Below are positions 1 through 64,000 of a DNA stretch of 64,000 nucleotides, piece after piece. Positions within the stretch are counted from its first letter, which is position 1; every line of letters begins with the position of its first letter. The position numbers were made by a program, and so were the translations under genes. The notes beneath the pieces were generated by a model. The model saw only the letters and a program-made list of their open reading frames with translations. It was not told the DNA's origin and searched no databases. Where the stretch lies: NCBI RefSeq assembly GCF_000022145.1, contig NC_011891.1, forward strand, positions 620,001 to 684,000. Reading direction: 5' to 3'. This DNA comes from Anaeromyxobacter dehalogenans 2CP-1. GTDB taxonomy: Bacteria; Myxococcota; Myxococcia; Myxococcales; Anaeromyxobacteraceae.

Positions 1-65
1 CGCTCGCCGGCGGCGTGGATCTTGGAGCGGAAGACGAGGTCGCGGACGGAGACGAGGAGGGGCAT
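1..65 (-). CDS. N-terminal fragment of a gene leaving the left edge
   Basis: On the minus strand an ATG at 63-65 opens a frame that stays open to base 1, giving 21 residues beginning MPLLVSVRDLVFRSKIHAAG. The amphipathic beginning, with a short hydrophobic strand followed by 'FRSKI', resembles the start of receiver-like or Rossmann-type proteins I associate with deltaproteobacteria, but 21 residues are too few to name it. It lies 57 bases downstream of the lipoprotein gene on the same strand and could be the last gene of the terC unit. No clear Shine-Dalgarno sequence is visible. Confidence 0.5.
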   Translation of the reverse strand, partial: MPLLVSVRDLVFRSKIHAAGE

Positions 66-122
66 GGGGGCGGATGTACCGGCGCGGGCGCGTCGGCGCC
101 GCGCCCGGCGGGGCGCTGCGCG

Positions 123-629
123 CTATCGAGGCTTCGGGATCCCGGCCTCGATGCGCGCCGCCTCCTGCGGCGCCAGCAGGCGGGCCAGCTCCAGCTCCAG
201 GTCCACGTCGCGGGAGGGCTTCCCGCGGCCGTGCTCGGTCTGGTCCTCGACCAGCCGGGTCAGCCGCACCTGCACGCCCCCCTCGCCCGGCGAGGCCTCG
301 GCGTGCACGCGGGTCTGGTCCTTCCGCCACCCGGTGTCGAGCTTGCGCCGTCCGGCCTTGTCGATCTCGGTGGGGCGGGCGGGCGTGAACAGGTTCACCA
401 CCAGCCCCTGGATCCCCTCGCGCGGATCCTCCTCGTCGGCGAGCGGGAACTCGTTCTGCATGAGCAGCCGGCGCACGTCGCCCCAGATCTCCTCCGCCGG
501 CTGCGGGTACCGGAGCCGGTCGAGCTCGGCCTCCAGGTACCGGGTGCGCGCGCGCTGGGCGGCCACGGAGGCGCAGCCGGACAGCGTGAGGGCGAGCGCG
601 GCGGTGGCGATCCAGGCGGTGCGGTTCAT
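123..629 (-). CDS. Predicted lipoprotein of unknown function
   Basis: A 168-residue protein with a classical lipoprotein signal: a short basic N-terminus, a hydrophobic stretch and a lipobox 'LSGC' with the lipidated cysteine at residue 19. The mature part is charged, rich in Arg and Glu, starts with a helical segment and contains 'EEIWGDVRRLLMQNEFPL' around residues 48-65. I recognise no enzyme motif. Its start codon overlaps the stop of the TerC gene by four bases (ATGA), so the two are translationally coupled and co-expressed. It is expected on the periplasmic face of a membrane. No function is assigned. Confidence 0.8.
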   Translation of the reverse strand: MNRTAWIATAALALTLSGCASVAAQRARTRYLEAELDRLRYPQPAEEIWGDVRRLLMQNEFPLADEEDPREGIQGLVVNLFTPARPTEIDKAGRRKLDTGWRKDQTRVHAEASPGEGGVQVRLTRLVEDQTEHGRGKPSRDVDLELELARLLAPQEAARIEAGIPKPR

Positions 630-1612
630 CGGCTCTCCTCGGGTCGAGACGGCCCGAGGACTCTACCTGATGCGGGAGCGGCGCGGTGGCCGCGCGCGCG
701 GTCGCGCCAGGCGCCCAGCAGGACCGGTGCGACGAGCAGCGCGGCGACGATCGCGAGCGACAGGGCGGGCGGGACCTTCACCCAGTCCATCGCCAGCATC
801 TTCACGCCCACGTACACCAGCACCGCCGAGAGCCCGGTCTTCAGCCCGGAGAAGCGCTCCACCATGCCGGCCAGCAGGAAGAACATCGAGCGCAGGCCGA
901 GGATGGCGAAGATGTTCGAGGTGAACACGATGAACGGGTCGAGCGTCACCGCGAAGATCGCGGGGATGGAGTCCACCGCGAAGATGACGTCGGAGATCTC
1001 CACCAGCACCAGCGCGAGCAGGAGCGGCGTGGCGACGCGCCGGCCGTTCTCGATCGTGAGGAAGTGGGCCCCGCGCAGCTCGTGGGTGGAGGGGATGACC
1101 CGCCGCACCAGCCGCATCAGCCGGCCGCCGGTGGGATCGGGCGCCTCGTTGCGGCCGAGGAACAGCTTCACGCCGGTCGCGACCAGCAGCGCGCCGAACA
1201 GGTAGATGGTCCAGTGGAAGCGGGCCAGCAGGGCGGTGCCGGCGAAGATCATCCCGGCGCGCAGGACGAGCGCGGAGAGGATGCCCCAGAACAGCACCCG
1301 GTGCTGGTAGAGCGGCGGCACGCCCAGCGCCGAGAAGATGATGACGAAGACGAAGATGTTGTCGACGGCGAGCGACTTCTCGATGAGGTAGCCGGTGAGG
1401 AACTCGAGGCCGCGGTCTGCCCCGAACTGCCACCACACCAGCGCGTTGAAGGTGAGCGCCAGCGCCACCCACACCACGCTCCAGCCGAGCGCCTCGCGCA
1501 CGCGGATGACGTGCGCCTTCCGATGGAACACGCCCAGGTCGAGCGCCAGCATCAGCGCGACGAAGGCGAGGAAGCCGATCCACAGGGCGGGTGAGCCGAT
1601 CGATTCGACCAA
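626..1612 (-). CDS. TerC/Alx family integral membrane protein
   Basis: This 328-residue polytopic protein has about nine hydrophobic helices. It carries the family's conserved acidic membrane motifs, 'EKSLAVDNIFVF' near residues 78-89 and 'EISDVIFAVDSIPAIFAV' near residues 205-222. TerC/Alx proteins are linked to tellurite resistance and, in better-studied members, to manganese export. The metal role is family knowledge, not visible here. I chose the TTG at 1610-1612 because GGAGG sits six bases upstream and translation from there gives the normal TerC N-terminus. It is the first gene of a unit with the lipoprotein downstream. I looked for a yybP-ykoY manganese riboswitch in the leader and did not find one. 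Confidence 0.93.
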   Translation of the reverse strand: MVESIGSPALWIGFLAFVALMLALDLGVFHRKAHVIRVREALGWSVVWVALALTFNALVWWQFGADRGLEFLTGYLIEKSLAVDNIFVFVIIFSALGVPPLYQHRVLFWGILSALVLRAGMIFAGTALLARFHWTIYLFGALLVATGVKLFLGRNEAPDPTGGRLMRLVRRVIPSTHELRGAHFLTIENGRRVATPLLLALVLVEISDVIFAVDSIPAIFAVTLDPFIVFTSNIFAILGLRSMFFLLAGMVERFSGLKTGLSAVLVYVGVKMLAMDWVKVPPALSLAIVAALLVAPVLLGAWRDRARGHRAAPASGRVLGPSRPEESR

Positions 1613-1781
1613 GACGTACCTCCGAGAGCGTTCCCGGCGGATCTACGGTCCCGGCCATCCCTTAGACCATGACAAAATGACGCGTCGGAGCATTCAGAAA
1701 ACCTGCGTCCGGGTGCGCGCAGACCGGGGCGGGCGCGGCCGCAGGAACGCCAGGTCGCGCGCGATGCGCTATGACGGCAGC

Positions 1782-2144
1782 ATGACCTCGCTCCGCCGTG
1801 CCGCCCGCTGGTGCCTCCCCGCCCTCGCGCTCGCCGCTGCGCCGGCCGTGCGCGCCCAGGGCGAGCCGGCCGCCGACGCGCCGTTCCCCCTCACGCTGGA
1901 CGTGGGCGAGGTGAAGCCGCTCTGTCCGACCGGCACGGTGCAGTGCCCGCCCCGCGCGATCCTCTGCGACGATCCGAAGGTGGCGGTGGGCGCGGACTCG
2001 CCGGAGGGCGGCGCGCTGCGCGGCGTCGGCCCGGGCACCACCACCTGCTCGGCCGCGGGCGGCTCGCCGCTCGGCGCGCGCCGCGTGTACCGGGTGACGG
2101 TGGTCGCCCCCGGCGACGGCGGCGCGCGCGGCGGCGGCCGCTAG
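1782..2144 (+). CDS. Small secreted protein of unknown function
   Basis: This 120-residue protein starts with a signal peptide (hydrophobic core about residues 8-22, Ala-X-Ala type cleavage near 'VRAQ'). The mature domain has four cysteines at 'LCPTGTVQCPP', 'ILCDD' and 'TTCSA', enough for two disulfides, and alternating short strands with a Gly-rich turn. It resembles a small Ig-like or pilus-associated beta domain, but the match is not strong. An in-frame ATG at 1764 is an alternative start; I prefer 1782 because it leaves a normal signal peptide. It is divergent from terC. Confidence 0.6.
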   Translation: MTSLRRAARWCLPALALAAAPAVRAQGEPAADAPFPLTLDVGEVKPLCPTGTVQCPPRAILCDDPKVAVGADSPEGGALRGVGPGTTTCSAAGGSPLGARRVYRVTVVAPGDGGARGGGR

Positions 2145-2261
2145 CCCTGCTGCGGGGGCGCGTCCGCACCGTGAGTACTCCAGGCGAGCGGAGCGAGCCC
2201 GCCGGGGCGCCGCCGCGTCAGCGGCGAAGTCGCCCGCGGCGGCGCAGGGGACCCGGCGAGC

Positions 2262-2310
2262 AGGGTGGGGCCCCGCGGAGCTCTGCTCCGTGGGGCGGGG
2301 CGCAGCCCCG
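2262..2310. repeat. Intergenic double-hairpin repeat, copy A
   Basis: Two consecutive hairpins lie just beyond the stop of the efflux outer-membrane gene. The first is CCCCGCGGAGC (2271-2281), loop TCT, GCTCCGTGGGG (2285-2295), with one G-T pair. The second is CGGGGC (2296-2301), loop GCA, GCCCCG (2305-2310). The same arrangement and much of the same sequence recurs at 62329-62377, also between convergent gene ends. It probably acts as a bidirectional terminator or REP-type repeat. No T-tract follows, so the terminator role is inferred. Confidence 0.6.
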
Positions 2311-3723
2311 TCAGGACTTCCCGTGCTCCAGCCATCCGCCGCCGAGGGCGCGGTACAGGCCGATGGAGTTCGAGAAGCGGGTGAGCCGGGTCTGGATGAG
2401 CTGCTGCTGCGCGCCGTACAGGTCGCGCTGCGCGGTGAGCACGTTCAGGTAGCTGTCCACGCCCTTGCGGTAGCGCAGCTCGGAGATGTCGTAGCGCCGC
2501 TGCTCCGCCTGGACGCGCCGGGTCTGGGCCTCGAGCTGCTCGTCGAGGCGCCCGCGCGCCACCAGCGCGTCGGCCACCTCGCGGAACGCCACCTGGATCG
2601 CCTTCTCGTAGCTCGCGATCTCGATCTGCTTGCGGACGTTCGCCGCGTCGAGGTTCGCCTTGTTGCGGCCGCCGGTGAAGATGGGCAGGTCGATGCGCGG
2701 CGAGAACGCCCAGGTGCCCGAGCCGGCGGTGAACAGGTTGGACAGCTCGGTCGAGGCGGTGCCCACCGAGGCGGTGAGCGAGATGGAGGGGAAGAACGCC
2801 GCGCGCGCCGCGCCGATGCTGGCGTTCGCCGCCTTGAGCTGATGCTCGGCCGAGAGGATGTCGGGACGGCGCTGCAGCAGGTCGGACGGCAGCCCCGCCG
2901 GCAGCTCCGCCACGGGAGGCTGCGACTCGAGCGGCGCCGTCGGCAGGTCCTTCGGCAGCGGTCCGCCGGCGAGCAGCACCAGCGCGTTCTCGGCCTGCGC
3001 GAGCTGCTGCTGGTAGGCGGACAGGTTCACCCGCGCGGTCTCGACCTGCGCCTCGGCGGTGCGGAAGTCGAGCTCGGAGGTGCGGCCGGCCTCGAAGGTG
3101 CGCTTCGCGAGGTCGTACGACTGCTGCACGGTCTGCAGCGTCTGCTCCGCGAGCGCCACCTGCGACTGCAGCGCGCGCGAGGCGAGGTACTGGACCGCCA
3201 CCTCGGAGACGAGCGCCAGGTGCGCGCTGCGGTGGGCCTCCTCGGTCGAGAGGTACTGCTCGAGCGCCTGGTTCCGCAGGCTGCGGACGCGGCCGAACAG
3301 GTCGATCTCGAACGACGTGAGGCCCACGCCGGCCGAGAAGGTGTTCCCGACGGAGGGCTCGCCGGTGAAGCTGAGGTCCTTCGCCGTGCGCGCGCGGCTG
3401 CCGCTCCCGGTCGCGCCGACCGTGGGCAGCAGGTACGAGCGCTGGATGCCGTACTGCGCACGGGCCAGCTCCACGTTGAGCGCGGCGACGCGGAGGTCGC
3501 GGTTCTCGCGGAGCGCCTGGTCGATCACGGCCTGGAGGCCGGGATCCTGGAACACGTCGCGCCAGCCCAGGTCGGAAGCGGCGGGGCCGGTCGCCGCGCC
3601 GGCGCCGGCGGGGAACTCGGCGGCCACGGGCGCGGCGGGGCGCTGGTACCGGGGCGCGAGCGTGCACCCGGAGACGGCGAGGGCGGAGGCGGCGACGAGC
3701 GTCGCGAGGCCAGGGCTACGCAT
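2311..3723 (-). CDS. RND efflux outer-membrane lipoprotein (OprM/NodT type)
   Basis: A 470-residue TolC-like outer-membrane factor. A lipobox 'AVSGC' places the lipidated cysteine at residue 20, followed by '[13 protein letters not shown]', the typical beginning of NodT-family lipoproteins. Two repeats of long coiled-coil helices with intervening beta strands follow, and the end 'YRALGGGW' is a standard family terminus. It forms the trimeric exit duct for the pump encoded upstream. Its ATG at 3721-3723 overlaps the last eight bases of the pump gene, so it is the third gene of the operon and is expressed under the same TetR-controlled promoter. Confidence 0.96.
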
Positions 3724-6700
3724 GGGCGATCTCCTTCGGCGCGGCCTCGTCCTCGTCGTCGCGCGGTCCGGCCACCAGGTCGGGCGGCGGCGTCTTCCGC
3801 TTGCCGGCGATCTTCACGAAGAACACCGGCACGAGCAGGATGGCGAGGAAGGTGGCCGAGACCATGCCGCCGATCACCGCCACGCCGATGGCGTTCTGCC
3901 CGGCCGCGCCGGCCCCGTTCGCGATCGCGAGCGGGAGCACGCCGAGGATGAAGGCGAGCGAGGTCATGATGATGGGGCGGAGGCGCATGCGGGCCGCCTC
4001 CACGGCGGCGTCGAACAGGCTCATGCCCTGCTCGTACAGGGCCCTCGCGAACTCGACGATGAGGATGGCGTTCTTGGCGGAGAGGCCGATGGTGGTGAGC
4101 AGGCCGACCTGAAAGTAGACGCCGGCGTCCATGCTCGCGAGCTCGGTGAACAGCACCGCGCCGAGCACGCCGAGCGGCACCACCAGCATCACCGAGAACG
4201 GGATGGACCAGCTCTCGTAGAGCGCCGCCAGCGCGAGGAACACCACCAGCAGCGAGATGGTGTAGAGCGCCGGGGCGTTCGCGCCCGAGAGCCGCTCCTC
4301 GTACGAGAGGCCCGACCACTCCAGGCCGATGCCGGCCGGGAGCGCCTTGACGTGCTCCTCCATGGCGGCCATGGCCTCGCCCGAGCTGTGGCCCGGGGAC
4401 GGCTCGCCCTGGATCACCATGGCCGGGGAGCCGTTGAAGCGCTCGAGCTTGGTGGGGCCGTGCACCCAGGTGCCGGTGGAGAACGCCGAGAACGGGACCA
4501 TCTGCCCGGCGGCGTTGCGCACGTACCAGCGGTTCAGGTCCTCCGGCTTCATGCGGAACGGCGCGGCGGCCTGCACGTACACGCGCTTGGTGCGCCCCTT
4601 GTCCACGAAGTCGTCGACGTAGTTGACGCCCCAGGTGCTGGACAGGGTGGCGTTGATGTCGGAGAGCGAGAGCCCGAGGGCCGCGGCCTTCTGCTGGTCC
4701 ACGTCGATGCGGTACTGCGGCGTGTCCTCCAGGCCGAGCGGGCGGACCTTGGCGAGGCGCGGATCCTGCGCGGCCATGCCGAGGAGCTGGTTGCGGGCCG
4801 CCATGAGCGCCTCGTGGCCGAGGTTGCCGCGGTCCTGGAGCTGCAGCTCGAAGCCGGTGGCGTTGCCGAGCTCGGGCACCGCCGGCGGCACGAACGCGAA
4901 CGCGAGGCCGTCCTTGATCTGCGAGAACGCCCGCATGGCGCGCCCGGCGATGGCGGGCGCGTGCTGCTCCTTCTTCGGGCGCTCGGACCAGTCCTTCAGG
5001 CGCACGAACGCGAGGCCGGCGTTCTGGCCGCGGCCGGAGAAGCTGAAGCCGGTGATGGCCATCACCGCCTCGACGTTGTCCTTCTCGTCCTCGAGGTAGT
5101 GCCGCGTCACCTCCTGCATCACCGTGCGGGTCCGGTCCATGGTGGCGCCGGCGGGCAGCTGCACCATGTTGATGATGGAGCCCTGGTCCTCCTCCGGGAG
5201 GAAGCCGGTGGGCAGGTGCAGGAACAGCCCGCCCAGCGCCGCGAGCAGCACGGCGTAGACGATCAGGGCGCGACCGGCGCGGCGCAGGATCCAGCCCACC
5301 GACTTCTCGTAGATCCCGCTGCCCTGCCCGTAGAGCCGGTTGAACCAGCCGAAGAACCCCTTCTCCGAGGCGTGGTGCCCCTTCTCGACGGGCTTCAGGA
5401 TCGTGGCGCACAGCGCGGGCGTGAGCGTCAGCGCGACCACCACCGACAGCGCCATGGCCGAGACCACGGTGATGGAGAACTGCCGGTAGATGACGCCCAC
5501 CGAGCCGCCGAAGAACGCCATGGGGACGAACACCGCGGCGAGCACCAGCGCGATGCCGACGAGCGCGCCGGTGATCTGGCCCATCGACTTGCGGGTGGCC
5601 TCGCGCGGCGAGAGCCCCTCCTCGCTCATCACGCGCTCGACGTTCTCGACCACCACGATGGCGTCGTCCACCAGCAGCCCGATGGCGAGCACCAGGCCCA
5701 GCATGGTCAGCGTGTTCACGGTGAAGCCGGCCGCCGCCAGCACGCCGAACGTGCCGAGCAGCACCACCGGCACCGCGATGGTCGGGATGAGCGTGGCGCG
5801 GAAGTTCTGCAGGAACAGGAACATCACCAGGAACACGAGGATGATGGCCTCGGCGAGGGTCTTCACCACCTCCTCGATCGAGATCCGCACGAACGGCGTG
5901 GAATCGACCGGATAGACGACCTTCATCCCCGGCGGGAAGTACTGCGACAGCTCGGTGAGCTTGGCGCGCACCAGGTCGGCGGTCTTCAGCGCGTTCGCGC
6001 CCGAGGCGAGCCGGATGCCCATGCCGCCGGCGGGCTTGCCGTTGTAGTAGCTCTCGAGCTCGTAGGTCTCGCCGCCCAGGTTCGCGGTGCCGACGTCGCG
6101 CAGCCGCACCTGCGAGCCGTCGGGGTTGACGCGCAGGAGGATGTTCAGGAACTGCTCGGGCGTCTGGAGCCGGGTCTGCGAGGTGACCGTGGCGTTGAGC
6201 TGCTGGCCGGGCACGGCCGGGGCCGCGCCGAGGGAGCCGGTGGACACCTGCGCGTTCTGCGCCCGGAGGGCGCCGCTCACGTCGAGCGGGGTGAGCTTGA
6301 AGCTGGCGAGCTTGTCGGCGTCGAGCCAGATGCGCATGGCGTACTGGGTGCCGAACGCGGTCACCTCGCCGACGCCGGTCACACGGCTGATCGGGTCGAC
6401 GATGTTCGAGAACGCGTAGTCGTTCAGGTCGTCGCGCGTCATGCTGCCGTCCTCGGAGATGAGGCCGGCGATGAGCAGGTAGTTGCTGACGGTCTTCAGG
6501 ACGCGCACGCCCTGCTGCTGCACCTGCTGCGGCAGCAGCGGCATGGCGTTCTGCAGCTTGTTCTGCACCTGCATCTGCGCGATGTCCGGATCGGCCTCGG
6601 CCTCGAACGTGAGCGTGACGCTCGCGTTGCCGGAGCTGTCGCTCGCGGCGGACATGTACCGGAGGTGGTCGATGCCGGTCATCTTCTGCTCGATGACCTG

Positions 6701-6886
6701 GGTGACCGAGTTCTCCAGCGTCTGCGCGTTCGCGCCCGGGTAGGTCGCGTACACCGTGACGACCGGCGGCGCGATGGCGGGGTACTGCGAGACCGGCAGG
6801 CCCAGGATGGCGAGCCCACCGGCCAGCATGATCATGATCGAGATCACCCACGCGAAGATGGGCCTATCGATGAAGAACCTGGCCAC
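3716..6886 (-). CDS. RND multidrug efflux pump, AcrB/MexB (HAE1) type
   Basis: A 1056-residue inner-membrane proton/drug antiporter of normal family length. The N-terminus '[17 protein letters not shown]' is diagnostic. The proton-relay pair Asp407-Asp408 ('[18 protein letters not shown]') falls at the same numbers as in E. coli AcrB, and the matching relay lysine is present in '[14 protein letters not shown]'. Two large periplasmic loops and twelve membrane helices can be followed. The trimeric pump would take hydrophobic compounds from the membrane and periplasm. It lies 86 bases after the membrane-fusion gene and overlaps the outer-membrane gene, completing a tripartite system. Substrates cannot be told from sequence. 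Confidence 0.98.
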
Positions 6887-6972
6887 GACGACTCCTCGAC
6901 TGAAAAAAGGGAAGGGGTGCGCGGGCGGCCGGCTCGGGTCCGGCCGCGCGCGCGGTCACGCTGTCGGGCGCC

Positions 6973-8205
6973 TCAGCGGGCCGCGCCCGCCGGGGCCTGC
7001 TGGCCCGGGGTCGCGGCGTTCGCCTGCTTCGCGCCGCCGGCCGGGACCGGGTTGACGGGGGCGCCCGGGCGCACCTTCTGGAGGCCCTCGACGATCACCT
7101 GCTCGCCGGGCTTCACGCCGGAGGTCACGAGCCACGCGTCGCCGATGACGCGCTCGGTGACCAGGTTGCGCAGCTCGACCTTGCCGCCGGCGACGATCAG
7201 CGCCGTGGGCTCGCCCTTGTTGTTGCGGGCGACGGCGCGCTGGGGGACGAGAAGCGCCGCCGGGTTCACGCCCTCGGCCAGGCGCGCCCGCACGTAGGTG
7301 CCGGGGAGCAGCTCGGCGCGCGGGTTCGGGAAGATCGCGCGCAGCGCCACCGAGCCAGTGCCGGGATCCACGGTGACGTCGGCGAACTGCAGCGTGCCGG
7401 GGAGGCCGTACTCGCGGCCATCCTCGGTGGTGAGCGCGACCTTCGCCTTGCCGGCGCCGGCGGACTGGAGCTTGCCGGCCTCGAGATCGCGCCGCATCCG
7501 GAGCAGCTCGGCGCTGGACTGCGTCACGTCCACGTAGACCGGGTCGAGCTGCTGCACGGTCGCGAGCAGCGTGGCCTGCGCGGCCTGGACGTAGGCGCCC
7601 TCGGTGACCCCCGAGCGGCCGATCCGGCCGCTCACCGGCGAGGTGACGGTGGTGTAGCCGAGGTTGATGCGGGCGGCGTCCACCGCGGCCTTGCCGGCGG
7701 CGACGTCGGCCTCGGCCTTCTTCAGCGCGGCGACGGCGTCCTCGTGCTCCTGCCGGCTCACCGCGTTCGCGGCGACGAGCTCGGTGTAGCGCTCGGAGGT
7801 GAGCTTGGCCGACGCGAGCGTCGCGTCGGCGCGGGCGAGCTGCGCCCGCGCGCTGTCGAGCGCGGCCTGGTAGGGCGCCGGATCGATCTTGAACAGCGGC
7901 TGGCCCTGCTTCACGTCGCTGCCCTCGGTGAACAGGCGCTTCAGCACGATGCCGTTCACGCGGGCGCGGACCTCGGCGACCTTGAACGCGGAGACGCGGC
8001 CGGGGAGCTCGGTGGTGAGCGTCACCGCCTGCGGGGAGACGGTGATCACGCCGACCTCGACCGGGCCGGGGGGGCGCGCCTCCGGCTTCTTGCCGCAGCC
8101 GGCGGCCACGAGCGCGAGCGCGGCGAGCGCGAGCGCGCGCTTGCCGAAAAGGAGGCCGTGAGCGCGCCGCGTGGCGGCGCGAGGGGAGCGGAGGGAGGGG
8201 TTCAT
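6973..8205 (-). CDS. RND efflux membrane-fusion lipoprotein (AcrA/MexA type)
   Basis: A 410-residue periplasmic adaptor. The signal ends in a lipobox 'VAAGC' (lipidated Cys about residue 36). Biotinyl/lipoyl-like strands flank a long alpha-hairpin ('ARAQLARADATLASAKLTSE' and 'AALKKAEADVAAGKAAV'), followed by the beta-barrel and membrane-proximal domains. A longer in-frame extension to 8373 exists, but it would run through the operators and promoter. I start at ATG 8203-8205, which has AAAGGA six bases upstream. It is the first gene of the efflux operon and is transcribed from the promoter at 8258-8286. Confidence 0.96.
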   Translation of the reverse strand: MNPSLRSPRAATRRAHGLLFGKRALALAALALVAAGCGKKPEARPPGPVEVGVITVSPQAVTLTTELPGRVSAFKVAEVRARVNGIVLKRLFTEGSDVKQGQPLFKIDPAPYQAALDSARAQLARADATLASAKLTSERYTELVAANAVSRQEHEDAVAALKKAEADVAAGKAAVDAARINLGYTTVTSPVSGRIGRSGVTEGAYVQAAQATLLATVQQLDPVYVDVTQSSAELLRMRRDLEAGKLQSAGAGKAKVALTTEDGREYGLPGTLQFADVTVDPGTGSVALRAIFPNPRAELLPGTYVRARLAEGVNPAALLVPQRAVARNNKGEPTALIVAGGKVELRNLVTERVIGDAWLVTSGVKPGEQVIVEGLQKVRPGAPVNPVPAGGAKQANAATPGQQAPAGAAR

Positions 8206-8257
8206 CTCGATTCCTTTGAGGCCCGGGGAACGGTTCCGTGAGCCCGGGAGGGCGGTA

Positions 8258-8286
8258 CTGATAGCCATGCGGCCGGACGGGGTCAA
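8258..8286 (-). promoter_or_regulatory. Promoter of the RND efflux operon
   Basis: On the minus strand TTGACC (8281-8286) and TATCAG (8258-8263) are separated by exactly 17 bases. This is a good sigma-70 type promoter, about 53 bases upstream of the membrane-fusion start codon. The distal TetR-type operator (8288-8302) abuts the -35 box, so repressor binding there would block polymerase. Confidence 0.7.
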
Positions 8287-8287
8287 C

Positions 8288-8302
8288 ACTAAACCGTTCA
8301 GT
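8288..8302. promoter_or_regulatory. TetR operator 1 (efflux side)
   Basis: ACTAAACCGTTCAGT is an imperfect 15-bp palindrome. Its reverse complement equals operator 2 (8348-8362) except for the central base, so the two sites are the same element in opposite orientation with start points 60 bp apart. It adjoins the -35 box of the efflux promoter. Confidence 0.75.
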
Positions 8303-8335
8303 TCATCAGGCGGTCGGAACCTACGCGAACGTGGG

Positions 8336-8364
8336 TTGACAGTCAAGACTGAACCGTTTAGTTC
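8336..8364 (+). promoter_or_regulatory. Promoter of the tetR gene, probably leaderless
   Basis: TTGACA (8336-8341) is a perfect -35 box. A weaker -10 (TAGTTC, 8359-8364) follows after 17 bases, which would start the transcript at about 8371, essentially at the ATG at 8372. Operator 2 covers the -35/-10 spacer, giving autorepression. The absence of any Shine-Dalgarno sequence agrees with a leaderless mRNA. Confidence 0.55.
8348..8362. promoter_or_regulatory. TetR operator 2 (tetR side)
   Basis: ACTGAACCGTTTAGT is a 15-bp near-palindrome, the inverted twin of operator 1. It sits inside the tetR promoter, just upstream of the start codon, and is the expected autoregulatory site. Confidence 0.75.
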
Positions 8365-8371
8365 ATCTGAC

Positions 8372-8998
8372 ATGGCTGAAAATCAGCTCCAGAGACCCCC
8401 CGATTGGTGCGTTGGCAAGCGCCAGCAGATCCTTGATGGGGCGCGCAAGGTGTTCCAGGAGCACGGGTACGAGCGGGCCAGCGTGGACGTGATCGCCGCC
8501 CGAAGCGGTGTCTCCAAGGCCACCCTCTACAACCATTTCCACGACAAGAGCGCGCTGTTCGTCGCCTGCTTCGAACAGGGCTCGAACCAGATGCAGGCCG
8601 ACCTCGAGGCGCTGTTCGCCGAGACGAGCGACGACCTCGAGTCGGCCCTCCAGGCCGCGGGGGAGCGCCTGCTCGGGAAGTTCCTCTCCAGCGAGGCGGT
8701 GGCGCTGTACCGGAGCGCGCTCGACGGGTTCCGCCTGCCCGACATCGGGAAGATGCTGTACGAGCGCGGCCCGCGGGTCACGCACGAGCTCATCGCCGCG
8801 GCGCTCTCGCGCTGGGCGGCGCGCGGCCTGCTGCGGCTCGACGATCCGTACTACGCGGCGGTGCAGTTCGTGAACCTGTGCCACGGCGACGTGATGATGC
8901 GCCTGCACCTGGGCGTGCTGCAGGAGGCCTCGCCGGACGACGTCCGTGCCACGGTGCGCCGCGCGGTGCAGACGTTCCTGCGCGCCTTCCGCCCGTGA
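8372..8998 (+). CDS. TetR/AcrR family repressor of the efflux operon
   Basis: A 208-residue regulator. The N-terminal helix-turn-helix domain is clear at about residues 17-65 ('ILDGARKVFQEHGYERASVD', 'SGVSKATLYNHF'), followed by an all-helical ligand-binding and dimerisation domain of the AefR-like type. It is divergent from the RND operon, and two matching palindromes lie in the shared region, one at each promoter. It should therefore repress both the pump and itself, with release by pump substrates. The ATG at 8372 has no ribosome-binding site; the promoter position suggests a leaderless transcript. The target assignment is inference from operators and synteny. Confidence 0.94.
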   Translation: MAENQLQRPPDWCVGKRQQILDGARKVFQEHGYERASVDVIAARSGVSKATLYNHFHDKSALFVACFEQGSNQMQADLEALFAETSDDLESALQAAGERLLGKFLSSEAVALYRSALDGFRLPDIGKMLYERGPRVTHELIAAALSRWAARGLLRLDDPYYAAVQFVNLCHGDVMMRLHLGVLQEASPDDVRATVRRAVQTFLRAFRP

Positions 8999-9030
8999 GC
9001 GGGCCCGCGCGTGGCGCGACCTCCGGGACG

Positions 9031-9060
9031 TTGACGCAGCTCCGCGTCCGCACGTAGAGA
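9031..9060 (+). promoter_or_regulatory. Candidate promoter of the GH13 gene
   Basis: TTGACG (9031-9036) and TAGAGA (9055-9060) are 18 bases apart and lie 58 bases upstream of the GH13 start codon. The -35 matches well and the -10 poorly. Confidence 0.4.
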
Positions 9061-9117
9061 GCAGGGCGGCGCCCGCCGGACGCGCTCCCGCGCCCGGCCG
9101 GTCCGCCGGAGGCGCCC

Positions 9118-10731
9118 ATGACGCCCGCGCGATCGCCACGCCGCACCCCGCTCGCCCTCCTCGCCGCGATCGCCCTGGCCGCGCTCGCCTGCGGCGGCGG
9201 CTCCACCCCTCCGCCGCCGGTCGACGTCTCGCCGGTGCCCGCCGCCGATCCCGGCAGCGCGCTCCCCGACGGCTGGGAGCGCGGCCCGTTCGCCGAGATC
9301 TACGTCCGCGGCTACCAGGACTCCGACGGCGACGGCGTCGGCGACCTGCGCGGGCTGGCGAGCCGGCTCGACCACCTCGCCGACCTCGGCGTCCGCGGGA
9401 TCTGGCTCATGCCGGTCACCGCCAGCCAGGACCACGATCACGGCTACGCGGTCGCCGACTACCGCGGCGTCGAGCCCGGCTACGGCACGCTCGAGGACCT
9501 CGACGCGCTCGTCGCGGCCGCCCACGCGCGCGGCATCGGCGTGATCCTCGACTACGTGATGAACCACAGCGCGGCCACCAACCCGCTGTTCCTCAACTCC
9601 GCGGACGACAAGTCGAACCCTTACCGCGGCTGGTACGTGTGGAGGTCGTCGCAGCCGTCGGGCTGGTCGGTGTACGGCGGCAACCCGTGGCGCCAGTCCG
9701 GCACCGGCTGGTACTACGCGCCGTTCGCCACGAACATGCCGGACTTCGACCTCGCGAACCCGGCGGTGGCCGCGTACCACGCCGACAGCCAGCGCTTCTG
9801 GCTGAACCGCGGCGTCGACGGGTTCCGGTTCGACGCGGTGGGCATGCTGTACGAGAACGGACCCGGCGCCTGGAACGACCAGCCCGAGAACTACGTCCGG
9901 ATGGCGGAGGTGCGGGCGCTGCTCGACGGCTACGAGCGGCGCTTCATGGTGTGCGAGGGGCCGGACGACCCGGCCGGCTTCACCGCCGCCTGCGGCAGCG
10001 CGTTCGCGTTCGGCCTCCAGTCCGACGTGATGGGCGCGGCGCGCGGGGACGCCGCCGCGGTGGCCCGGGTGGCGGCGTACTTCGAGGACCCGGCCCGCCT
10101 CGCCGCGTCCACCCTGCTCTCCAACCACGACGCCTTCGCCGGCCAGCGCCCCTGGGATCAGCTCGGCGGCGACGAGGCGCGCTACCGCCTCGCGGCCGCG
10201 ACGTACCTGCTGCTCCCCGGGATCCCGTTCGTCTACTACGGCGAGGAGATCGGCATGGGCGGCGCCGCCTCGCTCTCCGGCGACTGGCGGCTGCGCACGC
10301 CCATGAGCTGGACCGGCGACGCGCGCACCGCCGGGTTCACCACCGGCAAGCCGTTCCGCGCGCTCTCCTCGAACGCGGCCACGCACAACGTGGAGGCGGA
10401 GCAGGGCCGCGCCGGCTCGCTGCTCGAGTTCTACCGCGAGGTCATCGCGCTCCGCCGCGCGGTGCCGGCGCTCGACCGCGGCGGCTACGAGGGCGCGCGC
10501 GCGTCCGGCGCGACGCTCTCGTTCCGCCGCACGCTGGGGACCTCGCACGCGCTCGTGCTGCTCAACTACGACGTCGTCCCGCTCACGCTCCCCGTGACCG
10601 GCCTCCCGCCCGGCGCCGCGCTCGCGCCGCGCCTGCCCGCCACCGCGCCCGCGGTCACGGCCGACGCGGCCGGCGCGGCCTCGTTCGACCTGCCCGCTCT
10701 CTCGGTCCGCGTCTACACCTGGGACGGCTGA
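9118..10731 (+). CDS. Secreted GH13 alpha-amylase family lipoprotein
   Basis: A 537-residue glycoside hydrolase family 13 protein exported as a lipoprotein (lipobox 'LAACGGG', Cys about 23-25). The (beta/alpha)8 barrel carries the family triad: nucleophile Asp239 in 'GFRFDAV', acid/base Glu280 in 'VCEGPDD' and Asp338 in 'LSNHD'. The 'DSDGDGVGDL' segment near residue 70 is the calcium-type loop and gate seen in oligosaccharide-acting members. A small C-terminal beta domain ends the protein. It likely cleaves or transfers alpha-glucosidic linkages of oligosaccharides at the cell surface; the exact specificity is not readable. GGAGG lies five bases before the ATG. Confidence 0.93.
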   Translation: MTPARSPRRTPLALLAAIALAALACGGGSTPPPPVDVSPVPAADPGSALPDGWERGPFAEIYVRGYQDSDGDGVGDLRGLASRLDHLADLGVRGIWLMPVTASQDHDHGYAVADYRGVEPGYGTLEDLDALVAAAHARGIGVILDYVMNHSAATNPLFLNSADDKSNPYRGWYVWRSSQPSGWSVYGGNPWRQSGTGWYYAPFATNMPDFDLANPAVAAYHADSQRFWLNRGVDGFRFDAVGMLYENGPGAWNDQPENYVRMAEVRALLDGYERRFMVCEGPDDPAGFTAACGSAFAFGLQSDVMGAARGDAAAVARVAAYFEDPARLAASTLLSNHDAFAGQRPWDQLGGDEARYRLAAATYLLLPGIPFVYYGEEIGMGGAASLSGDWRLRTPMSWTGDARTAGFTTGKPFRALSSNAATHNVEAEQGRAGSLLEFYREVIALRRAVPALDRGGYEGARASGATLSFRRTLGTSHALVLLNYDVVPLTLPVTGLPPGAALAPRLPATAPAVTADAAGAASFDLPALSVRVYTWDG

Positions 10732-10732
10732 G

Positions 10733-11524
10733 CTAGAACTCGCCCGCGATCCCGCCCGGCGACGGCATCAGGCGCACGTGGGCGATCGGGTGCCAGTGGA
10801 GCAGCGGCACCAGGATCCCCACCGCCGTGCCCCACCCCGCGCCGGCGAGCACGTCGGTCGCCCAGTGGCGATCGGCCGCCAGCCGCAGGTAACCCACCGC
10901 GCTCGCCGCCGCGGCGCCGCCGCCGACGATCCACGGCGCCGCCGGCGCGTCGCGCAGGGTGGCGATCGTGCCCGCCGCGGCCACCGCCGCGAACGCGGTG
11001 GCGGTGTGGCCCGACCAGAAGGAGAGGCGCGAGTCGAGCGCGTGCACGGGCCCGCTGCCGTCCCAGGCGTCCGGCCGGATCCGGTCGGTGCCGACCTTCA
11101 CGAGCTCGGTGCCGAGCGTCGCGATCGAGACCGCCTCCGCGACCAGCAGCGCGTCCTCCGCCGCGCGCCGGGGCGCCCCCGCCGCGAGGTCGGGGACCGC
11201 CAGCGCAGCGGTCGCGCCGAGCGGCACGCCCACGCCGAGCAGGTCGGAGGCGGTCGCGGCGCGCGAGGCGGTCTTCCAGGCGAGGGTCCGGTGCGCCCAC
11301 GCGTCGAGGCGGCCCGGGCTGCACCAGCGGCAGGAGACGGGGAGCAGGTCGCGCTCGAGCAGGCGCACGCCCAGCGCCGCGGCGAACGCGGCGGCCGTCA
11401 CCGCGCCGTCGGCCGCGACGTTCACCTGGAGGTCGGCCGGCGCGGGCCGCGCCGGGGCCGGGACGGCGGCGAGCGCGAGCGCCGCGGCGAGCGCGGAAGG
11501 GACGAGCAGGGGGTGGCGTCTCAC
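10733..11524 (-). CDS. PAP2 superfamily membrane phosphatase
   Basis: A 263-residue protein with an N-terminal signal and several hydrophobic segments. The PAP2 signature is spread over 'KVGTDRIRPD' (motif 1), 'SFWSGHTATAFA' (motif 2, PSGH-like) and 'RLAADRHWATDVLAGAGWG' (motif 3, catalytic His). It would remove phosphate from a lipid phosphate or a related periplasmic substrate. The start is GTG at 11522-11524, overlapping the stop of the upstream hydrolase (GTGA) with GGGAGG eight bases before it. It ends two bases from the stop of the convergent GH13 gene. Confidence 0.88.
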   Translation of the reverse strand: MRRHPLLVPSALAAALALAAVPAPARPAPADLQVNVAADGAVTAAAFAAALGVRLLERDLLPVSCRWCSPGRLDAWAHRTLAWKTASRAATASDLLGVGVPLGATAALAVPDLAAGAPRRAAEDALLVAEAVSIATLGTELVKVGTDRIRPDAWDGSGPVHALDSRLSFWSGHTATAFAAVAAAGTIATLRDAPAAPWIVGGGAAAASAVGYLRLAADRHWATDVLAGAGWGTAVGILVPLLHWHPIAHVRLMPSPGGIAGEF

Positions 11525-12405
11525 GTCGCGGACCTCCCGGTGGCCGCGCCGAGCCAGCGGAGCAGCGCCGCGTTCACCTGCTCCGGCGCCTCGTTCTGCA
11601 CGAAGTGGCCCGCGCCCTCGATCGGCACGATCTCCGGCGCGTTGCCGGGCGCGAGGTACGGCGCGAGCTTCGCCCGCGCGATCGTCTCCACGCCCAGGAA
11701 GCGATCCTCCACGCCCCACAGGATGAGCGTGGGCGCGGAGATCGGCCGGGGACGCGGCCCGCGCGATCGCCGGCCGCGGAAGGCCGCCCGGTAGTAGCCG
11801 AGCGCCGCGCGCGCGGCGCCGGGCTGGAGGAACGCGCGGCGGTAGGGCTCCAGCTCCTCGGCGGGCCAGGCGCTGCGCACGTACGATCCGCCGCGGAGCG
11901 CGCGCGCCACGCCGGCCGCGCGGTCGCGGGTGAGCAGCCACTCCGGCAGGAGCGGCACCTGGAACAGGAGCATGTACGACGAGCGGAGGAGCTGGCGGCG
12001 GTTGCGGCGCAGCTCGCGCGCGAACGCGCTCGGGTGCGGCGCGTTCAGGACGACGAGCCGCGAGACCACCTCCGGATGCCGGCCCGCCACCGCCCAGGCC
12101 ACCGCGCCGCCCCAGTCGTGCCCGATCACCACCGCGCGCTCGCGCCCCAGCGCCCGGACCAGCCCGGCCGCGTCCGCCGCCAGCGTGGCGAGGTCGAACG
12201 GCCCGCGCTTCTCGGTGCCGCCGTAGCCGCGGAGGTCCGGCGCCACCGCGCGCCAGCCGGCGGCGGCGAGCGCAGGGAGCTGGTGCCGCCAGGAGCGGGC
12301 CAGCTCGGGGAAGCCGTGCAGGAGCAGCGCGAGCGGACCGTCGCCCGGGCCGTCGGCGAGCGCGGCGAAGCGGAGGCCGTTGGCCTGGAGCGCGAGCGTG
12401 TCCAC
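11521..12405 (-). CDS. Alpha/beta hydrolase, epoxide hydrolase-like
   Basis: A 294-residue soluble alpha/beta hydrolase. The oxyanion-hole motif 'LLHGFPE' is near residue 28 and the nucleophile elbow is 'IGHDWGGAVA' with Asp rather than Ser, typical of epoxide hydrolases and haloalkane dehalogenases. The charge-relay acid is in 'WGVEDRFL' and the catalytic His in 'GAGHFVQNEAP'. I used GTG 12403-12405; the frame extends much further but without family similarity. It is translationally coupled to the PAP2 gene. The substrate is unknown. Confidence 0.88.
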   Translation of the reverse strand: MDTLALQANGLRFAALADGPGDGPLALLLHGFPELARSWRHQLPALAAAGWRAVAPDLRGYGGTEKRGPFDLATLAADAAGLVRALGRERAVVIGHDWGGAVAWAVAGRHPEVVSRLVVLNAPHPSAFARELRRNRRQLLRSSYMLLFQVPLLPEWLLTRDRAAGVARALRGGSYVRSAWPAEELEPYRRAFLQPGAARAALGYYRAAFRGRRSRGPRPRPISAPTLILWGVEDRFLGVETIARAKLAPYLAPGNAPEIVPIEGAGHFVQNEAPEQVNAALLRWLGAATGRSAT

Positions 12406-12598
12406 CGACCCAGCGTAGCGTCCGCGCGCGCACGCCGCCCGCGACTCGTGGCGAACCTCCCCGACGCGGGTATGCCCCGTCGGTGGCGCTGGCGACGCGG
12501 TGATGCGGGACTGCCGCACGCGCACGGGGGCGGTGACACTTCCGCGCATGCCGGCCTCGCCTCCAGGCGCACGGGCCGCGCTCAAGGGAGAAGACCAG

Positions 12599-13354
12599 AT
12601 GAGAACGCTCACGTGCCTCGCGGCGCTGTTGCCCGCGCTCGCCGCCGCCGACACCAGCCCGCTGCTCCTCGCGGGCGCCCAGATCGACGCCACCGGCACC
12701 ACCGCCGTCCAGACGCAGCCGATGCCGAAGGGCTGGTTCAGCACGCGCAACGTGCTCGACCGGACCAAGACGTCGCTCGTCACCCGCCTCGCGGCGGGCG
12801 CCACCACCTGCTCCGCCGACCAGGGCGTGGTGGCGACGCTGAGCAGCGTCACCGCCGGCAACTTCACGGAGGTGCTGAACCCTCAGGACCGGACGGTGCG
12901 GTACGTCTGGGACACCGTCACCGACCTGTCGCCCTTCCAGAACCGCTGGCACTACTACACCGGGTGTGACGGCGTGCAGGTGGTGCTCGGGTGCCCGGAG
13001 GCCATCCCGGTCACCTTCACCATCGAGGCGTTCGCGAAGTCGGGCACCTGCCAGACGTACGTGAACGACCTCGGCCAGACGGTGTGCGCCGCGGACCAGG
13101 CCGTCGCGATGCTCCCCGCGGTGCAGGAGGCGGATCAGGTCGCCACCGGCTGCGTGGAGGAGGGCGGGGACCCGAGCTGCGGGATCGGCCCGTGCGAGAG
13201 CGCCTGCACGCAGTCCTGCGACGCCGCGTTCCCGGTGGGCCGCGGCGCCGACAAGGGCAACGTGGCCCTGCTGAAGGCGTGCAAGGAGGCCTGCCCCTGC
13301 ACGTGCAAGTACGAGCGGCCGGCGCGGTGCCCGCAGCCGCAGAACTGCGAGTGA
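12599..13354 (+). CDS. Secreted protein with cysteine-rich C-terminus
   Basis: A 251-residue protein with a signal peptide (residues 1-19). The middle part is a beta-rich domain with scattered cysteines ('TTCSADQGV', 'GCDGVQVVLGCPEA', 'GTCQTY'). The final 60 residues hold about a dozen cysteines in tight spacing ('GIGPCESACTQSCD', 'CKEACPCTCKYE', 'RCPQPQNCE'), which suggests disulfide knots or metal binding. ATG 12599 has AGGGAG nine bases upstream. I recognise no family; this looks like a lineage-specific surface or predation-related protein, but nothing here proves that. Confidence 0.75.
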   Translation: MRTLTCLAALLPALAAADTSPLLLAGAQIDATGTTAVQTQPMPKGWFSTRNVLDRTKTSLVTRLAAGATTCSADQGVVATLSSVTAGNFTEVLNPQDRTVRYVWDTVTDLSPFQNRWHYYTGCDGVQVVLGCPEAIPVTFTIEAFAKSGTCQTYVNDLGQTVCAADQAVAMLPAVQEADQVATGCVEEGGDPSCGIGPCESACTQSCDAAFPVGRGADKGNVALLKACKEACPCTCKYERPARCPQPQNCE

Positions 13355-13480
13355 GCGAGGTCGCGAGGTGGACGGGGTCGCCGGCGGCCTCCGACGCGGG
13401 CGACCCCGCCGGGCGGCCGTCCCCGAGCCGCCGCGCGGGCCGGCTTGCGGCCGGTGCGCGATCCGCCCTACACCTCTCCC

Positions 13481-13912
13481 GTGCCGCCCGACCCCGAGCC
13501 GACGACCGCCGCGACCCGCGCCGCCCCGGCCCGCCGGCTGCTGCTCCTCGCGCTCGGCTGGACGGCGTTCGCCCTGGGCGCGATCGGGCTGCTGCTCCCC
13601 ATCGTCCCCACCACGCCGTTCATGCTGGTGGCGCTCTGGGCGTTCTCCGCCAGCTCCGAGCGCTTCCACCGCTGGCTGTACACGCACCGGCTCTTCGGGC
13701 CGCCGCTGCAGAAGTGGCAGCGGGATCGCGCCATCCCGGTCTGGGTGAAGGCGATCGCGCTCGGGAGCATGGCGGTGAGCCTCGCCTGGCTGGCGTTCGT
13801 GGTGCGGCCGCCGCGCTACGCGCTCCTCGCCGCCGCGGCCCTCGTCGCCTGCGGCGCCGCGTTCGTCCTGCGCATCCCGAGCCGCCCCCGGCAGCCGGTG
13901 CGGGAGCCGTGA
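13481..13912 (+). CDS. DUF454 (YbaN-like) inner-membrane protein
   Basis: A protein of about 143 residues with two N-terminal membrane helices joined by the family core 'LLLPIVPTTPFML', then 'FHRWLYTHRLFGPPLQKW', and two more C-terminal helices. DUF454/YbaN proteins are small inner-membrane proteins of unknown function. The frame is open upstream to a TTG at 13445; I chose GTG 13481 because it begins just before the hydrophobic region. The choice is uncertain. The stop overlaps the next start (TGATG), so the next lipoprotein is coupled to it. Confidence 0.82.
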   Translation: MPPDPEPTTAATRAAPARRLLLLALGWTAFALGAIGLLLPIVPTTPFMLVALWAFSASSERFHRWLYTHRLFGPPLQKWQRDRAIPVWVKAIALGSMAVSLAWLAFVVRPPRYALLAAAALVACGAAFVLRIPSRPRQPVREP

Positions 13913-14274
13913 TGGCGCGCCGGCGGCGCGCGCCGCTCGCGCTCCTCGGGGCAGCGGCCCTGCTGGCCGCCTGCGGCGGCGATCGCGGGCACCGCGGGGA
14001 CGGCGCGCGCCCGCCGGCCGTCACCGGGGGATGCGGCGCCGGCTGCCCCGAGGGCCAGGCCTGCGTGGACGTGCCCGGCGACGCCTGCACCTGGCCGTCC
14101 GACGCGGGCTGCCCGGGTGCCTGCGTCGTGCCGGTGTCCTGCGGCGGCTTCGCGGCGATCCGGTGCCCGGACGGCCGGGCCTGCGTGGACGACCCGCGCG
14201 ACGACTGCGCCCCGCCGCGCGGCGCGGACTGCGGCGGCCTGTGCGCACCGGCACCCGCCGCGGGCGCGCGCTGA
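13912..14274 (+). CDS. Small lipoprotein with duplicated cysteine module
   Basis: A 120-residue protein whose lipobox 'LLAACGG' follows a short basic, hydrophobic signal. The mature part consists of two related modules of about 33 residues, each with 'C..G.ACVD.P.D.C', a 'DAGC/ADC' pair and a final 'GAC/GLC'. The modules look like small Kazal-like or EGF-like disulfide domains, and they seem to have arisen by tandem duplication. Start overlap with the DUF454 gene (TGATG) shows coupled translation. Function unknown. Confidence 0.7.
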   Translation: MARRRRAPLALLGAAALLAACGGDRGHRGDGARPPAVTGGCGAGCPEGQACVDVPGDACTWPSDAGCPGACVVPVSCGGFAAIRCPDGRACVDDPRDDCAPPRGADCGGLCAPAPAAGAR

Positions 14275-14301
14275 GCGGGGCTTCGGTCTATCCTCCCGAC
14301 C

Positions 14302-15216
14302 GTGAAGGACCTCCCCCTGAACGCGCTCCGCGCCTTCGCGCTCGTGTTCGCGCACCGCGGCGTGCGCCCCGCCGCGCGCGAGCTCGGCGTGGCCCACTCG
14401 TCGCTGAGCCGGCACATGGCCGAGCTGGAGGCCTGGGCCGGCACCCCGCTTACCCGCGGCCCCGGCGGGCGGGCCGGGCTCTCGTTCACGCCGCAGGGCG
14501 AGGCGCTCGGCCAGGCGGCGCTCGCCGCGCTCCGCGAGCTGGAGCGGGCCGCTGCCGCGGTGCGGGAGGCGCGCTCGGAGCGCTCGGTGGTGATCTCGAC
14601 CACCGCCTCGTTCGCGAGCCGCTGGCTCCTGCCGCGGCTCCCGGCGCTGGAGGCGCGCCACCCGGACCTGGAGGTCTCGGTGCTGGTGGACCCGCGGCCG
14701 GTGGACCTCGGGACCGCGGGCGCCGGGGAGGTGGACCTCGCGATCCGGCTGGGGCGCGGCCCCTGGCGCGACCTGGACTGCCAGCCGCTGCTCGACGAGG
14801 TGCTGTACCCGGTGATGAGCCCGGCCGCCTGGCGCGCGGCGGGCTCGCCGCGCCGGCCGCCGGCGCTGGCGCGGCTGCGGCTCCTGCACGACCGCGATCC
14901 GGGCGCGACCTGGGAGCTGTGGCGACGCGCCCATGGGCCCGCCTCGCTGGACGTCCGGCGCGGCCCGCGCCTCGCCTCGACCGACCTCGTGCTCCGCGCC
15001 GCGGCGCAGGGGCAGGGGGTGGCGCTGGCGCGGCACCGGCTCGCCGCGGACGACCTGGCGGCCGGCCTGCTGGTCCGGCCCTTCGAGCGGTCGGTGGCGC
15101 TCGGCCCCGCCTACTGGCTGGTGCTCCCGCCGCACGCGCGCGGCCGCGCCGCCACCGCGGGGGTGGTGGCCTGGCTGGAGCAGGAGGCCCGCGCCTGCGG
15201 GCCGCTCCCGGCCTGA
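14302..15216 (+). CDS. LysR-type regulator (GcvA-like)
   Basis: A 304-residue LTTR. The winged HTH is 'LNALRAFALVFAHRGVRPAA' through 'HSSLSRHMAELEAWAG' (residues 5-50), with 'FTPQGEAL' ending the wing. The effector-binding domain begins near residue 95 and carries GcvA-like features ('STTASFASRWLLPRL', 'DLAIRLGRGPW'). The start is GTG 14302 without a Shine-Dalgarno sequence; TATCCT nine bases upstream could be a -10 box for a leaderless mRNA. It lies upstream of a LysE-type exporter in the same direction, with a palindrome in between, so it may control that exporter. Confidence 0.92.
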   Translation: MKDLPLNALRAFALVFAHRGVRPAARELGVAHSSLSRHMAELEAWAGTPLTRGPGGRAGLSFTPQGEALGQAALAALRELERAAAAVREARSERSVVISTTASFASRWLLPRLPALEARHPDLEVSVLVDPRPVDLGTAGAGEVDLAIRLGRGPWRDLDCQPLLDEVLYPVMSPAAWRAAGSPRRPPALARLRLLHDRDPGATWELWRRAHGPASLDVRRGPRLASTDLVLRAAAQGQGVALARHRLAADDLAAGLLVRPFERSVALGPAYWLVLPPHARGRAATAGVVAWLEQEARACGPLPA

Positions 15217-15217
15217 A

Positions 15218-15236
15218 CGGTCTCGTCCCGAGACCG
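15218..15236. promoter_or_regulatory. Palindrome with LysR-type T-N11-A core
   Basis: CGGTCTCG-TCC-CGAGACCG is a perfect inverted repeat with 8-bp arms directly after the lysR stop codon and 59 bases before the exporter start. T15221 to A15233 matches the T-N11-A pattern of LTTR boxes. It could be the regulator's binding site. A transcription terminator is less likely because no T-run follows. Confidence 0.5.
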
Positions 15237-15294
15237 AACCTCGCGCCCGTCCGACCGGCCCGCGCCGCAGATCCCCGGCATGGAGGGCGCCGGC

Positions 15295-15900
15295 ATGGAG
15301 ACGTGGATCGCGACCGCAGGGCTGGTGGCCGTCGGGGTGTTCACCCCCGGGCCGAGCAACTTCGTGGTGATGCACCGGGCCGCCGCGGCCGGGCTCCGGG
15401 GCGCCGCCCCGGCCATCGCGGCGGTCCTGCTCGGGCTCGTCGCCCTGCTCGGGCTCGCGGCCGCGGGCGGAGGCGCGCTGCTCGCGGCGGCCCCGGCGCT
15501 GGGGCGCGTGCTGCAGGCGGGCGGCGCGGTCTACCTGGCGTGGGGCGGCGTGGCGCTCGTGGTGGAGAGCTTCCGGCGCGGACCGGCCGAGGGCGGCGCG
15601 GCCGGCGGCGCGCTGCCGCAGCGGCCGGCGGCGGTGTTCCTGTTCCAGTTCACGAACCCGAAGGCCTGGGCCATGGTGCTCACCGCGGCGTCGGCCTGCG
15701 GCGGCGGCGGCGCGGGCGCGGCGTTCCTCCGGCTCGTGCCGCTGTTCACCGCGCTGTCGCTCGCCGGGCTCCTCACCTGGGCGGTGCTCGGGTCGGCGCT
15801 GGAGCGCGCCATGCGCGTGCCGCGCTGGCGGCGCCGGATCGACCGCGCCATGGGCGCGCTGCTCGCCGCCTCGGCCGCCCTGCTGCTCGCGGGCGCCTGA
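15295..15900 (+). CDS. LysE/RhtB family amino-acid exporter
   Basis: A 201-residue membrane protein with six predicted helices and the family start 'VGVFTPGPSNFVVMH' (residues 11-25). The central 'FLFQFTNPKAW' is a LysE/RhtB hallmark. These proteins export amino acids or homoserine-type compounds. The ATG at 15280 is possible, but GGAGGG seven bases before ATG 15295 favours the latter, and family length agrees. It lies downstream of a LysR gene and upstream of an Asp/Glu racemase-like gene, which hints at a shared amino-acid theme. Confidence 0.9.
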   Translation: METWIATAGLVAVGVFTPGPSNFVVMHRAAAAGLRGAAPAIAAVLLGLVALLGLAAAGGGALLAAAPALGRVLQAGGAVYLAWGGVALVVESFRRGPAEGGAAGGALPQRPAAVFLFQFTNPKAWAMVLTAASACGGGGAGAAFLRLVPLFTALSLAGLLTWAVLGSALERAMRVPRWRRRIDRAMGALLAASAALLLAGA

Positions 15901-15947
15901 GCGAGAGCAGCCTCCGCCTCTTACACCCCAGCACGAGGTTCCATCGC

Positions 15948-16652
15948 ATGCAGCCGATCGTCGGAATCGTGGGCGGGCTCGGTCCCGAGGGGACCGTCCA
16001 CTACTACCGGAAGCTCACCGCCCTGCTCGCCGGGCTGCCCCTCGACCTGGGCCGGCCGGGCATCGTCGTGGACCACGTCTGGATCGACCGGTTCTCGGGG
16101 CTGCTCCGCGCGGGAGCGGACCCGGAGGCGCTGGAGCTGTTGCTGGGCTCGCTCCGGCGGCTCGAGCGCGCCGGCGCCACCCTGGCGCTCTTCGCGGCGG
16201 TGACGCCGCACCGGTTCCTGCCGGCGCTCCGGCCTCGCTCGCCCCTGCCCATCGCCGACCTGGTGGGCGCGACCTGCGAGGACGTGCGCGCCGCCGGCCA
16301 CCGCGTGGTCGGGCTCGTCGGCACGCGCTTCACCGTTTCCGAGCCGTTCTTCCGCGACGCGCTCGAGGCGGCCGGCGTGCGGGTGGTGGTCCCGGACGAG
16401 GCCGGGACCGACTACCTGGACGCGCTCATCTTCGGGCCGCTCGCGCGCGGCGAGAAGACGCCGACGATGAAGGGCGAGCTCGCCGCGATCGTGGGCCGCA
16501 TGGCCAGGCGGGAGCCGCTCGACGCGCTGGTCGTCGCCTGCACCGATCTCATGGACCTCATGGGGACCGAGGTCCCGCTCCTCGATCCGATCGACAGCCA
16601 CCTGCGCCTGGCGCTCCGGATGCTCGCGGCGTCCGGAGCGCGGGCGCAGTGA
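15948..16652 (+). CDS. Aspartate/glutamate racemase family protein, atypical active site
   Basis: A 234-residue protein with the family start 'IVGIVGGLGPEGTVHYYRKL' (residues 4-23). The C-terminal catalytic region is intact: 'LVVACTDLMDL' carries the second cysteine. In the first half, where racemases usually have Cys/Ala-Asn-Thr-X-His, this protein reads 'LFAAVTPHRF', so no cysteine and no Asn are at the expected place. A two-base racemase needs both cysteines, so activity may differ (one-Cys isomerase-like chemistry or loss of racemisation). It follows the exporter by 47 bases. Confidence 0.82.
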   Translation: MQPIVGIVGGLGPEGTVHYYRKLTALLAGLPLDLGRPGIVVDHVWIDRFSGLLRAGADPEALELLLGSLRRLERAGATLALFAAVTPHRFLPALRPRSPLPIADLVGATCEDVRAAGHRVVGLVGTRFTVSEPFFRDALEAAGVRVVVPDEAGTDYLDALIFGPLARGEKTPTMKGELAAIVGRMARREPLDALVVACTDLMDLMGTEVPLLDPIDSHLRLALRMLAASGARAQ

Positions 16653-16656
16653 CGGC

Positions 16657-17121
16657 TCACATGGGCGGCAGCGCCGCCATGCGCCGCTGCATCTCCTCCG
16701 GCGAGACGTCCTCCTTGTGCGTGCCGACGTGCCAGAGGTGGCCGAACGGATCCACGATCGAGCCCATCCGGTCGCCGTAGAACTTGTCCTCCACGGCGCC
16801 CTTCACGGTGGCGCCCGCGGCGACCGCGCGGGCCACGGTGGCGTCCGCGTCGGGCACGTACACGACGAGGCCGACCGCCGTGCCGCCGATGGACTTGGGG
16901 CCGAGCGCGCCCATCTCCGGGTGCTCGTCCGCCAGCATGAGGCGCGCGTCGCCGATCTTCAGCTCGGCATGGCCGACGCGCCCCTCCGGCCCGGGCATGC
17001 GCATGAGCTCGACCGCGCCGAAGACCTTCGCGTAGAAGTCGATGGCGCGGGCGGCGTCCTTCATGACGAGGTACGGCGTGAGGGCCTGGTAGCCATCGGG
17101 GATGTGCTTCACGGCGGGCAT
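16657..17121 (-). CDS. VOC/PhnB-like glyoxalase-fold protein
   Basis: A 154-residue protein of the vicinal-oxygen-chelate superfamily. 'LTPYLVMKDAARAIDFYAKV' opens the first beta-alpha-beta-beta-beta unit and 'DRMGSIVDPFGHLWHVGTH' closes the second, as in PhnB and YdcJ-type proteins. Such proteins include metal enzymes and binding or resistance proteins; the substrate cannot be read. I start at ATG 17119-17121, with GAGGAG close upstream, rather than the longer frame from 17160. It ends four bases from the racemase stop on the other strand. Confidence 0.85.
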   Translation of the reverse strand: MPAVKHIPDGYQALTPYLVMKDAARAIDFYAKVFGAVELMRMPGPEGRVGHAELKIGDARLMLADEHPEMGALGPKSIGGTAVGLVVYVPDADATVARAVAAGATVKGAVEDKFYGDRMGSIVDPFGHLWHVGTHKEDVSPEEMQRRMAALPPM

Positions 17122-17203
17122 CGGGTGCTCCTCGGCTCGGGTTCGCACGAGGAGTGTCACGCGGCACCGCCGGGATCGAGGCCCCGGGTGGGTGAACGGC
17201 CGT

Positions 17204-17803
17204 TCAGGGTACGGGCGGCGGCGGCGCCGCCCGGCGGCGCTGCCGCGCGGCCCAGAGCCGGGTCGCGAGCAGGCGCGCCACCATCCCGCACACCACCCCC
17301 CAGGCCGCCCCGGCGAGCACGTCGGTGGGCCAGTGCACGCCCACGTAGACCCGGCTCAGCGCCACCAGCACCGCCACGCCGAGCGCGGCGAGCCCGAGGC
17401 GCGGGCCGGCGGCGGCGGCCACCGTGGCCATGGCGAAGAAGTTCGCCGCGTGCAGGCTCGGCAGCGAGCCCACGTCGGCGGCGGGCGCCAGCCAGCGGAA
17501 GGTGCCGGGCGGCAGCGCGTAGCACGGGCGGCGGCGCGCGAGCAGCGGCCGGAGGAGCTGCGAGCCGAGGCCGTCGCTCATGGCGATGGCGGCGCCGAGC
17601 GCTGCCACCAGGCGCAGCCGCGCCGGGCCGCGGACCGCGCGCGCGATGAGCACCGCCAGCAGGATCGCCCACGCCGCGCCGAAGGGCTTCGACGACAGCA
17701 CCACCATGAGGCCGTCGAGGATGGGGCCGCCGTCGGCGTTGAGCGCGCGGAACAGCCAGGCCTCGCCGGCGGTGTGGAGGTCGTGGGTGATCGCTGCGAG
17801 CAC
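17204..17803 (-). CDS. PAP2 superfamily membrane phosphatase
   Basis: A 199-residue membrane protein with about five helices. The three PAP2 motifs are present: 'LLARRRPCYALPP' (KxxxxxxRP-like), 'GSLPSLHAANFFAMA' (PSxH) and 'SRVYVGVHWPTDVLAGA' (SRxxxxxHxxxD). It would dephosphorylate a lipid phosphate such as undecaprenyl pyrophosphate or phosphatidate. The start is GTG 17801-17803. It lies 69 bases downstream of a patatin-type phospholipase gene on the same strand, so a joint role in lipid turnover is a reasonable guess. Confidence 0.9.
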   Translation of the reverse strand: MLAAITHDLHTAGEAWLFRALNADGGPILDGLMVVLSSKPFGAAWAILLAVLIARAVRGPARLRLVAALGAAIAMSDGLGSQLLRPLLARRRPCYALPPGTFRWLAPAADVGSLPSLHAANFFAMATVAAAAGPRLGLAALGVAVLVALSRVYVGVHWPTDVLAGAAWGVVCGMVARLLATRLWAARQRRRAAPPPPVP

Positions 17804-17872
17804 GGGGTCCCCGGGGAGCGTGGGCCTGCGGCCCTCCTCTTACCCTGTTTCGCGCGGCTCGGGGGCGGGCCG

Positions 17873-19690
17873 CTACACGCGCGGGCGCGCCCGCAGCTCC
17901 GGGGCCGGTCGGGGGGCCCGCTCGGTCAGGTCGCCGCCCGTTGCCGCGGTCGCCTCCACCAGCCGGTCCACGCCCTCCAGCGCCGCGCGCGCGCAGTCCG
18001 CCTGCGGCCCGGTCACCGGGTAGCTGCCGCGCCGGCCCCGGTGCGCCTCGAGCAGCTCGAGCAGCGCGGCCCGCCCGGCCGTGCCGGGCGCGTGCGCGGT
18101 CCAGGTCGGCGCGACGTAGCGCTGCATCACGTCGAGCAGCGAGCGGAAGCGGATCCAGCGGTGGTCCTCCCAGCGGAACCGGTCGCGCAGCCGCTCGCCG
18201 GCGGCGGCGCCGCGCGCGGCGAGCCGCTCGATCACCTCCGGCGGCATCTCGAGGTTCAGCCCGCCCTCGTCCGCGGCGTGCGACACGTGCACGATGCGGT
18301 CGCGGTAGCCCGGCGCGGCGAGCTGCATCTCGTCCACCCAGGTCTGCATGGTGGTCACCACCGCGGCCAGGAACCGGAGCGGCGCGGCGCGCCCCTCGCC
18401 CAGGCGGTGCCAGCGCTGCGCGATGCCCGAGGCGTTGTTCGCGGGGAGCCAGGCGCCGAGCGGGTGATCGGGGTGCTGCTCGCGCAGGTCGATCGCGAAC
18501 GTGGGGCGGGTGGGCAGGGCGGCGTCGAAGAAGTGGATGGGGATGTTCGAGCAGATCCCGCCGTCGGAGAACCAGGCCCGCTCCAGCTCCGGCGCGGCGC
18601 GCCGCCGCTGGTTCCGCTTGCGCGTCCAGTCCACGCCGTACAGCGGCACCGCCCCGAGGAGCAGCGGGAAGCTGAGGCTCATGCGCGCGAGCACCACCAC
18701 CGGCAGGCCGGGCCCGCGAGGGAACAGCACCATCGACGGATCGTGGGCGGGGAGCCGCACGCGCCGGCCGTCGGTGCGCGCCCGGCGCTCCGCCTCCTCG
18801 GCGCGCCCGGCCTCCACCAGCCGGTCGACCACCTCGGCCGGGAACAGCGCCCGGAACTCCATCTCGCGGAAGAAGAACACCGGGTCGTCGGGGTGGAGCG
18901 GCAGGCGGAACGGGCGCTGGTGCGTGACGCTGGTGGTGGTGACCTCGAGGCGCAGGCCGTGGCGCTCGAGGTCGCCGAGCGTGAGCACCTCGCGCGTGCC
19001 CGCCAGCCGCTGGATGAGCCCGTGCAGCCACGGGGTGAGCGGCGGCGGCCGGTCTCCGCCGGGCGGCGCGAAGCCGCTGCACACGCCCAGGCCGTTGCCG
19101 GCGATGGCGCCGAGCGCCGACGCGGCCGACGCCGCCACCGCGCCGAGCGCGGCCAGCACCAGCACCGCGGCGGCCGAGAGCGCCAGCGCCATCGCGGCGG
19201 CGGCGCCCTCCTGCCGCGCCGCGAGCGCGCCCACCGCGCCGGCGAGCAGGAGCCCGGCGAGCGCCACCCAGCACCCGGGCGCCGCGAGGACGAGCGGCGC
19301 GAGCGCGCGCGCCACCTTGCCGGCCGCGCTCCGGCCGCGCGCGGCGCCGAGCAGCGCCTCCAGCACGGGCCGGGTGCGGCGCGACGGCTGGAACAGCGAG
19401 ACGAGCCGGGAGCGGCCGTCCGGGAGCCGCTCGCCCAGGCTGGCCGGGAGCGCCGCCAGGCCGGCGAAGCCGGCGCCGTCCGCGGTCGCGCCGGTCTGGC
19501 GGCCGTACTCGGCCGCCACCGCCGCGGCGGCCGCGATGGCGCCTGCGGACGAGCCGCCCACCGAGCGGAAGCGGTACCGGCGCGCCAGCTCCACCAGCGC
19601 GAGCGGGTACACGACGCCGCTGGTGATGCCGCCCTTCATCACCAGGTCGCACTCCAGGAGCCCCTGGGCCTCGGTCGTTCCGGTCTGCAT
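17873..19690 (-). CDS. Patatin-like phospholipase with membrane insert
   Basis: A 605-residue patatin-domain protein. The glycine-rich oxyanion loop is 'VMKGGITSGVVYPLA' (residues 17-31), the nucleophile elbow 'VGGSSAGA' puts Ser48 in a GxSxG, and the catalytic Asp376 is in 'FSDGGICSNIP'. Between the two catalytic parts, about residues 115-200, are two or three hydrophobic Ala/Leu-rich segments that look like membrane helices, unusual for small soluble patatins. It would act as a lipid acyl hydrolase at the inner membrane. ATG 19688-19690 is supported by the immediate patatin fold; the longer frame is not. Confidence 0.88.
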   Translation of the reverse strand: MQTGTTEAQGLLECDLVMKGGITSGVVYPLALVELARRYRFRSVGGSSAGAIAAAAAVAAEYGRQTGATADGAGFAGLAALPASLGERLPDGRSRLVSLFQPSRRTRPVLEALLGAARGRSAAGKVARALAPLVLAAPGCWVALAGLLLAGAVGALAARQEGAAAAMALALSAAAVLVLAALGAVAASAASALGAIAGNGLGVCSGFAPPGGDRPPPLTPWLHGLIQRLAGTREVLTLGDLERHGLRLEVTTTSVTHQRPFRLPLHPDDPVFFFREMEFRALFPAEVVDRLVEAGRAEEAERRARTDGRRVRLPAHDPSMVLFPRGPGLPVVVLARMSLSFPLLLGAVPLYGVDWTRKRNQRRRAAPELERAWFSDGGICSNIPIHFFDAALPTRPTFAIDLREQHPDHPLGAWLPANNASGIAQRWHRLGEGRAAPLRFLAAVVTTMQTWVDEMQLAAPGYRDRIVHVSHAADEGGLNLEMPPEVIERLAARGAAAGERLRDRFRWEDHRWIRFRSLLDVMQRYVAPTWTAHAPGTAGRAALLELLEAHRGRRGSYPVTGPQADCARAALEGVDRLVEATAATGGDLTERAPRPAPELRARPRV

Positions 19691-19852
19691 GCGGTGCCCT
19701 CGCGGCTGGTCCGGCGAGGCCACTTTGCCATCCGTGAGGGGCTTGTCGAGCGGGCGACCGCGAGGCGCGGGTCCGCCGTCCGCGGGCGCCGCCCCGCGCG
19801 AGCCCGGCGCGCCGCCGCGCCCGCGCACATGTGCGGGGCCGGAGGCGCTCCG

Positions 19853-20797
19853 ATGACCCGAGTTTCCGCCGCGGCCGCCTGGCCCGACCTGCCGCTCGCC
19901 CCGTGGGACGGCACCCGCCACGCGCTGCACATGTGGACCCAGATCATGGGTAAGACGCTGCTGGCGCTCGCCCCGCCGTGGAACCACTGGTGGCACACCG
20001 CGCTGCGCGTCTCCGCCCGCGGCCTGGCCAGCCCGGTCCCGATCGCCACGCCCGACGGGTGGCTGGACCTCGAGCTCGATCTCGTGGACCACGTGCTGGC
20101 GATGCGGACCGAGCGGCGCACCGCCGCCATCCCGCTCGGGCCGCGCTCGGTGCACGCGTTCCACGACGAGTACCGGGCGCTGCTCGACGCGCTCGGCGTC
20201 CGGGCCCGCCTCTCGACGGTGCCGTGCGAGGTGCCGGATCCGATCCCGTTCGACCGGGACGACGCGCCGCGGCCGTACGACGCCGAGGCTGCGAACCGCT
20301 TCTGGCGGGTGCTCCGGCGCTGCGCGGCCGCGCTGGAGTCGCTCTGCGACGGGTTCCTCGGCAAGCAGAGCCCGGTGCACTTCTTCTGGGGAAGCTTCGA
20401 CCTCGCGGCGACGCGCTTCTCCGGGCGGCGCGCGCCCGAGCGGCCGGGCGCGGACGCGGTGACGCGCGAGGCGTACTCGCACGAGGTGATCTCGTTCGGC
20501 TTCTGGCCGGGCGGCCCCGCCGCCTCCGGGGTCCGCGTGGAGGAGCCGGTGCTCTACGCCTACGCGGCGCCGGAGCCGGCGGGCTTCCGCGACGCGGACC
20601 TGGGCGTCGCGGGCGCGCGCTACGACGCGCGCCTGGGCGAGTTCCTGCTCCCCTACGCGGCGGCCCGCGCCGCGCCGGATCCGGCGGCCGAGATCCGGGC
20701 GTTCTGCGAGGCGGCCTACCGCGCCGGCGCGAGCCTGGGCGGCTGGGATCGCGCCGCGCTGGAGCGCACCGCCGGCGCCGCCGCGCCCGGCCCGTGA
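19853..20797 (+). CDS. DUF5996 family protein
   Basis: A 314-residue protein that matches the DUF5996 pattern along its length: 'WPDLPLAPWDGTRHALHMWT' near residue 10, 'LALAPPWNHWWHTALRVSAR' near residue 40, 'EVPDPIPFDRD' and 'SPVHFFWGSFDLAATRFSGR' in the middle, and an aromatic-rich C-terminal half. The family is soluble and of unknown function; the conserved Trp and His residues suggest a ligand or metal site. GGAGG lies seven bases before ATG 19853. Confidence 0.88.
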   Translation: MTRVSAAAAWPDLPLAPWDGTRHALHMWTQIMGKTLLALAPPWNHWWHTALRVSARGLASPVPIATPDGWLDLELDLVDHVLAMRTERRTAAIPLGPRSVHAFHDEYRALLDALGVRARLSTVPCEVPDPIPFDRDDAPRPYDAEAANRFWRVLRRCAAALESLCDGFLGKQSPVHFFWGSFDLAATRFSGRRAPERPGADAVTREAYSHEVISFGFWPGGPAASGVRVEEPVLYAYAAPEPAGFRDADLGVAGARYDARLGEFLLPYAAARAAPDPAAEIRAFCEAAYRAGASLGGWDRAALERTAGAAAPGP

Positions 20798-20879
20798 CCG
20801 CCCCTCGCCGCGCCTGCGCCGCCCCGCCTCGCCCGGCCGCCGGATGGTGTAGAACGGACGGCCCGGCACGGAGGCGAAC

Positions 20880-22076
20880 ATGGACGTGGTCACCCGGCAG
20901 ATCCGCAGCGAGATGGAGGGCGCCTCCTGGATCCGGCGCATGTTCGACGCCGGCCTGGAGCTGAAGCAGCGCATCGGCGCGGACCAGGTGTTCGACTTCA
21001 GCCTGGGCAACCCGGACGTCCCGCCGCCGGCCGCGGCCGCCGCCGCGCTGCGCGACCTCGCCGGGAAGGTCACCGCGCCCATGGGGCTCGGCTACTGCCC
21101 GAACGCCGGGCTGCCCTCGGTGCGCGCCGCGCTGGCGCGCCGGCTCGCGGCCGAGCAGCAGGCGCCGGTCGAGGCGCGCCACCTGGTGCTCACCTGCGGC
21201 GCCGCCGGCGGGCTGGTCACGTTCTTCCGCGCGGTGCTGGAGCCGGGCGACGAGGTGCTCTGCTTCGCGCCGTACTTCGTGGAGTACGGCGCCTACGCCG
21301 GCCACTTCGGCGGCGTGCTCCGGGCGGTGCCGTCGATCGTCCCGGACTTCACGCCCGACCTCGCCGCGCTCGAGGCGGCCATCGGCCCGCGCACGCGCGT
21401 CGTGCTGGTCAACTCGCCCAACAACCCGACCGGCCGCATCTACGACGCCGCCACGATGCAGGCGCTCGGGGCGCTGCTCTCGCGCGTCAACCAGGGGCGC
21501 GAGCGGCCGGTGTTCCTCGTCTCCGACGAGCCGTACCGCCGGCTCGCCTACGGCGGCGCGGCGGTGCCGGCGATCCTCCCGCTCACCCCGTTCTCGCTGG
21601 TGGTGGGCTCGTTCTCGAAGAGCCTGTCGCTCGCCGGCGAGCGCGTGGGTTACCTGCTGGTGAACCCCGCCATGCCCGACGCGCAGGTGCTGGTGGACGC
21701 GCTCACGCTCACGAACCGCACGCTCGGCTTCGTGAACGCGCCGGTGGTGGGGCAGCGGCTGGTGGAGGCGCTGGTGGACGAGAGCGTGGACGTGGGCGTC
21801 TACGACCGCCGCCGCCGGGCCATGGCCGAGGCGCTCACCGGGGCCGGGATCCCGTTCCACCTGCCCGAGGGCGCGTTCTACTTCTTCCCCGAGGTGCCGG
21901 GCGGCGACGACCAGGCGTTCGTGCGGCTCCTGCTCGAGGAGAACATCCTGGCCGTGCCCGGGCGCGGCTTCGGGATGCCCGGGTACATGCGCCTCACCTT
22001 CTGCGTGGACGAGCAGGTGATCCGTCGCGCGGCCCCGGGCTTCGCGCGGGCTGCCCGGAAGGCGCGCGGCGGCTAG
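20880..22076 (+). CDS. PLP-dependent class I/II aminotransferase
   Basis: A 398-residue fold-type I aminotransferase. 'FSLGNPDVPPP' opens the substrate-binding part, 'VLVNSPNNPTGRIYD' is the class I Asn-Pro-Thr-Gly motif, 'LVSDEPYRRL' holds the PLP-pyridine Asp and phenolate Tyr, and Lys247 in 'SFSKSLSLAGERVGY' forms the Schiff base. It most resembles aspartate- or alanine-type enzymes. The substrate is not certain. GGAGG precedes the ATG by five bases. Its stop codon TAG shares the tetranucleotide CTAG with the stop of the convergent thioesterase gene. Confidence 0.94.
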   Translation: MDVVTRQIRSEMEGASWIRRMFDAGLELKQRIGADQVFDFSLGNPDVPPPAAAAAALRDLAGKVTAPMGLGYCPNAGLPSVRAALARRLAAEQQAPVEARHLVLTCGAAGGLVTFFRAVLEPGDEVLCFAPYFVEYGAYAGHFGGVLRAVPSIVPDFTPDLAALEAAIGPRTRVVLVNSPNNPTGRIYDAATMQALGALLSRVNQGRERPVFLVSDEPYRRLAYGGAAVPAILPLTPFSLVVGSFSKSLSLAGERVGYLLVNPAMPDAQVLVDALTLTNRTLGFVNAPVVGQRLVEALVDESVDVGVYDRRRRAMAEALTGAGIPFHLPEGAFYFFPEVPGGDDQAFVRLLLEENILAVPGRGFGMPGYMRLTFCVDEQVIRRAAPGFARAARKARGG

Positions 22077-23158
22077 TCCCCGGCGGGCGCCTCCGAGGTC
22101 CAGCCCTCGGAGATCCAGCCGCGGTGCGCGTGCCGGAGCAGCGCCGCGTGCTGCCGGCGCGCCGCGAGCAGCCGCGCGTCCTCGGCGAACGTGGTCGGGT
22201 AGACCGCGAGGGCGTCGCGCGGGCGCATCTCCCGGTCCACGTTCACGAACGTGAACAGGCACGAGTTGGAGAGCGCGCGCACGGTCCGGTCGCGGCTGCG
22301 CCGCTCGATGCTGGCCTCGACCGACACGAAGCTGCCGGCGGTGTGCACCACGCGGCAGGAGAAGTGGAGCGTGTCCCCGAGGCGCACCGGATGGAAGAAG
22401 TTCACCCGGTTCACGGCGGCGAGCACCGGCCGCTCCGGCGCCGCGTGCTCGGCGCAGATCGAGGACAGCTCGTAGGCGCGCCGCATCACGTAGCCGCCGA
22501 AGATCTTCCGCGGCACGTTCTCCTGCTCCGGGAACATCCGCTCCCAGGCGTCGGTCGCGAGCTCGGCCGCGAGCAGCCCCGTGAAGCCGGGCACGTCCTG
22601 CGCGCGGTGGAGCCCGCGGAGCAGCTCGAACTCCGCGCGGTCGGGCGGCTCGTCCGACGCGGCCAGGTGGCGCCGGTACTCGTCGCGCCGCTCCAGCGCC
22701 CGCCGCTCCCGGTGGCGCGCCCGCTCGTCGGGGTACTCGAGCGGCGGCAGCGGCACGCTGCGCGCCTCGTCGCCCTCGCCGAGCCGGGCCACCATGGTGA
22801 AGTAGCAGGACGCCACGTGGAGCGGCGGGTCGCCGGGCTGCGTGACCCGGATGCCCACCTCCATCGACGTCCGGCCCACGTGGTTCACGCGCGCGGACAG
22901 CTCGAGATCGCGCTCCACGTCGGGCGGGTGGCGCACGAGGATGTTGTCGACCGCGGCGGTGACCACCCGCGCCTGCGGGTGCGCGCTGCGCGCGTAGTCG
23001 AGCGCGGCCTCCTCGGCGAGCTTGTCGAGCGCCTCGAGCAGCAGGCCGAAGCGCAGGTTCCCCTGCAGCGGCTCGTCCACCACCATGAAGCGCCGGCGCA
23101 GCGCGAGGTCGCGGGAGAGCGGCAAGGTCAGCGTGCGATCGGTCTGGGCGGGCGTCAT
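22073..23158 (-). CDS. Acyl-CoA thioesterase with two hot-dog domains
   Basis: A 361-residue protein made of two hot-dog units, as in eukaryote-like ACOT enzymes. The first unit (about 20-150) contains 'NLRFGLLLEALDKLAEEAAL' and 'HVGRTSMEVGIRV'. The second (about 190-330) contains 'GGYVMRRAYELSSI', 'VNRVNFFHPVRLGDTLHFSC' and 'TAGSFVSVEASIE'. A basic, Glu-rich linker joins them. It would hydrolyse medium- or long-chain acyl-CoA in the cytoplasm. The start at ATG 23156-23158 gives the normal length; the longer frame upstream is unrelated. Confidence 0.9.
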   Translation of the reverse strand: MTPAQTDRTLTLPLSRDLALRRRFMVVDEPLQGNLRFGLLLEALDKLAEEAALDYARSAHPQARVVTAAVDNILVRHPPDVERDLELSARVNHVGRTSMEVGIRVTQPGDPPLHVASCYFTMVARLGEGDEARSVPLPPLEYPDERARHRERRALERRDEYRRHLAASDEPPDRAEFELLRGLHRAQDVPGFTGLLAAELATDAWERMFPEQENVPRKIFGGYVMRRAYELSSICAEHAAPERPVLAAVNRVNFFHPVRLGDTLHFSCRVVHTAGSFVSVEASIERRSRDRTVRALSNSCLFTFVNVDREMRPRDALAVYPTTFAEDARLLAARRQHAALLRHAHRGWISEGWTSEAPAGD

Positions 23159-23416
23159 CGATCTCCGGTCCGGTCCGTCCCCTGGCGGCGACGGACTCGA
23201 TGTTCTTAGCCTCGCGCTCCGCGGCGCGCCGCCGCACGCGCGCCGCGAACGCGCAAGACGATCCCACCGCGCGGGCGGCAAGCCCGCCCCACCGGCGCCG
23301 CGCCACCGGGCGGGACGCCCGTCGCGCTGCGCACCTCCGCGGCGGCGCCCCGGTTGCAGAGCAGGCCGCGCACACAACGTGACGGCCGGGCGCGCCCGGC
23401 CTCCAAGGAGAGCCCG

Positions 23417-24043
23417 ATGAAGCGGATGCTGCTCGTGATGGCGCTCGCGGTCGCGATGGCGCCGGTGGCGAAGGCGCAGGAGCCCACCCCGGAGTCGGGC
23501 CTGATGGTCCGGCTGCGCGCGCTCTCCCTGCGCCCGGCCGACCGGTCCGACGCGATCCCCGCGCTCGGCGTCCCGAAGGACGCGATCACCGTGAGTGACA
23601 AGGTCATCCCGGAGGTCGATCTCTCCTGGTTCTTCAACCGCTACCTCGCGGCCGAGCTCATCCTGACCTACCCGCAGGAGCACGACGTGAAGCTGTCGGG
23701 CACGAAGATCGGCACGTTCAGCCACCTGCCCCCGACGCTCACCGTGCAGGGCCACCTGCCGCTCGGCCGGGTGAAGCCGTACCTCGGCGCCGGCGTGAAC
23801 CTCACGCTCGTCACCGACACGAGCCTGAGCGTGCCCGGCGTGGGCAAGCTCGAGCTGGAGGACTACAGCTTCGGGCTCGCGGCCCAGGCGGGCCTGGACG
23901 TGCGGGTGACCGGCCGCTGGTACGTCAACGCGGACGTGAAGTACGTCACGATCCGGTCCGACGTGAAGGCGGGCGGGACGAAGGTGAGCGAGGTCCGCGT
24001 CGATCCGTGGCTGATCGGCGGCGGGGTCGGTTACCGGTTCTAG
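23417..24043 (+). CDS. OmpW-family outer-membrane protein
   Basis: A 208-residue protein with a clear signal peptide (cleavage at 'AKAQE', about residue 21). The mature part is an eight-strand beta-barrel pattern with 'LELILTYPQEHDV'-like alternation, 'HLPPTLTVQGHLPLGRVKPYL' and the terminal 'VDPWLIGGGVGYRF' ending in Phe, the BAM signal. OmpW-type barrels form narrow hydrophobic channels in the outer membrane. GGAG precedes the ATG by six bases. It is divergent from the thioesterase; the 258-base region between them (23159-23416) shows only GC-rich sequence and no clear promoter. Confidence 0.9.
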   Translation: MKRMLLVMALAVAMAPVAKAQEPTPESGLMVRLRALSLRPADRSDAIPALGVPKDAITVSDKVIPEVDLSWFFNRYLAAELILTYPQEHDVKLSGTKIGTFSHLPPTLTVQGHLPLGRVKPYLGAGVNLTLVTDTSLSVPGVGKLELEDYSFGLAAQAGLDVRVTGRWYVNADVKYVTIRSDVKAGGTKVSEVRVDPWLIGGGVGYRF

Positions 24044-24136
24044 ACGGGAGGCGACCCGGCCGCGCGCGTGACGTGCGCGTTCTTGCGCGGGCCCTGCGCC
24101 AACCTGCGCGTTCAGCCGGCGCGCGCCCGCTGGTAT

Positions 24137-24170
24137 CTCCCCGTCGTCCGCGACCGCGGGCGACGGGGAG
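24137..24170 (+). promoter_or_regulatory. Strong leader hairpin covering a ribosome-binding site
   Basis: CTCCCCGTCGTCCGC (24137-24151), loop GACC, GCGGGCGACGGGGAG (24156-24170) pairs over 15 positions with a single G-T wobble. Its 3' arm runs into the Shine-Dalgarno sequence GGAGGAGG (24167-24174) of the histidine-kinase gene starting at 24183. Formation of the stem would hide part of that site, so translation may be controlled. No T-tract follows, which argues against a simple terminator. Confidence 0.55.
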
Positions 24171-24182
24171 GAGGTCGCAGCC

Positions 24183-24896
24183 ATGAGGGACGCGAGGGAA
24201 CCGGGCGAGCCAGCGGCGGCGGGCGGCGCGGACGGGGCCGCATCCCGCGGCGAGCGCCTCGACGGCGCGACGCTCGCGCACGAGCTGAAGAACCCGCTCA
24301 CGGCGGTGAAGGCGCTGGTGCAGCTCGGGCTGGCCAACCCGCGAGAGGCCGCGTCGCACGAGCGGCTGGAGCAGGTGGCGCGGGCCGTCGAGCGGATGGA
24401 GCGGATCCTGCGCGACTACCTCGCCTCGGCGCGCGGGATGGCGGAGCTCGCCCCGGCGCAGGTCGAGGTCGGCCCGCTCGTCACCGGCGTGCTGCAGGGG
24501 CTCTCGGCGCGCGCGAGCGAGGCGCGGGTGCGCCTGGTGGCGCGCGGCGACGCGACGGTCGAGGCCGATCCGCGGCGGCTCGAGGAGGCGCTCGTCAACC
24601 TGGTCGCGAACGGGATCGAGGCCACCCCGCCGGGCGGGGAGGTCGCGGTGGAGGTGCTGTCGTCGGCGGAGGGCGCCGAGCTGGTGGTGCGCGACACGGG
24701 GAGCGGCATCACGGCCGACGCGCTCGAGCGGCTGGGCACGCCGTTCTTCAGCACCCGGTCCGGGGGGAACGGGCTGGGCGTCGCGCACGTGCGGTCGGTG
24801 ATCGCGATGCACGGCGGCTCGCTCCGCTACGAGAGCGAGCCCGGGAAGGGCACGGTGGTCCGGGCCACGCTGCCCCGGCGCGCCCGGGCCGCCTGA
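24183..24896 (+). CDS. Small soluble sensor histidine kinase
   Basis: A 237-residue kinase core with no membrane or PAS domain. The H-box 'LAHELKNPLTAVKAL' places the phospho-acceptor His near residue 33, the N-box is 'LVNLVANGIEATP', followed by 'VRDTGSGI', 'FFSTRSGGNGLGV' and 'HGGSLRYESEPGKGTVVRAT'. The first 25 residues are a low-complexity Gly/Ala/Glu tail. No response regulator is adjacent, so it is an orphan. Input could come from a partner protein. The strong leader hairpin directly upstream suggests control at translation. Confidence 0.92.
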   Translation: MRDAREPGEPAAAGGADGAASRGERLDGATLAHELKNPLTAVKALVQLGLANPREAASHERLEQVARAVERMERILRDYLASARGMAELAPAQVEVGPLVTGVLQGLSARASEARVRLVARGDATVEADPRRLEEALVNLVANGIEATPPGGEVAVEVLSSAEGAELVVRDTGSGITADALERLGTPFFSTRSGGNGLGVAHVRSVIAMHGGSLRYESEPGKGTVVRATLPRRARAA

Positions 24897-24902
24897 GGCG
24901 CT

Positions 24903-25646
24903 TCAGAGCAGCGCGGCCGCCGCGGCTGCGAGGACCGCCACGGCGGCGCCGGCGCACCAGTCGCGGGCGCGGGGCGGGGGCGCACCGGCCCACGCCTCCG
25001 GGCTGTCGAGCCGCCGCGCGGCCACCGCCAGCGTCTGATCCCAGGTCATGCGGGCGAGGTTCCGTGTGCCGGCCTCCACCACCAGCGCCAGCGTGCGGGT
25101 CCTCGACAGGCGGACCCGGCGCGCCCGCAGGGCGGCGCGCGCCGCCTCGAACGCGGCCAGCGCGCGCGGGACGAAGTGCACCATGAGCAGGAGCGCGAGC
25201 GAGGCGGTCCAGGCGCGATCGCGCAGCACCGGCCGCGTCAGCGTGGCGAGCGCGAGCCCCAGCGCGCGCGGGGTGACGAGCGCGCTCACCGCGGCGCCGA
25301 GCAGGAGCAGCGCCGCGAGCCGCAGGCAGAGGAGCCCGGCGGTGGCGAGCGCGGCCGGGGGCGGGACGCCGCCGGCGAGGTCGAGCGCGAGCTTCACGCC
25401 GCCCCACAGGAGCGCGAACCCGCCCGCCCACCGCGCCAGGCGGCGCGCCTCGCGCGCGGTCGCGCCGGACGCCGCCAGCGCCGCCGCGAAGCCGGCCGCG
25501 TAGAGCGCGTTGGCCGCGGCGCCGGCGCGCCACACCAGCACGCCGAACAGCAAGGCGAGGAGCAGCACCACCCGGCCGTCCACCTCGCCGAGCGGACCGC
25601 GCGCCCGTCGCGCGGCGGGCCAGGACGGCGCTCCGGTCACGCCCAT
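24903..25646 (-). CDS. bioN: ECF transporter transmembrane protein (BioN/EcfT type)
   Basis: A 247-residue membrane protein with about six helices. The cytoplasmic coupling region includes the Ala-Arg-rich 'ALRARRVRLSRTRTLALVVE' segment and 'RLDSPEAW', comparable to the two Ala-Arg-X motifs that contact the ATPase in EcfT proteins. With the ATPase and BioY upstream it forms a complete energy-coupling biotin importer. Its ATG at 25644-25646 overlaps the 3' end of the ATPase gene by ten bases, so the three genes form one tightly coupled unit. Confidence 0.87.
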   Translation of the reverse strand: MGVTGAPSWPAARRARGPLGEVDGRVVLLLALLFGVLVWRAGAAANALYAAGFAAALAASGATAREARRLARWAGGFALLWGGVKLALDLAGGVPPPAALATAGLLCLRLAALLLLGAAVSALVTPRALGLALATLTRPVLRDRAWTASLALLLMVHFVPRALAAFEAARAALRARRVRLSRTRTLALVVEAGTRNLARMTWDQTLAVAARRLDSPEAWAGAPPPRARDWCAGAAVAVLAAAAAALL

Positions 25647-26365
25647 GGGTCGAGCCCGTGCGCGGAGAGCCACGCGCCCGGCGGCCGGACCCCGTGCCGC
25701 CGCAGCAGCGGGAACACCGCCTCTGCCGCGCCGTCGGCCACCAGCCGCCCGCGCTCCAGCACCAGCCAGCGATCGGCGAGATCCGCCAGCGCCTCGAGGT
25801 CGTGCGCGGCCACGACCTGGGTGACGCCCGCGGCCCGGTTCGCGGCGAGCACCGCGCGCACCTCGCGGATGGCCGGGTAGTCGAGGCCGGCGAACGGCTC
25901 GTCGAGCAGCAGCACCTCCGGCGCGTCGCGGAGCGCGGTCGCGATGCAGAGCTTCCGGCGCGTGCCGAGCGAGAGCGCGTGGACCGGCGCGGCCAGGTCC
26001 GCCAGGCCGAGCCGGGCCGCGAGCGCCCGGGCCGCGCCGCGCGCGGTGGCGTCGCCGGGCCGGAGGCCGAGCAGCAGGTCCTCCTCCACCGTCGCGCCGA
26101 TGATCTGCTGATCCGGATCCTGCAGCACCAGCGCGGCGCGCCGGCGGATGGCCTCCTCCGCGCCGGGCGAGGCGTCGCCGCCCACCGCGAGCGTGCCGGC
26201 GCTGGGCGTGAACAGGCCGGCGAGGAGCGCGAGCAGCGTGGACTTGCCGGAGCCGTTCGCGCCCACCACCGCGCAGAGCGCGCCGCGCGGCAGCGCGAAG
26301 CCGATCGCCTCGAGCGCCGCTCCGCCCGCGCCGAACGCGTAGCCGAGCCCGTCCGCGCGGATCAT
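25637..26365 (-). CDS. bioM: ECF transporter ATP-binding protein (BioM/EcfA type)
   Basis: A 242-residue ABC ATPase. Walker A is 'VGANGSGKSTLL' near residue 35, the Q-loop is 'LVLQDPDQQII', the Walker B is 'EVLLLDEPFAGLD' and the H-loop His is in 'VVAAHDLEAL'. The signature helix reads 'LSLGTRRK' where most ABC proteins have LSGGQ; ECF ATPases show similar loosened versions. It would power biotin uptake through BioN and BioY. The ATG at 26363-26365 overlaps the stop of bioY (ATGA). Confidence 0.92.
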   Translation of the reverse strand: MIRADGLGYAFGAGGAALEAIGFALPRGALCAVVGANGSGKSTLLALLAGLFTPSAGTLAVGGDASPGAEEAIRRRAALVLQDPDQQIIGATVEEDLLLGLRPGDATARGAARALAARLGLADLAAPVHALSLGTRRKLCIATALRDAPEVLLLDEPFAGLDYPAIREVRAVLAANRAAGVTQVVAAHDLEALADLADRWLVLERGRLVADGAAEAVFPLLRRHGVRPPGAWLSAHGLDPWA

Positions 26366-26943
26366 GCCGGCGCGAGCCCCTGCGCGCGCAGCCGGCGGGC
26401 CACCCACAGCGCCACCACCACCTTCACCACGTCGAACGGCAGGAACGGGACCACGCCGGCCACGATCGCCTGGCGTGCGCCGAGGTGGAGCACGGCCGCC
26501 AGCCAGGCCGCGCCGACGAGGTAGGCGGCCGCGAGCGCCGCCGCGCCGGCCGCGAGCCCGGCGGCCCAGCCGATGGGGCCGCGCCGCGGGACGAGGCCGG
26601 TGAGCGCCGCCGCGACCACGAAGCCGAGCAGGTAGCCGCCGGTCGGCCCGAGCACCACCCCCAGCCCGGCGGCGCCGCCGGCGAACACCGGCAGACCGAG
26701 CACGCCCGCCGCAACGTAGAGCGCCACCGCCGCCGCGCCGCGCGCCGGGCCGAGCAGGTAGCCGGCCAGGAACGCGAACAGCGGCTGGAGCGTGATGGGG
26801 ACGGCGCCGATGGGGACCTGGATCCAGGCGCCCACCGCGATGCAGGCCGCGAGGAGCGCCGTCCAGACCAGCCGGTGCACGCGGGCGAGCGGGGGAGACG
26901 GGGCGGGGCGCGGAGGGGCGGGGTCGGCGTTCGGGGCGGGCAT
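26362..26943 (-). CDS. bioY: BioY biotin-specific substrate-binding membrane protein
   Basis: A 193-residue integral membrane protein with about six helices and the BioY core: 'GAWIQVPIGAVPITLQPLFA' near residues 37-56 and 'GLGVVLGPTGGYLLGFVVAA' near residues 90-110. BioY binds biotin with high affinity. The proline-rich first 25 residues precede the first helix, so the start may lie elsewhere; the open frame extends to 27015. It heads the bioY-bioM-bioN unit. I searched the upstream region for BirA- or BioR-type boxes and saw none. Confidence 0.93.
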   Translation of the reverse strand: MPAPNADPAPPRPAPSPPLARVHRLVWTALLAACIAVGAWIQVPIGAVPITLQPLFAFLAGYLLGPARGAAAVALYVAAGVLGLPVFAGGAAGLGVVLGPTGGYLLGFVVAAALTGLVPRRGPIGWAAGLAAGAAALAAAYLVGAAWLAAVLHLGARQAIVAGVVPFLPFDVVKVVVALWVARRLRAQGLAPA

Positions 26944-27060
26944 GGCTGGCCTGCGTGGCCGCGGGTGCGGCGCGCCAAGGAACCACCTCCGGCGCGTGGG
27001 CGCAAGGGCGCGCACGGGCGAGGCGCGCCGCCAGGCGGCGGGTTAGAACCGTCGCCGGCC

Positions 27061-27717
27061 ATGACCTCCCGACCCGCGCTGCCGCTCGTCCACGTGGTGC
27101 GCCCGCCGCGCGTCCCGTCCGCGCACCCGCCGCTGCTGGTGCTGCTGCACGGCATCGGCGCCGACGAGCGCGACCTGCTGCCGCTCGCCGCCCACCTCGA
27201 TCCGCGCTTCCTCGTCGTGTCGCTCCGCGCGCCGCACGAGGCCGAGCCCATGGGCTTCGCCTGGTACGCCATCGACTGGCGGACGTCACCGCCGCGCCAC
27301 GACGCGGCGCAGGCGGCCGCCAGCGTCGACACCCTGGTGGCGTTCCTGGCGGGCGCGCCGGCCGCGCTCGGCACCGACCCCGCGCGAACGTTCCTGTTCG
27401 GCTTCAGCCAGGGCGCGGCCATGTCGCTCGCGGCGGCCCTGGCGCGCCCGGACCTGGTGCGCGGCGCGGTGCTCCACTCCGGCCGCCCGCTCCCGGGCCA
27501 GCCCGCGCCCGCGGGCGAGCTGGCCGGCCTGGAGGTGCTGGTGCTGCACGGGCGCGCCGACCCGGTGCTGCCGCCGGAGCACGGCCGCGCCATCCGCGAC
27601 CTGCTCGCCCCCGCGCTCGGCCCGCGCCTCGTCCACCGCGAGCTCGACGGCGCGCACGAGGTCACCGCCGAGACGCTGGGCGAGGCGGCGCGCTGGCTCT
27701 CGGCGCGCCTGGGATAG
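27061..27717 (+). CDS. Carboxylesterase/lysophospholipase-like alpha/beta hydrolase
   Basis: A 218-residue alpha/beta hydrolase of the YpfH/phospholipase-carboxylesterase group. The oxyanion region is 'LLVLLHGIGADERDLLP', the nucleophile is the Ser of 'FGFSQGAAMSLA' (about residue 121), the acid is in 'LHGRADPVLP' and the His in 'GAHEVTAE'. It would hydrolyse short-chain esters or lysophospholipids in the cytoplasm. The start ATG 27061 is close to the gene's first conserved residues; no strong ribosome-binding site is seen. Confidence 0.9.
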   Translation: MTSRPALPLVHVVRPPRVPSAHPPLLVLLHGIGADERDLLPLAAHLDPRFLVVSLRAPHEAEPMGFAWYAIDWRTSPPRHDAAQAAASVDTLVAFLAGAPAALGTDPARTFLFGFSQGAAMSLAAALARPDLVRGAVLHSGRPLPGQPAPAGELAGLEVLVLHGRADPVLPPEHGRAIRDLLAPALGPRLVHRELDGAHEVTAETLGEAARWLSARLG

Positions 27718-27726
27718 GCTCGCGCC

Positions 27727-27901
27727 GTGCACCTGCGCGGCTCCATCACCGCCCTGGCGACCGGGCGAGCTGCACCACGTGCTCGTCTCGGCGGGCCGCG
27801 CGCTCGGCTCCCGCGCCGCGCAGGCCTACCTCGCGTACCAGCTCACCTTCGGTCCCGGCGGCGGATCGGAGCAGCCCCCCGGGAACGGCGCCGCGCGCTG
27901 A
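27727..27901 (+). pseudogene. Possible frameshifted small gene
   Basis: A GTG at 27727 opens 'MHLRGSITALATG', and after one extra G in the GGG near 27770 the frame continues as 'ELHHVLVSAGRALGSRAAQA' and further to a TGA near 27901. The joined protein would be about 57 residues with normal codon use on both sides. The 3' end overlaps the LysR gene antisense. This is weak evidence for a decayed small gene or a sequencing error; it may also be chance. Confidence 0.2.
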
Positions 27902-28820
27902 CCGGGCCGCGCCCACCCGCCAGCACCCCGAGCGCCGCCGCCTGCCGGCGCAGCAGCTCCACCAGCGCGGCCGCGGCCGGCGAGAGCGGGCCGCCGCGCC
28001 GGCGCCGCACCAGCGCGGTGTCGCGGAACACGGGCGGGAGGTCGCGCACCGCGACCTCCACCAGCGTGCCGCGCGCCAGGTCCTCCGCGACGTAGGTCCG
28101 CACGAAGAACCCGACCCCTGCACCCTCCAGCGCCAGCGCGCGCGCCGTCTCCATGGGGATCTCCACCGGCGTGCCGGCCTGCTCGGCGAGGCGGGTGAGG
28201 AGCGGGTGGGGCGCCTGCCACCAGCGCAGCCGGAACATGGGCCGGCCCAGGCGGACCAGCTCACCCTCGGTGAGGTCCGGGCGCGCCGTCACGGGGTGGC
28301 CGGGGCGCGCCACCAGCAGCACCGGCTCGTGGAACCGCAGCACGTCCTGCAGCTCGGCGGCGACCGGCTCGGGGCACGGCCAGGTCACGATCCCGAGATC
28401 GACCAGCCCGTCGAGCAGCAGCGCCACGATCCGCTCGTGGTCGCCGGCCCGCACCAGGCACTCGACCTCCGGGTGGCCGCGGACGAACGCGCCCAGCGCC
28501 GGCCCCACCAGCCCGCCCGCGACCGAGCCGAGCGTGCCGAGCCGCACGCGGCCGCGCTGCCCGATCTGCGCCAGCCGCGCCGCCTCCAGCCCCTCGGAGA
28601 GGACCTCGAGCGCGCGCCGCGCGTACGGCAGCAGGCTCTCGCCGAGCGCGGTGAGCGACACCCGCCGGCCGCGCGTGAAGAGCGCGCCCCCGACCTGGTC
28701 CTCCAGCGCCCGGATGCGCGCGCTGACCGCGGGCTGCCCGAGGCCGAGCGCGATGGCTGCGCGGGTGAAGCTCGCCTCCCGCGCCACCTGGTCGAACGCC
28801 GCGAGCTGCTCCCGGTCCAT
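27843..28820 (-). CDS. LysR-type transcriptional regulator
   Basis: A 325-residue LTTR with N-terminal wHTH ('LAAFDQVAREASFTRAAIAL', 'GQPAVSARIRALEDQVGGAL', 'LTALGESLLPYA') and a type 2 periplasmic-binding-like effector domain from about residue 92. The C-terminal tail after residue 300 is unusually Arg-rich. The divergent neighbour is a GNAT acetyltransferase, with a palindrome between the two at 28843-28866, so it is a likely regulator of that gene and of itself. Confidence 0.92.
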   Translation of the reverse strand: MDREQLAAFDQVAREASFTRAAIALGLGQPAVSARIRALEDQVGGALFTRGRRVSLTALGESLLPYARRALEVLSEGLEAARLAQIGQRGRVRLGTLGSVAGGLVGPALGAFVRGHPEVECLVRAGDHERIVALLLDGLVDLGIVTWPCPEPVAAELQDVLRFHEPVLLVARPGHPVTARPDLTEGELVRLGRPMFRLRWWQAPHPLLTRLAEQAGTPVEIPMETARALALEGAGVGFFVRTYVAEDLARGTLVEVAVRDLPPVFRDTALVRRRRGGPLSPAAAALVELLRRQAAALGVLAGGRGPVSARRRSRGAAPIRRRDRR

Positions 28821-28842
28821 GCCGAGCCTCCATCGAGGACGT

Positions 28843-28866
28843 CGATGCGAACTATATGGCGCATCG
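28843..28866. promoter_or_regulatory. Palindrome between divergent lysR and GNAT genes
   Basis: CGATGCG-N10-CGCATCG is a perfect 7-bp inverted repeat around an AT-rich centre (AACTATATGG), 23 bases upstream of the lysR start. The AT-rich core stands out in this GC-rich DNA and may also contain a -10 element. It is a strong candidate LTTR operator. Confidence 0.55.
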
Positions 28867-28934
28867 GGTGTGTCAATCGAGTGCCGGCGCTATGTTGAGC
28901 GGGTCCGGGGCCGCACCGCCCCGCGGAGGACGCC

Positions 28935-29528
28935 ATGAGGCAGATCCGGATGGCCACGCTCGACGACGCCGGGGACGTCGCGGAGATCTACGGCGCGGTG
29001 GTGGCGGGCACGCCCATCTCGTTCGAGCTGGAGCCGCCCGGTCCCGGGGAGATGGCGCGCCGGATGGCGGCGGTGCTCGAGCTGGCGCCGTGGCTGGTGT
29101 GCGAGGAGGACGGCCGGGTGGACGGGTACGTCTACGCCTCGCGCCACCACGATCGCGCTGCCTACCGCTGGAGCGTGGACGTGACGGTGTACGTGCGCGA
29201 CGGCCGCCGCCGCGGCGGCCTCGGGCGCGCGCTCTACACCGCGCTGCTCGAGCTGCTCCGCGCGCAGGGGTTCCACGCCGCCCACGCCGGGATCACGCTG
29301 CCGAACGCCGGGAGCGTGGGGCTGCACGAGGCGCTCGGCTTCCGGCCCATCGGCGTGTACCCGCGCGTCGGCTGGAAGATGGGCGCGTGGCACGACGTCG
29401 GCTACTGGCAGCTCGAGCTGCGCGAGCGCACCCGCGCCCCGGGGCCGATCCTCGCGGTGGATGCGCTCCGGCGCTCGCCGGCGTGGGATCGCGCCCTCGC
29501 CGCCGGCCAGGTGCTGCTCGCGCGGTAG
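28935..29528 (+). CDS. GNAT N-acetyltransferase, phosphinothricin/methionine-derivative type
   Basis: A 197-residue GNAT enzyme close to the Pat/MddA group. The start 'IRMATLDDAGDVAEIYGAVV' is the typical 'IR.A...D...I..IY' opening, 'SFELEPPG' follows, and the acetyl-CoA pyrophosphate loop is 'RRRGGLGRALYTALL' near residues 94-108. The end region 'LHEALGFRPIGVYPRVGWK' is also characteristic. Members acetylate phosphinothricin, methionine sulfoximine or sulfone; whether this one does is unknown. It is divergent from the LysR gene and probably under its control. Confidence 0.9.
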   Translation: MRQIRMATLDDAGDVAEIYGAVVAGTPISFELEPPGPGEMARRMAAVLELAPWLVCEEDGRVDGYVYASRHHDRAAYRWSVDVTVYVRDGRRRGGLGRALYTALLELLRAQGFHAAHAGITLPNAGSVGLHEALGFRPIGVYPRVGWKMGAWHDVGYWQLELRERTRAPGPILAVDALRRSPAWDRALAAGQVLLAR

Positions 29529-29642
29529 CCGCCGCGCGCCGCCCGCCGGTCCCTCGGTCCGTGCCCACGCCGTCGCGCCCCGGGTGTATGGATGGCCGGT
29601 CCGGCGGCGCGCACGCGGCGCGGCGCGCATTGCGGAGGAGCG

Positions 29643-30002
29643 ATGGCAGAGGTGACGGCGACGCAGGGCGGCACGGTGGTGGTGGTGAACGCCGAGCAGA
29701 TGGGGCGCGGCGACGACGGGCTCGGGGCGAAGCTGCTCGGGAACTACCTGCGCACGCTCGCCTCGCTCGAGCCGAAGCCGGAGGCCATCGTCTTCTACAA
29801 CGGCGCGGTGCGGCTGCTCGGGCCGGGCTCGGCGCACCTCGAGGCGCTGCGCCAGCTCGACGACGCGGGCGTGGACCTGCTCGCGTGCATCACCTGCCTC
29901 GAGTTCTTCCAGCTCACCGGCAAGCTCGAGGTCGGGCACGTCAGCAACATGCGCGAGATCGCGCAGCGCACGCTGGCGGCGGCGAAGGTGATCACCCTCT
30001 GA
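29643..30002 (+). CDS. DsrE-family protein, YedF C-terminal-like
   Basis: A 119-residue DsrE/DsrF-fold protein. 'VVVVNAEQMGRGDDGLGAKL' and 'GNYLRTLASLEPKPEAIVFY' open the fold, 'LACITCLEFFQLTGKLEVG' carries two cysteines, and 'VSNMREIAQRTLAAAKVITL' ends it. This layout corresponds to the C-terminal half of YedF-type selenium or sulfur proteins; the N-terminal TusA-like half is absent here and I see no separate tusA nearby. A sulfur-carrier or redox role is inferred from the family. GGAGGAG lies three bases before the ATG. Confidence 0.85.
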   Translation: MAEVTATQGGTVVVVNAEQMGRGDDGLGAKLLGNYLRTLASLEPKPEAIVFYNGAVRLLGPGSAHLEALRQLDDAGVDLLACITCLEFFQLTGKLEVGHVSNMREIAQRTLAAAKVITL

Positions 30003-30008
30003 CGTGCG

Positions 30009-30365
30009 CTACGCCGGCGGGCGCAGCACCTCGTAGCCGCCCAGCTCGGACCGGACCCGCCACCGGGCCAGCGCCGCGGTCCGGTCGAAGCCGATCCGCT
30101 CGGAGTGCGCGCGGACCGCCGTGGCGGCGGCGTCGAGCGCCGCCCGGCTCTCCCACACCGCGAGCGTGATGAGGCCGAAGCGCGAGGGCCCGCCGGTCTG
30201 GCGGAACACGAGGTGCCCGCGGAAGCCGGGCAGGCCGGCGAGGACCTCGAGGTTGGCGCGCATCGCGGCCTCGAACTCGGCGCGCGCGTCCTCGGGGACC
30301 TCGAACGCGTCGATGCGGAACTGCAGGGAAGGATCGTTCTCGAGCGGGGTGGTGAGCTTGGTCAT
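30009..30365 (-). CDS. Antibiotic biosynthesis monooxygenase (ABM) domain protein
   Basis: A 118-residue ferredoxin-like fold protein of the ABM type. 'LQFRIDAFEVPEDARAEFEA' gives the first strand and helix, 'LAGLPGFRGHLVFRQTGG' the loop and second strand, and 'GLITLAVWESRAALDAA' the third strand and helix. Family members are cofactor-less monooxygenases, heme-degrading enzymes or simple binding proteins; no distinctive catalytic residue lets me choose. It is divergent from an AraC regulator with 86 bases between start codons. TACAAT on the minus strand (30398-30403) is a good -10-like box for it. Confidence 0.82.
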   Translation of the reverse strand: MTKLTTPLENDPSLQFRIDAFEVPEDARAEFEAAMRANLEVLAGLPGFRGHLVFRQTGGPSRFGLITLAVWESRAALDAAATAVRAHSERIGFDRTAALARWRVRSELGGYEVLRPPA

Positions 30366-30451
30366 GCCCGGGATCTGGCGCGCGCGACCGCCCGGCGATT
30401 GTACGAATTCATGGCGTTGCGCCCGGCCCCTTCCGGCGCCAAGTACCGGTC

Positions 30452-31222
30452 GTGCAGGTGCGAACCATCCAGCCGGGACCGGCGCTCGCGGACCTCGTCC
30501 GCTGCTTCCAGATCGTGGAGGCGCCGGAGGAGGCGACGCGCACGCTCCTGCCCGACCCCGGCGCCGTCGTCGCGTTCCGGTACCGGGGCGCCGCCGCGCT
30601 CGTCGAGGGCGGGGAGACCTCGCGGATCCCGGATGCGTCGATCACCGGGCCGCGAGGAACGTGCCGGCGCATCCGGACGTCGGCGGGCGGCGGCCTGGTG
30701 GTGGCGAAGCTCCGCGAGGACGGCGCCGCCCGGCTCATGGGCGTCCCGGTGAACGAGCTGTACGGGGCCGTGCTGCCGGCGGACGCGCTCGCGCCGCGGG
30801 CCGCGGTGGACCGCGCCACCGCGCAGGTCGCGGAGGCAACGACGGACGAGGCGCGCGTCGCGGCCGCCGAGGCGTTCCTGCTGGCGGTCGGGCGCCGCGC
30901 GCCGGACCGGCTCGTCGGGGCCGCCGTCCAGGCGATCCGGGCGCGGCGCGGCTGCCTGCGGATCGCCGGGCTGGCCCGGCAGCTCGGGGTCGGCCAGGAC
31001 GCGCTCGAGAAGCGCTTCCTCGGCGTGGTGGGCACCTCGCCCAAGCAGCTCGCGTCGCTCCTGCGCCTGCACCACGCGGTCGAGCTCCACCTCGGCGGCG
31101 CCTCGCTGTCGAGCGCGCCGTACCAGGCCGGCTACTACGACCAGTCGCACTTCATCCGCGAGTTCCGGGCCGTCACCGGCGAGCCGCCCGGGCGCTACTT
31201 CGCCGCGGGCACCCATGGCTGA
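30452..31222 (+). CDS. AraC-family transcriptional regulator
   Basis: A 256-residue regulator. The C-terminal AraC/XylS DNA-binding domain spans about residues 160-250, with HTH 1 'LRIAGLARQLGVGQDALEKR' and the end 'AGYYDQSHFIREFRAVTGEP' diagnostic of the second HTH. The N-terminal part, 'LADLVRCFQIVEAPEE', is a DUF6597-like sensor. The start is GTG 30452. It is divergent from the ABM-domain gene, so control of that gene is plausible. Confidence 0.93.
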   Translation: MQVRTIQPGPALADLVRCFQIVEAPEEATRTLLPDPGAVVAFRYRGAAALVEGGETSRIPDASITGPRGTCRRIRTSAGGGLVVAKLREDGAARLMGVPVNELYGAVLPADALAPRAAVDRATAQVAEATTDEARVAAAEAFLLAVGRRAPDRLVGAAVQAIRARRGCLRIAGLARQLGVGQDALEKRFLGVVGTSPKQLASLLRLHHAVELHLGGASLSSAPYQAGYYDQSHFIREFRAVTGEPPGRYFAAGTHG

Positions 31223-31236
31223 GGCGGGGCGCGCCC

Positions 31237-31833
31237 TCAGCGCCTTCGCTTCAGGCGCGCCTCCGTGTACGTCGTGAACTCCTTGCCCGGCGCCGCCAGC
31301 TCGAACACCTCCACGAGCTCGTCCGGTCCCTCGAAGCGATAGGTCTCGCGGGCGCGCCAGCCCGGCGCGATGTTCTCGATGGCCTCGCTCGTGAAGACGA
31401 GCGGGCTCGCCGGCGGCGATCCGGCCGGCGCCGCGTAGGTGTTCACGAACCCCTCGACGTGGAACTGCCGCAGCACGTAGACACTCCGCGCGCGATCGAG
31501 GCTGACGTAGCCCACGTCCTCGTGCAGCTCGCCCTCGCGGTTCCCCTCCTGCGGCGGATAGGCCGAGGCGTTCCGCACCTCGATGAAGCGGTCGCCGAGG
31601 ACGAGGCGGTACTCGCGGCGCACCGTGCCGGCGCCCGGGGCGCCGCGGCTCGTCCCCTCCCAGACGCCCAGGAAGCCGCGGAACGCCGCCCACGGGTCGG
31701 GTGCCTGCGCCGGGGCCGAGGTCCCGCCGGCGGGCTTCGCCGGGCCGGGGTCGGCCGCCGCGGCCGGCATCGCGAGCGCGCAGAGCGACAGCATCAGCAG
31801 GCCGGGGGCGGGGACGGGAGTGGAAGGGTGCAT
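31237..31833 (-). CDS. Secreted lipocalin-like hypothetical protein
   Basis: A 198-residue protein with a signal peptide (cleavage near 'AAAADPG', residue 27). After a Pro/Ala-rich linker the domain 'FRGFLGVWEGTSRGAPG' and 'YRLVLGDRFIEVRN' resembles the beta-barrel start of DUF1579 or THAP4/nitrobindin-like proteins, with 'AIENIAPGWRARETYRFEGP' further on. A role in binding a small hydrophobic ligand or heme is possible but not supported by a visible metal ligand. It follows the FMN-binding protein gene by 56 bases on the same strand. Confidence 0.7.
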   Translation of the reverse strand: MHPSTPVPAPGLLMLSLCALAMPAAAADPGPAKPAGGTSAPAQAPDPWAAFRGFLGVWEGTSRGAPGAGTVRREYRLVLGDRFIEVRNASAYPPQEGNREGELHEDVGYVSLDRARSVYVLRQFHVEGFVNTYAAPAGSPPASPLVFTSEAIENIAPGWRARETYRFEGPDELVEVFELAAPGKEFTTYTEARLKRRR

Positions 31834-31889
31834 CCCCGGACTGTACCGCGGCGCGCGCGCCGTGCGGCGGCGCCATCGTGTGCACGCGC

Positions 31890-32516
31890 TCAGCGTCGGC
31901 CCGGCTCGCCCGCCGCCAGCGCGTCGGCGAGGCGCCGCTCCAGCTCCTCGATGCGGGCTCGCAGCGGCGCGGCCGCCGCCTCGACCTCGGCCGCCGTCCA
32001 CCGCGGCGTGATGTGCTGGCTGCAGTTCCAGTCGAACGCCGCCACCTGCACCACGAAGGCGCGCTCGACCCGGGCCGCGGCGGGCGAGGGCGCGAGCGCC
32101 GCGAGGAGCGCCGGGTCCTCCGGCCCCACCCGCCGCGCGTGCCCGAGCAGCTTCAGCCGCGTGCGCGCCGGGTAGTCCATGAAGAACAGCGCCACCCGGT
32201 CGTCGTGCGCGAGGTTGCCGACCGTGACGTACTGCCGGTTGCCGCGGTAGTCGGCGAACCCGATCGTCCGCGGCCCGAGCACGCGCACGAAGCCCGGCGG
32301 TCCGCCGCGGTGCTGCACGTAGGGCCAGCCGGTCTCGCCCACGCTCGCGAGGTAGAAGCTGTCGCGCGCGGCGATGAACCCGGCCTCGTCCGGGCCGAGC
32401 GCGTCGTGGTGGTCGGGGCCGGCCTCCATCCGCGCGTACGCGGCCCGGCTCCCCATCGCCTCCTGAACGGCGCGGACCGAGGGCGTGAAGGCGAGCTCGG
32501 CGAATCGGTGTCCCAT
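31890..32516 (-). CDS. Pyridoxamine 5'-phosphate oxidase-like FMN-binding protein
   Basis: A 208-residue split-barrel protein of the PNPOx-like superfamily. 'IAARDSFYLASVGETGWPYV' and 'QHRGGPPGFVRVL' form the FMN-binding strands, and 'FADYRGNRQYVTVGNLAHDD' and 'RVALFFMDYPARTRLKLLG' the dimer-forming part. A coiled-coil-like helix with 'ARIEELERRLADALA' ends the protein. It may reduce or oxidise a small substrate with FMN; the substrate is unknown. The start at 32516 opens within a few residues of the conserved region. Confidence 0.88.
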   Translation of the reverse strand: MGHRFAELAFTPSVRAVQEAMGSRAAYARMEAGPDHHDALGPDEAGFIAARDSFYLASVGETGWPYVQHRGGPPGFVRVLGPRTIGFADYRGNRQYVTVGNLAHDDRVALFFMDYPARTRLKLLGHARRVGPEDPALLAALAPSPAAARVERAFVVQVAAFDWNCSQHITPRWTAAEVEAAAAPLRARIEELERRLADALAAGEPGRR

Positions 32517-32597
32517 GTCTGCGCTCCGTGGTCCAGGGGCCGCCCCGCCGCGCCCGGCGCCAGGACGGCGGCCGGACGCGGTCGGGGACGGGCCGGC

Positions 32598-33608
32598 TCA
32601 GTTCGCCGCCGCCTTCGCCGGCACCGCCCGCCCCAGGAACTCGCGGATGCGCCGCGCGATCTCCGGCCCGTGCGTCTCCAGCGCGAAGTGGCCGGTGTCG
32701 AGCAGGTGGATCTCCGCCGAAGGGTTGTCGCGCCGGTACGGCTCCGCGCCGGCGGCGACGAAGATGGCGTCGTTCTTCCCCCACACCACCAGCGTGGGCG
32801 GGCGGTGCGCCCGGAAGTAGGCCTGCCACGCCGGGTAGAGCGGGAGGTTGGTGCGGTAGTCGTAGAACAGGTCGAGCTGGATCTCCTGGTTCCCGGGCCG
32901 GTCGAGCCGCGCCTGGTCCACCGTCCAGGTGTCGGGGCTGACGAGCGACGGGTCGGGCACGCCGTTCGTGTACTGCCAGTGCGTCGCCTTCGGCGAGGTG
33001 AGCCAGCGAATCGCCTCGCGGTCCGCGGCGCTGCCCGAGGCCCAGTACGCCTTGATGGGATCCCAGAAGTCGCGGATGCCCTCGTCGTACGCGTTGCCGT
33101 TCTGGACCACGAGCGCGGTCACGCGCTCCGGGTGTGCGGTGGCGAGCCGGAACCCCACCGGCGCGCCGTAGTCCATCACGTAGAGCGCGTAGCGCCGGAG
33201 CCCGAGCCGCTCGGTGAGCGCCTCCACCACCTGCGCGTAGCGGTCGAACGTGTACGAGAACGCGTCGCGGGCCGGCATGGCGGAGTGGCCGAAGCCGGGG
33301 TAGTCGGGCGCGATGACGTGGTAGCGGTCCGCGAGCGCCGGGATGAGGTTCCGGAACATGTGCGAGGACGTCGGGAAGCCGTGCAGCAGGAGAATCGCCG
33401 GCGCGCCGGGGCGGCCGGCCTCCCGGTAGAAGACCTCCACGCCGTCGATGTTGGCGGTGCGGTAGCGGACCTGCACGGCGCCCGTCGCCGGGCCCGCGGA
33501 CGCGGCGGCGGTGCGGGACGGCAGCGCGGCCGGGGCGAGCGCCAGCGCCGCGAGGAGCGCCGCGGCGAGGGGCCGCGCGGGGCGGCGGGTCGGGGGGATG
33601 GGGATCAC
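32598..33608 (-). CDS. Secreted alpha/beta hydrolase, haloalkane dehalogenase/epoxide hydrolase type
   Basis: A 336-residue exported protein. The signal peptide covers about residues 1-35. The hydrolase domain has '[20 protein letters not shown]', a nucleophile Asp in '[11 protein letters not shown]' in place of Ser, the acid in '[10 protein letters not shown]' and the His in 'LDTGHFALE'. The Asp nucleophile puts it with dehalogenases and epoxide hydrolases. The start is GTG 33606-33608, preceded by GAGAGG five bases away. The leader can fold into a long hairpin that covers part of this site. The divergent LysR gene 121 bases away is a likely regulator. Confidence 0.88.
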
Positions 33609-33616
33609 GTGGACCT

Positions 33617-33660
33617 CTCTCGTTCGGTGGCGGGGGCGGGAGTGCCCCCGGACGCGAGAG
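33617..33660 (-). promoter_or_regulatory. Hairpin leader of the secreted hydrolase gene
   Basis: Arms CGAGAG (33655-33660 complement) and CTCTCG (33617-33622 complement) flank an inner stem CGGGGGC-gggagt-GCCCCCG (33631-33650). On the minus strand the outer 3' arm is part of the purine-rich ribosome-binding stretch GAGAGAGG. The structure could reduce translation of the hydrolase. Stability was not computed. Confidence 0.35.
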
Positions 33661-33684
33661 AAGGTGGCGCGGGCGACCGCCCGA

Positions 33685-33714
33685 AAGAATACGTGGTGCG
33701 CGCAAGGCATTCTT
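33685..33714. promoter_or_regulatory. Inverted repeat between hydrolase and lysR
   Basis: AAGAAT (33685-33690) and ATTCTT (33709-33714) form an inverted repeat in an AT-richer patch, 16 bases before the LysR start. TATTCT on the minus strand may serve as a -10 for the hydrolase. It is a candidate LTTR site, with short arms. Confidence 0.35.
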
Positions 33715-33729
33715 CCGCGGAGAGGAACG

Positions 33730-34689
33730 ATGGACCGGCTGCACCAGCTCCAGGTGTTCGTGGCCGTGGCGGAGGCGGGCGGGTTCGCCCGGGCGGGCGC
33801 GCGGCTCCGCCTGTCGCCGCCCGCGGTGACGCGCGCGATCGCCGCGCTGGAGGGGCGGGTCGGCGCGCGCCTGTTCAACCGCACCACCCGCACGGTGCGG
33901 CCGACCGAGGCAGGGCTCCGGTTCCTCGAGCCCGCGCGCCGGGTGCTCGCGGACCTCGAGACCGCCGAGCGCGAGGCCGCCGGCGAGGGCGCGGCGCCCG
34001 CCGGCCACCTGACGCTCACCGCCTCGGTGACGTTCGGCCGGTGGGCGCTCGCGCCGGTGGTGCGCGCGTTCCTGGGCCTGCACCCGGGCGTCACCGCCTC
34101 GCTCGTGCTGGTGGACCGCGTCGTGAACCTGGTGGAGGAGGGGGTGGACGTGGCGGTGCGCATCGGGCAGCTCCCCGACTCCGACCTGGTGGCGCGGAAG
34201 GTCGGCGAGATCCGGCGGGTGCTGGTGGCGAGCCCGGCGTACCTGCGCGCGCACGGGGCCCCGTCCTCGCCCGCCCGGCTGCGAGCGCACGCGGTCATCG
34301 CGTTCACCGGCCTGCACGCCGGGCGCGAGTGGCGCTTCGTGGACGGCGGCCGGCAGGTGGCGGTGCCGGTCGCGCCGCGCCTGGTGGTGAACGACGCGCT
34401 CGCGGCGCTGGACGCCGCCGAGGCCGGCGACGGCATCACGCTCGCGCTCTCCTACATGGTGGCGGAGCGGATCGCCGCCGGGCGGCTCGTCCCGGTGCTG
34501 GGCCGCTTCGCCCCGCCGCCCGTGCCGGTCCAGCTCGTCCACCCGCACGCGCGGCTGGTCGCGCCCAAGGTGCGCGCGTTCGTGGACTTCGCCGCGCCGC
34601 GCCTCGCGGCGGCGATCGCGGCCCTGCCGCCCATCCCGGAGCGGTCGCCGAGATCGCCGCGGCGCCCGGACCGCGCTACTCGCGCATGA
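33730..34689 (+). CDS. LysR-type transcriptional regulator
   Basis: A 319-residue LTTR. The wHTH '[20 protein letters not shown]' through '[20 protein letters not shown]' (residues 4-52) and '[12 protein letters not shown]' are standard. The effector domain from residue 90 has '[20 protein letters not shown]' and '[20 protein letters not shown]', typical of the group near PcaQ/DsdC-like regulators. GGAGAGGAA precedes ATG 33730. The end overlaps the next gene, on the other strand, by 14 bases. Likely target: the divergent secreted hydrolase. Confidence 0.93.
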
Positions 34690-35143
34690 GCGGGTTCGAC
34701 CGCGTGCCCGCGGCGCCGGGCTCCCGGGACAGCCGGGCCCAGTGGCGATCGCCCGGGAAGTGCGAGACGAGCGCCGCGAACGCGATCGCCCACGGCGGGA
34801 GCGCGCGCGTGTCGCGCGTCACCATGAACACGACCACCGCGAACAGCGCGGCGCCCTCGCACAACGCGGTGGCCACGATGAGCCGCGTCAGCGCGAGCCG
34901 CTCGCGCGTGAGCGCCGGTCCGGTGGGCGTCGCGGCCGGGCGCATCCGGACCGCCCACAGCCAGGACACCGCCACCTCGACGCCCACCGCCACGGTCAGC
35001 ACCAGCAGGAGCGGCTGCGCGATGTCCGGGGCGGACTCGCCTGCGAGCGGGAACGCGAACGCCACCGCCAGGAACAGCACCGGGGCCGCGGCCAGCGCCC
35101 TCCAGATTATCACCGCGTTGCGACGCTCCGGCGACCGGTCCAT
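34676..35143 (-). CDS. Predicted four-helix inner-membrane protein
   Basis: A 155-residue protein with about four membrane helices: near residues 10-30 ('VIIWRALAAAPVLFLAVAFA'), 40-62, 85-105 and 115-135. A polar N-terminus is followed by mixed basic loops. I recognise no family motif. It stands alone on this strand, convergent with the LysR gene, whose 3' end it overlaps by 14 bases. No function is assigned. Confidence 0.7.
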   Translation of the reverse strand: MDRSPERRNAVIIWRALAAAPVLFLAVAFAFPLAGESAPDIAQPLLLVLTVAVGVEVAVSWLWAVRMRPAATPTGPALTRERLALTRLIVATALCEGAALFAVVVFMVTRDTRALPPWAIAFAALVSHFPGDRHWARLSREPGAAGTRSNPLMRE

Positions 35144-35229
35144 GCGACCTCCCGTGGACGCACAGTGTAGCCGCATGGGCGGGCCGGGTCGCGTGGCGCG
35201 TTCGCGGGACGTTTCCCCGCGGCGATGCG

Positions 35230-36141
35230 TCACCGGTACCCGGTCACGTCCGCCGGCTTCCCCGGATCCTGCACCTCGACCATGTAGCGCCACGCGTCGG
35301 GCCGGCTCCCGTCCACGTCGGTGAAGCCGTAGACCTTCGCGAGCTGGCCGCTCGAGAGCGACTGCCCGTTCCAGCGCGCCACGTCCGGATCGCCCGCCAG
35401 CGCCGCCACCGCCCGGCCGACGAAGGCCGGCGTCTCGGAGATGGCGAAGTGCGGCTCCTTCGCCAGCGCGTCGCGCCAGTTCGCCTCCGTGACGCCGAAC
35501 ACCTCCAGCATCATTTCCGACCGCATCCAGCCCGGGGTGAGCGCGACCGCGGTCGCCCGGTGCGGCGCGAGCTCGTGCCCGAGCGACCAGGCCATACGCA
35601 GGTTGGCGGCCTTGACGAGGTCGTAGAAGAACGAGACGCGGTAGTTCCGGGCGTTGTAGTCGGCGGTGCCGTCGGTCACCTCGACCACCAGCCCGCCCGG
35701 CGAGCGGATGAGCAGCGGCAGCGCGTGGTGCGCGGTGATGGCGTGCGTGTCCACCGCGAGCCGGAGCGTGTGGAGGCCGTACTCGAGGTCGGACTCCCAG
35801 ACCGTCTTGTTCCACTCCATCTTCGTGCCGCCGAAGATGTCGTTCACGAGCACGTGGAGCGCGCCCTGCTCGCGGTCGATCCGCTCCACCAGCGCGCGGA
35901 CCTCCGCCGGCACCAGGTGATCGACCGCCACCGCGATGCCGCGCCCGCCGGCGCGCGTGACGAGCTCGGCGGTCTCCTCGATGGTCTCGGGCCGGTCCAT
36001 CTCCGAGCGCCGCGCCCGCGTGCTGCGGCCGGTGCAGTACACCGTCGCGCCCGCGGCGCCGAGCTCGACCGCGATCCCGCGCCCCGCGGCGCGCGTCGCG
36101 CCGGCCACGAGCGCAACCTTTCCTTCCAGGGGCTTCGTCAT
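35230..36141 (-). CDS. Short-chain dehydrogenase/reductase
   Basis: A 303-residue SDR. The cofactor loop is 'LVAGATRAAGRGIAVELGAA' near residue 11 (TGxxxGxG-type), 'DHLVPAEVRALVERID' follows, the catalytic Ser/Tyr/Lys region includes 'VSFFYDLVKAANLRMAW' with Tyr and Lys four residues apart, and 'LTPGWMRSE' closes the core. 'YCTGRSTRAR' with Arg after the second strand favours NADP. The substrate is unknown. ATG 36139-36141 has GGAGGAG nine bases upstream. It is divergent from the MFS exporter, with 200 bases between them. Confidence 0.92.
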   Translation of the reverse strand: MTKPLEGKVALVAGATRAAGRGIAVELGAAGATVYCTGRSTRARRSEMDRPETIEETAELVTRAGGRGIAVAVDHLVPAEVRALVERIDREQGALHVLVNDIFGGTKMEWNKTVWESDLEYGLHTLRLAVDTHAITAHHALPLLIRSPGGLVVEVTDGTADYNARNYRVSFFYDLVKAANLRMAWSLGHELAPHRATAVALTPGWMRSEMMLEVFGVTEANWRDALAKEPHFAISETPAFVGRAVAALAGDPDVARWNGQSLSSGQLAKVYGFTDVDGSRPDAWRYMVEVQDPGKPADVTGYR

Positions 36142-36341
36142 GGTGTGGGTCTCCTCCGGTGGGCCGACCATTTACTCGCGGCGAACGGCGCCTGCCACCC
36201 CTTGCGCCCGCCTCCCCATCGGTGGCATCGGCCTCAGCGCACCCCGCCGCGACCCGGGTCGTGCCCCTCGCCCGGCCGCTTCCCCAAAGAGCCGCGCCTC
36301 GGTGCTGGACGCCGCTGCGGCGCGCGACGACCGTCGTCGGC

Positions 36342-37829
36342 ATGGACACGACCGGCACCCGCACGGCGAGGGACGGCGTCGCGTCGTTCCACGGCGGCGA
36401 TCGCCTCCTGCTCGGGATCATCCTGGGCGTCCTGACCTTCTGGCTGTTCGCGCAGACGACGCTCAACATCGCGCCCGACATGCGCCGCGACCTCGCCACC
36501 GGCGAGAGCGTGATGAACATCGCCGTCGCGCTCACCGCGCTGTTCTCCGGCATCTTCATCGTGGTGATGGGCGGCCTCGCAGATCGCGTCGGGCGCGTGA
36601 GGATGGTCCGGCTGGGGTTCCTGGCGAGCATCGCCGGCTCGCTGCTGGTCGGCCTCGCGCCGGCCGGCGGGCTGGCGGTGGCGTTCCTCCTGGCTGGGCG
36701 CGCGCTGCAGGGGCTCTCGGGGGCGTGCATCATGCCGGCGAGCCTCGCGCTCGTGAAGGCGTACTGGGACGGCGCCGAGCGGCAGCGCGCGATCAGCCTG
36801 TGGTCGATCGGCTCCTGGGGCGGCTCCGGGGTGTGCTCCCTGTTCGGCGGGCTCGTGAGCCAGAACCTGGGCTGGCGCTGGATCTTCTTCGGCTCGGTGC
36901 TGGTCGCCGTCATCGGGCTGCTGCTGCTGCGCGGGACGCCAGAGAGCCGGGCCGAGGGCGGCGCGGCGGACTACCGGTTCGACCTCGCCGGCGTGCTCAC
37001 GTTCATGGTCGCGATGGTGGCCCTGCAGGTGGTGGTCACGCAGGGGAACCAGCTCGGCTGGACCAGCCCCGCCTCGCTCGGCCTCGTCGCGGCCACGGTC
37101 GTCTTCGGCTGGCTGTTCCTCCGGGTCGAGCGCCGGGCCCGCAGCCCCTTCATCGACTTCGGCCTGTTCCGGAGCTCGACCTACACCGGCGCGACCGTCT
37201 CGAACTTCCTGCTGAACGGCGTCGCCGGGACGCTGATCGTGTCGCTGCAGCTGGTGCAGGTCGGCGGCGGCATGACCGCCCAGCGCGCCGGCGTCCTGAC
37301 GCTGGGCTACGCCGTCGCCATCATCGCGTTCATCCGCGTGGGCGAGAAGCTGCTCCGGCGCTTCGGCGCGCGCCCGCCCATGCTCTGGGGCTGCGTCATC
37401 ACCGGCGCCTCGATCCTGCTGCTCGCGCCCTCCAACGTGATGCTGGCGCGGTACGAGGCGATGGCCGTGATCGGCTACACGTTGTTCGGCGTCGGGCTTG
37501 CGTTCTACGCGACGCCCTCCACCGACGCGGCGCTCTCGAACCTGCCCGCGTCGCAGGCCGGCGCCGGGTCCGGTCTCTACAAGATGGCCTCGTCCCTCGG
37601 CGCCGCGTTCGGCGTCGCGATCTCCGCGGCGATCTTCACCGCGCTCCGCGCCGCGCCGCAGAGCGTGCGCTGGCTCGAGGGCGTGATCACGTTCCAGGGC
37701 CGGCAGGACAACCTCGCGGTGCGCGAGGCCGCCATCGTCGCGCTCGGCTTCAACGAGCTGATGGTCGTCGTCGCGATCGTCTCGATCGTCCTCACCATCC
37801 CGCGGGGCGAGCGGGGCCAGGGCGCGTGA
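36342..37829 (+). CDS. MFS drug exporter, DHA2 (14-helix) type
   Basis: A 495-residue major facilitator with about 14 helices. Motif A 'GGLADRVGRVRMVRLGF' is near residue 75, the arginine-containing helix 4 'GRALQGLSGACIMPASLALV' is next, and motif C-like 'WSIGSWGGSGVCSLFGGLV' marks an antiporter. The central two extra helices and the N-terminal 'FWLFAQTTLNIAPDM' agree with the QacA/EmrB-like DHA2 group. It would export hydrophobic compounds with proton exchange. Start ATG 36342 gives the normal N-terminus. Its last 38 bases overlap the convergent ygjV-like gene. Confidence 0.92.
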   Translation: MDTTGTRTARDGVASFHGGDRLLLGIILGVLTFWLFAQTTLNIAPDMRRDLATGESVMNIAVALTALFSGIFIVVMGGLADRVGRVRMVRLGFLASIAGSLLVGLAPAGGLAVAFLLAGRALQGLSGACIMPASLALVKAYWDGAERQRAISLWSIGSWGGSGVCSLFGGLVSQNLGWRWIFFGSVLVAVIGLLLLRGTPESRAEGGAADYRFDLAGVLTFMVAMVALQVVVTQGNQLGWTSPASLGLVAATVVFGWLFLRVERRARSPFIDFGLFRSSTYTGATVSNFLLNGVAGTLIVSLQLVQVGGGMTAQRAGVLTLGYAVAIIAFIRVGEKLLRRFGARPPMLWGCVITGASILLLAPSNVMLARYEAMAVIGYTLFGVGLAFYATPSTDAALSNLPASQAGAGSGLYKMASSLGAAFGVAISAAIFTALRAAPQSVRWLEGVITFQGRQDNLAVREAAIVALGFNELMVVVAIVSIVLTIPRGERGQGA

Positions 37830-38331
37830 GCGCCTCGCCCGCGTCCGCGCGCGCCAGCCGCACGATGGTGGTGATGCTCGCGGCGGCGATGAGCGCCTCG
37901 AGCACCGTGCCGCCGACCGAGCCGGCGAGCACGTTGTTCGCGAGCCAGGCGAAGGTGCTGGTGAGGAGCACGAGCCGCATCGGGATGCCCTGCATCGTGA
38001 AGACGGCGACTGCGCCCAGGCACGAGCCCGCCACCGGGATCCACCCCGTCCCGCGGGTCCCGACCCCGACCGCGAGGGCCAGGTTCACCGCGATGGCCGC
38101 CGCGGCGAGCCAGGCGGAGCGGTAGCGGATGGAGAGCAGCGTGCGGACGCCCGACACGCCCGCGCTCGTCGCCGCCGGCGGCCGGCCCAGCAGCGCGAAG
38201 TGGAAGACGTAGGCGACGCACTCCGCCGTCACGAGCTGCTTGAGGCGCCGGTCGTCGCGCTGGAGGAAGCCGGTGACCCCGAGGACCAGGGCCACGTACC
38301 CGGCCACCTGGGCCGGGGAGAAGAGATGCAT
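37792..38331 (-). CDS. YgjV family inner-membrane protein
   Basis: A 179-residue membrane protein with five or six helices. 'AQVAGYVALVLGVTGFLQRD' is the family opening, followed by 'RRLKQLVTAECVAYVFHFAL' and 'GVSGVRTLLSIRYRSAWLAA', all characteristic of YgjV-type proteins, whose function is not known. ATG 38329-38331 was taken over the longer frame to 38385 because the family starts near here. Confidence 0.88.
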   Translation of the reverse strand: MHLFSPAQVAGYVALVLGVTGFLQRDDRRLKQLVTAECVAYVFHFALLGRPPAATSAGVSGVRTLLSIRYRSAWLAAAAIAVNLALAVGVGTRGTGWIPVAGSCLGAVAVFTMQGIPMRLVLLTSTFAWLANNVLAGSVGGTVLEALIAAASITTIVRLARADAGEALTRPGPARPAGW

Positions 38332-38431
38332 CGCGGAACGCTCCTGAAGGGCGCGGATGCTGCCACGCGGGCGCGCGGCGTGCAAACGGCCGGAACCCGG
38401 CCACCCCGGACGCCCCCTGAATCGCGCCGCC

Positions 38432-38857
38432 TCACTCGATCGGAGCGGCCGCGGGGTCCGGTGAGGCCGCGAGCGATCCGGCCACGCGCCGCTCGAGCTC
38501 CTCGACGAACCGGTCGAAGCCGGCGCGCTGCCGCTCGTCGAGGACCTCGCGCATCTCGGCCCACTGCCTGCGCCTCGCCGCCTCGAGCTGCGGGGCCACG
38601 GTGCGCCGGATCGCGGCGAGCTCGCCGCGGTGGCGCGCGAGCACCGCGCGGAGCTCGGCGCGCTGCTCGCGGGTGAGGTCCAGGTCCCGGTCCAGCCGGA
38701 ACAGGATCGCGCTGGCCCGGGCCTGCTCCGGCGGGCCGGAGAGCAGCCGCGCCACCGCGCGCTGGACCACGGCGCGAGACACCACCGCGCCAGTGGCGCC
38801 GCCGGCCAGGAACACCAGCGCGAGGACGAGCACCACCTGCCAGCGGGCGCGGCTCAC
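38432..38857 (-). CDS. Periplasmic Spy/CnrX-like sensor protein
   Basis: A 141-residue protein with one N-terminal membrane anchor (about residues 8-27) and a helical, charged periplasmic domain. 'DLDLTREQRAELRAVLARHR' fits the LTxxQ pattern of CpxP/Spy/CnrX proteins, and the second helix pair 'EMREVLDERQRAGFDRFVEE' completes the hooked four-helix fold. CnrX-type proteins sense metals in the periplasm; the His/Met ligands of CnrX are not obvious here. It overlaps the preceding membrane-protein gene by four bases (ATGA) in an ECF sigma operon, so it is probably the sensor of that module. Confidence 0.8.
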   Translation of the reverse strand: MSRARWQVVLVLALVFLAGGATGAVVSRAVVQRAVARLLSGPPEQARASAILFRLDRDLDLTREQRAELRAVLARHRGELAAIRRTVAPQLEAARRRQWAEMREVLDERQRAGFDRFVEELERRVAGSLAASPDPAAAPIE

Positions 38858-39135
38858 GGCAGCACCTCCAGGACGTAGGCGGCGCGCGAGACCTGCTCCT
38901 CGAACGTCCGGTCGGCGCGCCAGCCCAGGAGCAGCATCGCGACGGTGAGCGCGGCCGCGCCGAGCGCGATCGGCCGCGCCCCGCCGGCGAGGACCATCCA
39001 GGCCGGCGGGCTCCGCAGCCGGGCGGCGATCGCCGCCTCCAGCCTCGCGACGACCGCCGCGGAGGGATGGAGCGCCCCGGTGGCGTCCCGGAGCCGGCCG
39101 AGGCGGGCGTCGTCGGTCTCGTCATGGTCACGCAT
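38854..39135 (-). CDS. Small single-pass protein, probable anti-sigma factor
   Basis: A 93-residue protein with a charged cytoplasmic part (residues 1-45), one membrane helix 'PIALGAAALTVAMLLLGWRA' near residue 55, and a short periplasmic tail. Size and topology match CnrY-type anti-sigma factors (about 95 residues), which hold an ECF sigma factor at the membrane. It overlaps the sigma gene by eight bases and the Spy-like gene by four. The sequence itself shows no zinc-binding HxxxCxxC motif, so it is not a ZAS-type protein. The role is inferred from position. Confidence 0.65.
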   Translation of the reverse strand: MRDHDETDDARLGRLRDATGALHPSAAVVARLEAAIAARLRSPPAWMVLAGGARPIALGAAALTVAMLLLGWRADRTFEEQVSRAAYVLEVLP

Positions 39136-39634
39136 GCTTCCTCCTCTCGCGCAGAAACGCTCGCGCGCGCACCAGCCGCTGCTCCACCGCGCCCTCCGAG
39201 CAGCCCAGCAGCGTCGCCACCTCGGCGGTGCTGTGCCCCTCGAGCTCCTTCAGCACCAGCGCCACCCGCTGCTCCGCAGGCAGCTCGTCCAGCCACTCCG
39301 ACAGCTCGCGCAGCGCGGCGCGGGCCTCGAGCGAGGCGCCCGGGTCGAGCACCTCGTCGGCCGGCGCGGCGTGCGTCTCGCGGACGCTCCGGCGGCGGCG
39401 GGCGCGGAGCGCGTCGAGCGAGGCGTTCACCACGATGCGGTGCAGCCAGGTCTCGACCGACGAGCGACCCTGGAACGCGCGTCCGCCCAGCCCGGCGCAC
39501 GCTCGCACGTAGCTCTCCTGCAGCACGTCCTCGGCCTCCGCGAGGTCGCCGGTGAGGCGCGCCGCGAGGCGGTATAGCCGCGGGGCGGTCTCCCGGACGA
39601 TCCGCCCGATGTCGTCGTCGTGGCTCGCCGTCAC
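39128..39634 (-). CDS. ECF-type RNA polymerase sigma factor
   Basis: A 168-residue sigma factor. Region 2 is 'LYRLAARLTGDLAEAEDVLQ' to 'VETWLHRIVVNASLDALRAR' (residues 20-80), and region 4 is 'LDELPAEQRVALVLKELEGH' plus 'STAEVATLLGCSEGAVEQRL' (residues 114-155). The start is GTG 39632-39634. It is first in a three-gene overlapping unit with a small membrane protein and a periplasmic Spy-like protein, the same parts as CnrH-CnrY-CnrX. It likely drives its own operon; I could not place its promoter in the 194-base divergent region. Confidence 0.94.
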   Translation of the reverse strand: MTASHDDDIGRIVRETAPRLYRLAARLTGDLAEAEDVLQESYVRACAGLGGRAFQGRSSVETWLHRIVVNASLDALRARRRRSVRETHAAPADEVLDPGASLEARAALRELSEWLDELPAEQRVALVLKELEGHSTAEVATLLGCSEGAVEQRLVRARAFLRERRKHA

Positions 39635-39828
39635 GCCGCTCCGCCGCTCCGGTCCCGAACACCTCGACGGCTTGGACGCCGCCGCCCGGGCCGACCCTAC
39701 GGCCGTTCCGGGCGCCCATCCTCTAACGGAGGCGCGAGGCGAACGGAGCCGCGAGGCGCGCCGCCCTGCGGGTGGAGTCCCCGCCGGGCGCGGCGTAGGG
39801 CGCCCCGGACCGGCGGCGTCAGAGCGGC

Positions 39829-40479
39829 ATGATCCACACCGAACCCCTGTCCCTGCTCGCCCTCGCCGTCCTCGCGCTCTCCTCCCCCGCGTCCGCCTCG
39901 GCCGCCGACCCGGACCTCGTCGCCCGCGCCCGTGCCAGGGAGTCCGCCCAGCTCGCCGAGCTGGCGCGGTCGCCGGTTCGAGTCGAGGCCGAGGGACGCG
40001 CCTCGGGCGGCCGGCGCTCGCGCGACCTCGCCTGGACCCGCGAGATCACCTACGCGCCCGACGGGACCGTGCAGGTCCGCCAGCTCTCCGGCTCGGGCGA
40101 GCGAGCGCGGGGCGGGCGCGGCGTCCAGCTCCTCGGCCCGCTCACGCTCGCGCCCTTCTCCGTCCCCGGTGCGCAGATCGCGGTGCGCCCGTCGCCCGGT
40201 CCGGACGGGAGCGTCCTCGTCGAGGTGAGGTCGCCCGCGGGCGGCGCCCTCTCCGCCGTGGTGGTCGAGGTGGACCCGGCCACCGGCGCGAAGCGCGCGC
40301 TCGAGGTCTTGCCGGGGGGCGGGGAGGGCGGGCGCGTGTCCGAGGCCCGGGCCCGCATCACCTTCGACGCCGACGGCGCGATCGGGCGCCTCGAGTCGCA
40401 CGCCGAGATCCAGGGGCGCCGGGGCACCGGGACCGTCGAGGTGCACGGCCGCCGCGTGGCCGCCGCCGCGCAGCACTGA
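39829..40479 (+). CDS. Secreted protein of unknown function
   Basis: A 216-residue protein with a signal peptide (cleavage near 'SASAADP', residue 26). The mature part is strongly Arg/Gly/Ser-rich with alternating beta strands ('AWTREITYAPDGTVQVRQLS', 'VLVEVRSPAGGALSAVVVEV') and no cysteine. I see no family. It begins a run of exported proteins (39829-41934), is divergent from the sigma-factor operon, and may belong to its regulon; that is inference from position only. Confidence 0.6.
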   Translation: MIHTEPLSLLALAVLALSSPASASAADPDLVARARARESAQLAELARSPVRVEAEGRASGGRRSRDLAWTREITYAPDGTVQVRQLSGSGERARGGRGVQLLGPLTLAPFSVPGAQIAVRPSPGPDGSVLVEVRSPAGGALSAVVVEVDPATGAKRALEVLPGGGEGGRVSEARARITFDADGAIGRLESHAEIQGRRGTGTVEVHGRRVAAAAQH

Positions 40480-40509
40480 GCCGATCGCCCGCCCGTCCGG
40501 AGCCGCGCC

Positions 40510-40884
40510 ATGCTCGCCCCGCTCGCCGCCCTCTCGTCGCTCGCCGTCGCCGCGACCGTGGTCGTCACCCACCCGCGCACCGTCATCGTGGCGCCGCCGC
40601 GGCCGCGCGCCGTGGTCGTGGTGCCCGCGCGTCCACCGCCGCCCCCGCCGCCACCTCCCCCCATGGCGCGGCGGGAGGCGGTGGAGCGCGGCTACGGCTG
40701 GTGCGGCGCGAGCGGCTACGCCTGCGTGCTGGTCGAGGCGCACCCCCGCGGCCCGGTCTGGGACGTCCACTTCCGCGCGCGCCGACCCGGCGCCGCCGGT
40801 CCGCTCCGCGTCACGCTCGACCGGCAGACGCGTGCGCTCGTCGAGGTGGTGGAGCCCGGGCCGAAGCCGCCGCCGGCGCGCTGA
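40510..40884 (+). CDS. Small secreted protein with polyproline stretch
   Basis: A 124-residue protein. An N-terminal hydrophobic segment (residues 1-20) may be a signal or an anchor. A run of ten prolines at about residues 42-51 separates it from a small C-terminal domain with two cysteines ('YGWCGASGYACVLVEAHP') likely to form a disulfide. Function unknown. It lies 30 bases after the previous secreted protein gene on the same strand, so the two may be co-transcribed. Confidence 0.6.
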   Translation: MLAPLAALSSLAVAATVVVTHPRTVIVAPPRPRAVVVVPARPPPPPPPPPPMARREAVERGYGWCGASGYACVLVEAHPRGPVWDVHFRARRPGAAGPLRVTLDRQTRALVEVVEPGPKPPPAR

Positions 40885-41013
40885 CGAACCGCTGCCGCCG
40901 GGACGGACGGCGCCGCTGTCTTCGCGCAGAGTGCGATGCTACGCTGGCGCGGCAATCGACCCGTCAGGGATCGCTTCGTGCGAGCCCCCATCACCGCCGC
41001 TTCCGTTCACCCG

Positions 41014-41934
41014 ATGACCACACCGAAGCTCCCGCTCGCCACCCTCGCCGCGATGGCGTTCGTCGGCTGCGCCACGAAGGCATCGTCAGCCCCCGTCCAC
41101 CCGTCACCTCCTGGCGATCCGGCGCCCGCGAGCTTCGAGGCAGTGGTCGTGGGGACGATCCACCGGTCGCACCTCACCGAGCCCGCCTATCCGCTCTCGT
41201 ATCTGGCCGGGCTCATCGAGACCTATCGGCCCGACCTCATCCTCGTCGAGGTTCGCCCAGAGCCGTTCGCGCTCGGACGCCTCGAGGACGGGCCGTTCGA
41301 GATGACCTACGTGACCTGGCTCGGCCAGGCCAGGGGGATCGCGGTCAGCCCCGTCGACTGGTTCCGGGACGGGGACGTCGGCGTCGATGCCGATCCCGAG
41401 CCCGAACCCGCCGACAGGAACGCGTTCGAGGAGGAGACGGCCGCGCTCGAGGCGCGCATGGACCGCCCGCTCACCTTCGCCGAGGTCCACTCACCTCGCC
41501 AGGATGCGGCGGTCCTGTCCACGCTGAACGTCCGCGCGCGCTACCTCGCCGGCAATGCCGCCTGGAACCGGCGCCAGGCGTGGCTCCACCAGCAGGCGCT
41601 GGAAGCCATCCGCCGTCGGGGCGCGCACAAGGTGCTCGCGTTCGTCGGAGCGTTCCACCGACCGGAGCTCGAGGCGTTCCTCGCCGGCCAGGGCGGATCG
41701 GTCCGCAGCCCGCGGTCCATCCGCTTCGACGCGGCGAAGCGCGCCGCGGTGCCGCCGCAGGTCGTCCAGCTCTGGCGCGAGGGCGCCGCGCGGCTGAGGG
41801 CGCAGGCGGCCACGGCCCCGGTGAAGCGCGCCGAGGCGCTCGCGGGCAAGGCGAGGTACCTCGAGGTAGCGGCCGACCGCGCCGGGCAGTGCTGCGTCGA
41901 GCCCACCGCGTTCGAGACGCCGTCCTCGCGGTGA
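41014..41934 (+). CDS. Lipoprotein, possibly TraB/GumN-like
   Basis: A 306-residue protein with a lipobox 'AFVGCATK' (lipidated Cys about residue 19). The mature part begins 'FEAVVVGTIHRSHLTEP', then 'YRPDLILVEVRPEPF' and later 'HKVLAFVGAFHRPELEAFLA'. The 'VGTIH' and 'VGAFHRPEL' pair resembles the two conserved metal-binding regions (GT.H and G..H) of TraB/GumN-type proteins. The match is modest. Frame extension to 40936 adds only non-signal residues, so I start at ATG 41014. It is 12 bases upstream of the DUF429 gene. Confidence 0.6.
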   Translation: MTTPKLPLATLAAMAFVGCATKASSAPVHPSPPGDPAPASFEAVVVGTIHRSHLTEPAYPLSYLAGLIETYRPDLILVEVRPEPFALGRLEDGPFEMTYVTWLGQARGIAVSPVDWFRDGDVGVDADPEPEPADRNAFEEETAALEARMDRPLTFAEVHSPRQDAAVLSTLNVRARYLAGNAAWNRRQAWLHQQALEAIRRRGAHKVLAFVGAFHRPELEAFLAGQGGSVRSPRSIRFDAAKRAAVPPQVVQLWREGAARLRAQAATAPVKRAEALAGKARYLEVAADRAGQCCVEPTAFETPSSR

Positions 41935-41946
41935 CGGGGGGATCCG

Positions 41947-42708
41947 ATGGTGAGGCGAGTCCTCGGAATCGACGTCGCGAGCGCAGCGTGGCGCGACAAT
42001 GGGAGCGCGATCATCGAGTTCGATGATGCGTCCGGCGCGTTCACGGCCGTCCGGGCGCCCGCCATCGCCTGGCCCACGACGTCGCTCACGCCGGCGTCGC
42101 TGGCCGCGGCCATCGACACGGTCGCGCGCACAGCGGGGGTCACCGCCGTCGCGCTCGACGGGCCACAGGGCTGGCGGGATCCGGCGACCGACCCTGCGCT
42201 GCGCGGCGTCGGTCGAAGGTGCGAGCTCGCCTGCCGCACGCAGGGGAAGACCGGCGCGTATCCGAAGACGTACCCCGGCAACCAGCGCCGCTGGATCGAG
42301 TTCAGCATCGAGGTGTTCGACGCGCTCCTGTCCAGGCCCGGCGTCGTGCTCGCGAACGAGCGAGGCGGGTGCCGGCCCCCGGTCGACGGGTATGCGGTAA
42401 TCGAGTGCTTCCCGACCTCCGCCTGGCGGGCGAGCGGGCTGAAGCCGCTCCCGGGCAAGGGGTCGCGCCCCGCGCTGGAGCCGCACGCTCGTGCGCTCTG
42501 GGACGCCTTCGCCCTGCCGGAGCCTCGGTCACGGCTCTCGAGCCATGACGATCTGCAGGCCGTCGTCGCAGCGCTCTGTGCCGTGCCGGTCTGCGGTGGC
42601 CCGGCCATCGCCGTTCCCGAGGGCGTTCCAGCCTTCGTGGACCGCAGCGGCCGGCGGCTCGAGGGGCTCATCTGGAACGTTCGTCCCGGAGCTTCCTCGG
42701 CGTCCTAG
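41947..42708 (+). CDS. DUF429 family, RNase H-fold protein
   Basis: A 253-residue protein with the DUF429 pattern: 'LGIDVASAAWRDNGSAIIEF' near residue 6 (first acidic strand), 'VTAVALDGPQGW' (second acid), 'AVIECFPTSAWRASG' and the acid-containing 'SSHDDLQAVVAALCA' near the C-terminus. DUF429 proteins are predicted RNase H-fold nucleases or phosphotransferases with four acidic residues, all of which can be placed here. No substrate is known. It is next to a lipoprotein gene and could be in the same transcript. Confidence 0.8.
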   Translation: MVRRVLGIDVASAAWRDNGSAIIEFDDASGAFTAVRAPAIAWPTTSLTPASLAAAIDTVARTAGVTAVALDGPQGWRDPATDPALRGVGRRCELACRTQGKTGAYPKTYPGNQRRWIEFSIEVFDALLSRPGVVLANERGGCRPPVDGYAVIECFPTSAWRASGLKPLPGKGSRPALEPHARALWDAFALPEPRSRLSSHDDLQAVVAALCAVPVCGGPAIAVPEGVPAFVDRSGRRLEGLIWNVRPGASSAS

Positions 42709-42894
42709 CGCGCGCACGCTCCCGGCGCTCCGGAACGGCGCGCGGCTCGCCCCATCCGGCAGCGCCCGGCGGCTCGACTTCACCCGCGCGACGTAGGATG
42801 GGAGCCGGATGATGCAGGCGGTCGTCCCCGGCGGCGCCGAGCAGAGCCGCGTCCCCGCGCCGGCCGCGCTCCCGGGGCGCAGGGTGCACGGACC

Positions 42895-43467
42895 ATGAAC
42901 AAGAGCCGTCTCGAGGCGTTCAGCGATGGCGTCCTCGCGATCATCATCACCATCATGGTGCTCGAGCTGAAGGCACCGCCCGGCGACACGCTCGAGGCGC
43001 TCGCGGCCATGCGCTCGACGTTCCTCGGCTACGTGCTGAGCTTCGTGTACGTCGGCATCTACTGGAACAACCACCACCACCTGATGCACACCGTCCACCA
43101 CGTCACCGGCGGCATCATGTGGGCCAACCTCCACCTGCTGTTCTGGCTGTCACTCGTCCCCGCGGTCACGGCGTGGGCCGATCACTACCCCTCGTCGCCC
43201 TTGCCGACCGCGCTCTACGGCGTCGTCCTGCTCGCGTCGGCGCTCGCGTGGCTCGTCCTCCAGCGCGCCATCATCCGCGCCGGCGGCTCCCTCCGGCGGA
43301 TGATCGGGGCCGACCTGAAGGGCAAGCTGTCGCCGCTCCTCTACCTGACCGCGATCGCGCTCTCGTTCGTCCGAACCTGGGCCGCCGACGCCGTCTACGC
43401 GCTCGTCGCCGCGCTCTGGTTCATCCCCGACCGCAGGATCGAGCGGAGATCGGGGGAGGGGGATTAG
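42895..43467 (+). CDS. TMEM175-like potassium channel family protein
   Basis: A 190-residue membrane protein with about five or six helices. The diagnostic helix-1 motif 'RLEAFSDGVLAIIITIMVLE' (residues 5-24, FSDG core) is complete, and 'YWNNHHHLMH' in helix 2-3 also fits. TMEM175 channels are potassium-selective and proton-permeable tetramers or dimers without a P-loop. The ATG at 42895 has no strong Shine-Dalgarno. No adjacent gene suggests a partner. The 186 bases before it contain only GC-rich DNA and a TAGGAT hexamer (42793-42798). Confidence 0.88.
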   Translation: MNKSRLEAFSDGVLAIIITIMVLELKAPPGDTLEALAAMRSTFLGYVLSFVYVGIYWNNHHHLMHTVHHVTGGIMWANLHLLFWLSLVPAVTAWADHYPSSPLPTALYGVVLLASALAWLVLQRAIIRAGGSLRRMIGADLKGKLSPLLYLTAIALSFVRTWAADAVYALVAALWFIPDRRIERRSGEGD

Positions 43468-43650
43468 GCGCGCCGTGCGCTGCCAACGAAGCGCTCCGCA
43501 TCCGTCCCGGCGAGTGAGCTCCGTCCATTTCCGGGGAGCGCTGGACGAGCGTGGGCCCCGATCCTGGTCGGCCCGCGCGTGTAGCCGGAGCTTTCGGAGG
43601 ACGCGTCCGTTGCACGCGGTAGGATCCCTGCAACACGCCGGCGGGGGCCC

Positions 43651-44736
43651 ATGCTGACCGACATCCACATCGAAGGGTTCCGGTCCGTGCGCGCGGTGAG
43701 ACTTCGCCTCGCGCCCGTTACCGTCGTGCTCGGCGCGAACGGAACGGGGAAGACGAATCTCTACCAGGCGCTCCGTCTGCTCAAGGCCGCGGCGTCAGGC
43801 ACGCTCGCACGGACGGTTGCGGACTCCGGCGGGATGCCGTCCGTCCTCTGGGCCGGTGCAAGGAAGAAGGGAGCCATCCGCCTGCGGGTGGGCGCGACGA
43901 TCGACGAGTTCACGTACGAGCTGGCCCTCGGCCTCCCGACGCCGTCGGAGGCGGTGTTCCCTACCGATCCTCTCGTGAAGGAAGAGCGGATACGCTTCGA
44001 CGGCGCGCTCTTGCTCGATCGGTCGAAGCGGTCGGCAAAGCTGCGGGACGCCGACGGTCGTCCCGTGACGCATGCCTTCGAGCTCTGGGCATCGGAATCA
44101 GCGCTCGCGCGGCTGTCCGAGCCGCAGCGATATCCGTCGCTCTTCGCGGTCAGGGAAGCTCTGCTGGCGTGGCGGTTCTATCATCAGTTCCGCACCGACG
44201 AAGGCTCGCCCATCCGGCAGTCGCAGGTGGCGGTGAGCACACCCGTCCTGGCGCATGACGGGCGTGATCTGGCCGCTTCACTTCGAACGATCCAGGAGAT
44301 CGGCGACGAACGGGCGCTCGCGGCCGCCGTGGACCGCTTGATGCCGGGCGCCCGCCTCGATGTCGCGGACGGCACCCTCGTTCGCGTCGAGACCCCAGGC
44401 CTGCGGCGGCCGCTGGACGCCCGCGAGCTGTCCGACGGCACCCTCCGCTACCTCTGCCTGGCGGCCGCCCTGCTGTCGCCACGGCCACCACCGCTCCTGG
44501 CCCTGAACGAGCCCGAGACGAGCCTTCACGAGAGCGTCCTCCCCGCGCTCGCAGACCTGATGTCTGCCATGCCTCGCAAGACGCAGCTCTGGATCACGAC
44601 GCACGCCAGGTCGCTCGCGGACGCGCTCGCGTCCCGCGGCGCGAAGGTCGTCGAGCTGCACAAGGTGGACGGAGAAACGCGAGTCGTCGGCGCCCCGCAG
44701 ATGGAGCCGGAAGCGGGCGACGAACCGGAACCGTGA
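43651..44736 (+). CDS. Orphan AAA ATPase (RecF/SMC-like, AAA_21 type)
   Basis: A 361-residue ABC-type ATPase. The start 'LTDIHIEGFRSVRAVRLRL' is the RecF/OLD-like N-terminus, Walker A is 'VLGANGTGKTNLYQA' (28-35), the signature is 'ARELSDGTLRYLCLAAALL' and Walker B is 'LLALNEPETSLHESVLPALA' with Asn286 in place of the usual Asp, a variant seen in the AAA_21 group. 'TTHARSLADAL' follows as the H-loop. No TOPRIM or nuclease domain is attached. Such lone ATPases occur in phage-defence pairs but also elsewhere. Codons here are visibly less GC-biased than those around it, suggesting recent transfer. Confidence 0.85.
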   Translation: MLTDIHIEGFRSVRAVRLRLAPVTVVLGANGTGKTNLYQALRLLKAAASGTLARTVADSGGMPSVLWAGARKKGAIRLRVGATIDEFTYELALGLPTPSEAVFPTDPLVKEERIRFDGALLLDRSKRSAKLRDADGRPVTHAFELWASESALARLSEPQRYPSLFAVREALLAWRFYHQFRTDEGSPIRQSQVAVSTPVLAHDGRDLAASLRTIQEIGDERALAAAVDRLMPGARLDVADGTLVRVETPGLRRPLDARELSDGTLRYLCLAAALLSPRPPPLLALNEPETSLHESVLPALADLMSAMPRKTQLWITTHARSLADALASRGAKVVELHKVDGETRVVGAPQMEPEAGDEPEP

Positions 44737-44813
44737 GCCCCGGCGGCAGGCCGACCTGTCAGCGATGTCCTGAGACGATTTCCGTCAGCGATGTCTTGGT
44801 ACACCGAGGACGG

Positions 44814-46052
44814 TCAGGTCTTGGAGGTCGTCTTCCGGCGGGGTGACGGCCGGGAGGGCTCGTCGTCGTCGGTCGGGATCGCGAGGTCGTGTTCGAAGTC
44901 GTTGATGAGGTCGAAAAGGTCGCGGGCTTCCCAGGCTCGGTTCCGCTTCGCGAGGGTGATCGCGTGGAGGATGCCCTTCTCGGCGAGCGTGGCGATGGCC
45001 TCGTTCACGGCCTGCTTGGAGCGGTCGAGGAACTTCTGGGCGGTCGCGACGGTGACGATGGGGTGGGCGGGGAGCTCGACGATGAGCGCCTCGGCGCTGG
45101 AATGGCGGCGCGGGCGACCGGCACGCTCTCGCCAGCGTTCCTGAAGCTCTGCAAGGCGTAGCGCGAGGTCGCTGGCCTTCGCGGAGGCCCGCTCGATGGC
45201 CTCGGCGAACGAGAGGATCCAGTCGGCGGGCCGGTCCTCGCGGAACGCGGTCAGCCCGCCGATGTACGCCTTCGCGTCGGCAGCGAGGACGAGGCTGACG
45301 GGCGGAACGTAGCGCGGCGCGAGGCCGCGCCGGCGCAGCATGACGTGGATGAGCGCGCGGCCGACGCGGCCGTTGCCGTCGGCGAACGGGTGGATGGTCT
45401 CGAACTGCGCGTGGGCGATGGCTGCCTGGACCACGGGCGGGAGGTCCGTGCGGTTCATGAACGCGACCAGGTCCTCCATCAGCGCCTTCACCCGCTCGGG
45501 CGCTGGCGGGACGAAATCGGCGCGTCCGGGATTGAACGCGTTGCCGCCGATCCAGTTCTGGCGGTCGCGGATCCTGCCGGCGATCTCGGGTGTATTGGTC
45601 GCCAGCATCAAGTGGCGGTGGATCTCGAGCAGATCATGCAGCCGAAGGGGTTTCGCCGCGGCGCCGAGCGCGACCGCGTGCTCCATGGCGGCGACGTTTC
45701 CGAGGACGGATCGGGCGGTCTCGTCGCGGGCGTCGGGTGCCTCGGCCTCGGCGCGCGCGAGGCGCCGCTGCGACAGGACCAGACCTTCGATCCGGGAGGA
45801 CGCGACGGACTCGGCCCGGAGGAGCCGGCGGGCGAGCACCTCCAGGCTGGCCAGGCGCGGCGGGTCGCGGTTCAGCGCATCGACGGCGCGCTCGGAGACC
45901 GACACGGCTGCCGCGACGCCGGACGGCAGGGCGGGCTGGAGCTTGGCGATGGGGTCCGGAAAGAACACGCGGTAGCGGAACGCACGCCGCTCCGCGCGTC
46001 CGCCGGGGGCGGACGGGTCGGCGGGCCAGGAGCGGGTCTCGTAGCGGGCCAT
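44814..46052 (-). CDS. fic: Class II Fic protein (probable AMPylator) with C-terminal wHTH
   Basis: A 412-residue Fic protein. The inhibitory helix motif 'SSRIEG' is at residues 85-90 and the full catalytic motif 'HPFADGNGRVGR' at 221-232 (His221), so it should transfer AMP and be auto-inhibited from its own N-terminal part (class II). Residues 331-390 form a winged helix-turn-helix ('IVTVATAQKFLDRSKQAVNE'), common in this subfamily. The N-terminus 'MARYETRSWPADPSAPGG' follows ATG 46050-46052. Four alternating repeats lie directly upstream, making autoregulation by the wHTH likely. No separate antitoxin gene is visible. Confidence 0.94.
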   Translation of the reverse strand: MARYETRSWPADPSAPGGRAERRAFRYRVFFPDPIAKLQPALPSGVAAAVSVSERAVDALNRDPPRLASLEVLARRLLRAESVASSRIEGLVLSQRRLARAEAEAPDARDETARSVLGNVAAMEHAVALGAAAKPLRLHDLLEIHRHLMLATNTPEIAGRIRDRQNWIGGNAFNPGRADFVPPAPERVKALMEDLVAFMNRTDLPPVVQAAIAHAQFETIHPFADGNGRVGRALIHVMLRRRGLAPRYVPPVSLVLAADAKAYIGGLTAFREDRPADWILSFAEAIERASAKASDLALRLAELQERWRERAGRPRRHSSAEALIVELPAHPIVTVATAQKFLDRSKQAVNEAIATLAEKGILHAITLAKRNRAWEARDLFDLINDFEHDLAIPTDDDEPSRPSPRRKTTSKT

Positions 46053-46057
46053 CTTCA

Positions 46058-46135
46058 GAAACCTTGACCAGCGCGAAGCCTTAGTCAAGGTTTCGTGCGG
46101 AACCTTGACCAACGGGCGCCGCGGGTCAGGGTTTC
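46058..46135. promoter_or_regulatory. Four alternating 13-bp repeats upstream of fic
   Basis: The element GAAACCTTGACCA occurs at 46058-46070 (direct), 46082-46094 (inverted, last bases vary), 46099-46111 (direct, GGAACC) and 46123-46135 (inverted, GAAACCCTGACCC). Centre spacings are 24, 17 and 24 bp, so repeats 1-2 and 3-4 form two identical inverted pairs and the whole unit is a 41-bp duplication. The first copy ends only six bases from the fic start codon. These are likely operators for the fic promoter. Confidence 0.7.
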
Positions 46136-46470
46136 GAATCGGCCGTGTCGCCCGTGCGCCCCTCGACTCCGCCTGCCCTGAAGAGCACGTGAACCCATCC
46201 CCTCCCGTCGCCGCGGCGGCCGATCCGCGTCGCATCGCGTCGTTGCTCCTCCCTCACATGCCGACGGGCATGCTCGGTCGTCGCGCCTCGCGCTGCTCGC
46301 GGCTCGACCGCCTGGCTCGGTCCGGGGATGGATTCACGCGCCCTGAGCCTGCCGAAGGGCTCGGGGCGAGCGGGGGAAGGGAAGGCGGGTCGCGCGGACG
46401 GGGATGCGAGCCTGTTCGCGTCCGGAGGTGCGACCCGGGAGCGCCGATCACCGACCGCCGAAAAAGACGA
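46136..46470. other. Gene-poor stretch between fic and the tRNA genes
   Basis: No convincing gene was found in this stretch. An open frame that crosses it (to 46566) runs through the tRNA and hairpin and is rejected. The only notable element is the CCCTGAGCCTGCCGAAGGG motif at 46341-46359. Confidence 0.6.
46341..46359. repeat. REP-like motif CCCTGAGCCTGCCGAAGGG
   Basis: This 19-bp sequence is close to the CCTGAGC(C/T)TGTCGAAGG type repeat found in intergenic DNA of many bacteria. Only one copy is in the window, so its repeat status rests on general knowledge. Confidence 0.35.
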
Positions 46471-46501
46471 AGGCCGGGACCCTTGCTCAGGGTCCCGGCC
46501 T
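46461..46501 (-). terminator. Intrinsic terminator of the tRNA transcript
   Basis: AGGCCGGGACCC (46471-46482), loop TTGCTCA, GGGTCCCGGCCT (46490-46501) is a perfect 12-bp stem. On the minus strand it is followed by CGTCTTTTT, with the T-run at 46461-46465. This is a textbook Rho-independent terminator eight bases beyond the CCA end of tRNA-Asp. Confidence 0.92.
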
Positions 46502-46508
46502 CGTGGAG

Positions 46509-46585
<77 letters not shown>

Positions 46586-46591
46586 AAGAAC

Positions 46592-46666
46592 TGGTGGGCG
46601 GAACAGGCTTCGAACCTGTGACCCTCGCCTTGTAAGGGCGACGCTCTACCCCTGAGCTATCCGCCC
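46592..46666 (-). tRNA. tRNA-Val (anticodon TAC)
   Basis: On the minus strand the acceptor GGGCGGA pairs with TCCGCCC, the D arm is GCTCAGGGGTAGAGC, the anticodon loop CTTACAA carries TAC and the T arm has AGGTTCGAAGCCT. The discriminator is A and CCA is encoded. It is transcribed before tRNA-Asp, six bases away, from the promoter at 46686-46714. Confidence 0.95.
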
Positions 46667-46685
46667 AAGGCGCGAAAGCGTGGGG

Positions 46686-46714
46686 TTTCTAGCTTGACCC
46701 GCCGGCGGTGTCAA
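46686..46714 (-). promoter_or_regulatory. Promoter of the tRNA-Val/tRNA-Asp unit
   Basis: On the minus strand a perfect TTGACA (46709-46714) and TAGAAA (46686-46691) are 17 bases apart, 20 bases upstream of tRNA-Val. With the terminator at 46461 this makes a complete two-tRNA transcription unit. Confidence 0.75.
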
Positions 46715-46823
46715 CGGGCTCTCTCACGGGAGGGCCCGGACCGAACCAGCCGTCCGGTCGGGGGGATCGGTCGGGCGACGGTCTTGCTGGACCGGCCTGG
46801 GTGCCGATGGTAAGGGGCGCGCG

Positions 46824-49520
46824 ATGGCCTGGAAAGCAGGGATGAAGGTGGTCCACCGCGCCCAGCGGGCATGGGGCGTGGGGGTGGTGGTGCAGGTCGC
46901 CGACGAGGGCCGCCGCCTGGCGGTCCGGTTCGCGGGCCGCGAGGGCATCACGGTGGTCTCGGGCCGCGATCAGGCGCTGGTCGAGGTCCCGGCGGACACG
47001 CCGATCGAGCAGGTGGCCTCGGGACCGATCGAGGCGCTGGGCTCGGCCCAGCCGGCGACGGCCTCGGCGTTCGCGCTCCGCACCCGCGTGAACCGCCTGG
47101 AGGCGCTGCGCCGCGCGGACTCGCTCGGCGCGCTGCTCTCCTCGCGCGTGCACGTCCTGCCGCACCAGGTGGGCGCGGCGGGGCGCATCCTGTCCGATCG
47201 CATGCCGCGCTTCGTCCTGGCGGACGAGGTGGGCCTGGGCAAGACGGTCGAGGCGGGCCTGGTGTTCGCGGGCATGCGGCAGCTCGGCCTCGCCGAGCGC
47301 GTGCTGGTGGTCGTCCCGGAGCACCTCGCGTTCCAGTGGCTGGCGGAGCTGTTCCACAAGTTCAACGCGCTGTTCGCGCTCCTCACCCCGGAGCGGATCG
47401 AGGCGCTGGGCGGCCCGGAGGCGGCGCTCGCCCGCTCGCCGCACGCGATCGTCTCCTTCGAGGCGCTCCGCGCCGACCCGGACCTGTCCGAGGCCGCGGC
47501 GGACCTGCCGCTCGACCTCGTGGTGGTGGACGAGGCCCACCACCTCGCCGAGGACGCGCTGCACGACCGGGTCGCGCCGATCTGCCGCGCCTCCTTCGGC
47601 GTGCTGCTGCTCACCGCCACGCCGGTCCGCCTGGATCCGCGCGAGTACTTCCGCCTGCTCTCCCTGGTCGAGCCGGTCCCCTCCACCTCGCTCGACGACT
47701 TCCTCGCCCGCCTGGAGCAGCACGAGGCCTACGCGCAGGTGGCCCGCGAGCTCCTCGCCGGCGGCGACCTCGCCGCGGCGGCGGAGCGGCTGCGCGCGCT
47801 GGCGCCGGACGACCCGGTGTTCTCGAAGGCGCCGCCGGCGCTCGACCGCGCCGCGCTGCTCGCGCACCTCGCCGAGCGCTACGGCCTGTCCGCCCGGCTC
47901 ATCCGCAACCGCCGCGTGAAGGTGGGCGCGTTCACCTCCCGCGTGCTCCGCCGCGTGGACGTGGGCGAGGGCGAGAAGCCGAAGGCGCTGGTGGACCTCT
48001 GCGCCGGGCTCGCGCGCGGGGGCGAGAAGGTGCTCGTGTTCGGCGGCGACCTCGAGGCGCTGCGCGGGCTGCAGGGCGGGCTCGCCGAGGCGGGGCTGGA
48101 GGCGCTGCTCTACGACGACGCGCCCTCGCTCGAGGCGCGCGACCGGCTGGTGGCCCGCTTCCGCGATCCGGAGGGCCCCATGTTGCTGCTCTCCGGCGAG
48201 TCCGGCGGCGAGGGGCGCAACTTCCAGTTCGCGCACCACCTCGTGTGCGCCGACCTGCCGGCGTCGCCGCTCGTGCTCGAGCAGCGCATCGGGCGGCTCG
48301 ACCGGCTGGGCCAGACGCGGCCGGTCGAGATCCACGTGCCGGTGGAGCCGGGCGACGAGGCGTTCCTGGCCGACCTGTACGAGAAGGAGATCGGCATCTT
48401 CGACGAGCCGGTGGGCGGCCTGGACGCGGTGCTGGCCTCGCTGCCGGAGGAGCTGGCGGCGCTGCAGCGCAAGCGCTCCGACCGCACCCGCGACGCGTTC
48501 CGGAAGGACCTCGCGAAGCGCGTCGCCGCCGCCCGCAAGGCGCAGCACGAGGGCGATCCGCTCCTCGACATCCGCTCCGCGTCGCTGCCCGAGCTGGGCC
48601 GCCTCGTACGCGGCGCGTTCGAGCGCATGGGCGAGGACGCGCCCGAGGGCATCGACGGCGGCGACGGAGCGGGGGCCGCGCTGGAGCAGTCGCTCATCAC
48701 GCTCTCGCGCTGGCTGGAGGAGGAGCTGGAGGACGTCTGCGCCGACGTGGGGCGCCGTGTCGGCATGGACGTGGACACCGACCAGAACGTCCAGCCGTTC
48801 GAGGTGTCGTTCACGCTCGGCTCGGGCATGCGCATCGAGGCGCTGCCGGGGATGCAGATCCCCGACGAGCCGGAGACGTTCGTGGGGAGCTTCTGGCGCG
48901 AGACGGCGGTGGCCCGCGACGAGCTGCACTGGTACGCGACCGGCCACAAGCTGGTGGAGGCGCTGCTCGGGCTGGTGCGCGACGGCGACGCGGGGCGGAG
49001 CGCGGCGGTGAAGCGGGAGTGGGCGCCGCGCCGGGGCGGCCTGTACGCGCGCTTCGAGCCGCGCCTCGCCACCGCCGCCGACGTGGCGCCGGGCGCGCGG
49101 GTCGCCTCGCGGCAGGCGTCGCGCTACCTCGACCTCTCGCCCATCGCGGTGGTGGTGGACCTGGAGGCGGGGAACCGGGTGCTGCCCGGCGCCGCGCACC
49201 GGCTCGAGGACGAGATCGACGACGTGCAGGACGCGCGGGTGGGCGCGCCGCCGCCGGCCGCGCTGGAGGCGGCCCGCGCGGCCGCGGAGCGCGAGGCGCG
49301 GCTGGTGATGGAGCGGCGCCGCGAGGAGGCGGTGGGCCTGCTCCTCGCGCACGCCGACGCCGAGGAGGAGCGGCTCATCGAGGCCGCGTTCGCGGGCGGC
49401 GCGCCGCGCGAGCGGATCGACGGGGCGCTGGCGGTGCTGCGCCACCACCGCGACGTGGTGGCGAAGTCCATCGAGCGGGTGAAGCTCGACCTCGACGCGG
49501 CGGCGCTGATCGTGCCCTGA
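46824..49520 (+). CDS. rapA: RNA polymerase-associated helicase-like protein RapA
   Basis: An 898-residue SWI2/SNF2 protein. The N-terminal Tudor-like part 'KVVHRAQRAWGVGVVVQVAD' binds RNA polymerase in E. coli RapA. Motif I is 'LADEVGLGKTVEAGL' near residue 131, motif II 'VVVDEAHHLAEDAL' near 232, motif III 'LLTATPVRLDPREYF' near 261, and motif VI 'EQRIGRLDRLGQTRPVEIHV' near 486. The C-terminal third, Glu/Arg-rich, matches the RapA-specific part. It recycles stalled RNA polymerase with ATP. AAGGGG is six bases upstream of the ATG. Length is slightly below the E. coli 968 residues. Confidence 0.93.
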   Translation: MAWKAGMKVVHRAQRAWGVGVVVQVADEGRRLAVRFAGREGITVVSGRDQALVEVPADTPIEQVASGPIEALGSAQPATASAFALRTRVNRLEALRRADSLGALLSSRVHVLPHQVGAAGRILSDRMPRFVLADEVGLGKTVEAGLVFAGMRQLGLAERVLVVVPEHLAFQWLAELFHKFNALFALLTPERIEALGGPEAALARSPHAIVSFEALRADPDLSEAAADLPLDLVVVDEAHHLAEDALHDRVAPICRASFGVLLLTATPVRLDPREYFRLLSLVEPVPSTSLDDFLARLEQHEAYAQVARELLAGGDLAAAAERLRALAPDDPVFSKAPPALDRAALLAHLAERYGLSARLIRNRRVKVGAFTSRVLRRVDVGEGEKPKALVDLCAGLARGGEKVLVFGGDLEALRGLQGGLAEAGLEALLYDDAPSLEARDRLVARFRDPEGPMLLLSGESGGEGRNFQFAHHLVCADLPASPLVLEQRIGRLDRLGQTRPVEIHVPVEPGDEAFLADLYEKEIGIFDEPVGGLDAVLASLPEELAALQRKRSDRTRDAFRKDLAKRVAAARKAQHEGDPLLDIRSASLPELGRLVRGAFERMGEDAPEGIDGGDGAGAALEQSLITLSRWLEEELEDVCADVGRRVGMDVDTDQNVQPFEVSFTLGSGMRIEALPGMQIPDEPETFVGSFWRETAVARDELHWYATGHKLVEALLGLVRDGDAGRSAAVKREWAPRRGGLYARFEPRLATAADVAPGARVASRQASRYLDLSPIAVVVDLEAGNRVLPGAAHRLEDEIDDVQDARVGAPPPAALEAARAAAEREARLVMERRREEAVGLLLAHADAEEERLIEAAFAGGAPRERIDGALAVLRHHRDVVAKSIERVKLDLDAAALIVP

Positions 49521-49543
49521 GGCGGGCGCGCCGCAGGGCGCCG

Positions 49544-50659
49544 TCACGCGCAGAAGCGCGCGATGGCGTTCCCGAGGATCGTCACCGCCCGCTCGACCTG
49601 GTCGAGCGGCACCGACTCACCGGTGCGGTGCGCCTCGCGGATGTCGCCCGGCCCGAACACGCACGCCTCGGCGCCCATGCCGATGAGCTCGGGCAGCTCG
49701 GTGCCGAACGGCACCGTGGCGGCCTCGTTCCCGCTCTCCGCCTCGAGGAAGCGGACGATCTCCGCGCCGGGCGGCGTCACCGCGGCCGCGTCGGTGCGGA
49801 GCGGGATCACCTTCACCGCGACCTTGCCGCCGCTCGCCGCCGCCAGCCGCGCGCAGGCGTCCTCGAGCAGGCGCAGCGCGCGCCTGGGATCGTGCCCGGG
49901 GAGCGGCCGCCACTCGAACGTGAAGCGGCACTCTCCGGCGATGATGTTGCGGGCCTTGCCGCCGCGGATGACGCCCACGTTCCAGGTGGTGTACGGCGGC
50001 GAGAACGCCTGGTCGGTCTCGCGGGTCAGGTCCGCGCCGATGGCCTCGAGCTCCGGCCAGAGCCGGCCCACGTGGTGGATGGCGGAGGCGCCGACCTCGG
50101 GGTACGCGCTGTGCCCCTCGATCCCGCTCACCACCACCTCCACCGCGCAGTAGCCCTTGTGCGCGCGGATGGGCGTGAGCCGGGTGGGCTCGCCCACGAT
50201 GGCGTGGGCCGGGTGGAGCGCGCCCTCGGCGAGCAGCTTCTTCGCGCCCAGGCAGCCGATCTCCTCGTCGGCGGTGAACACCAGCGTGAGCGGGAGGCGC
50301 CCGGGCCGGGCGGCGCGCGCCGCGGTGAGCGCGGCGGCGAGGAACGCCTTCGTGTCGGCGGAGCCGCGGCCGACGAGCCGGCCGTCCACCACCTCGCCCG
50401 AGAGCGCCTCCTTCCACTCGGGGTCGAACGGCACGCAGTCGGTGTGCCCCACCAGCGCGAGCCCGCCCGGCACGTCGGGCCCGCGGCGGCAGACGAGGTT
50501 GCCCTTCTCGACCCCGGCGGCGTCGGTCCAGCGCTGGCGGCGGGTGACGAAGCCGGCGGCGTGCGCCTCGCGCTCGAGCAGGTCGAGCGCGGGCAGGTTG
50601 GTGCGGGCGGAGGTCGTGTCGAGCGCGACCAGGGACCGGAGCAGCGGGACGAGATCCAT
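49544..50659 (-). CDS. argE: M20 family deacylase, acetylornithine deacetylase-like
   Basis: A 371-residue zinc peptidase-family protein. Metal-binding His72 and Asp74 lie in 'LVGHTDCVPFD', the bridging Asp in 'GRGSADTKAFLAAAL', the catalytic Glu pair in 'VFTADEEIGCLGA', and the last His in 'IREAHRTGESVP'. 'NIIAGECRFTFEWRPLPG' belongs to the dimerisation lid. The overall pattern is nearest ArgE, which removes the acetyl group from N-acetylornithine; other acyl-amino-acid substrates are possible. It lies 46 bases after the hutF gene on the same strand, so it might instead serve in glutamate/histidine metabolism. Confidence 0.88.
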   Translation of the reverse strand: MDLVPLLRSLVALDTTSARTNLPALDLLEREAHAAGFVTRRQRWTDAAGVEKGNLVCRRGPDVPGGLALVGHTDCVPFDPEWKEALSGEVVDGRLVGRGSADTKAFLAAALTAARAARPGRLPLTLVFTADEEIGCLGAKKLLAEGALHPAHAIVGEPTRLTPIRAHKGYCAVEVVVSGIEGHSAYPEVGASAIHHVGRLWPELEAIGADLTRETDQAFSPPYTTWNVGVIRGGKARNIIAGECRFTFEWRPLPGHDPRRALRLLEDACARLAAASGGKVAVKVIPLRTDAAAVTPPGAEIVRFLEAESGNEAATVPFGTELPELIGMGAEACVFGPGDIREAHRTGESVPLDQVERAVTILGNAIARFCA

Positions 50660-50705
50660 GCGCTCCCGAGCCTACGCGAGGCCGCGCCGCCGCGCTGCTT
50701 CTCTA

Positions 50706-52103
50706 TCACGCGCCGCCCCACAGGGCGCGCATGGCGGCGCGGAAGTCCTTCAGCAGCTCCGCGCCGGTGGGTCGCCCCGGCGGCGCCCACCCGTCCTCGA
50801 CCACCGGCTCCCCTGCCACGAACGTGCTCCGCACCGCCCCGGGCTGCGCGCCGAACACGAGCGAGGGCAGCAGCGCGTCCCGCTCGCCCCCGGCGATGGA
50901 AGGGTCGTCCACGTCCACGAGCACGAAGTCGGCCGGCTCGCCCACCGCGAGCCGCCCGCCCTCGAGCCCGAGCGACGCCATCCCGCCGGCCGTGGCCGCG
51001 TCGAAGAGCCGCGCCGCGAGCGTGCCCGGCGGCCCGTCCAGCACCGCCCGCTCGCCGCGCACCAGCCGGAGCTGCAGCTCGAGCGCCCGGGCCTCGCCGA
51101 GCGGGTCGGCCTCGGCGTGCGCGTCCACCCCGAGCGCCAGGCGCGCCCCCGCCGCCACCAGCCGGTCGGCCGGGACCACCCCGTCGCCCAGGTTGCGCTC
51201 GGTCAGCGGGCAGGCGCAGACGGTGGCGCCGGCGCGGCCGATGGCCGCGACGTCGGCGTCGTCGAGGTGGATCGCGTGCACGAGCGTGGTGCGGGCCTCG
51301 AGCGCGCCGGCGTCGGCGAGGAGCTGCACCGGGCTCCTGCCGTGCTCGGCCCGGCAGGCCGCGACCTCGGCCGGCTGCTCGGCGGCGTGCACGTGCAGCG
51401 GCAGGTCGCGCGCCCGGGCCGCGCCGGCGAGCGCCGAGAGCCAGGCCGGCGGGCAGGCCCGGACGCTGTGCGGCGCGATGCCGACCCGGACGCCGTCGTC
51501 GTTGCGGAGCTGGCGGGCGAGGTGCTCGAGCCGCTCCAGGAACACCTCCGGCGACGGCTCCACGAAGCGGCGCTGCGCCGGATCCGGCTCGGTCCCGGCG
51601 CCGGCGCGCGCGTACGCGGCGCGGAGCAGCACGATGCGCAGGCCCACCGCGCGGGCGGCGCGGACCACGCGCAGCTCGAGCTCGGCGGGATCGGCGTAGG
51701 GCCGGCCGTCGGGGTCGAGGTGCAGGTAGTGGAACTCGCCGGCGCAGGTGACGCCGGCCCGGGCCAGCTCGAAGAACGCGAGGCGGGCCACCGCCTCGAG
51801 CAGGTCGGGGTCGAGCCGGCGCGCGGCGGCGTACATGGCCGAGCGCCACCCCCAGAAGTCGCTCCGCCCGCCGGCGCCCGCGCGCGCCTCGGTGCGGCCG
51901 CGCAGCGCGCGCTGGAAGGAGTGGCCGTGGGCGGACACGAAGCCGGGGACCAGGATGCGCCCGGGGAGCGGGACGCGCTGGAACCCGGGCAGCGGCGGCC
52001 CGATGGCGGCGACGACGCCGTCCTTGACCGAGAGCGCGGCCCCCTCGTGGAGGGAGCCGCCGGCGAGGAGGAGCTCGGGCTGGAACGCCTGCGCGGTGGT
52101 CAC
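50706..52103 (-). CDS. hutF: Formimidoylglutamate deiminase-like amidohydrolase
   Basis: A 465-residue amidohydrolase of the HutF type. The metal-ligand motif is 'VSAHGHSFQRALRG' (His59, His61), followed by 'SDFWGWRSAMYAAA', 'GEFHYLHLDPDG', 'VGIAPHSVRACP', 'LPLHVHAAEQPAEV' and 'LALGVDAHAEADPLGEA', matching the HutF signatures in order. HutF converts N-formimidoyl-glutamate to N-formyl-glutamate and ammonia in histidine breakdown. The rest of the hut pathway is not in this window. It heads a two-gene unit with the M20 deacylase. Confidence 0.88.
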   Translation of the reverse strand: MTTAQAFQPELLLAGGSLHEGAALSVKDGVVAAIGPPLPGFQRVPLPGRILVPGFVSAHGHSFQRALRGRTEARAGAGGRSDFWGWRSAMYAAARRLDPDLLEAVARLAFFELARAGVTCAGEFHYLHLDPDGRPYADPAELELRVVRAARAVGLRIVLLRAAYARAGAGTEPDPAQRRFVEPSPEVFLERLEHLARQLRNDDGVRVGIAPHSVRACPPAWLSALAGAARARDLPLHVHAAEQPAEVAACRAEHGRSPVQLLADAGALEARTTLVHAIHLDDADVAAIGRAGATVCACPLTERNLGDGVVPADRLVAAGARLALGVDAHAEADPLGEARALELQLRLVRGERAVLDGPPGTLAARLFDAATAGGMASLGLEGGRLAVGEPADFVLVDVDDPSIAGGERDALLPSLVFGAQPGAVRSTFVAGEPVVEDGWAPPGRPTGAELLKDFRAAMRALWGGA

Positions 52104-52260
52104 GGTCCCAGGGTTACCCCGCGGACGGCCGCGCCGCCAGCCCGCGCGCGGGCGCCGGCCGGGCGGCCGTCGTTGCCCGGGCGGCCCCGCTGCCGGTATC
52201 GCCTCGCGGCGCCCCGGAGCGCTCCCGGCGCACCCGGAGCGCGGGGCGCGCCGCCGGTAT

Positions 52261-53061
52261 ATGATGCGCCGCGTGCCGCTGCCCTTCGTGAAGTATCACG
52301 GCCTCGGGAACGACTTCGTGGTGGTGGACGGGCCGCTCATGGACGCCGCGCGCGCCCGGCGGATCTGCGACCGCCGCCGCGGCGTGGGCGCCGACGGCGT
52401 GCTCACCGTCCTGCCGCCGCGCACCGCCGGCGCCACCGCCACCATGCACATCTTCAACTCCGACGGCTCGGTGGCCGCCATGTGCGGGAACGGCATCCGC
52501 TGCGTGGCCCGGCACCTCGCCGACACGCGCGGCCTCGACGGCGACCTCGTCGTCGACACCGACTCCGGGCCGAAGCGCTGCACCATCCACCGCGGCCCGG
52601 GCGGCGCGGTGGAGGCGGTCTCGGTGGAGATGGGCCCGGCGCGGCTCGAGGGCGAGCAGGAGTTCCGGGTGGGCGGCGAGGCGCTCCGGGCGCTGCGCGT
52701 GTCGATGGGCAACCCGCACGCGGTGCTGTTCGACGCGCCGGAGCGGGCGCGGGCGCTCGCGGTCGGACCCGCGCTCGAGCGGCTGGTGCCGGGCGGCGTG
52801 AACGTCGGCTTCGCCCGGCCCGGCCCGTCGGGCATCGACCTGGTGGTCTGGGAGCGCGGCGCGGGGCTGACCGACGCCTGCGGCACCGGGGCCTGCGCCG
52901 CGGCGGTGGCCGCGGTCTCGCGCGGCCTCGCCCGCGCCGGCGCGCCGGTGGAGGTCCGGCTGCCGGGCGGCGCGCTCGCCATCACCGTGGCCCCCGATCT
53001 CGTCGGCGTCACCATGCGCGGCCCGGCCGAGCGCGCCTTCACCGGCGAGACGGACCTCTAG
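52261..53061 (+). CDS. dapF: Diaminopimelate epimerase
   Basis: A 266-residue epimerase made of two similar halves. 'FVKYHGLGNDFVVVDG' is the diagnostic start, the catalytic cysteines are in 'MCGNGIRCVARHLAD' (Cys75) and 'ACGTGACAAAVAAVS' (Cys near 207), and 'MGNPHAVLFD' is conserved. It converts LL- to meso-diaminopimelate for peptidoglycan and lysine. Starts at ATG 52261, 52264 or GTG 52273 are possible; no ribosome-binding site is seen, so a leaderless mRNA is possible. Its TAG stop is directly followed by the ATG of the next gene. Confidence 0.95.
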   Translation: MMRRVPLPFVKYHGLGNDFVVVDGPLMDAARARRICDRRRGVGADGVLTVLPPRTAGATATMHIFNSDGSVAAMCGNGIRCVARHLADTRGLDGDLVVDTDSGPKRCTIHRGPGGAVEAVSVEMGPARLEGEQEFRVGGEALRALRVSMGNPHAVLFDAPERARALAVGPALERLVPGGVNVGFARPGPSGIDLVVWERGAGLTDACGTGACAAAVAAVSRGLARAGAPVEVRLPGGALAITVAPDLVGVTMRGPAERAFTGETDL

Positions 53062-54930
53062 ATGGCGAACGGGCGGATCCTGGTCGTCGACGACGAGCGG
53101 TTCTTCCAGGAGCTGTTCCGCGACGTGCTGACCGGCGCCGGCCACGCGGTCCGCACCTCGTCCTCGGCGGAGGAGGCGCTGGAGGTGCTCGCCGCCGAGC
53201 GGGTGGATCTCCTGCTCACCGACATGGTGATGCCGGGCCTCGACGGCCTGGGGCTCATCCGCGAGGCGCGGCGGCGCGACCCGGAGCTGGAGGTGGTGGC
53301 GGTCACCGGGCGCGAGGACGTGAAGCTCGCGGTCGAGTCGATGAAGGCCGGCTGCTCCGACTTCCTGACGAAGCCGCTCGAGCCCGGCGAGCTGCTCCGC
53401 GTGGCGGAGCGGGTGCTCGGGCGGGTGCGGCTCCGCCGCGAGCACAGCCAGCTCCTCACCGAGAACCTCGAGTTCGTGAAGGCCCAGGCGCTCTACCGCC
53501 AGGGCCTGCAGATCCTCGCCACGCTCGACGGCGAGCGGCTGGTGGACCTGGCGCTCTCCGTGCTGGCGCGCACCACCGACGCCCAGGGCGCGGCGCTGTG
53601 GGTGGCCGACGAGAAGGGTCAGCTCGCGCTGCGCGGCTATCGCGGCCTCGTCGATCGGGCGGCGCTGCCGGTCCGGGTGGACCCGCGCGATCCCGCGTTC
53701 GCCGACGCGCTGCGCGGCGGCGCGCCGTTCCTGGCGCCGGACGGCTGGGGCGGCGAGGCGTTCCTGGTGCCGCTCGTGGCCGACGACGAGCCGCTCGGCC
53801 TGGCGCTGCTCTCCGACCGCGCCCGCGGGCGCTTCGGCCGTGACGAGCACGCGGCCGCGCTGGTGGTGGCCGACTTCACCGCCATCGCGGTGAAGAACGC
53901 GCGCCGCTTCCAGGCGGTGGAGCGGGTGGGGCTGCGCGACCGCGAGACCGGCGCGTACAACCTCTCCTACTTCGTCGACTACGCCGGCAAGGAGTTCTAC
54001 AAGGCGCGCCGCTACGGCCGGGCGTTCTCGCTGGTGGTGCTCTCGGTGGACAACGTCGAGCAGCTCCGCAAGGAGGCGGGGCGCGAGCCGTTCCGGCGGC
54101 TGATGCGCGACCTGGTGGCGGCGGTGGGGCGGGCGGTCCGCGACGCGGACATCCTCGCGAAGGTCTCGGAGAGCGAGTACTACGTGCTGCTCCCCGAGAC
54201 CGACTACTTCGGCGCGCTCATGTTCGTGCGCCGCGCCACCGAGGAGGTCCGGCGCGAGGCGTCGGTCCGGACCATGGAGGAGCGCGTGCCGGTGCTCCTC
54301 TCGATCGGCGCCGCCAGCTTCCCGAAGGACGGGGAGGACTTCGACGAGCTGCTCCACTGGGCGCGCGACCGCGTGCAGGACCAGCGCGGGTCGCTGCTGC
54401 GCCGCCTGCACCTCGGCGACCTCGAGCCGGGCGCGTTCTGGGAGCTGACCGACGTGCTGCTCTCCGGCTCCGCGCGCCTGCCGGACAGCTCGGCCAGCGC
54501 GCGGCTGCAGCCGGACGCGGAGCTGTTCGCGGCCGCGCAGCGCGAGGCGGCCCGCGAGATCGCGCGCGACCCGCGCGCCCGTGGCCTGCTCTACGTGGGG
54601 CTGCGCACCGCGCTCGCCGCGTCGCCGGTCCGGGCGGCGCTGCCCCCCGGGGACCCGGCCGCGCGCGCCGGCGATCCCTCCGCCCGCGTGTACCTGCTCG
54701 GCCCGCGCGGCACCGACGCCGAGGCGGCGCCGCACCCGCTCGTCACCGAGGTGTACGTGGACGGCGACCAGCGCTTCGCCGGCCACGAGTTCCTGCTGTT
54801 CCTCTCCGAGCGCTCCGCGTACGCGCTGCTCGCCGGCCCGGACGGCCGGACCTTCCACACCTCCGACATGCCGCTGGTGGACGCGCTGGTCTCGAAGCTG
54901 CAGACCGCGTACGACCTCCAGCCGATCTGA
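53062..54930 (+). CDS. Response regulator with GAF and decayed GGDEF domain
   Basis: A 622-residue protein. Residues 1-120 are a REC domain with phospho-acceptor Asp54 ('LLLTDMVMPGLDG') and Lys104. Residues 150-285 look like GAF. Residues 293-450 are a GGDEF fold, but the active-site loop reads 'KVSESEYYVLLPETD' with SESEY (369-373) where GGDEF should be, so diguanylate cyclase activity is probably lost. The last 150 residues are an unassigned alpha/beta domain. It starts immediately after the dapF stop (TAG|ATG), 12 bases before the next REC protein. Likely a signalling scaffold. Confidence 0.85.
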   Translation: MANGRILVVDDERFFQELFRDVLTGAGHAVRTSSSAEEALEVLAAERVDLLLTDMVMPGLDGLGLIREARRRDPELEVVAVTGREDVKLAVESMKAGCSDFLTKPLEPGELLRVAERVLGRVRLRREHSQLLTENLEFVKAQALYRQGLQILATLDGERLVDLALSVLARTTDAQGAALWVADEKGQLALRGYRGLVDRAALPVRVDPRDPAFADALRGGAPFLAPDGWGGEAFLVPLVADDEPLGLALLSDRARGRFGRDEHAAALVVADFTAIAVKNARRFQAVERVGLRDRETGAYNLSYFVDYAGKEFYKARRYGRAFSLVVLSVDNVEQLRKEAGREPFRRLMRDLVAAVGRAVRDADILAKVSESEYYVLLPETDYFGALMFVRRATEEVRREASVRTMEERVPVLLSIGAASFPKDGEDFDELLHWARDRVQDQRGSLLRRLHLGDLEPGAFWELTDVLLSGSARLPDSSASARLQPDAELFAAAQREAAREIARDPRARGLLYVGLRTALAASPVRAALPPGDPAARAGDPSARVYLLGPRGTDAEAAPHPLVTEVYVDGDQRFAGHEFLLFLSERSAYALLAGPDGRTFHTSDMPLVDALVSKLQTAYDLQPI

Positions 54931-54942
54931 GCGACCGCGCGA

Positions 54943-56409
54943 ATGGCCACCGTCCGCAAGATCCTCGTCGCCGACCCCGACCCGGCCACCGTTCGGGCGC
55001 TGGCGCCGGTGCTCCGCCAGCGCGGCTACCAGGTGCACGCGGCCCGCGACGGCTCGCGCGCGCTCCAGGCCGCCATCCTCCGCTTCCCCGACCTCATCCT
55101 GCTCGACGAGGACTGCCCGCTGCTCGACGCACGAAGCTTCGTCCGCATCCTGCGCACCAACCCGCGCACCGAGCGGATCCCGGTCGTGATCACCGGCGTC
55201 TCGTCCGACCCGGACCGCTCGCGGCTCGGGCTCTACCTGCGCAAGCCGTTCAACCTGGACGAGGTGCTGGCGCGGGTGGAGCAGGTGTTCCGCCGCGCCG
55301 AGGCGTCGCGGGCGGTCTCCGGCGACGGGCGCGAGATCGAGGGCAACCTGGCGCAGATCCCGCTCGTGGACCTGCTGCAGATCCTCTCGGTGAACAAGAA
55401 GTCCGGCACGCTCACGGTCGAGCGGGAGGGTGACCGCGCCTCCATCGCGCTCGCCGAGGGGCGGGTGGTGGACGCGGCCATGGGGACGGTGGTCGGAGAG
55501 AAGGCGCTGTATCGCCTGCTCACGCACCGTGAAGGCCAGTTCGCGTTCCTGCCCGGCCTGCCGCCCGCGGCGCAGCGGATCGACCGGCGCGTGGAGGAGC
55601 TGGTGCTGGAGGGGCTGCGCCAGGCCGACGAGGTGGCGCGGCTGCTCCCGGAGCTGCCCGCGCCCGAGGACGGCGTCGAGCTGGCGGTGCATCCCAGCGA
55701 GATCCCGGCCGGCCTGCACCCGGTCACCGAGGAGGTGCTGGGCCTGCTGCAGTCCGGCGCGGCGCGCCCGTTCCAGGAGCTGCTCGACCGCTGCCGCGCC
55801 ACCGACCTCGAGGCGATGCGCGCGGTGGGCGCGCTGCTCGAGCACGGCTACGCCCGCCGGCGCGAGGCGCTCGCCCCGGAGCCGCGCGGCCAGCTCCTCG
55901 CGCCGCACGAGCTGCACGCGCTCCGCGCCCGCATCGCCCGCGGCCGCTCCTCCGGACCGCAGACCGTCGGCAAGGTCGTGGTGGCCGGCGGCGGGCCGCT
56001 GGCGCGCCGCGCCGCGCTCTCGCGCTTCCAGGCGGTGCCGGGGTTCCGTCCCGAGCCGGAGCCGCCCACCGGTGGCTTCGGGACGGTGGGGCGCGTCACG
56101 CTGGCGGATGGGGTGCGGGTGGACCTGGCCGAGCTGCCGGGCGATCGCGCGCTCATGCCGCTGTGGCGGCCGTTCGCGGCCGGCGCGGTGGGCGCGCTGG
56201 TGCTCCTGCCCGCCGACGGGATCGACCCGCTGCTGGAGGAGCTGGTGAAGGTGCAGCGGCTGCCGGTGGTGGTGTGCGGGCCCTCGGAGGCGCGCGTGCC
56301 GGAGGTGCTGCGCGAGGCGCCGGGCGGCTTCGCGTTCGAGGGCAGCGACGCGGCCGAGGGGCTGCGCGCGCTCCTCGCGGGCGCTGGCGCGCGCACGCCG
56401 CTCGTGTAG
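54943..56409 (+). CDS. Response regulator with DUF4388 and GTPase-like C-terminus
   Basis: A 488-residue protein. An N-terminal REC domain has Asp55 ('DLILLDEDCPLLDARS') and Lys near residue 105. The middle part from residue 130 ('IEGNLAQIPLVDLLQILSVN', 'KKSGTLTVEREGDRASIALA') is DUF4388, known from PatA-like proteins. The C-terminal 140 residues contain 'KVVVAGGGPLARRAALSRFQ' and 'VDLAELPGDRALMPLWRPFA', arranged like a small Arf/MglA-type GTPase, but the P-loop lacks GKS/T. The domain is therefore probably non-hydrolytic. It ends ten bases before the phzF-like gene. Confidence 0.82.
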   Translation: MATVRKILVADPDPATVRALAPVLRQRGYQVHAARDGSRALQAAILRFPDLILLDEDCPLLDARSFVRILRTNPRTERIPVVITGVSSDPDRSRLGLYLRKPFNLDEVLARVEQVFRRAEASRAVSGDGREIEGNLAQIPLVDLLQILSVNKKSGTLTVEREGDRASIALAEGRVVDAAMGTVVGEKALYRLLTHREGQFAFLPGLPPAAQRIDRRVEELVLEGLRQADEVARLLPELPAPEDGVELAVHPSEIPAGLHPVTEEVLGLLQSGAARPFQELLDRCRATDLEAMRAVGALLEHGYARRREALAPEPRGQLLAPHELHALRARIARGRSSGPQTVGKVVVAGGGPLARRAALSRFQAVPGFRPEPEPPTGGFGTVGRVTLADGVRVDLAELPGDRALMPLWRPFAAGAVGALVLLPADGIDPLLEELVKVQRLPVVVCGPSEARVPEVLREAPGGFAFEGSDAAEGLRALLAGAGARTPLV

Positions 56410-56418
56410 AACGGCCGC

Positions 56419-57219
56419 ATGCGCATCCCGATCTGGCAGGTGGACGCCTTCGTCACCGGCGGCGTCTTCACCGGCAACCCCGCCGCGGTCTGCCCCCTCG
56501 ACGCCTGGCTGCCCGACGCCACGCTGCTCGCCATCGCCGCCGAGAACGCGCTCTCCGAGACCGCGTTCCTGGTCCCGGAGGGCGAGGGCTGGCACCTGCG
56601 CTGGTTCACGCCCGAGGTCGAGGTCGAGCTGTGCGGGCACGCGACGCTCGCCTCGGCGCACGTGGTCTTCGAGCACCTGGCCCGCGGGCGCGACGCCGTC
56701 GCGTTCCGGACGCAGGCCGGCACGCTCACGGTCACGCGCGACGGCGCCGGCCGCATCGCCCTCTCGCTGCCCCGCCGTCCGCCGGCGCCGGCCGGGCCGC
56801 CGCCCGCGCTGGTGCGGGCCCTCGGCGGCCGCGCGCCGGACGCGACGCTGCTCGGCCGCGACTACGTCGCGGTGCTCCCGACGGAGGACGAGGTGCGCGC
56901 GCTCCGGCCGGACCTCTCGGCCGTGGCGGAGCTGCCCGGCCACGGCATCGTGGTCACCGCGCCGGCGAGCACGCCCGGGGTGGACTTCGTCTCGCGCTAC
57001 TTCGCCCCGCAGGTCGGCATCCCCGAGGACCCGGTCACCGGCTCGGCGCACTGCACGCTGGTGCCCTACTGGGCGGACCGGCTCGGCCGTCGGACGCTGG
57101 AGGCGCTGCAGGTCTCGCGGCGCGGCGGCCGGCTCGCGTGCGAGGACCAGCCGGACGCCGGAAAGGTGCGCGTCGCCGGCCGGGCCGCCGAGTACCTGTC
57201 CGGCTCCATCGAGGTCTGA
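56419..57219 (+). CDS. PhzF family isomerase-like protein
   Basis: A 266-residue PhzF/DapF-fold protein. 'IWQVDAFVTGGVFTGNPAAV' is the typical start, the catalytic Glu is in 'ENALSETAFLVP' (about residue 46), 'RWFTPEVEVELCGHATLASA' and 'GIPEDPVTGSAHCTLVPYW' are the two signature regions. Family members are isomerases or epimerases of phenazine-type or amino-acid-like substrates; no biosynthetic cluster is nearby. The fold is related to DapF, encoded three genes earlier. Confidence 0.93.
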   Translation: MRIPIWQVDAFVTGGVFTGNPAAVCPLDAWLPDATLLAIAAENALSETAFLVPEGEGWHLRWFTPEVEVELCGHATLASAHVVFEHLARGRDAVAFRTQAGTLTVTRDGAGRIALSLPRRPPAPAGPPPALVRALGGRAPDATLLGRDYVAVLPTEDEVRALRPDLSAVAELPGHGIVVTAPASTPGVDFVSRYFAPQVGIPEDPVTGSAHCTLVPYWADRLGRRTLEALQVSRRGGRLACEDQPDAGKVRVAGRAAEYLSGSIEV

Positions 57220-57246
57220 GCCCGGCGAGCGGCGCGAACGGCGGCG

Positions 57247-57564
57247 CTAGCCGGGATCCAGCCCGCCCGCCGCGAGCGCGGCGCGGGCCACCGGGCTGGT
57301 GAGCAGCAGCCGGTACTCGGCGCGCGTCAGCCAGGCGGTGCGGGCGCCGCGCTTCCCGCGCAGCGTGAGGCGCACCCGCTCGGCGTCGTGTGCCACCGTG
57401 GCGGTCGCGCCGTCGGAGAGGTCGTGCTCGAGCGAGCGCAGGTGCCGGTGGATGCGCAGCGCCCGCTTCCCCTCGGGCGACGAGAGCGCCACGAAGTAGC
57501 GGTTGCGGCTGAAGCCGGGGTCCTCCCGGAGGCGCTCGACGGCGCGGATGACGAAGTCCGCCAT
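57247..57564 (-). CDS. Small hypothetical protein
   Basis: A 105-residue protein, basic and soluble: 'MADFVIRAVERLREDPGFSR', then 'RNRYFVALSSPEGKRALRIH', a helix 'RHLRSLEHDLSDG', and 'AERVRLTLRGKRGARTAWLT'. No family or motif is recognised. It is convergent with the phzF-like gene and stands alone. The frame has normal composition for this genome and its stop is close to the neighbour, so it is likely real. Confidence 0.6.
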   Translation of the reverse strand: MADFVIRAVERLREDPGFSRNRYFVALSSPEGKRALRIHRHLRSLEHDLSDGATATVAHDAERVRLTLRGKRGARTAWLTRAEYRLLLTSPVARAALAAGGLDPG

Positions 57565-57660
57565 GGAGCGTCGAGCCTAGCATGAAGCCCGCCGGCCGGA
57601 CGCACCCCGGTCGCACCCTTCCGCGCGGTGCGCCGCTGCGTACCGCGCTGCGCCAGGCGC

Positions 57661-58095
57661 CTAGGCGGGCGTGCGCTCGCCCACCTGGCCGCGACGCTGG
57701 TGCTCGCGCGCGAACGCGCCCAGCGCCACGTCGTGCGTCGCGAGGTGGCCCTCGATCCAGCTCGTCACCGCGCGCTCCACGTCGTGCACCAGCACCGCGG
57801 TCGGGCCGTTCGCGTCGTGCCGCCGCGTCAGCTCCCGCACCGTCGCGAGGAACGCCTCGTGCTCCCGGAGGTGATGCTCGCGCTCCGGGTAGCCGATCGC
57901 GAGCATCATCGTCTCCTCGGCGGCCAGGTGCCGGACCGCGTGCTCGCGCAGGAACGCGATCATGCGCGAGACCTCCGAGCGATCGCCCGCGAGGATCGCG
58001 TCGTGCAGCCGGTCCATCCGCGCGAACATCTCCTGGTGATCGGCGTCCAGCTCGGGGACGCCGATCGACAGCACGCTCGTCCAGTGCAAAGCCAT
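57661..58095 (-). CDS. Bacteriohemerythrin
   Basis: A 144-residue four-helix oxygen-binding protein. The diiron ligands fit the family pattern: His20 ('LDADHQEMF'), His56 and Glu60 ('VRHLAAEE'), His75 and His79 ('REHHLREHE'), His117 and Asp122 ('GHLATHDVAL'). It binds O2 or NO at a diiron centre, and may deliver oxygen or act as a sensor. A FNR/DNR-like sequence sits 61-74 bases upstream of the start codon, which agrees with oxygen- or NO-responsive control. Confidence 0.95.
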   Translation of the reverse strand: MALHWTSVLSIGVPELDADHQEMFARMDRLHDAILAGDRSEVSRMIAFLREHAVRHLAAEETMMLAIGYPEREHHLREHEAFLATVRELTRRHDANGPTAVLVHDVERAVTSWIEGHLATHDVALGAFAREHQRRGQVGERTPA

Positions 58096-58155
58096 GGCGG
58101 GCCCCCGGAGCCACGTCCACGGTAAGGTCGTGCGGCAGCGGGCGGAAGGGCCTCG

Positions 58156-58169
58156 CTGACGCAGGTCAA
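58156..58169 (-). promoter_or_regulatory. FNR/DNR-like box upstream of bacteriohemerythrin
   Basis: On the minus strand TTGACCTGCGTCAG is a nearly perfect palindrome of the TTGAC-N4-GTCAA type bound by DNR/NNR regulators. Its centre is about 67 bases before the hemerythrin ATG, where a -41.5 class II site would place the transcription start near 58121. Confidence 0.5.
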
Positions 58170-58249
58170 GCGGATCGCGCCGCCGGCCCTCGCGGGCGGC
58201 ACGCAGGGTGAATGGCGCGCCTGCGCGGGAGGCGCCGCACCCGCGCTGC

Positions 58250-59671
58250 CTAGCGCGGCAGGGCGTCGGTGCCGTGGACCACGCGCTCCACCGCCGCGCG
58301 CTCGCGGCGCCGCGACGGCCCGACCACCACCGCGACCAGGTTGCGGCGGCGGAAGGTCTCGCGCGACACGCGCAGCAGGTCGGCCGCGGTCACCTGCTCC
58401 ACGCGCCGGCAGCGCTCCTCGAAGCCCTCCGGCGCGGACAGGACCTCGCCGGCGCCGTACCAGCCGGCCAGGTCGGCCGCGGAGTCGAGCGAGAAGGCGA
58501 GCGTCATGCGGTGGCGCCGCTGGACGCGGAGCAGCTCCTCCTCCGGCACCGGGCGCTCGGCCAGCCCGCCGAGCACGCGCAGGACCTCCTCGATGACCCG
58601 CGGCAGCTTGGCGGGCGCGCAGGCGCCGTCGATGACCGTCATGCCGGCGTCGGCGAACGTGTCGATGCCGGCGTGCAGCGAGTAGGCGAGGCCGCGCCGC
58701 TCCACGATCTCGAACGGCAGCCGCGAGGAGAGCCCGTCGTCGAGGATCCGGCGCAGGCACATGTGGGCCGGGTAGTCGGGGTGGCGCTCGGGCGGGCAGG
58801 GGAAGGACAGCGAGAACTCCGCCTGCGCGTCGTCGTGCTCCACCATCTCGAGCCGCGGCCCCTCCGGCCAGCCCGGCGCCGGGACATCCACGCTCAGCTG
58901 TCCGCGCGGGAGCCGGCCCAGGTGCCGCTCGGCGAGGTCCGCCACCTGGTCCGGCCGCACCGGCCCGGCCACCGCCAGCACCAGGTTCGAGCCGGTGTAG
59001 AAGCGCTCGAGGTGGACGCGCACGTCGCGCGGGCGGAGCCGCCGCACGATCTCCTGCGTGCCGGCGATCTTGAAGCCGAGCGGGTGGCGCCCGAAGACGA
59101 TCTTCTTCGAGAGGTTGTCCGGGTCGATGTCGCGGCCGGACGCGTCCACCTCGTCGAGGATCTCCTCGAGGATGACCTCGCGCTCGACGTCCATCTCCTT
59201 GAGGAGCGGCCGCCGGATCAGGTCGCCCAGCACGGCCAGGCCGGTGCCCACCTCCTCGGGGTGGATGGGCGTGTAGTAGCAGCCGTGGTCGCGCGCGGTG
59301 ATCCCGTTCAGGCTCCCGCCGGCGGCCTCCACCTCGGCGTTCATCGCCACCGTGTCCGGGTAGCCCACCGAGCCGCGGAAGAACAGGTGCTCGAGGAAGT
59401 GCGAGACGCCGTTGCGCGCCTCGGTCTCGTGGCGCGAGCCGGCGCGCACGTAGAGCGCGATCATGGCCGAGTGCAGCCCGGGGGCGCGGGCGGTGAGCAC
59501 CCGGAGGCCGTTCGGCAGCACGGCCCGGTGCACCTCCCCCCAGTCCTCCTGCGCGCGCCGGACGCGCGCCGCCACCCGGGCGCGCGGCAGCGCCACGCGG
59601 AACGCGCCGCCCCGCTTCTCCGACGCATCCTTGCGCTGCTTCACCCGCACCTGCCGGCTCGACCGCCTCAT
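58250..59671 (-). CDS. M16 family zinc peptidase
   Basis: A 473-residue peptidase of the pitrilysin/processing peptidase type. The inverted zinc motif HxxEH is 'VSHFLEHLFFRG' (His91, Glu94, His95), with the third ligand Glu in 'VEREVILEEILDEV' about 75 residues later. The second, non-catalytic half has 'LDDGLSSRLPFEIVERRGLA' and 'YSLHAGIDTFADAGM'. No signal peptide is seen; a basic N-terminal tail of about 40 residues precedes it. Its ATG overlaps the stop of the histidine-kinase gene (ATGA), so the two are made together. Confidence 0.92.
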   Translation of the reverse strand: MRRSSRQVRVKQRKDASEKRGGAFRVALPRARVAARVRRAQEDWGEVHRAVLPNGLRVLTARAPGLHSAMIALYVRAGSRHETEARNGVSHFLEHLFFRGSVGYPDTVAMNAEVEAAGGSLNGITARDHGCYYTPIHPEEVGTGLAVLGDLIRRPLLKEMDVEREVILEEILDEVDASGRDIDPDNLSKKIVFGRHPLGFKIAGTQEIVRRLRPRDVRVHLERFYTGSNLVLAVAGPVRPDQVADLAERHLGRLPRGQLSVDVPAPGWPEGPRLEMVEHDDAQAEFSLSFPCPPERHPDYPAHMCLRRILDDGLSSRLPFEIVERRGLAYSLHAGIDTFADAGMTVIDGACAPAKLPRVIEEVLRVLGGLAERPVPEEELLRVQRRHRMTLAFSLDSAADLAGWYGAGEVLSAPEGFEERCRRVEQVTAADLLRVSRETFRRRNLVAVVVGPSRRRERAAVERVVHGTDALPR

Positions 59672-61218
59672 GTGGCTGCACCCACCTCGTGTTCCACCCT
59701 GTCCTGGACCGCCGGGAAGCGGAGGGTGAAGATCGTTCCCCGGCCCACGGTGCTCTCGCACCGGATGGTCCCGCCGTGCTCCTCGACGACCTGCTGGGTG
59801 AACGCGAGCCCCAGGCCGGTGCCGCGTTCCTTCGTGGAGTAGAACGGCTCGAAGATCCGCGTCAGGTCACCTGGGGGGATCCCCCCCCCGGTGTCCCCCA
59901 GCTCGGCCTCGACGGCCGCGCCGGAGTCCGCCCGGCGGGTCACCACGGTCACGGTCCCGCCTCCGGGCATCGCCTCGCGGCTGTTCCGCAGGAGGTTCAG
60001 GAACACCGCGCGGAGCTGCCCCTCGTCGCAGCGCACGCCGGGCAGGCCGGGCGCCAGGGCGCGGTGCACCGCCACGCGCGCGGCGGCGAGCTCGGGCCCG
60101 AGGAAGTCGAGCAGGCCGCCCAGGATCTCGTTCAGGTCGTGGCGCTCGAGCTGCGGGCGCGGGAGGCGCGCGAAGCGGAGGTACTCCTCGGTCACCGCGT
60201 TCAGCCGGTCCACCTCGCGCGAGATCGCGGACACCAGCCCGGTCGCCTCGGCCGGCGGCGCGGGCAGGGCGGCGATCTCCTCGGCGAGCAGCTCGGCGTT
60301 CAGGCCGATGGCGTTCAGCGGGTTCCGGATCTCGTGCGTGATCTGCGCCGAGATGCGGCCGACCGCGGCCAGCCGCTCCGCCCGGAGCAGGTCGGCGCGC
60401 TGCCGGTCGAGCGAGGCCGCCATGGCGTTGAACTCGTGCGCGAGCACCGAGATCTCGTCCCGGCCGCGCGCCTCCACCTTGCGGGTGAGGTCGCCGGCCG
60501 CGACCGCCTTCACGCCCTCGGTCAAGGTCTGGATGGGCGCGAGCAGCCGCTGCGAGATGGCCGCCGCGCCGACGCCCACCGCCAGCGCGAGCAGGGAGTA
60601 GATCACCGTCAGCGCGACGGTGTTCCCCTCGGTCCGCTCGGCGGCGTGCACGCGGTCGGCGATCTGCGTCTCGAGCGCGACCTGCAGCAGCTTCACGTCC
60701 AGGCTGAGCCCCTTCTCCAGCTGCCGCACCGCGGCCACGCGCGCGTCGAACGCCGCCGCGCCCGGGCCCAGGCCCGCCCCGCCCTCCAGCGCGTCGAGCA
60801 GCGCCCGCGCCTCGCGATCGTAGTCGGCCCATCGCGCGGCGAGGCCGTCCAGCCGGGCGAGCACGTCGCCGAGGAAGTGGGCGTCGTCGCCGGAGGCGTT
60901 GAGCCGCGCGCCGGCGGCCACGCGCTTGCCCTCCTCGATCTTCTCGCGCACCAGCGCGGGGAAGTGCGCCCTCGCCACCGGGAGGTAGGCCCGCCGGGCG
61001 GCGGGGTCGAGCACCCGCGCCTCCAGCGCGCGGGCGGTGACCCAGTCCTTCACGTCGAGCTGCGCCGCGATCCGGGTGAGCGGGATGTAGCCGGAGGACA
61101 GCGTGCGCAGGTCGCGCCGCAGATCGTGGAGGCGCGCCACACCGAACCCGGCCACCGCCGCGAACGCCGCCAGGGCGACCGCGAAGGTGAGGAAGATCTT
61201 GGTGGCGACGCGTCGCAT
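59668..61218 (-). CDS. Membrane sensor histidine kinase (HAMP type)
   Basis: A 516-residue kinase. Two membrane helices (about 8-28 and 202-222) bound a helical periplasmic sensor; HAMP follows (223-275) and the H-box 'ITHEIRNPLNAIGLN' has His295. Later 'FLNLLRNSREAMPG', 'DTGGGIPPGDL', 'FEPFYSTKERGTGLGLAFTQ' and 'VVEEHGG' form the ATP site. No response regulator is adjacent; the next gene, coupled by an overlapping ATGA, is an M16 peptidase. A run of nine G within the 'GDTGGGIPP' codons may be unstable. The start is ATG 61216-61218. Confidence 0.94.
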   Translation of the reverse strand: MRRVATKIFLTFAVALAAFAAVAGFGVARLHDLRRDLRTLSSGYIPLTRIAAQLDVKDWVTARALEARVLDPAARRAYLPVARAHFPALVREKIEEGKRVAAGARLNASGDDAHFLGDVLARLDGLAARWADYDREARALLDALEGGAGLGPGAAAFDARVAAVRQLEKGLSLDVKLLQVALETQIADRVHAAERTEGNTVALTVIYSLLALAVGVGAAAISQRLLAPIQTLTEGVKAVAAGDLTRKVEARGRDEISVLAHEFNAMAASLDRQRADLLRAERLAAVGRISAQITHEIRNPLNAIGLNAELLAEEIAALPAPPAEATGLVSAISREVDRLNAVTEEYLRFARLPRPQLERHDLNEILGGLLDFLGPELAAARVAVHRALAPGLPGVRCDEGQLRAVFLNLLRNSREAMPGGGTVTVVTRRADSGAAVEAELGDTGGGIPPGDLTRIFEPFYSTKERGTGLGLAFTQQVVEEHGGTIRCESTVGRGTIFTLRFPAVQDRVEHEVGAAT

Positions 61219-61384
61219 GGGGGAGCCGGCGATCCTACCGTGCCCGGCCCGGCGGCGGGCGGGAACGTTCCTAACCCGCGCCACCCGCAAGCGCCGCGCC
61301 GGGCGCCCGCTCGCATGGCCGTGGTGCTTCCCAGGCGCGAGCACCTGGGGTAGTGAAGGAGTCCCACACCGGAGCCTTCACCCC

Positions 61385-62248
61385 ATGACCGGCCTCGCCC
61401 TCGTCGTCGCCCTCGTCGGCATCGCCATCGCCGTGCTCTCCTTCCGCAGCGCCAGCGCCGCCCGGGCCGCGCTGGCCGCGCGCGCCGCGGAGGACGTGAA
61501 GCGCGGCGAGGAGCTGGAGGCGGCCCGCAAGGCGGAGCGCGCCGCCCGCGCCGAGGCGAAGGAGCGGCGCGACGACGCCACCGCCGTGAAGGCGGAGCTG
61601 GAGCGCACCAAGAAGAAGGCGTTCGAGCAGCAGGAGGCGGCGAAGAAGGCCGGCGGCGCCCAGGCGCTCCGCGTCGAGATCGACAAGCTCGCCGCCCGGC
61701 TCGCCGAGGCCCGCGCCGAGGCCGAGCACCAGGCCACCCGCGCGCGCGCGCTGGAGAAGGAGCTCGAGAAGGCCGCCGCCGCGGTGAAGCGGCTCGAGGC
61801 CCGGCCGGTCGAGGTCGCCGCGCCCGCGCCGGTCGTGCCCGCGCCGAGGCCCGCCGCCCCGGCCGCGCCGGCGGCCGACGACGGCCGCCTCGCGGCGGAG
61901 AAGGACCGGGCCGACAAGGCCGAGGCGAAGCTCGCCGAGGCGCGCAAGCGGGTGGCCGACCTGGAGAAGGACGTGAAGAACGTCCGGGGCCGGCTCGAGA
62001 CCGAGAAGCGTGTCTTCATCGTCCAGAAGAGCGAGCTCGAGCTCGCCGGCGATCGGTACGCCGAGCTGCGCCGCCGCCACGAGGCGCTGCGCAAGGATCA
62101 CGACGAGCTGGTCGAGGCCGTGCGCCAGGCCGCGCGCGAGGAGCGGCGCCTGACGCAGAAGGAGGCGGCCCGCGCCGAGGCGGCCACGCCGCCCGCCGCG
62201 CCGGAGGGCGACGGCGAGGGCGAGCCGGGCGGCTCGACGGCGGCGTAG
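61385..62248 (+). CDS. Membrane-anchored coiled-coil protein
   Basis: A 287-residue protein with one N-terminal membrane helix (about residues 2-20) and a long, heptad-rich coiled coil full of Ala, Glu, Lys and Arg ('AARAEAKERRDDATAVKAEL', 'EAEHQATRARALEKELEKAA'). A proline/alanine-rich break near residues 140-160 is followed by a second coiled coil to the end. No enzyme motif. It may be a scaffold or cell-envelope protein. It is divergent from the histidine kinase with 166 bases between starts. Confidence 0.75.
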   Translation: MTGLALVVALVGIAIAVLSFRSASAARAALAARAAEDVKRGEELEAARKAERAARAEAKERRDDATAVKAELERTKKKAFEQQEAAKKAGGAQALRVEIDKLAARLAEARAEAEHQATRARALEKELEKAAAAVKRLEARPVEVAAPAPVVPAPRPAAPAAPAADDGRLAAEKDRADKAEAKLAEARKRVADLEKDVKNVRGRLETEKRVFIVQKSELELAGDRYAELRRRHEALRKDHDELVEAVRQAAREERRLTQKEAARAEAATPPAAPEGDGEGEPGGSTAA

Positions 62249-62328
62249 GGCAGCGGCACCGCGCGGCGCAGCCGCGCTCGCGGGGCCCGCGCGCGCGGGC
62301 GCGCGAGGTCACGGGAGCCGCGCAGCCA

Positions 62329-62377
62329 GGGGTGGGGCCCCGACGCGCTTTGCTCGGCGGGGCGGCACGCCCCGCCA
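62329..62377. repeat. Intergenic double-hairpin repeat, copy B
   Basis: The sequence resembles the element at 2262-2310: a shared GGTGGGGCCCCG start, TGCTC in the first loop region and a GC-rich second stem. Here the second hairpin is the perfect GGCGGGGCG-GCA-CGCCCCGCC (62356-62376). It lies between convergent gene ends (62248 and 62383), the same context as copy A. Likely a repeated intergenic element or terminator. Confidence 0.6.
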
Positions 62378-62382
62378 TCCGT

Positions 62383-63009
62383 TCATTCGGCGTTGGCCAG
62401 AACCTTGTACAACGGCGCCAGATCGCGGAACACGCCCAGCAGGTCGCCCAGCGCGATGCTCCGCGCCTCCTCCTGCGTCCACGCGATCCCGAGGTCGAGG
62501 CCCGCGCCGCCGGGCGCGAGCGCCTCGCCCATCTCCAGCCAGAACGCGGTCGAGTGGGCCGGGGCGAGCTCGGGCAACTCCTCGTGGTTCCAGTCCAGGA
62601 ACTCGCGGAGCTTCCGGAACGGCTTCCCCTTGCGCGCCAGGTTGGTGGCCTCGCGCTCGAGCGCGCGCTGCATGCCGGTGCGCCGCGGCGAGTCGCCCCG
62701 CACGCCCACCCGGGCGTGCAGGTGCTCGCGGGTCATGACCACGGCGAGGAAGGCGAGCCCACGGTAGCCCTTCGGGCTGTCGGAGAAGGCGACCAGCACC
62801 TCCTCGGGCGCGGCGTTGCGGCGGCGCGGCAGCTTCCCCGGGTGGACGAACAGCTCCTTGCCGGCGACGCGCGCGAGGCCCGAGCTGCACTGGGCGCCCA
62901 GGGCGAGGAGCTTCGGCTGGAGCTCCTCCTCGAGGGCCCGGGCGCGCTCGTCGGGATCGCCGAGCTCGAACAGCGCGAAGTCGGGTGGACCGAGTCCCAG
63001 CCCTGCCAT
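62383..63009 (-). CDS. DUF1054-like hypothetical protein
   Basis: A protein of about 208 residues with the layout of DUF1054/YktB proteins: 'ELQPKLLALGAQCSSGLA', 'KELFVHPGKLPRRRNAAPEE' (the family's basic proline-Asn-Pro-type region), 'VLVAFSDSPKGYRGLAFLAV' and a C-terminal helical half. The function of this family is unknown. The family match is by pattern, not sure. ATG 63007-63009 is used; a GTG at 63049-63051 would add 14 residues. It is divergent from the WYL regulator. Confidence 0.65.
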   Translation of the reverse strand: MAGLGLGPPDFALFELGDPDERARALEEELQPKLLALGAQCSSGLARVAGKELFVHPGKLPRRRNAAPEEVLVAFSDSPKGYRGLAFLAVVMTREHLHARVGVRGDSPRRTGMQRALEREATNLARKGKPFRKLREFLDWNHEELPELAPAHSTAFWLEMGEALAPGGAGLDLGIAWTQEEARSIALGDLLGVFRDLAPLYKVLANAE

Positions 63010-63089
63010 CAGCACGCTCCCGCGCTCCCGGGGGAACCGCCAGTTTAGCACATTGACTGGCCGGGCGGGCTCTGCGACGTTCTCGCGCG

Positions 63090-64000
<911 letters not shown>

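Follow-up and report, generated by a model that had tools for sequence, protein, structure and literature searches.

In the window, a 64,000-nucleotide stretch of the Anaeromyxobacter dehalogenans 2CP-1 chromosome, three overlapping genes probably encode a self-activating, near-closed circuit: a CnrYXH-type transmembrane sigma switch whose Spy/CnrX-type hairpin would control a CnrY-type anti-sigma factor in response to an envelope signal other than CnrX-type nickel or cobalt (Table 1). In the proposed mechanism, the 93-aa anti-sigma factor would hold the ECF sigma factor at the inner membrane by two cytosolic helices, and the 141-aa Spy/CnrX-like protein, anchored beside the anti-sigma, would sense something periplasmic and relax its partner, thereby freeing the sigma factor. 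The freed sigma would read CGTAGGG-N16-CGTC promoters in front of its own operon and of divergent secreted-protein genes, and reading of its own promoter would provide positive feedback while also renewing the inhibitor and the sensor. Sequence comparison supplies the components and their distant homology, as well as the conserved pair of promoters and the near-closed predicted regulon; we infer the binding among the three proteins, the direction of control and a signal other than CnrX-type nickel or cobalt.

Table 1. Features of the predicted sigma switch and its divergent neighbours (positions in the window)
Feature	Position	Strand	Basis or remark
ECF sigma factor, 168 aa, GTG start	39128..39634	-	Pfam, tree; CnrH role, outside CnrH clade
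CnrY-like anti-sigma factor, 93 aa, ATG start	38854..39135	-	hydropathy, AF2, hhalign
Spy/CnrX-like sensor, 141 aa, GTG start	38432..38857	-	alignment, profile matches, AF2
Predicted ECF promoter of the sigma operon, CGTAGGG-N16-CGTC	39675..39701	-	alignment, pattern scan
Second predicted promoter copy, facing the divergent gene	39794..39820	+	alignment, pattern scan
Predicted target, secreted 216-aa protein	39829..40479	+	89% identity in two trio-bearing relatives; dN/dS 0.27
Predicted second divergent gene, 124-aa secreted-type protein	40510..40884	+	block kept in G034 and G023
Third gene of the divergent block	40936..41934	+	block kept in G034 and G023

The sequence-only reading had described an ECF sigma gene, a 93-aa single-pass protein and a 141-aa anchored protein overlapping by eight and four bases, and an open reading frame check recovered all three in that arrangement, with the sigma gene first, followed by the 93-aa and 141-aa genes, each start having a purine-rich ribosome-binding site. 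The dN/dS values against genome G023 (0.24 for the sigma factor, 0.45 for the 93-aa protein and 0.36 for the 141-aa protein), together with the recurrence of the order and the overlaps, indicate that these are real genes. This gene order also occurs in two more Anaeromyxobacter genomes, in Sorangium and other Polyangia, and in a more distant genome of Anaeromyxobacter's taxonomic order, and in nearly every instance the genes overlap by 4 to 14 bases. A second myxobacterial lineage has an identical layout built from another sigma factor and another short single-pass protein. Of 195 genomes from the phylum, 24 had a member of the sensor family at E 1e-9 or better; a search of the open-access literature yielded no account of this arrangement in myxobacteria. 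Elsewhere in the window's genome, a second sigma operon on the minus strand at 4.4441-4.4456 Mb (L138; G000:C1:4439000-4449000) comprises an ECF sigma factor, a single-pass zinc-finger anti-sigma factor (ZAS) and a secreted Spy/Metal_resist-like protein. A third LTXXQ/Metal_resist match (L140; G000:C1:3426000-3437000) is immediately followed by a pair of genes for a response regulator and a histidine kinase, an arrangement resembling CpxP-CpxRA.

The sigma factor matched Pfam Sigma70_r2 (residues 13-82, 1.8e-15) and r4_2 (residues 109-161, 1.3e-16) and is of the ECF type, with regions 2 and 4 only and no region 3; about 20 ECF-like matches occur in the complete 5,029,329-base chromosome. In a phylogenetic tree, CnrH and the sigma factors of Y-X-H operons formed a clade of their own (support 99/96), outside which the window sigma clustered with myxobacterial sigmas. 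Some of the myxobacterial sigmas in this grouping have a longer anti-sigma factor alongside and no adjoining Spy-like gene.

The 93-aa protein belongs to no family in Pfam and contains no cysteine, so that the HxxxCxxC motif of class I zinc anti-sigma factors is absent. Hydropathy predicted a membrane segment at about residues 52-72 followed by a periplasmic tail of some 20 residues, and the AF2 model (pLDDT 78.9) placed cytosolic helices at residues 8-20 and 26-41 ahead of the membrane helix. These helices fit the pair by which CnrY embraces CnrH (PMC4598750). For profile comparison with hhalign, CnrX and CnrY family alignments were assembled from cnrYXH of pMOL28 and seven alphaproteobacterial plasmid loci. 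The 93-aa family matched the CnrY family at 90.7% (E 1.2e-6) over 36 columns, and the 141-aa family matched the CnrX family at 96.0% (E 5e-9); with CnrY or CnrX itself removed from its set, the values were 89.1% and 95.0%, respectively, and the sixty column-shuffled controls and the reversed controls for each pair gave at most 2.3%. The CnrY link is the weaker of the two remote homologies, since it fell to 27.9% with a thinned CnrY set. Comparison of single sequences with CnrX or CnrY gave no match, and family profiles alone produced one. By these profile comparisons, the 93-aa protein is a detectable, remote relative of CnrY. In two Sorangium loci (L042 6500-6904 and L043 3778-4167), the anti-sigma carries two tandem copies of its sigma-binding helix pair.

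The periplasmic tail of the anti-sigma ends in a conserved hydrophobic-acidic C-terminus. This very short tail, together with the Spy/CpxP-type family matches of the sensor, would suit stepwise proteolysis of the anti-sigma, as for RseA, in which the Spy-like protein would act as a protector or as a titratable co-inhibitor, in the manner of RseB or CpxP, and not as a receptor. We regard this as unlikely: the CnrY-like part places the protein in a class whose release is described as conformational, not proteolytic (PMC4598750), and the conserved block includes no recognised protease gene. Separately, a zinc-finger anti-sigma adjoining a Spy-like gene at another locus (L127 5055-5648) has the C-terminus AEVLP, where the window's CnrY-like protein has LEVLP; a tail of this type may be a docking site for the sensor.

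By itself, the 141-aa protein gave sub-threshold Pfam matches to LTXXQ (0.026) and Metal_resist (0.14), with 15.7 bits for LTXXQ (PF07813) against a Pfam cut-off of 24.3. Among 18 orthologues and relatives, LTXXQ was matched by 11 (E 0.1 or better, best 8.4e-8) and Metal_resist by 9, and a profile of the 18 sequences matched E. coli Spy (3oeo) with E 6e-6. The alignment shows an N-terminal membrane anchor with invariant G19 and G23 followed by a periplasmic helical hairpin, with an LTxxQ-type motif, LTREQ, at residues 61-65 and a second motif, LDERQ, at 106-110; the AF2 model is all helical (pLDDT 78.8). Foldseek and VIA-align searches with the sensor model, and a Foldseek search with the anti-sigma model, returned nothing informative, and the omission of CnrX and Spy from their hits is not counter-evidence. 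Taken as a family, the 141-aa protein is a detectable remote relative of both CnrX and Spy. With Spy and CpxP it shares a periplasmic helical fold family bearing LTxxQ motifs, from which it differs in being membrane-anchored and encoded in a sigma operon; Spy is soluble and is not known to be encoded with a sigma factor. Spy is itself a stress-induced chaperone, and the apparent targets in Sorangium and at L036 include LTXXQ proteins; both points would fit a 141-aa protein that is no sensor but only a chaperone, produced as an output along with the sigma factor and its inhibitor. That role is quite improbable for a CnrX-like, membrane-anchored protein with invariant G19 and G23, whose gene overlaps the end of the anti-sigma gene in almost all cases; moreover, L036, L042 and L043 each have a separate secreted LTXXQ protein besides the sensor.

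CnrYXH is generally regarded as a switch that responds to metals. All five CnrX ligands are invariant across the CnrX family; in the joint alignment, H42, H46, E63 and H119 correspond to L, D, L and a gap in the window protein and show no conservation among the 18 myxobacterial sensors. The remaining ligand, M123, is matched by M102 in the three Anaeromyxobacter proteins. The mature window protein contains one histidine, one methionine and no cysteine, and its hairpin is about 27 residues shorter than that of CnrX owing to two roughly symmetrical gaps, one in each arm. The sequence-only reading, which saw no obvious metal ligands, is thus borne out on this point, four of the five CnrX ligands being absent by alignment. 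Its suggestion of a metal signal finds no support as far as a CnrX-type site is concerned, given these four losses and the lack of adjoining metal-resistance genes, and a CnrX-type response to nickel or cobalt is unlikely. A true metal sensor like CnrX, in which nickel, cobalt, copper or zinc would bind the 141-aa protein, perhaps at another site, and release the sigma factor, would accord with the homology to the CnrX family, with the alignment of M102 and M123, with the copper genes that adjoin related sphingomonad Y-X-H operons and with the single cysteine common to polyangial sensors. Set against the four ligands lacking a counterpart, the histidine, methionine and cysteine content of the mature protein and the absence of adjoining metal-efflux genes, we consider such a sensor very doubtful. 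The cysteine in question lies between the hairpin helices (EKCG, ERCR or SECR) in the Polyangial sensors at L036-L039, L042, L043 and L047 and is missing from the Anaeromyxobacter proteins; in the sensors that carry it, the signal could be a thiol or a metal. At another locus (L139 5090-5551), an orphan anchored CnrX-like protein with a histidine- and cysteine-containing tail adjoins a ferritin-like gene and is accompanied by neither a sigma nor an anti-sigma gene.

The trio resembles CnrYXH of Cupriavidus metallidurans pMOL28, which responds to nickel and cobalt, in having an ECF sigma factor, a short single-pass non-zinc anti-sigma factor and an anchored helical periplasmic sensor encoded by overlapping genes, with remote homology of Y and X to the 93-aa and 141-aa proteins. 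The CnrYXH sigma has promoters at its own operon and at an effector operon (PMC9045368), a pattern matched by the predicted pair in the window. The order is nevertheless H-Y-X on the minus strand instead of Y-X-H, as had been noted from the sequence alone; the sigma factor comes from another clade, the hairpin is shorter, and both the metal ligands and an adjoining efflux pump are absent. Because order, sigma clade, metal ligands and adjoining metal-efflux genes all fail to agree, we do not class the trio as a CnrYXH system proper, and the earlier label of CnrHYX-like holds for the parts and for the remote homology of Y and X only. Sphingomonad CnrYXH-like copper loci (L181-L187) have the Y and X families in common with the window, as well as divergent probable target genes (copCD); unlike the window, they are arranged Y-X-H, their CnrX ligands are invariant at all five positions, and most adjoin a multicopper oxidase. 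These alphaproteobacterial plasmid operons mostly lie between divergent copCD and the multicopper oxidase, which suggests copper control.

Returning to the preferred reading, a switch answering to the envelope, we tentatively propose a more specific form: a CnrYX-type membrane module that has lost its metal site, whose Spy-like hairpin directly senses the folding state or some other condition of the envelope, without proteolysis, and which in myxobacteria has been paired with several separate ECF lineages and differing local targets. Relatives that lack the metal site and have a defined promoter and near-closed adjacent targets would reveal the function of the CnrY/CnrX module outside metal sensing.

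A predicted ECF promoter before the sigma gene, repeated facing the gene at 39829-40479, is new here. Alignment revealed two conserved, outward-facing CGTAGGG elements between these genes, each with CGTC 16 bases on. Since about 3e-4 sites are expected in the 194-base gap, counting both strands (an estimate from a control rate of about 8 per 10 million positions), two such sites are far beyond chance. In trio-bearing relatives, CGTAGGG-N16-CGTC stands upstream either of the sigma gene or of a secreted-protein gene that heads the sigma operon, and it also precedes several sigma relatives with other anti-sigma partners. When spacers of 12 to 20 were scanned, 25 of 33 matches had exactly 16 (two of the 25 being the window site recounted in L001), and 18 spacer-16 matches lay within 330 bases upstream of sigma genes. 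Exact GTAGGR-N16-CGTC sites numbered 5, 5 and 3 in the three Anaeromyxobacter genomes, not above the reversed-pattern control, and the divergent promoter pair was the sole site set common to all three. The other exact matches genome-wide were accordingly dismissed as chance. One of them, 95 bases before a SecY-like gene (L177; G000:C1:2281306), is probably such a chance match because it is missing from the two relatives. The regulon may be larger than predicted, since an exact-pattern scan can miss weaker sites. The CGTAGGG-N16-CGTC pattern could also be used for target assignment in other myxobacteria.

In relatives, the second promoter copy or the head of the operon is associated with an LTXXQ lipoprotein (L036, L042 and L043), an EF-hand lipoprotein (L037 and L039), a secreted protein (L041), an esterase-like lipoprotein (L118) or a MacAB-TolC-type operon (L047, with the ABC and outer-membrane genes read from the sequence). 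No single signal follows from these targets because they differ widely. Envelope stress, the other signal proposed from the sequence alone, is still compatible with the Spy match and with the secreted, LTXXQ, EF-hand and MacAB-type genes linked to the promoter in relatives. An envelope condition is the better guess, given the relationship to Spy and the nature of the target genes.

The best handle on function comes from the divergent genes and the pair of divergent promoters, both of which the sequence-only reading had missed. In genome G023, the trio and the three divergent genes stay together and the flanks differ. The divergent genes matched no Pfam family except for one chance match (E 2.2). 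Pfam searches identified the other window neighbours as MFS, YgjV and DUF429 genes and found no metal-efflux or resistance genes adjoining the trio. The downstream YgjV gene (37792-38385) was rejected as part of the system, being missing at the locus in G034 and G023. Co-occurrence of the trio with the divergent gene at 39829-40479 (3 of 9 genomes) was set aside as evidence because it tracks the closest relatives, and another neighbouring gene shows the same pattern. In the window, the ATG of the first divergent gene lies just 8 bases past CGTC (39817-39829), with a similar arrangement in G034 and G023, and its message may therefore be leaderless. The third divergent gene probably starts at the ATG at 41014, which gives a lipoprotein signal, and it may have a promoter of its own.
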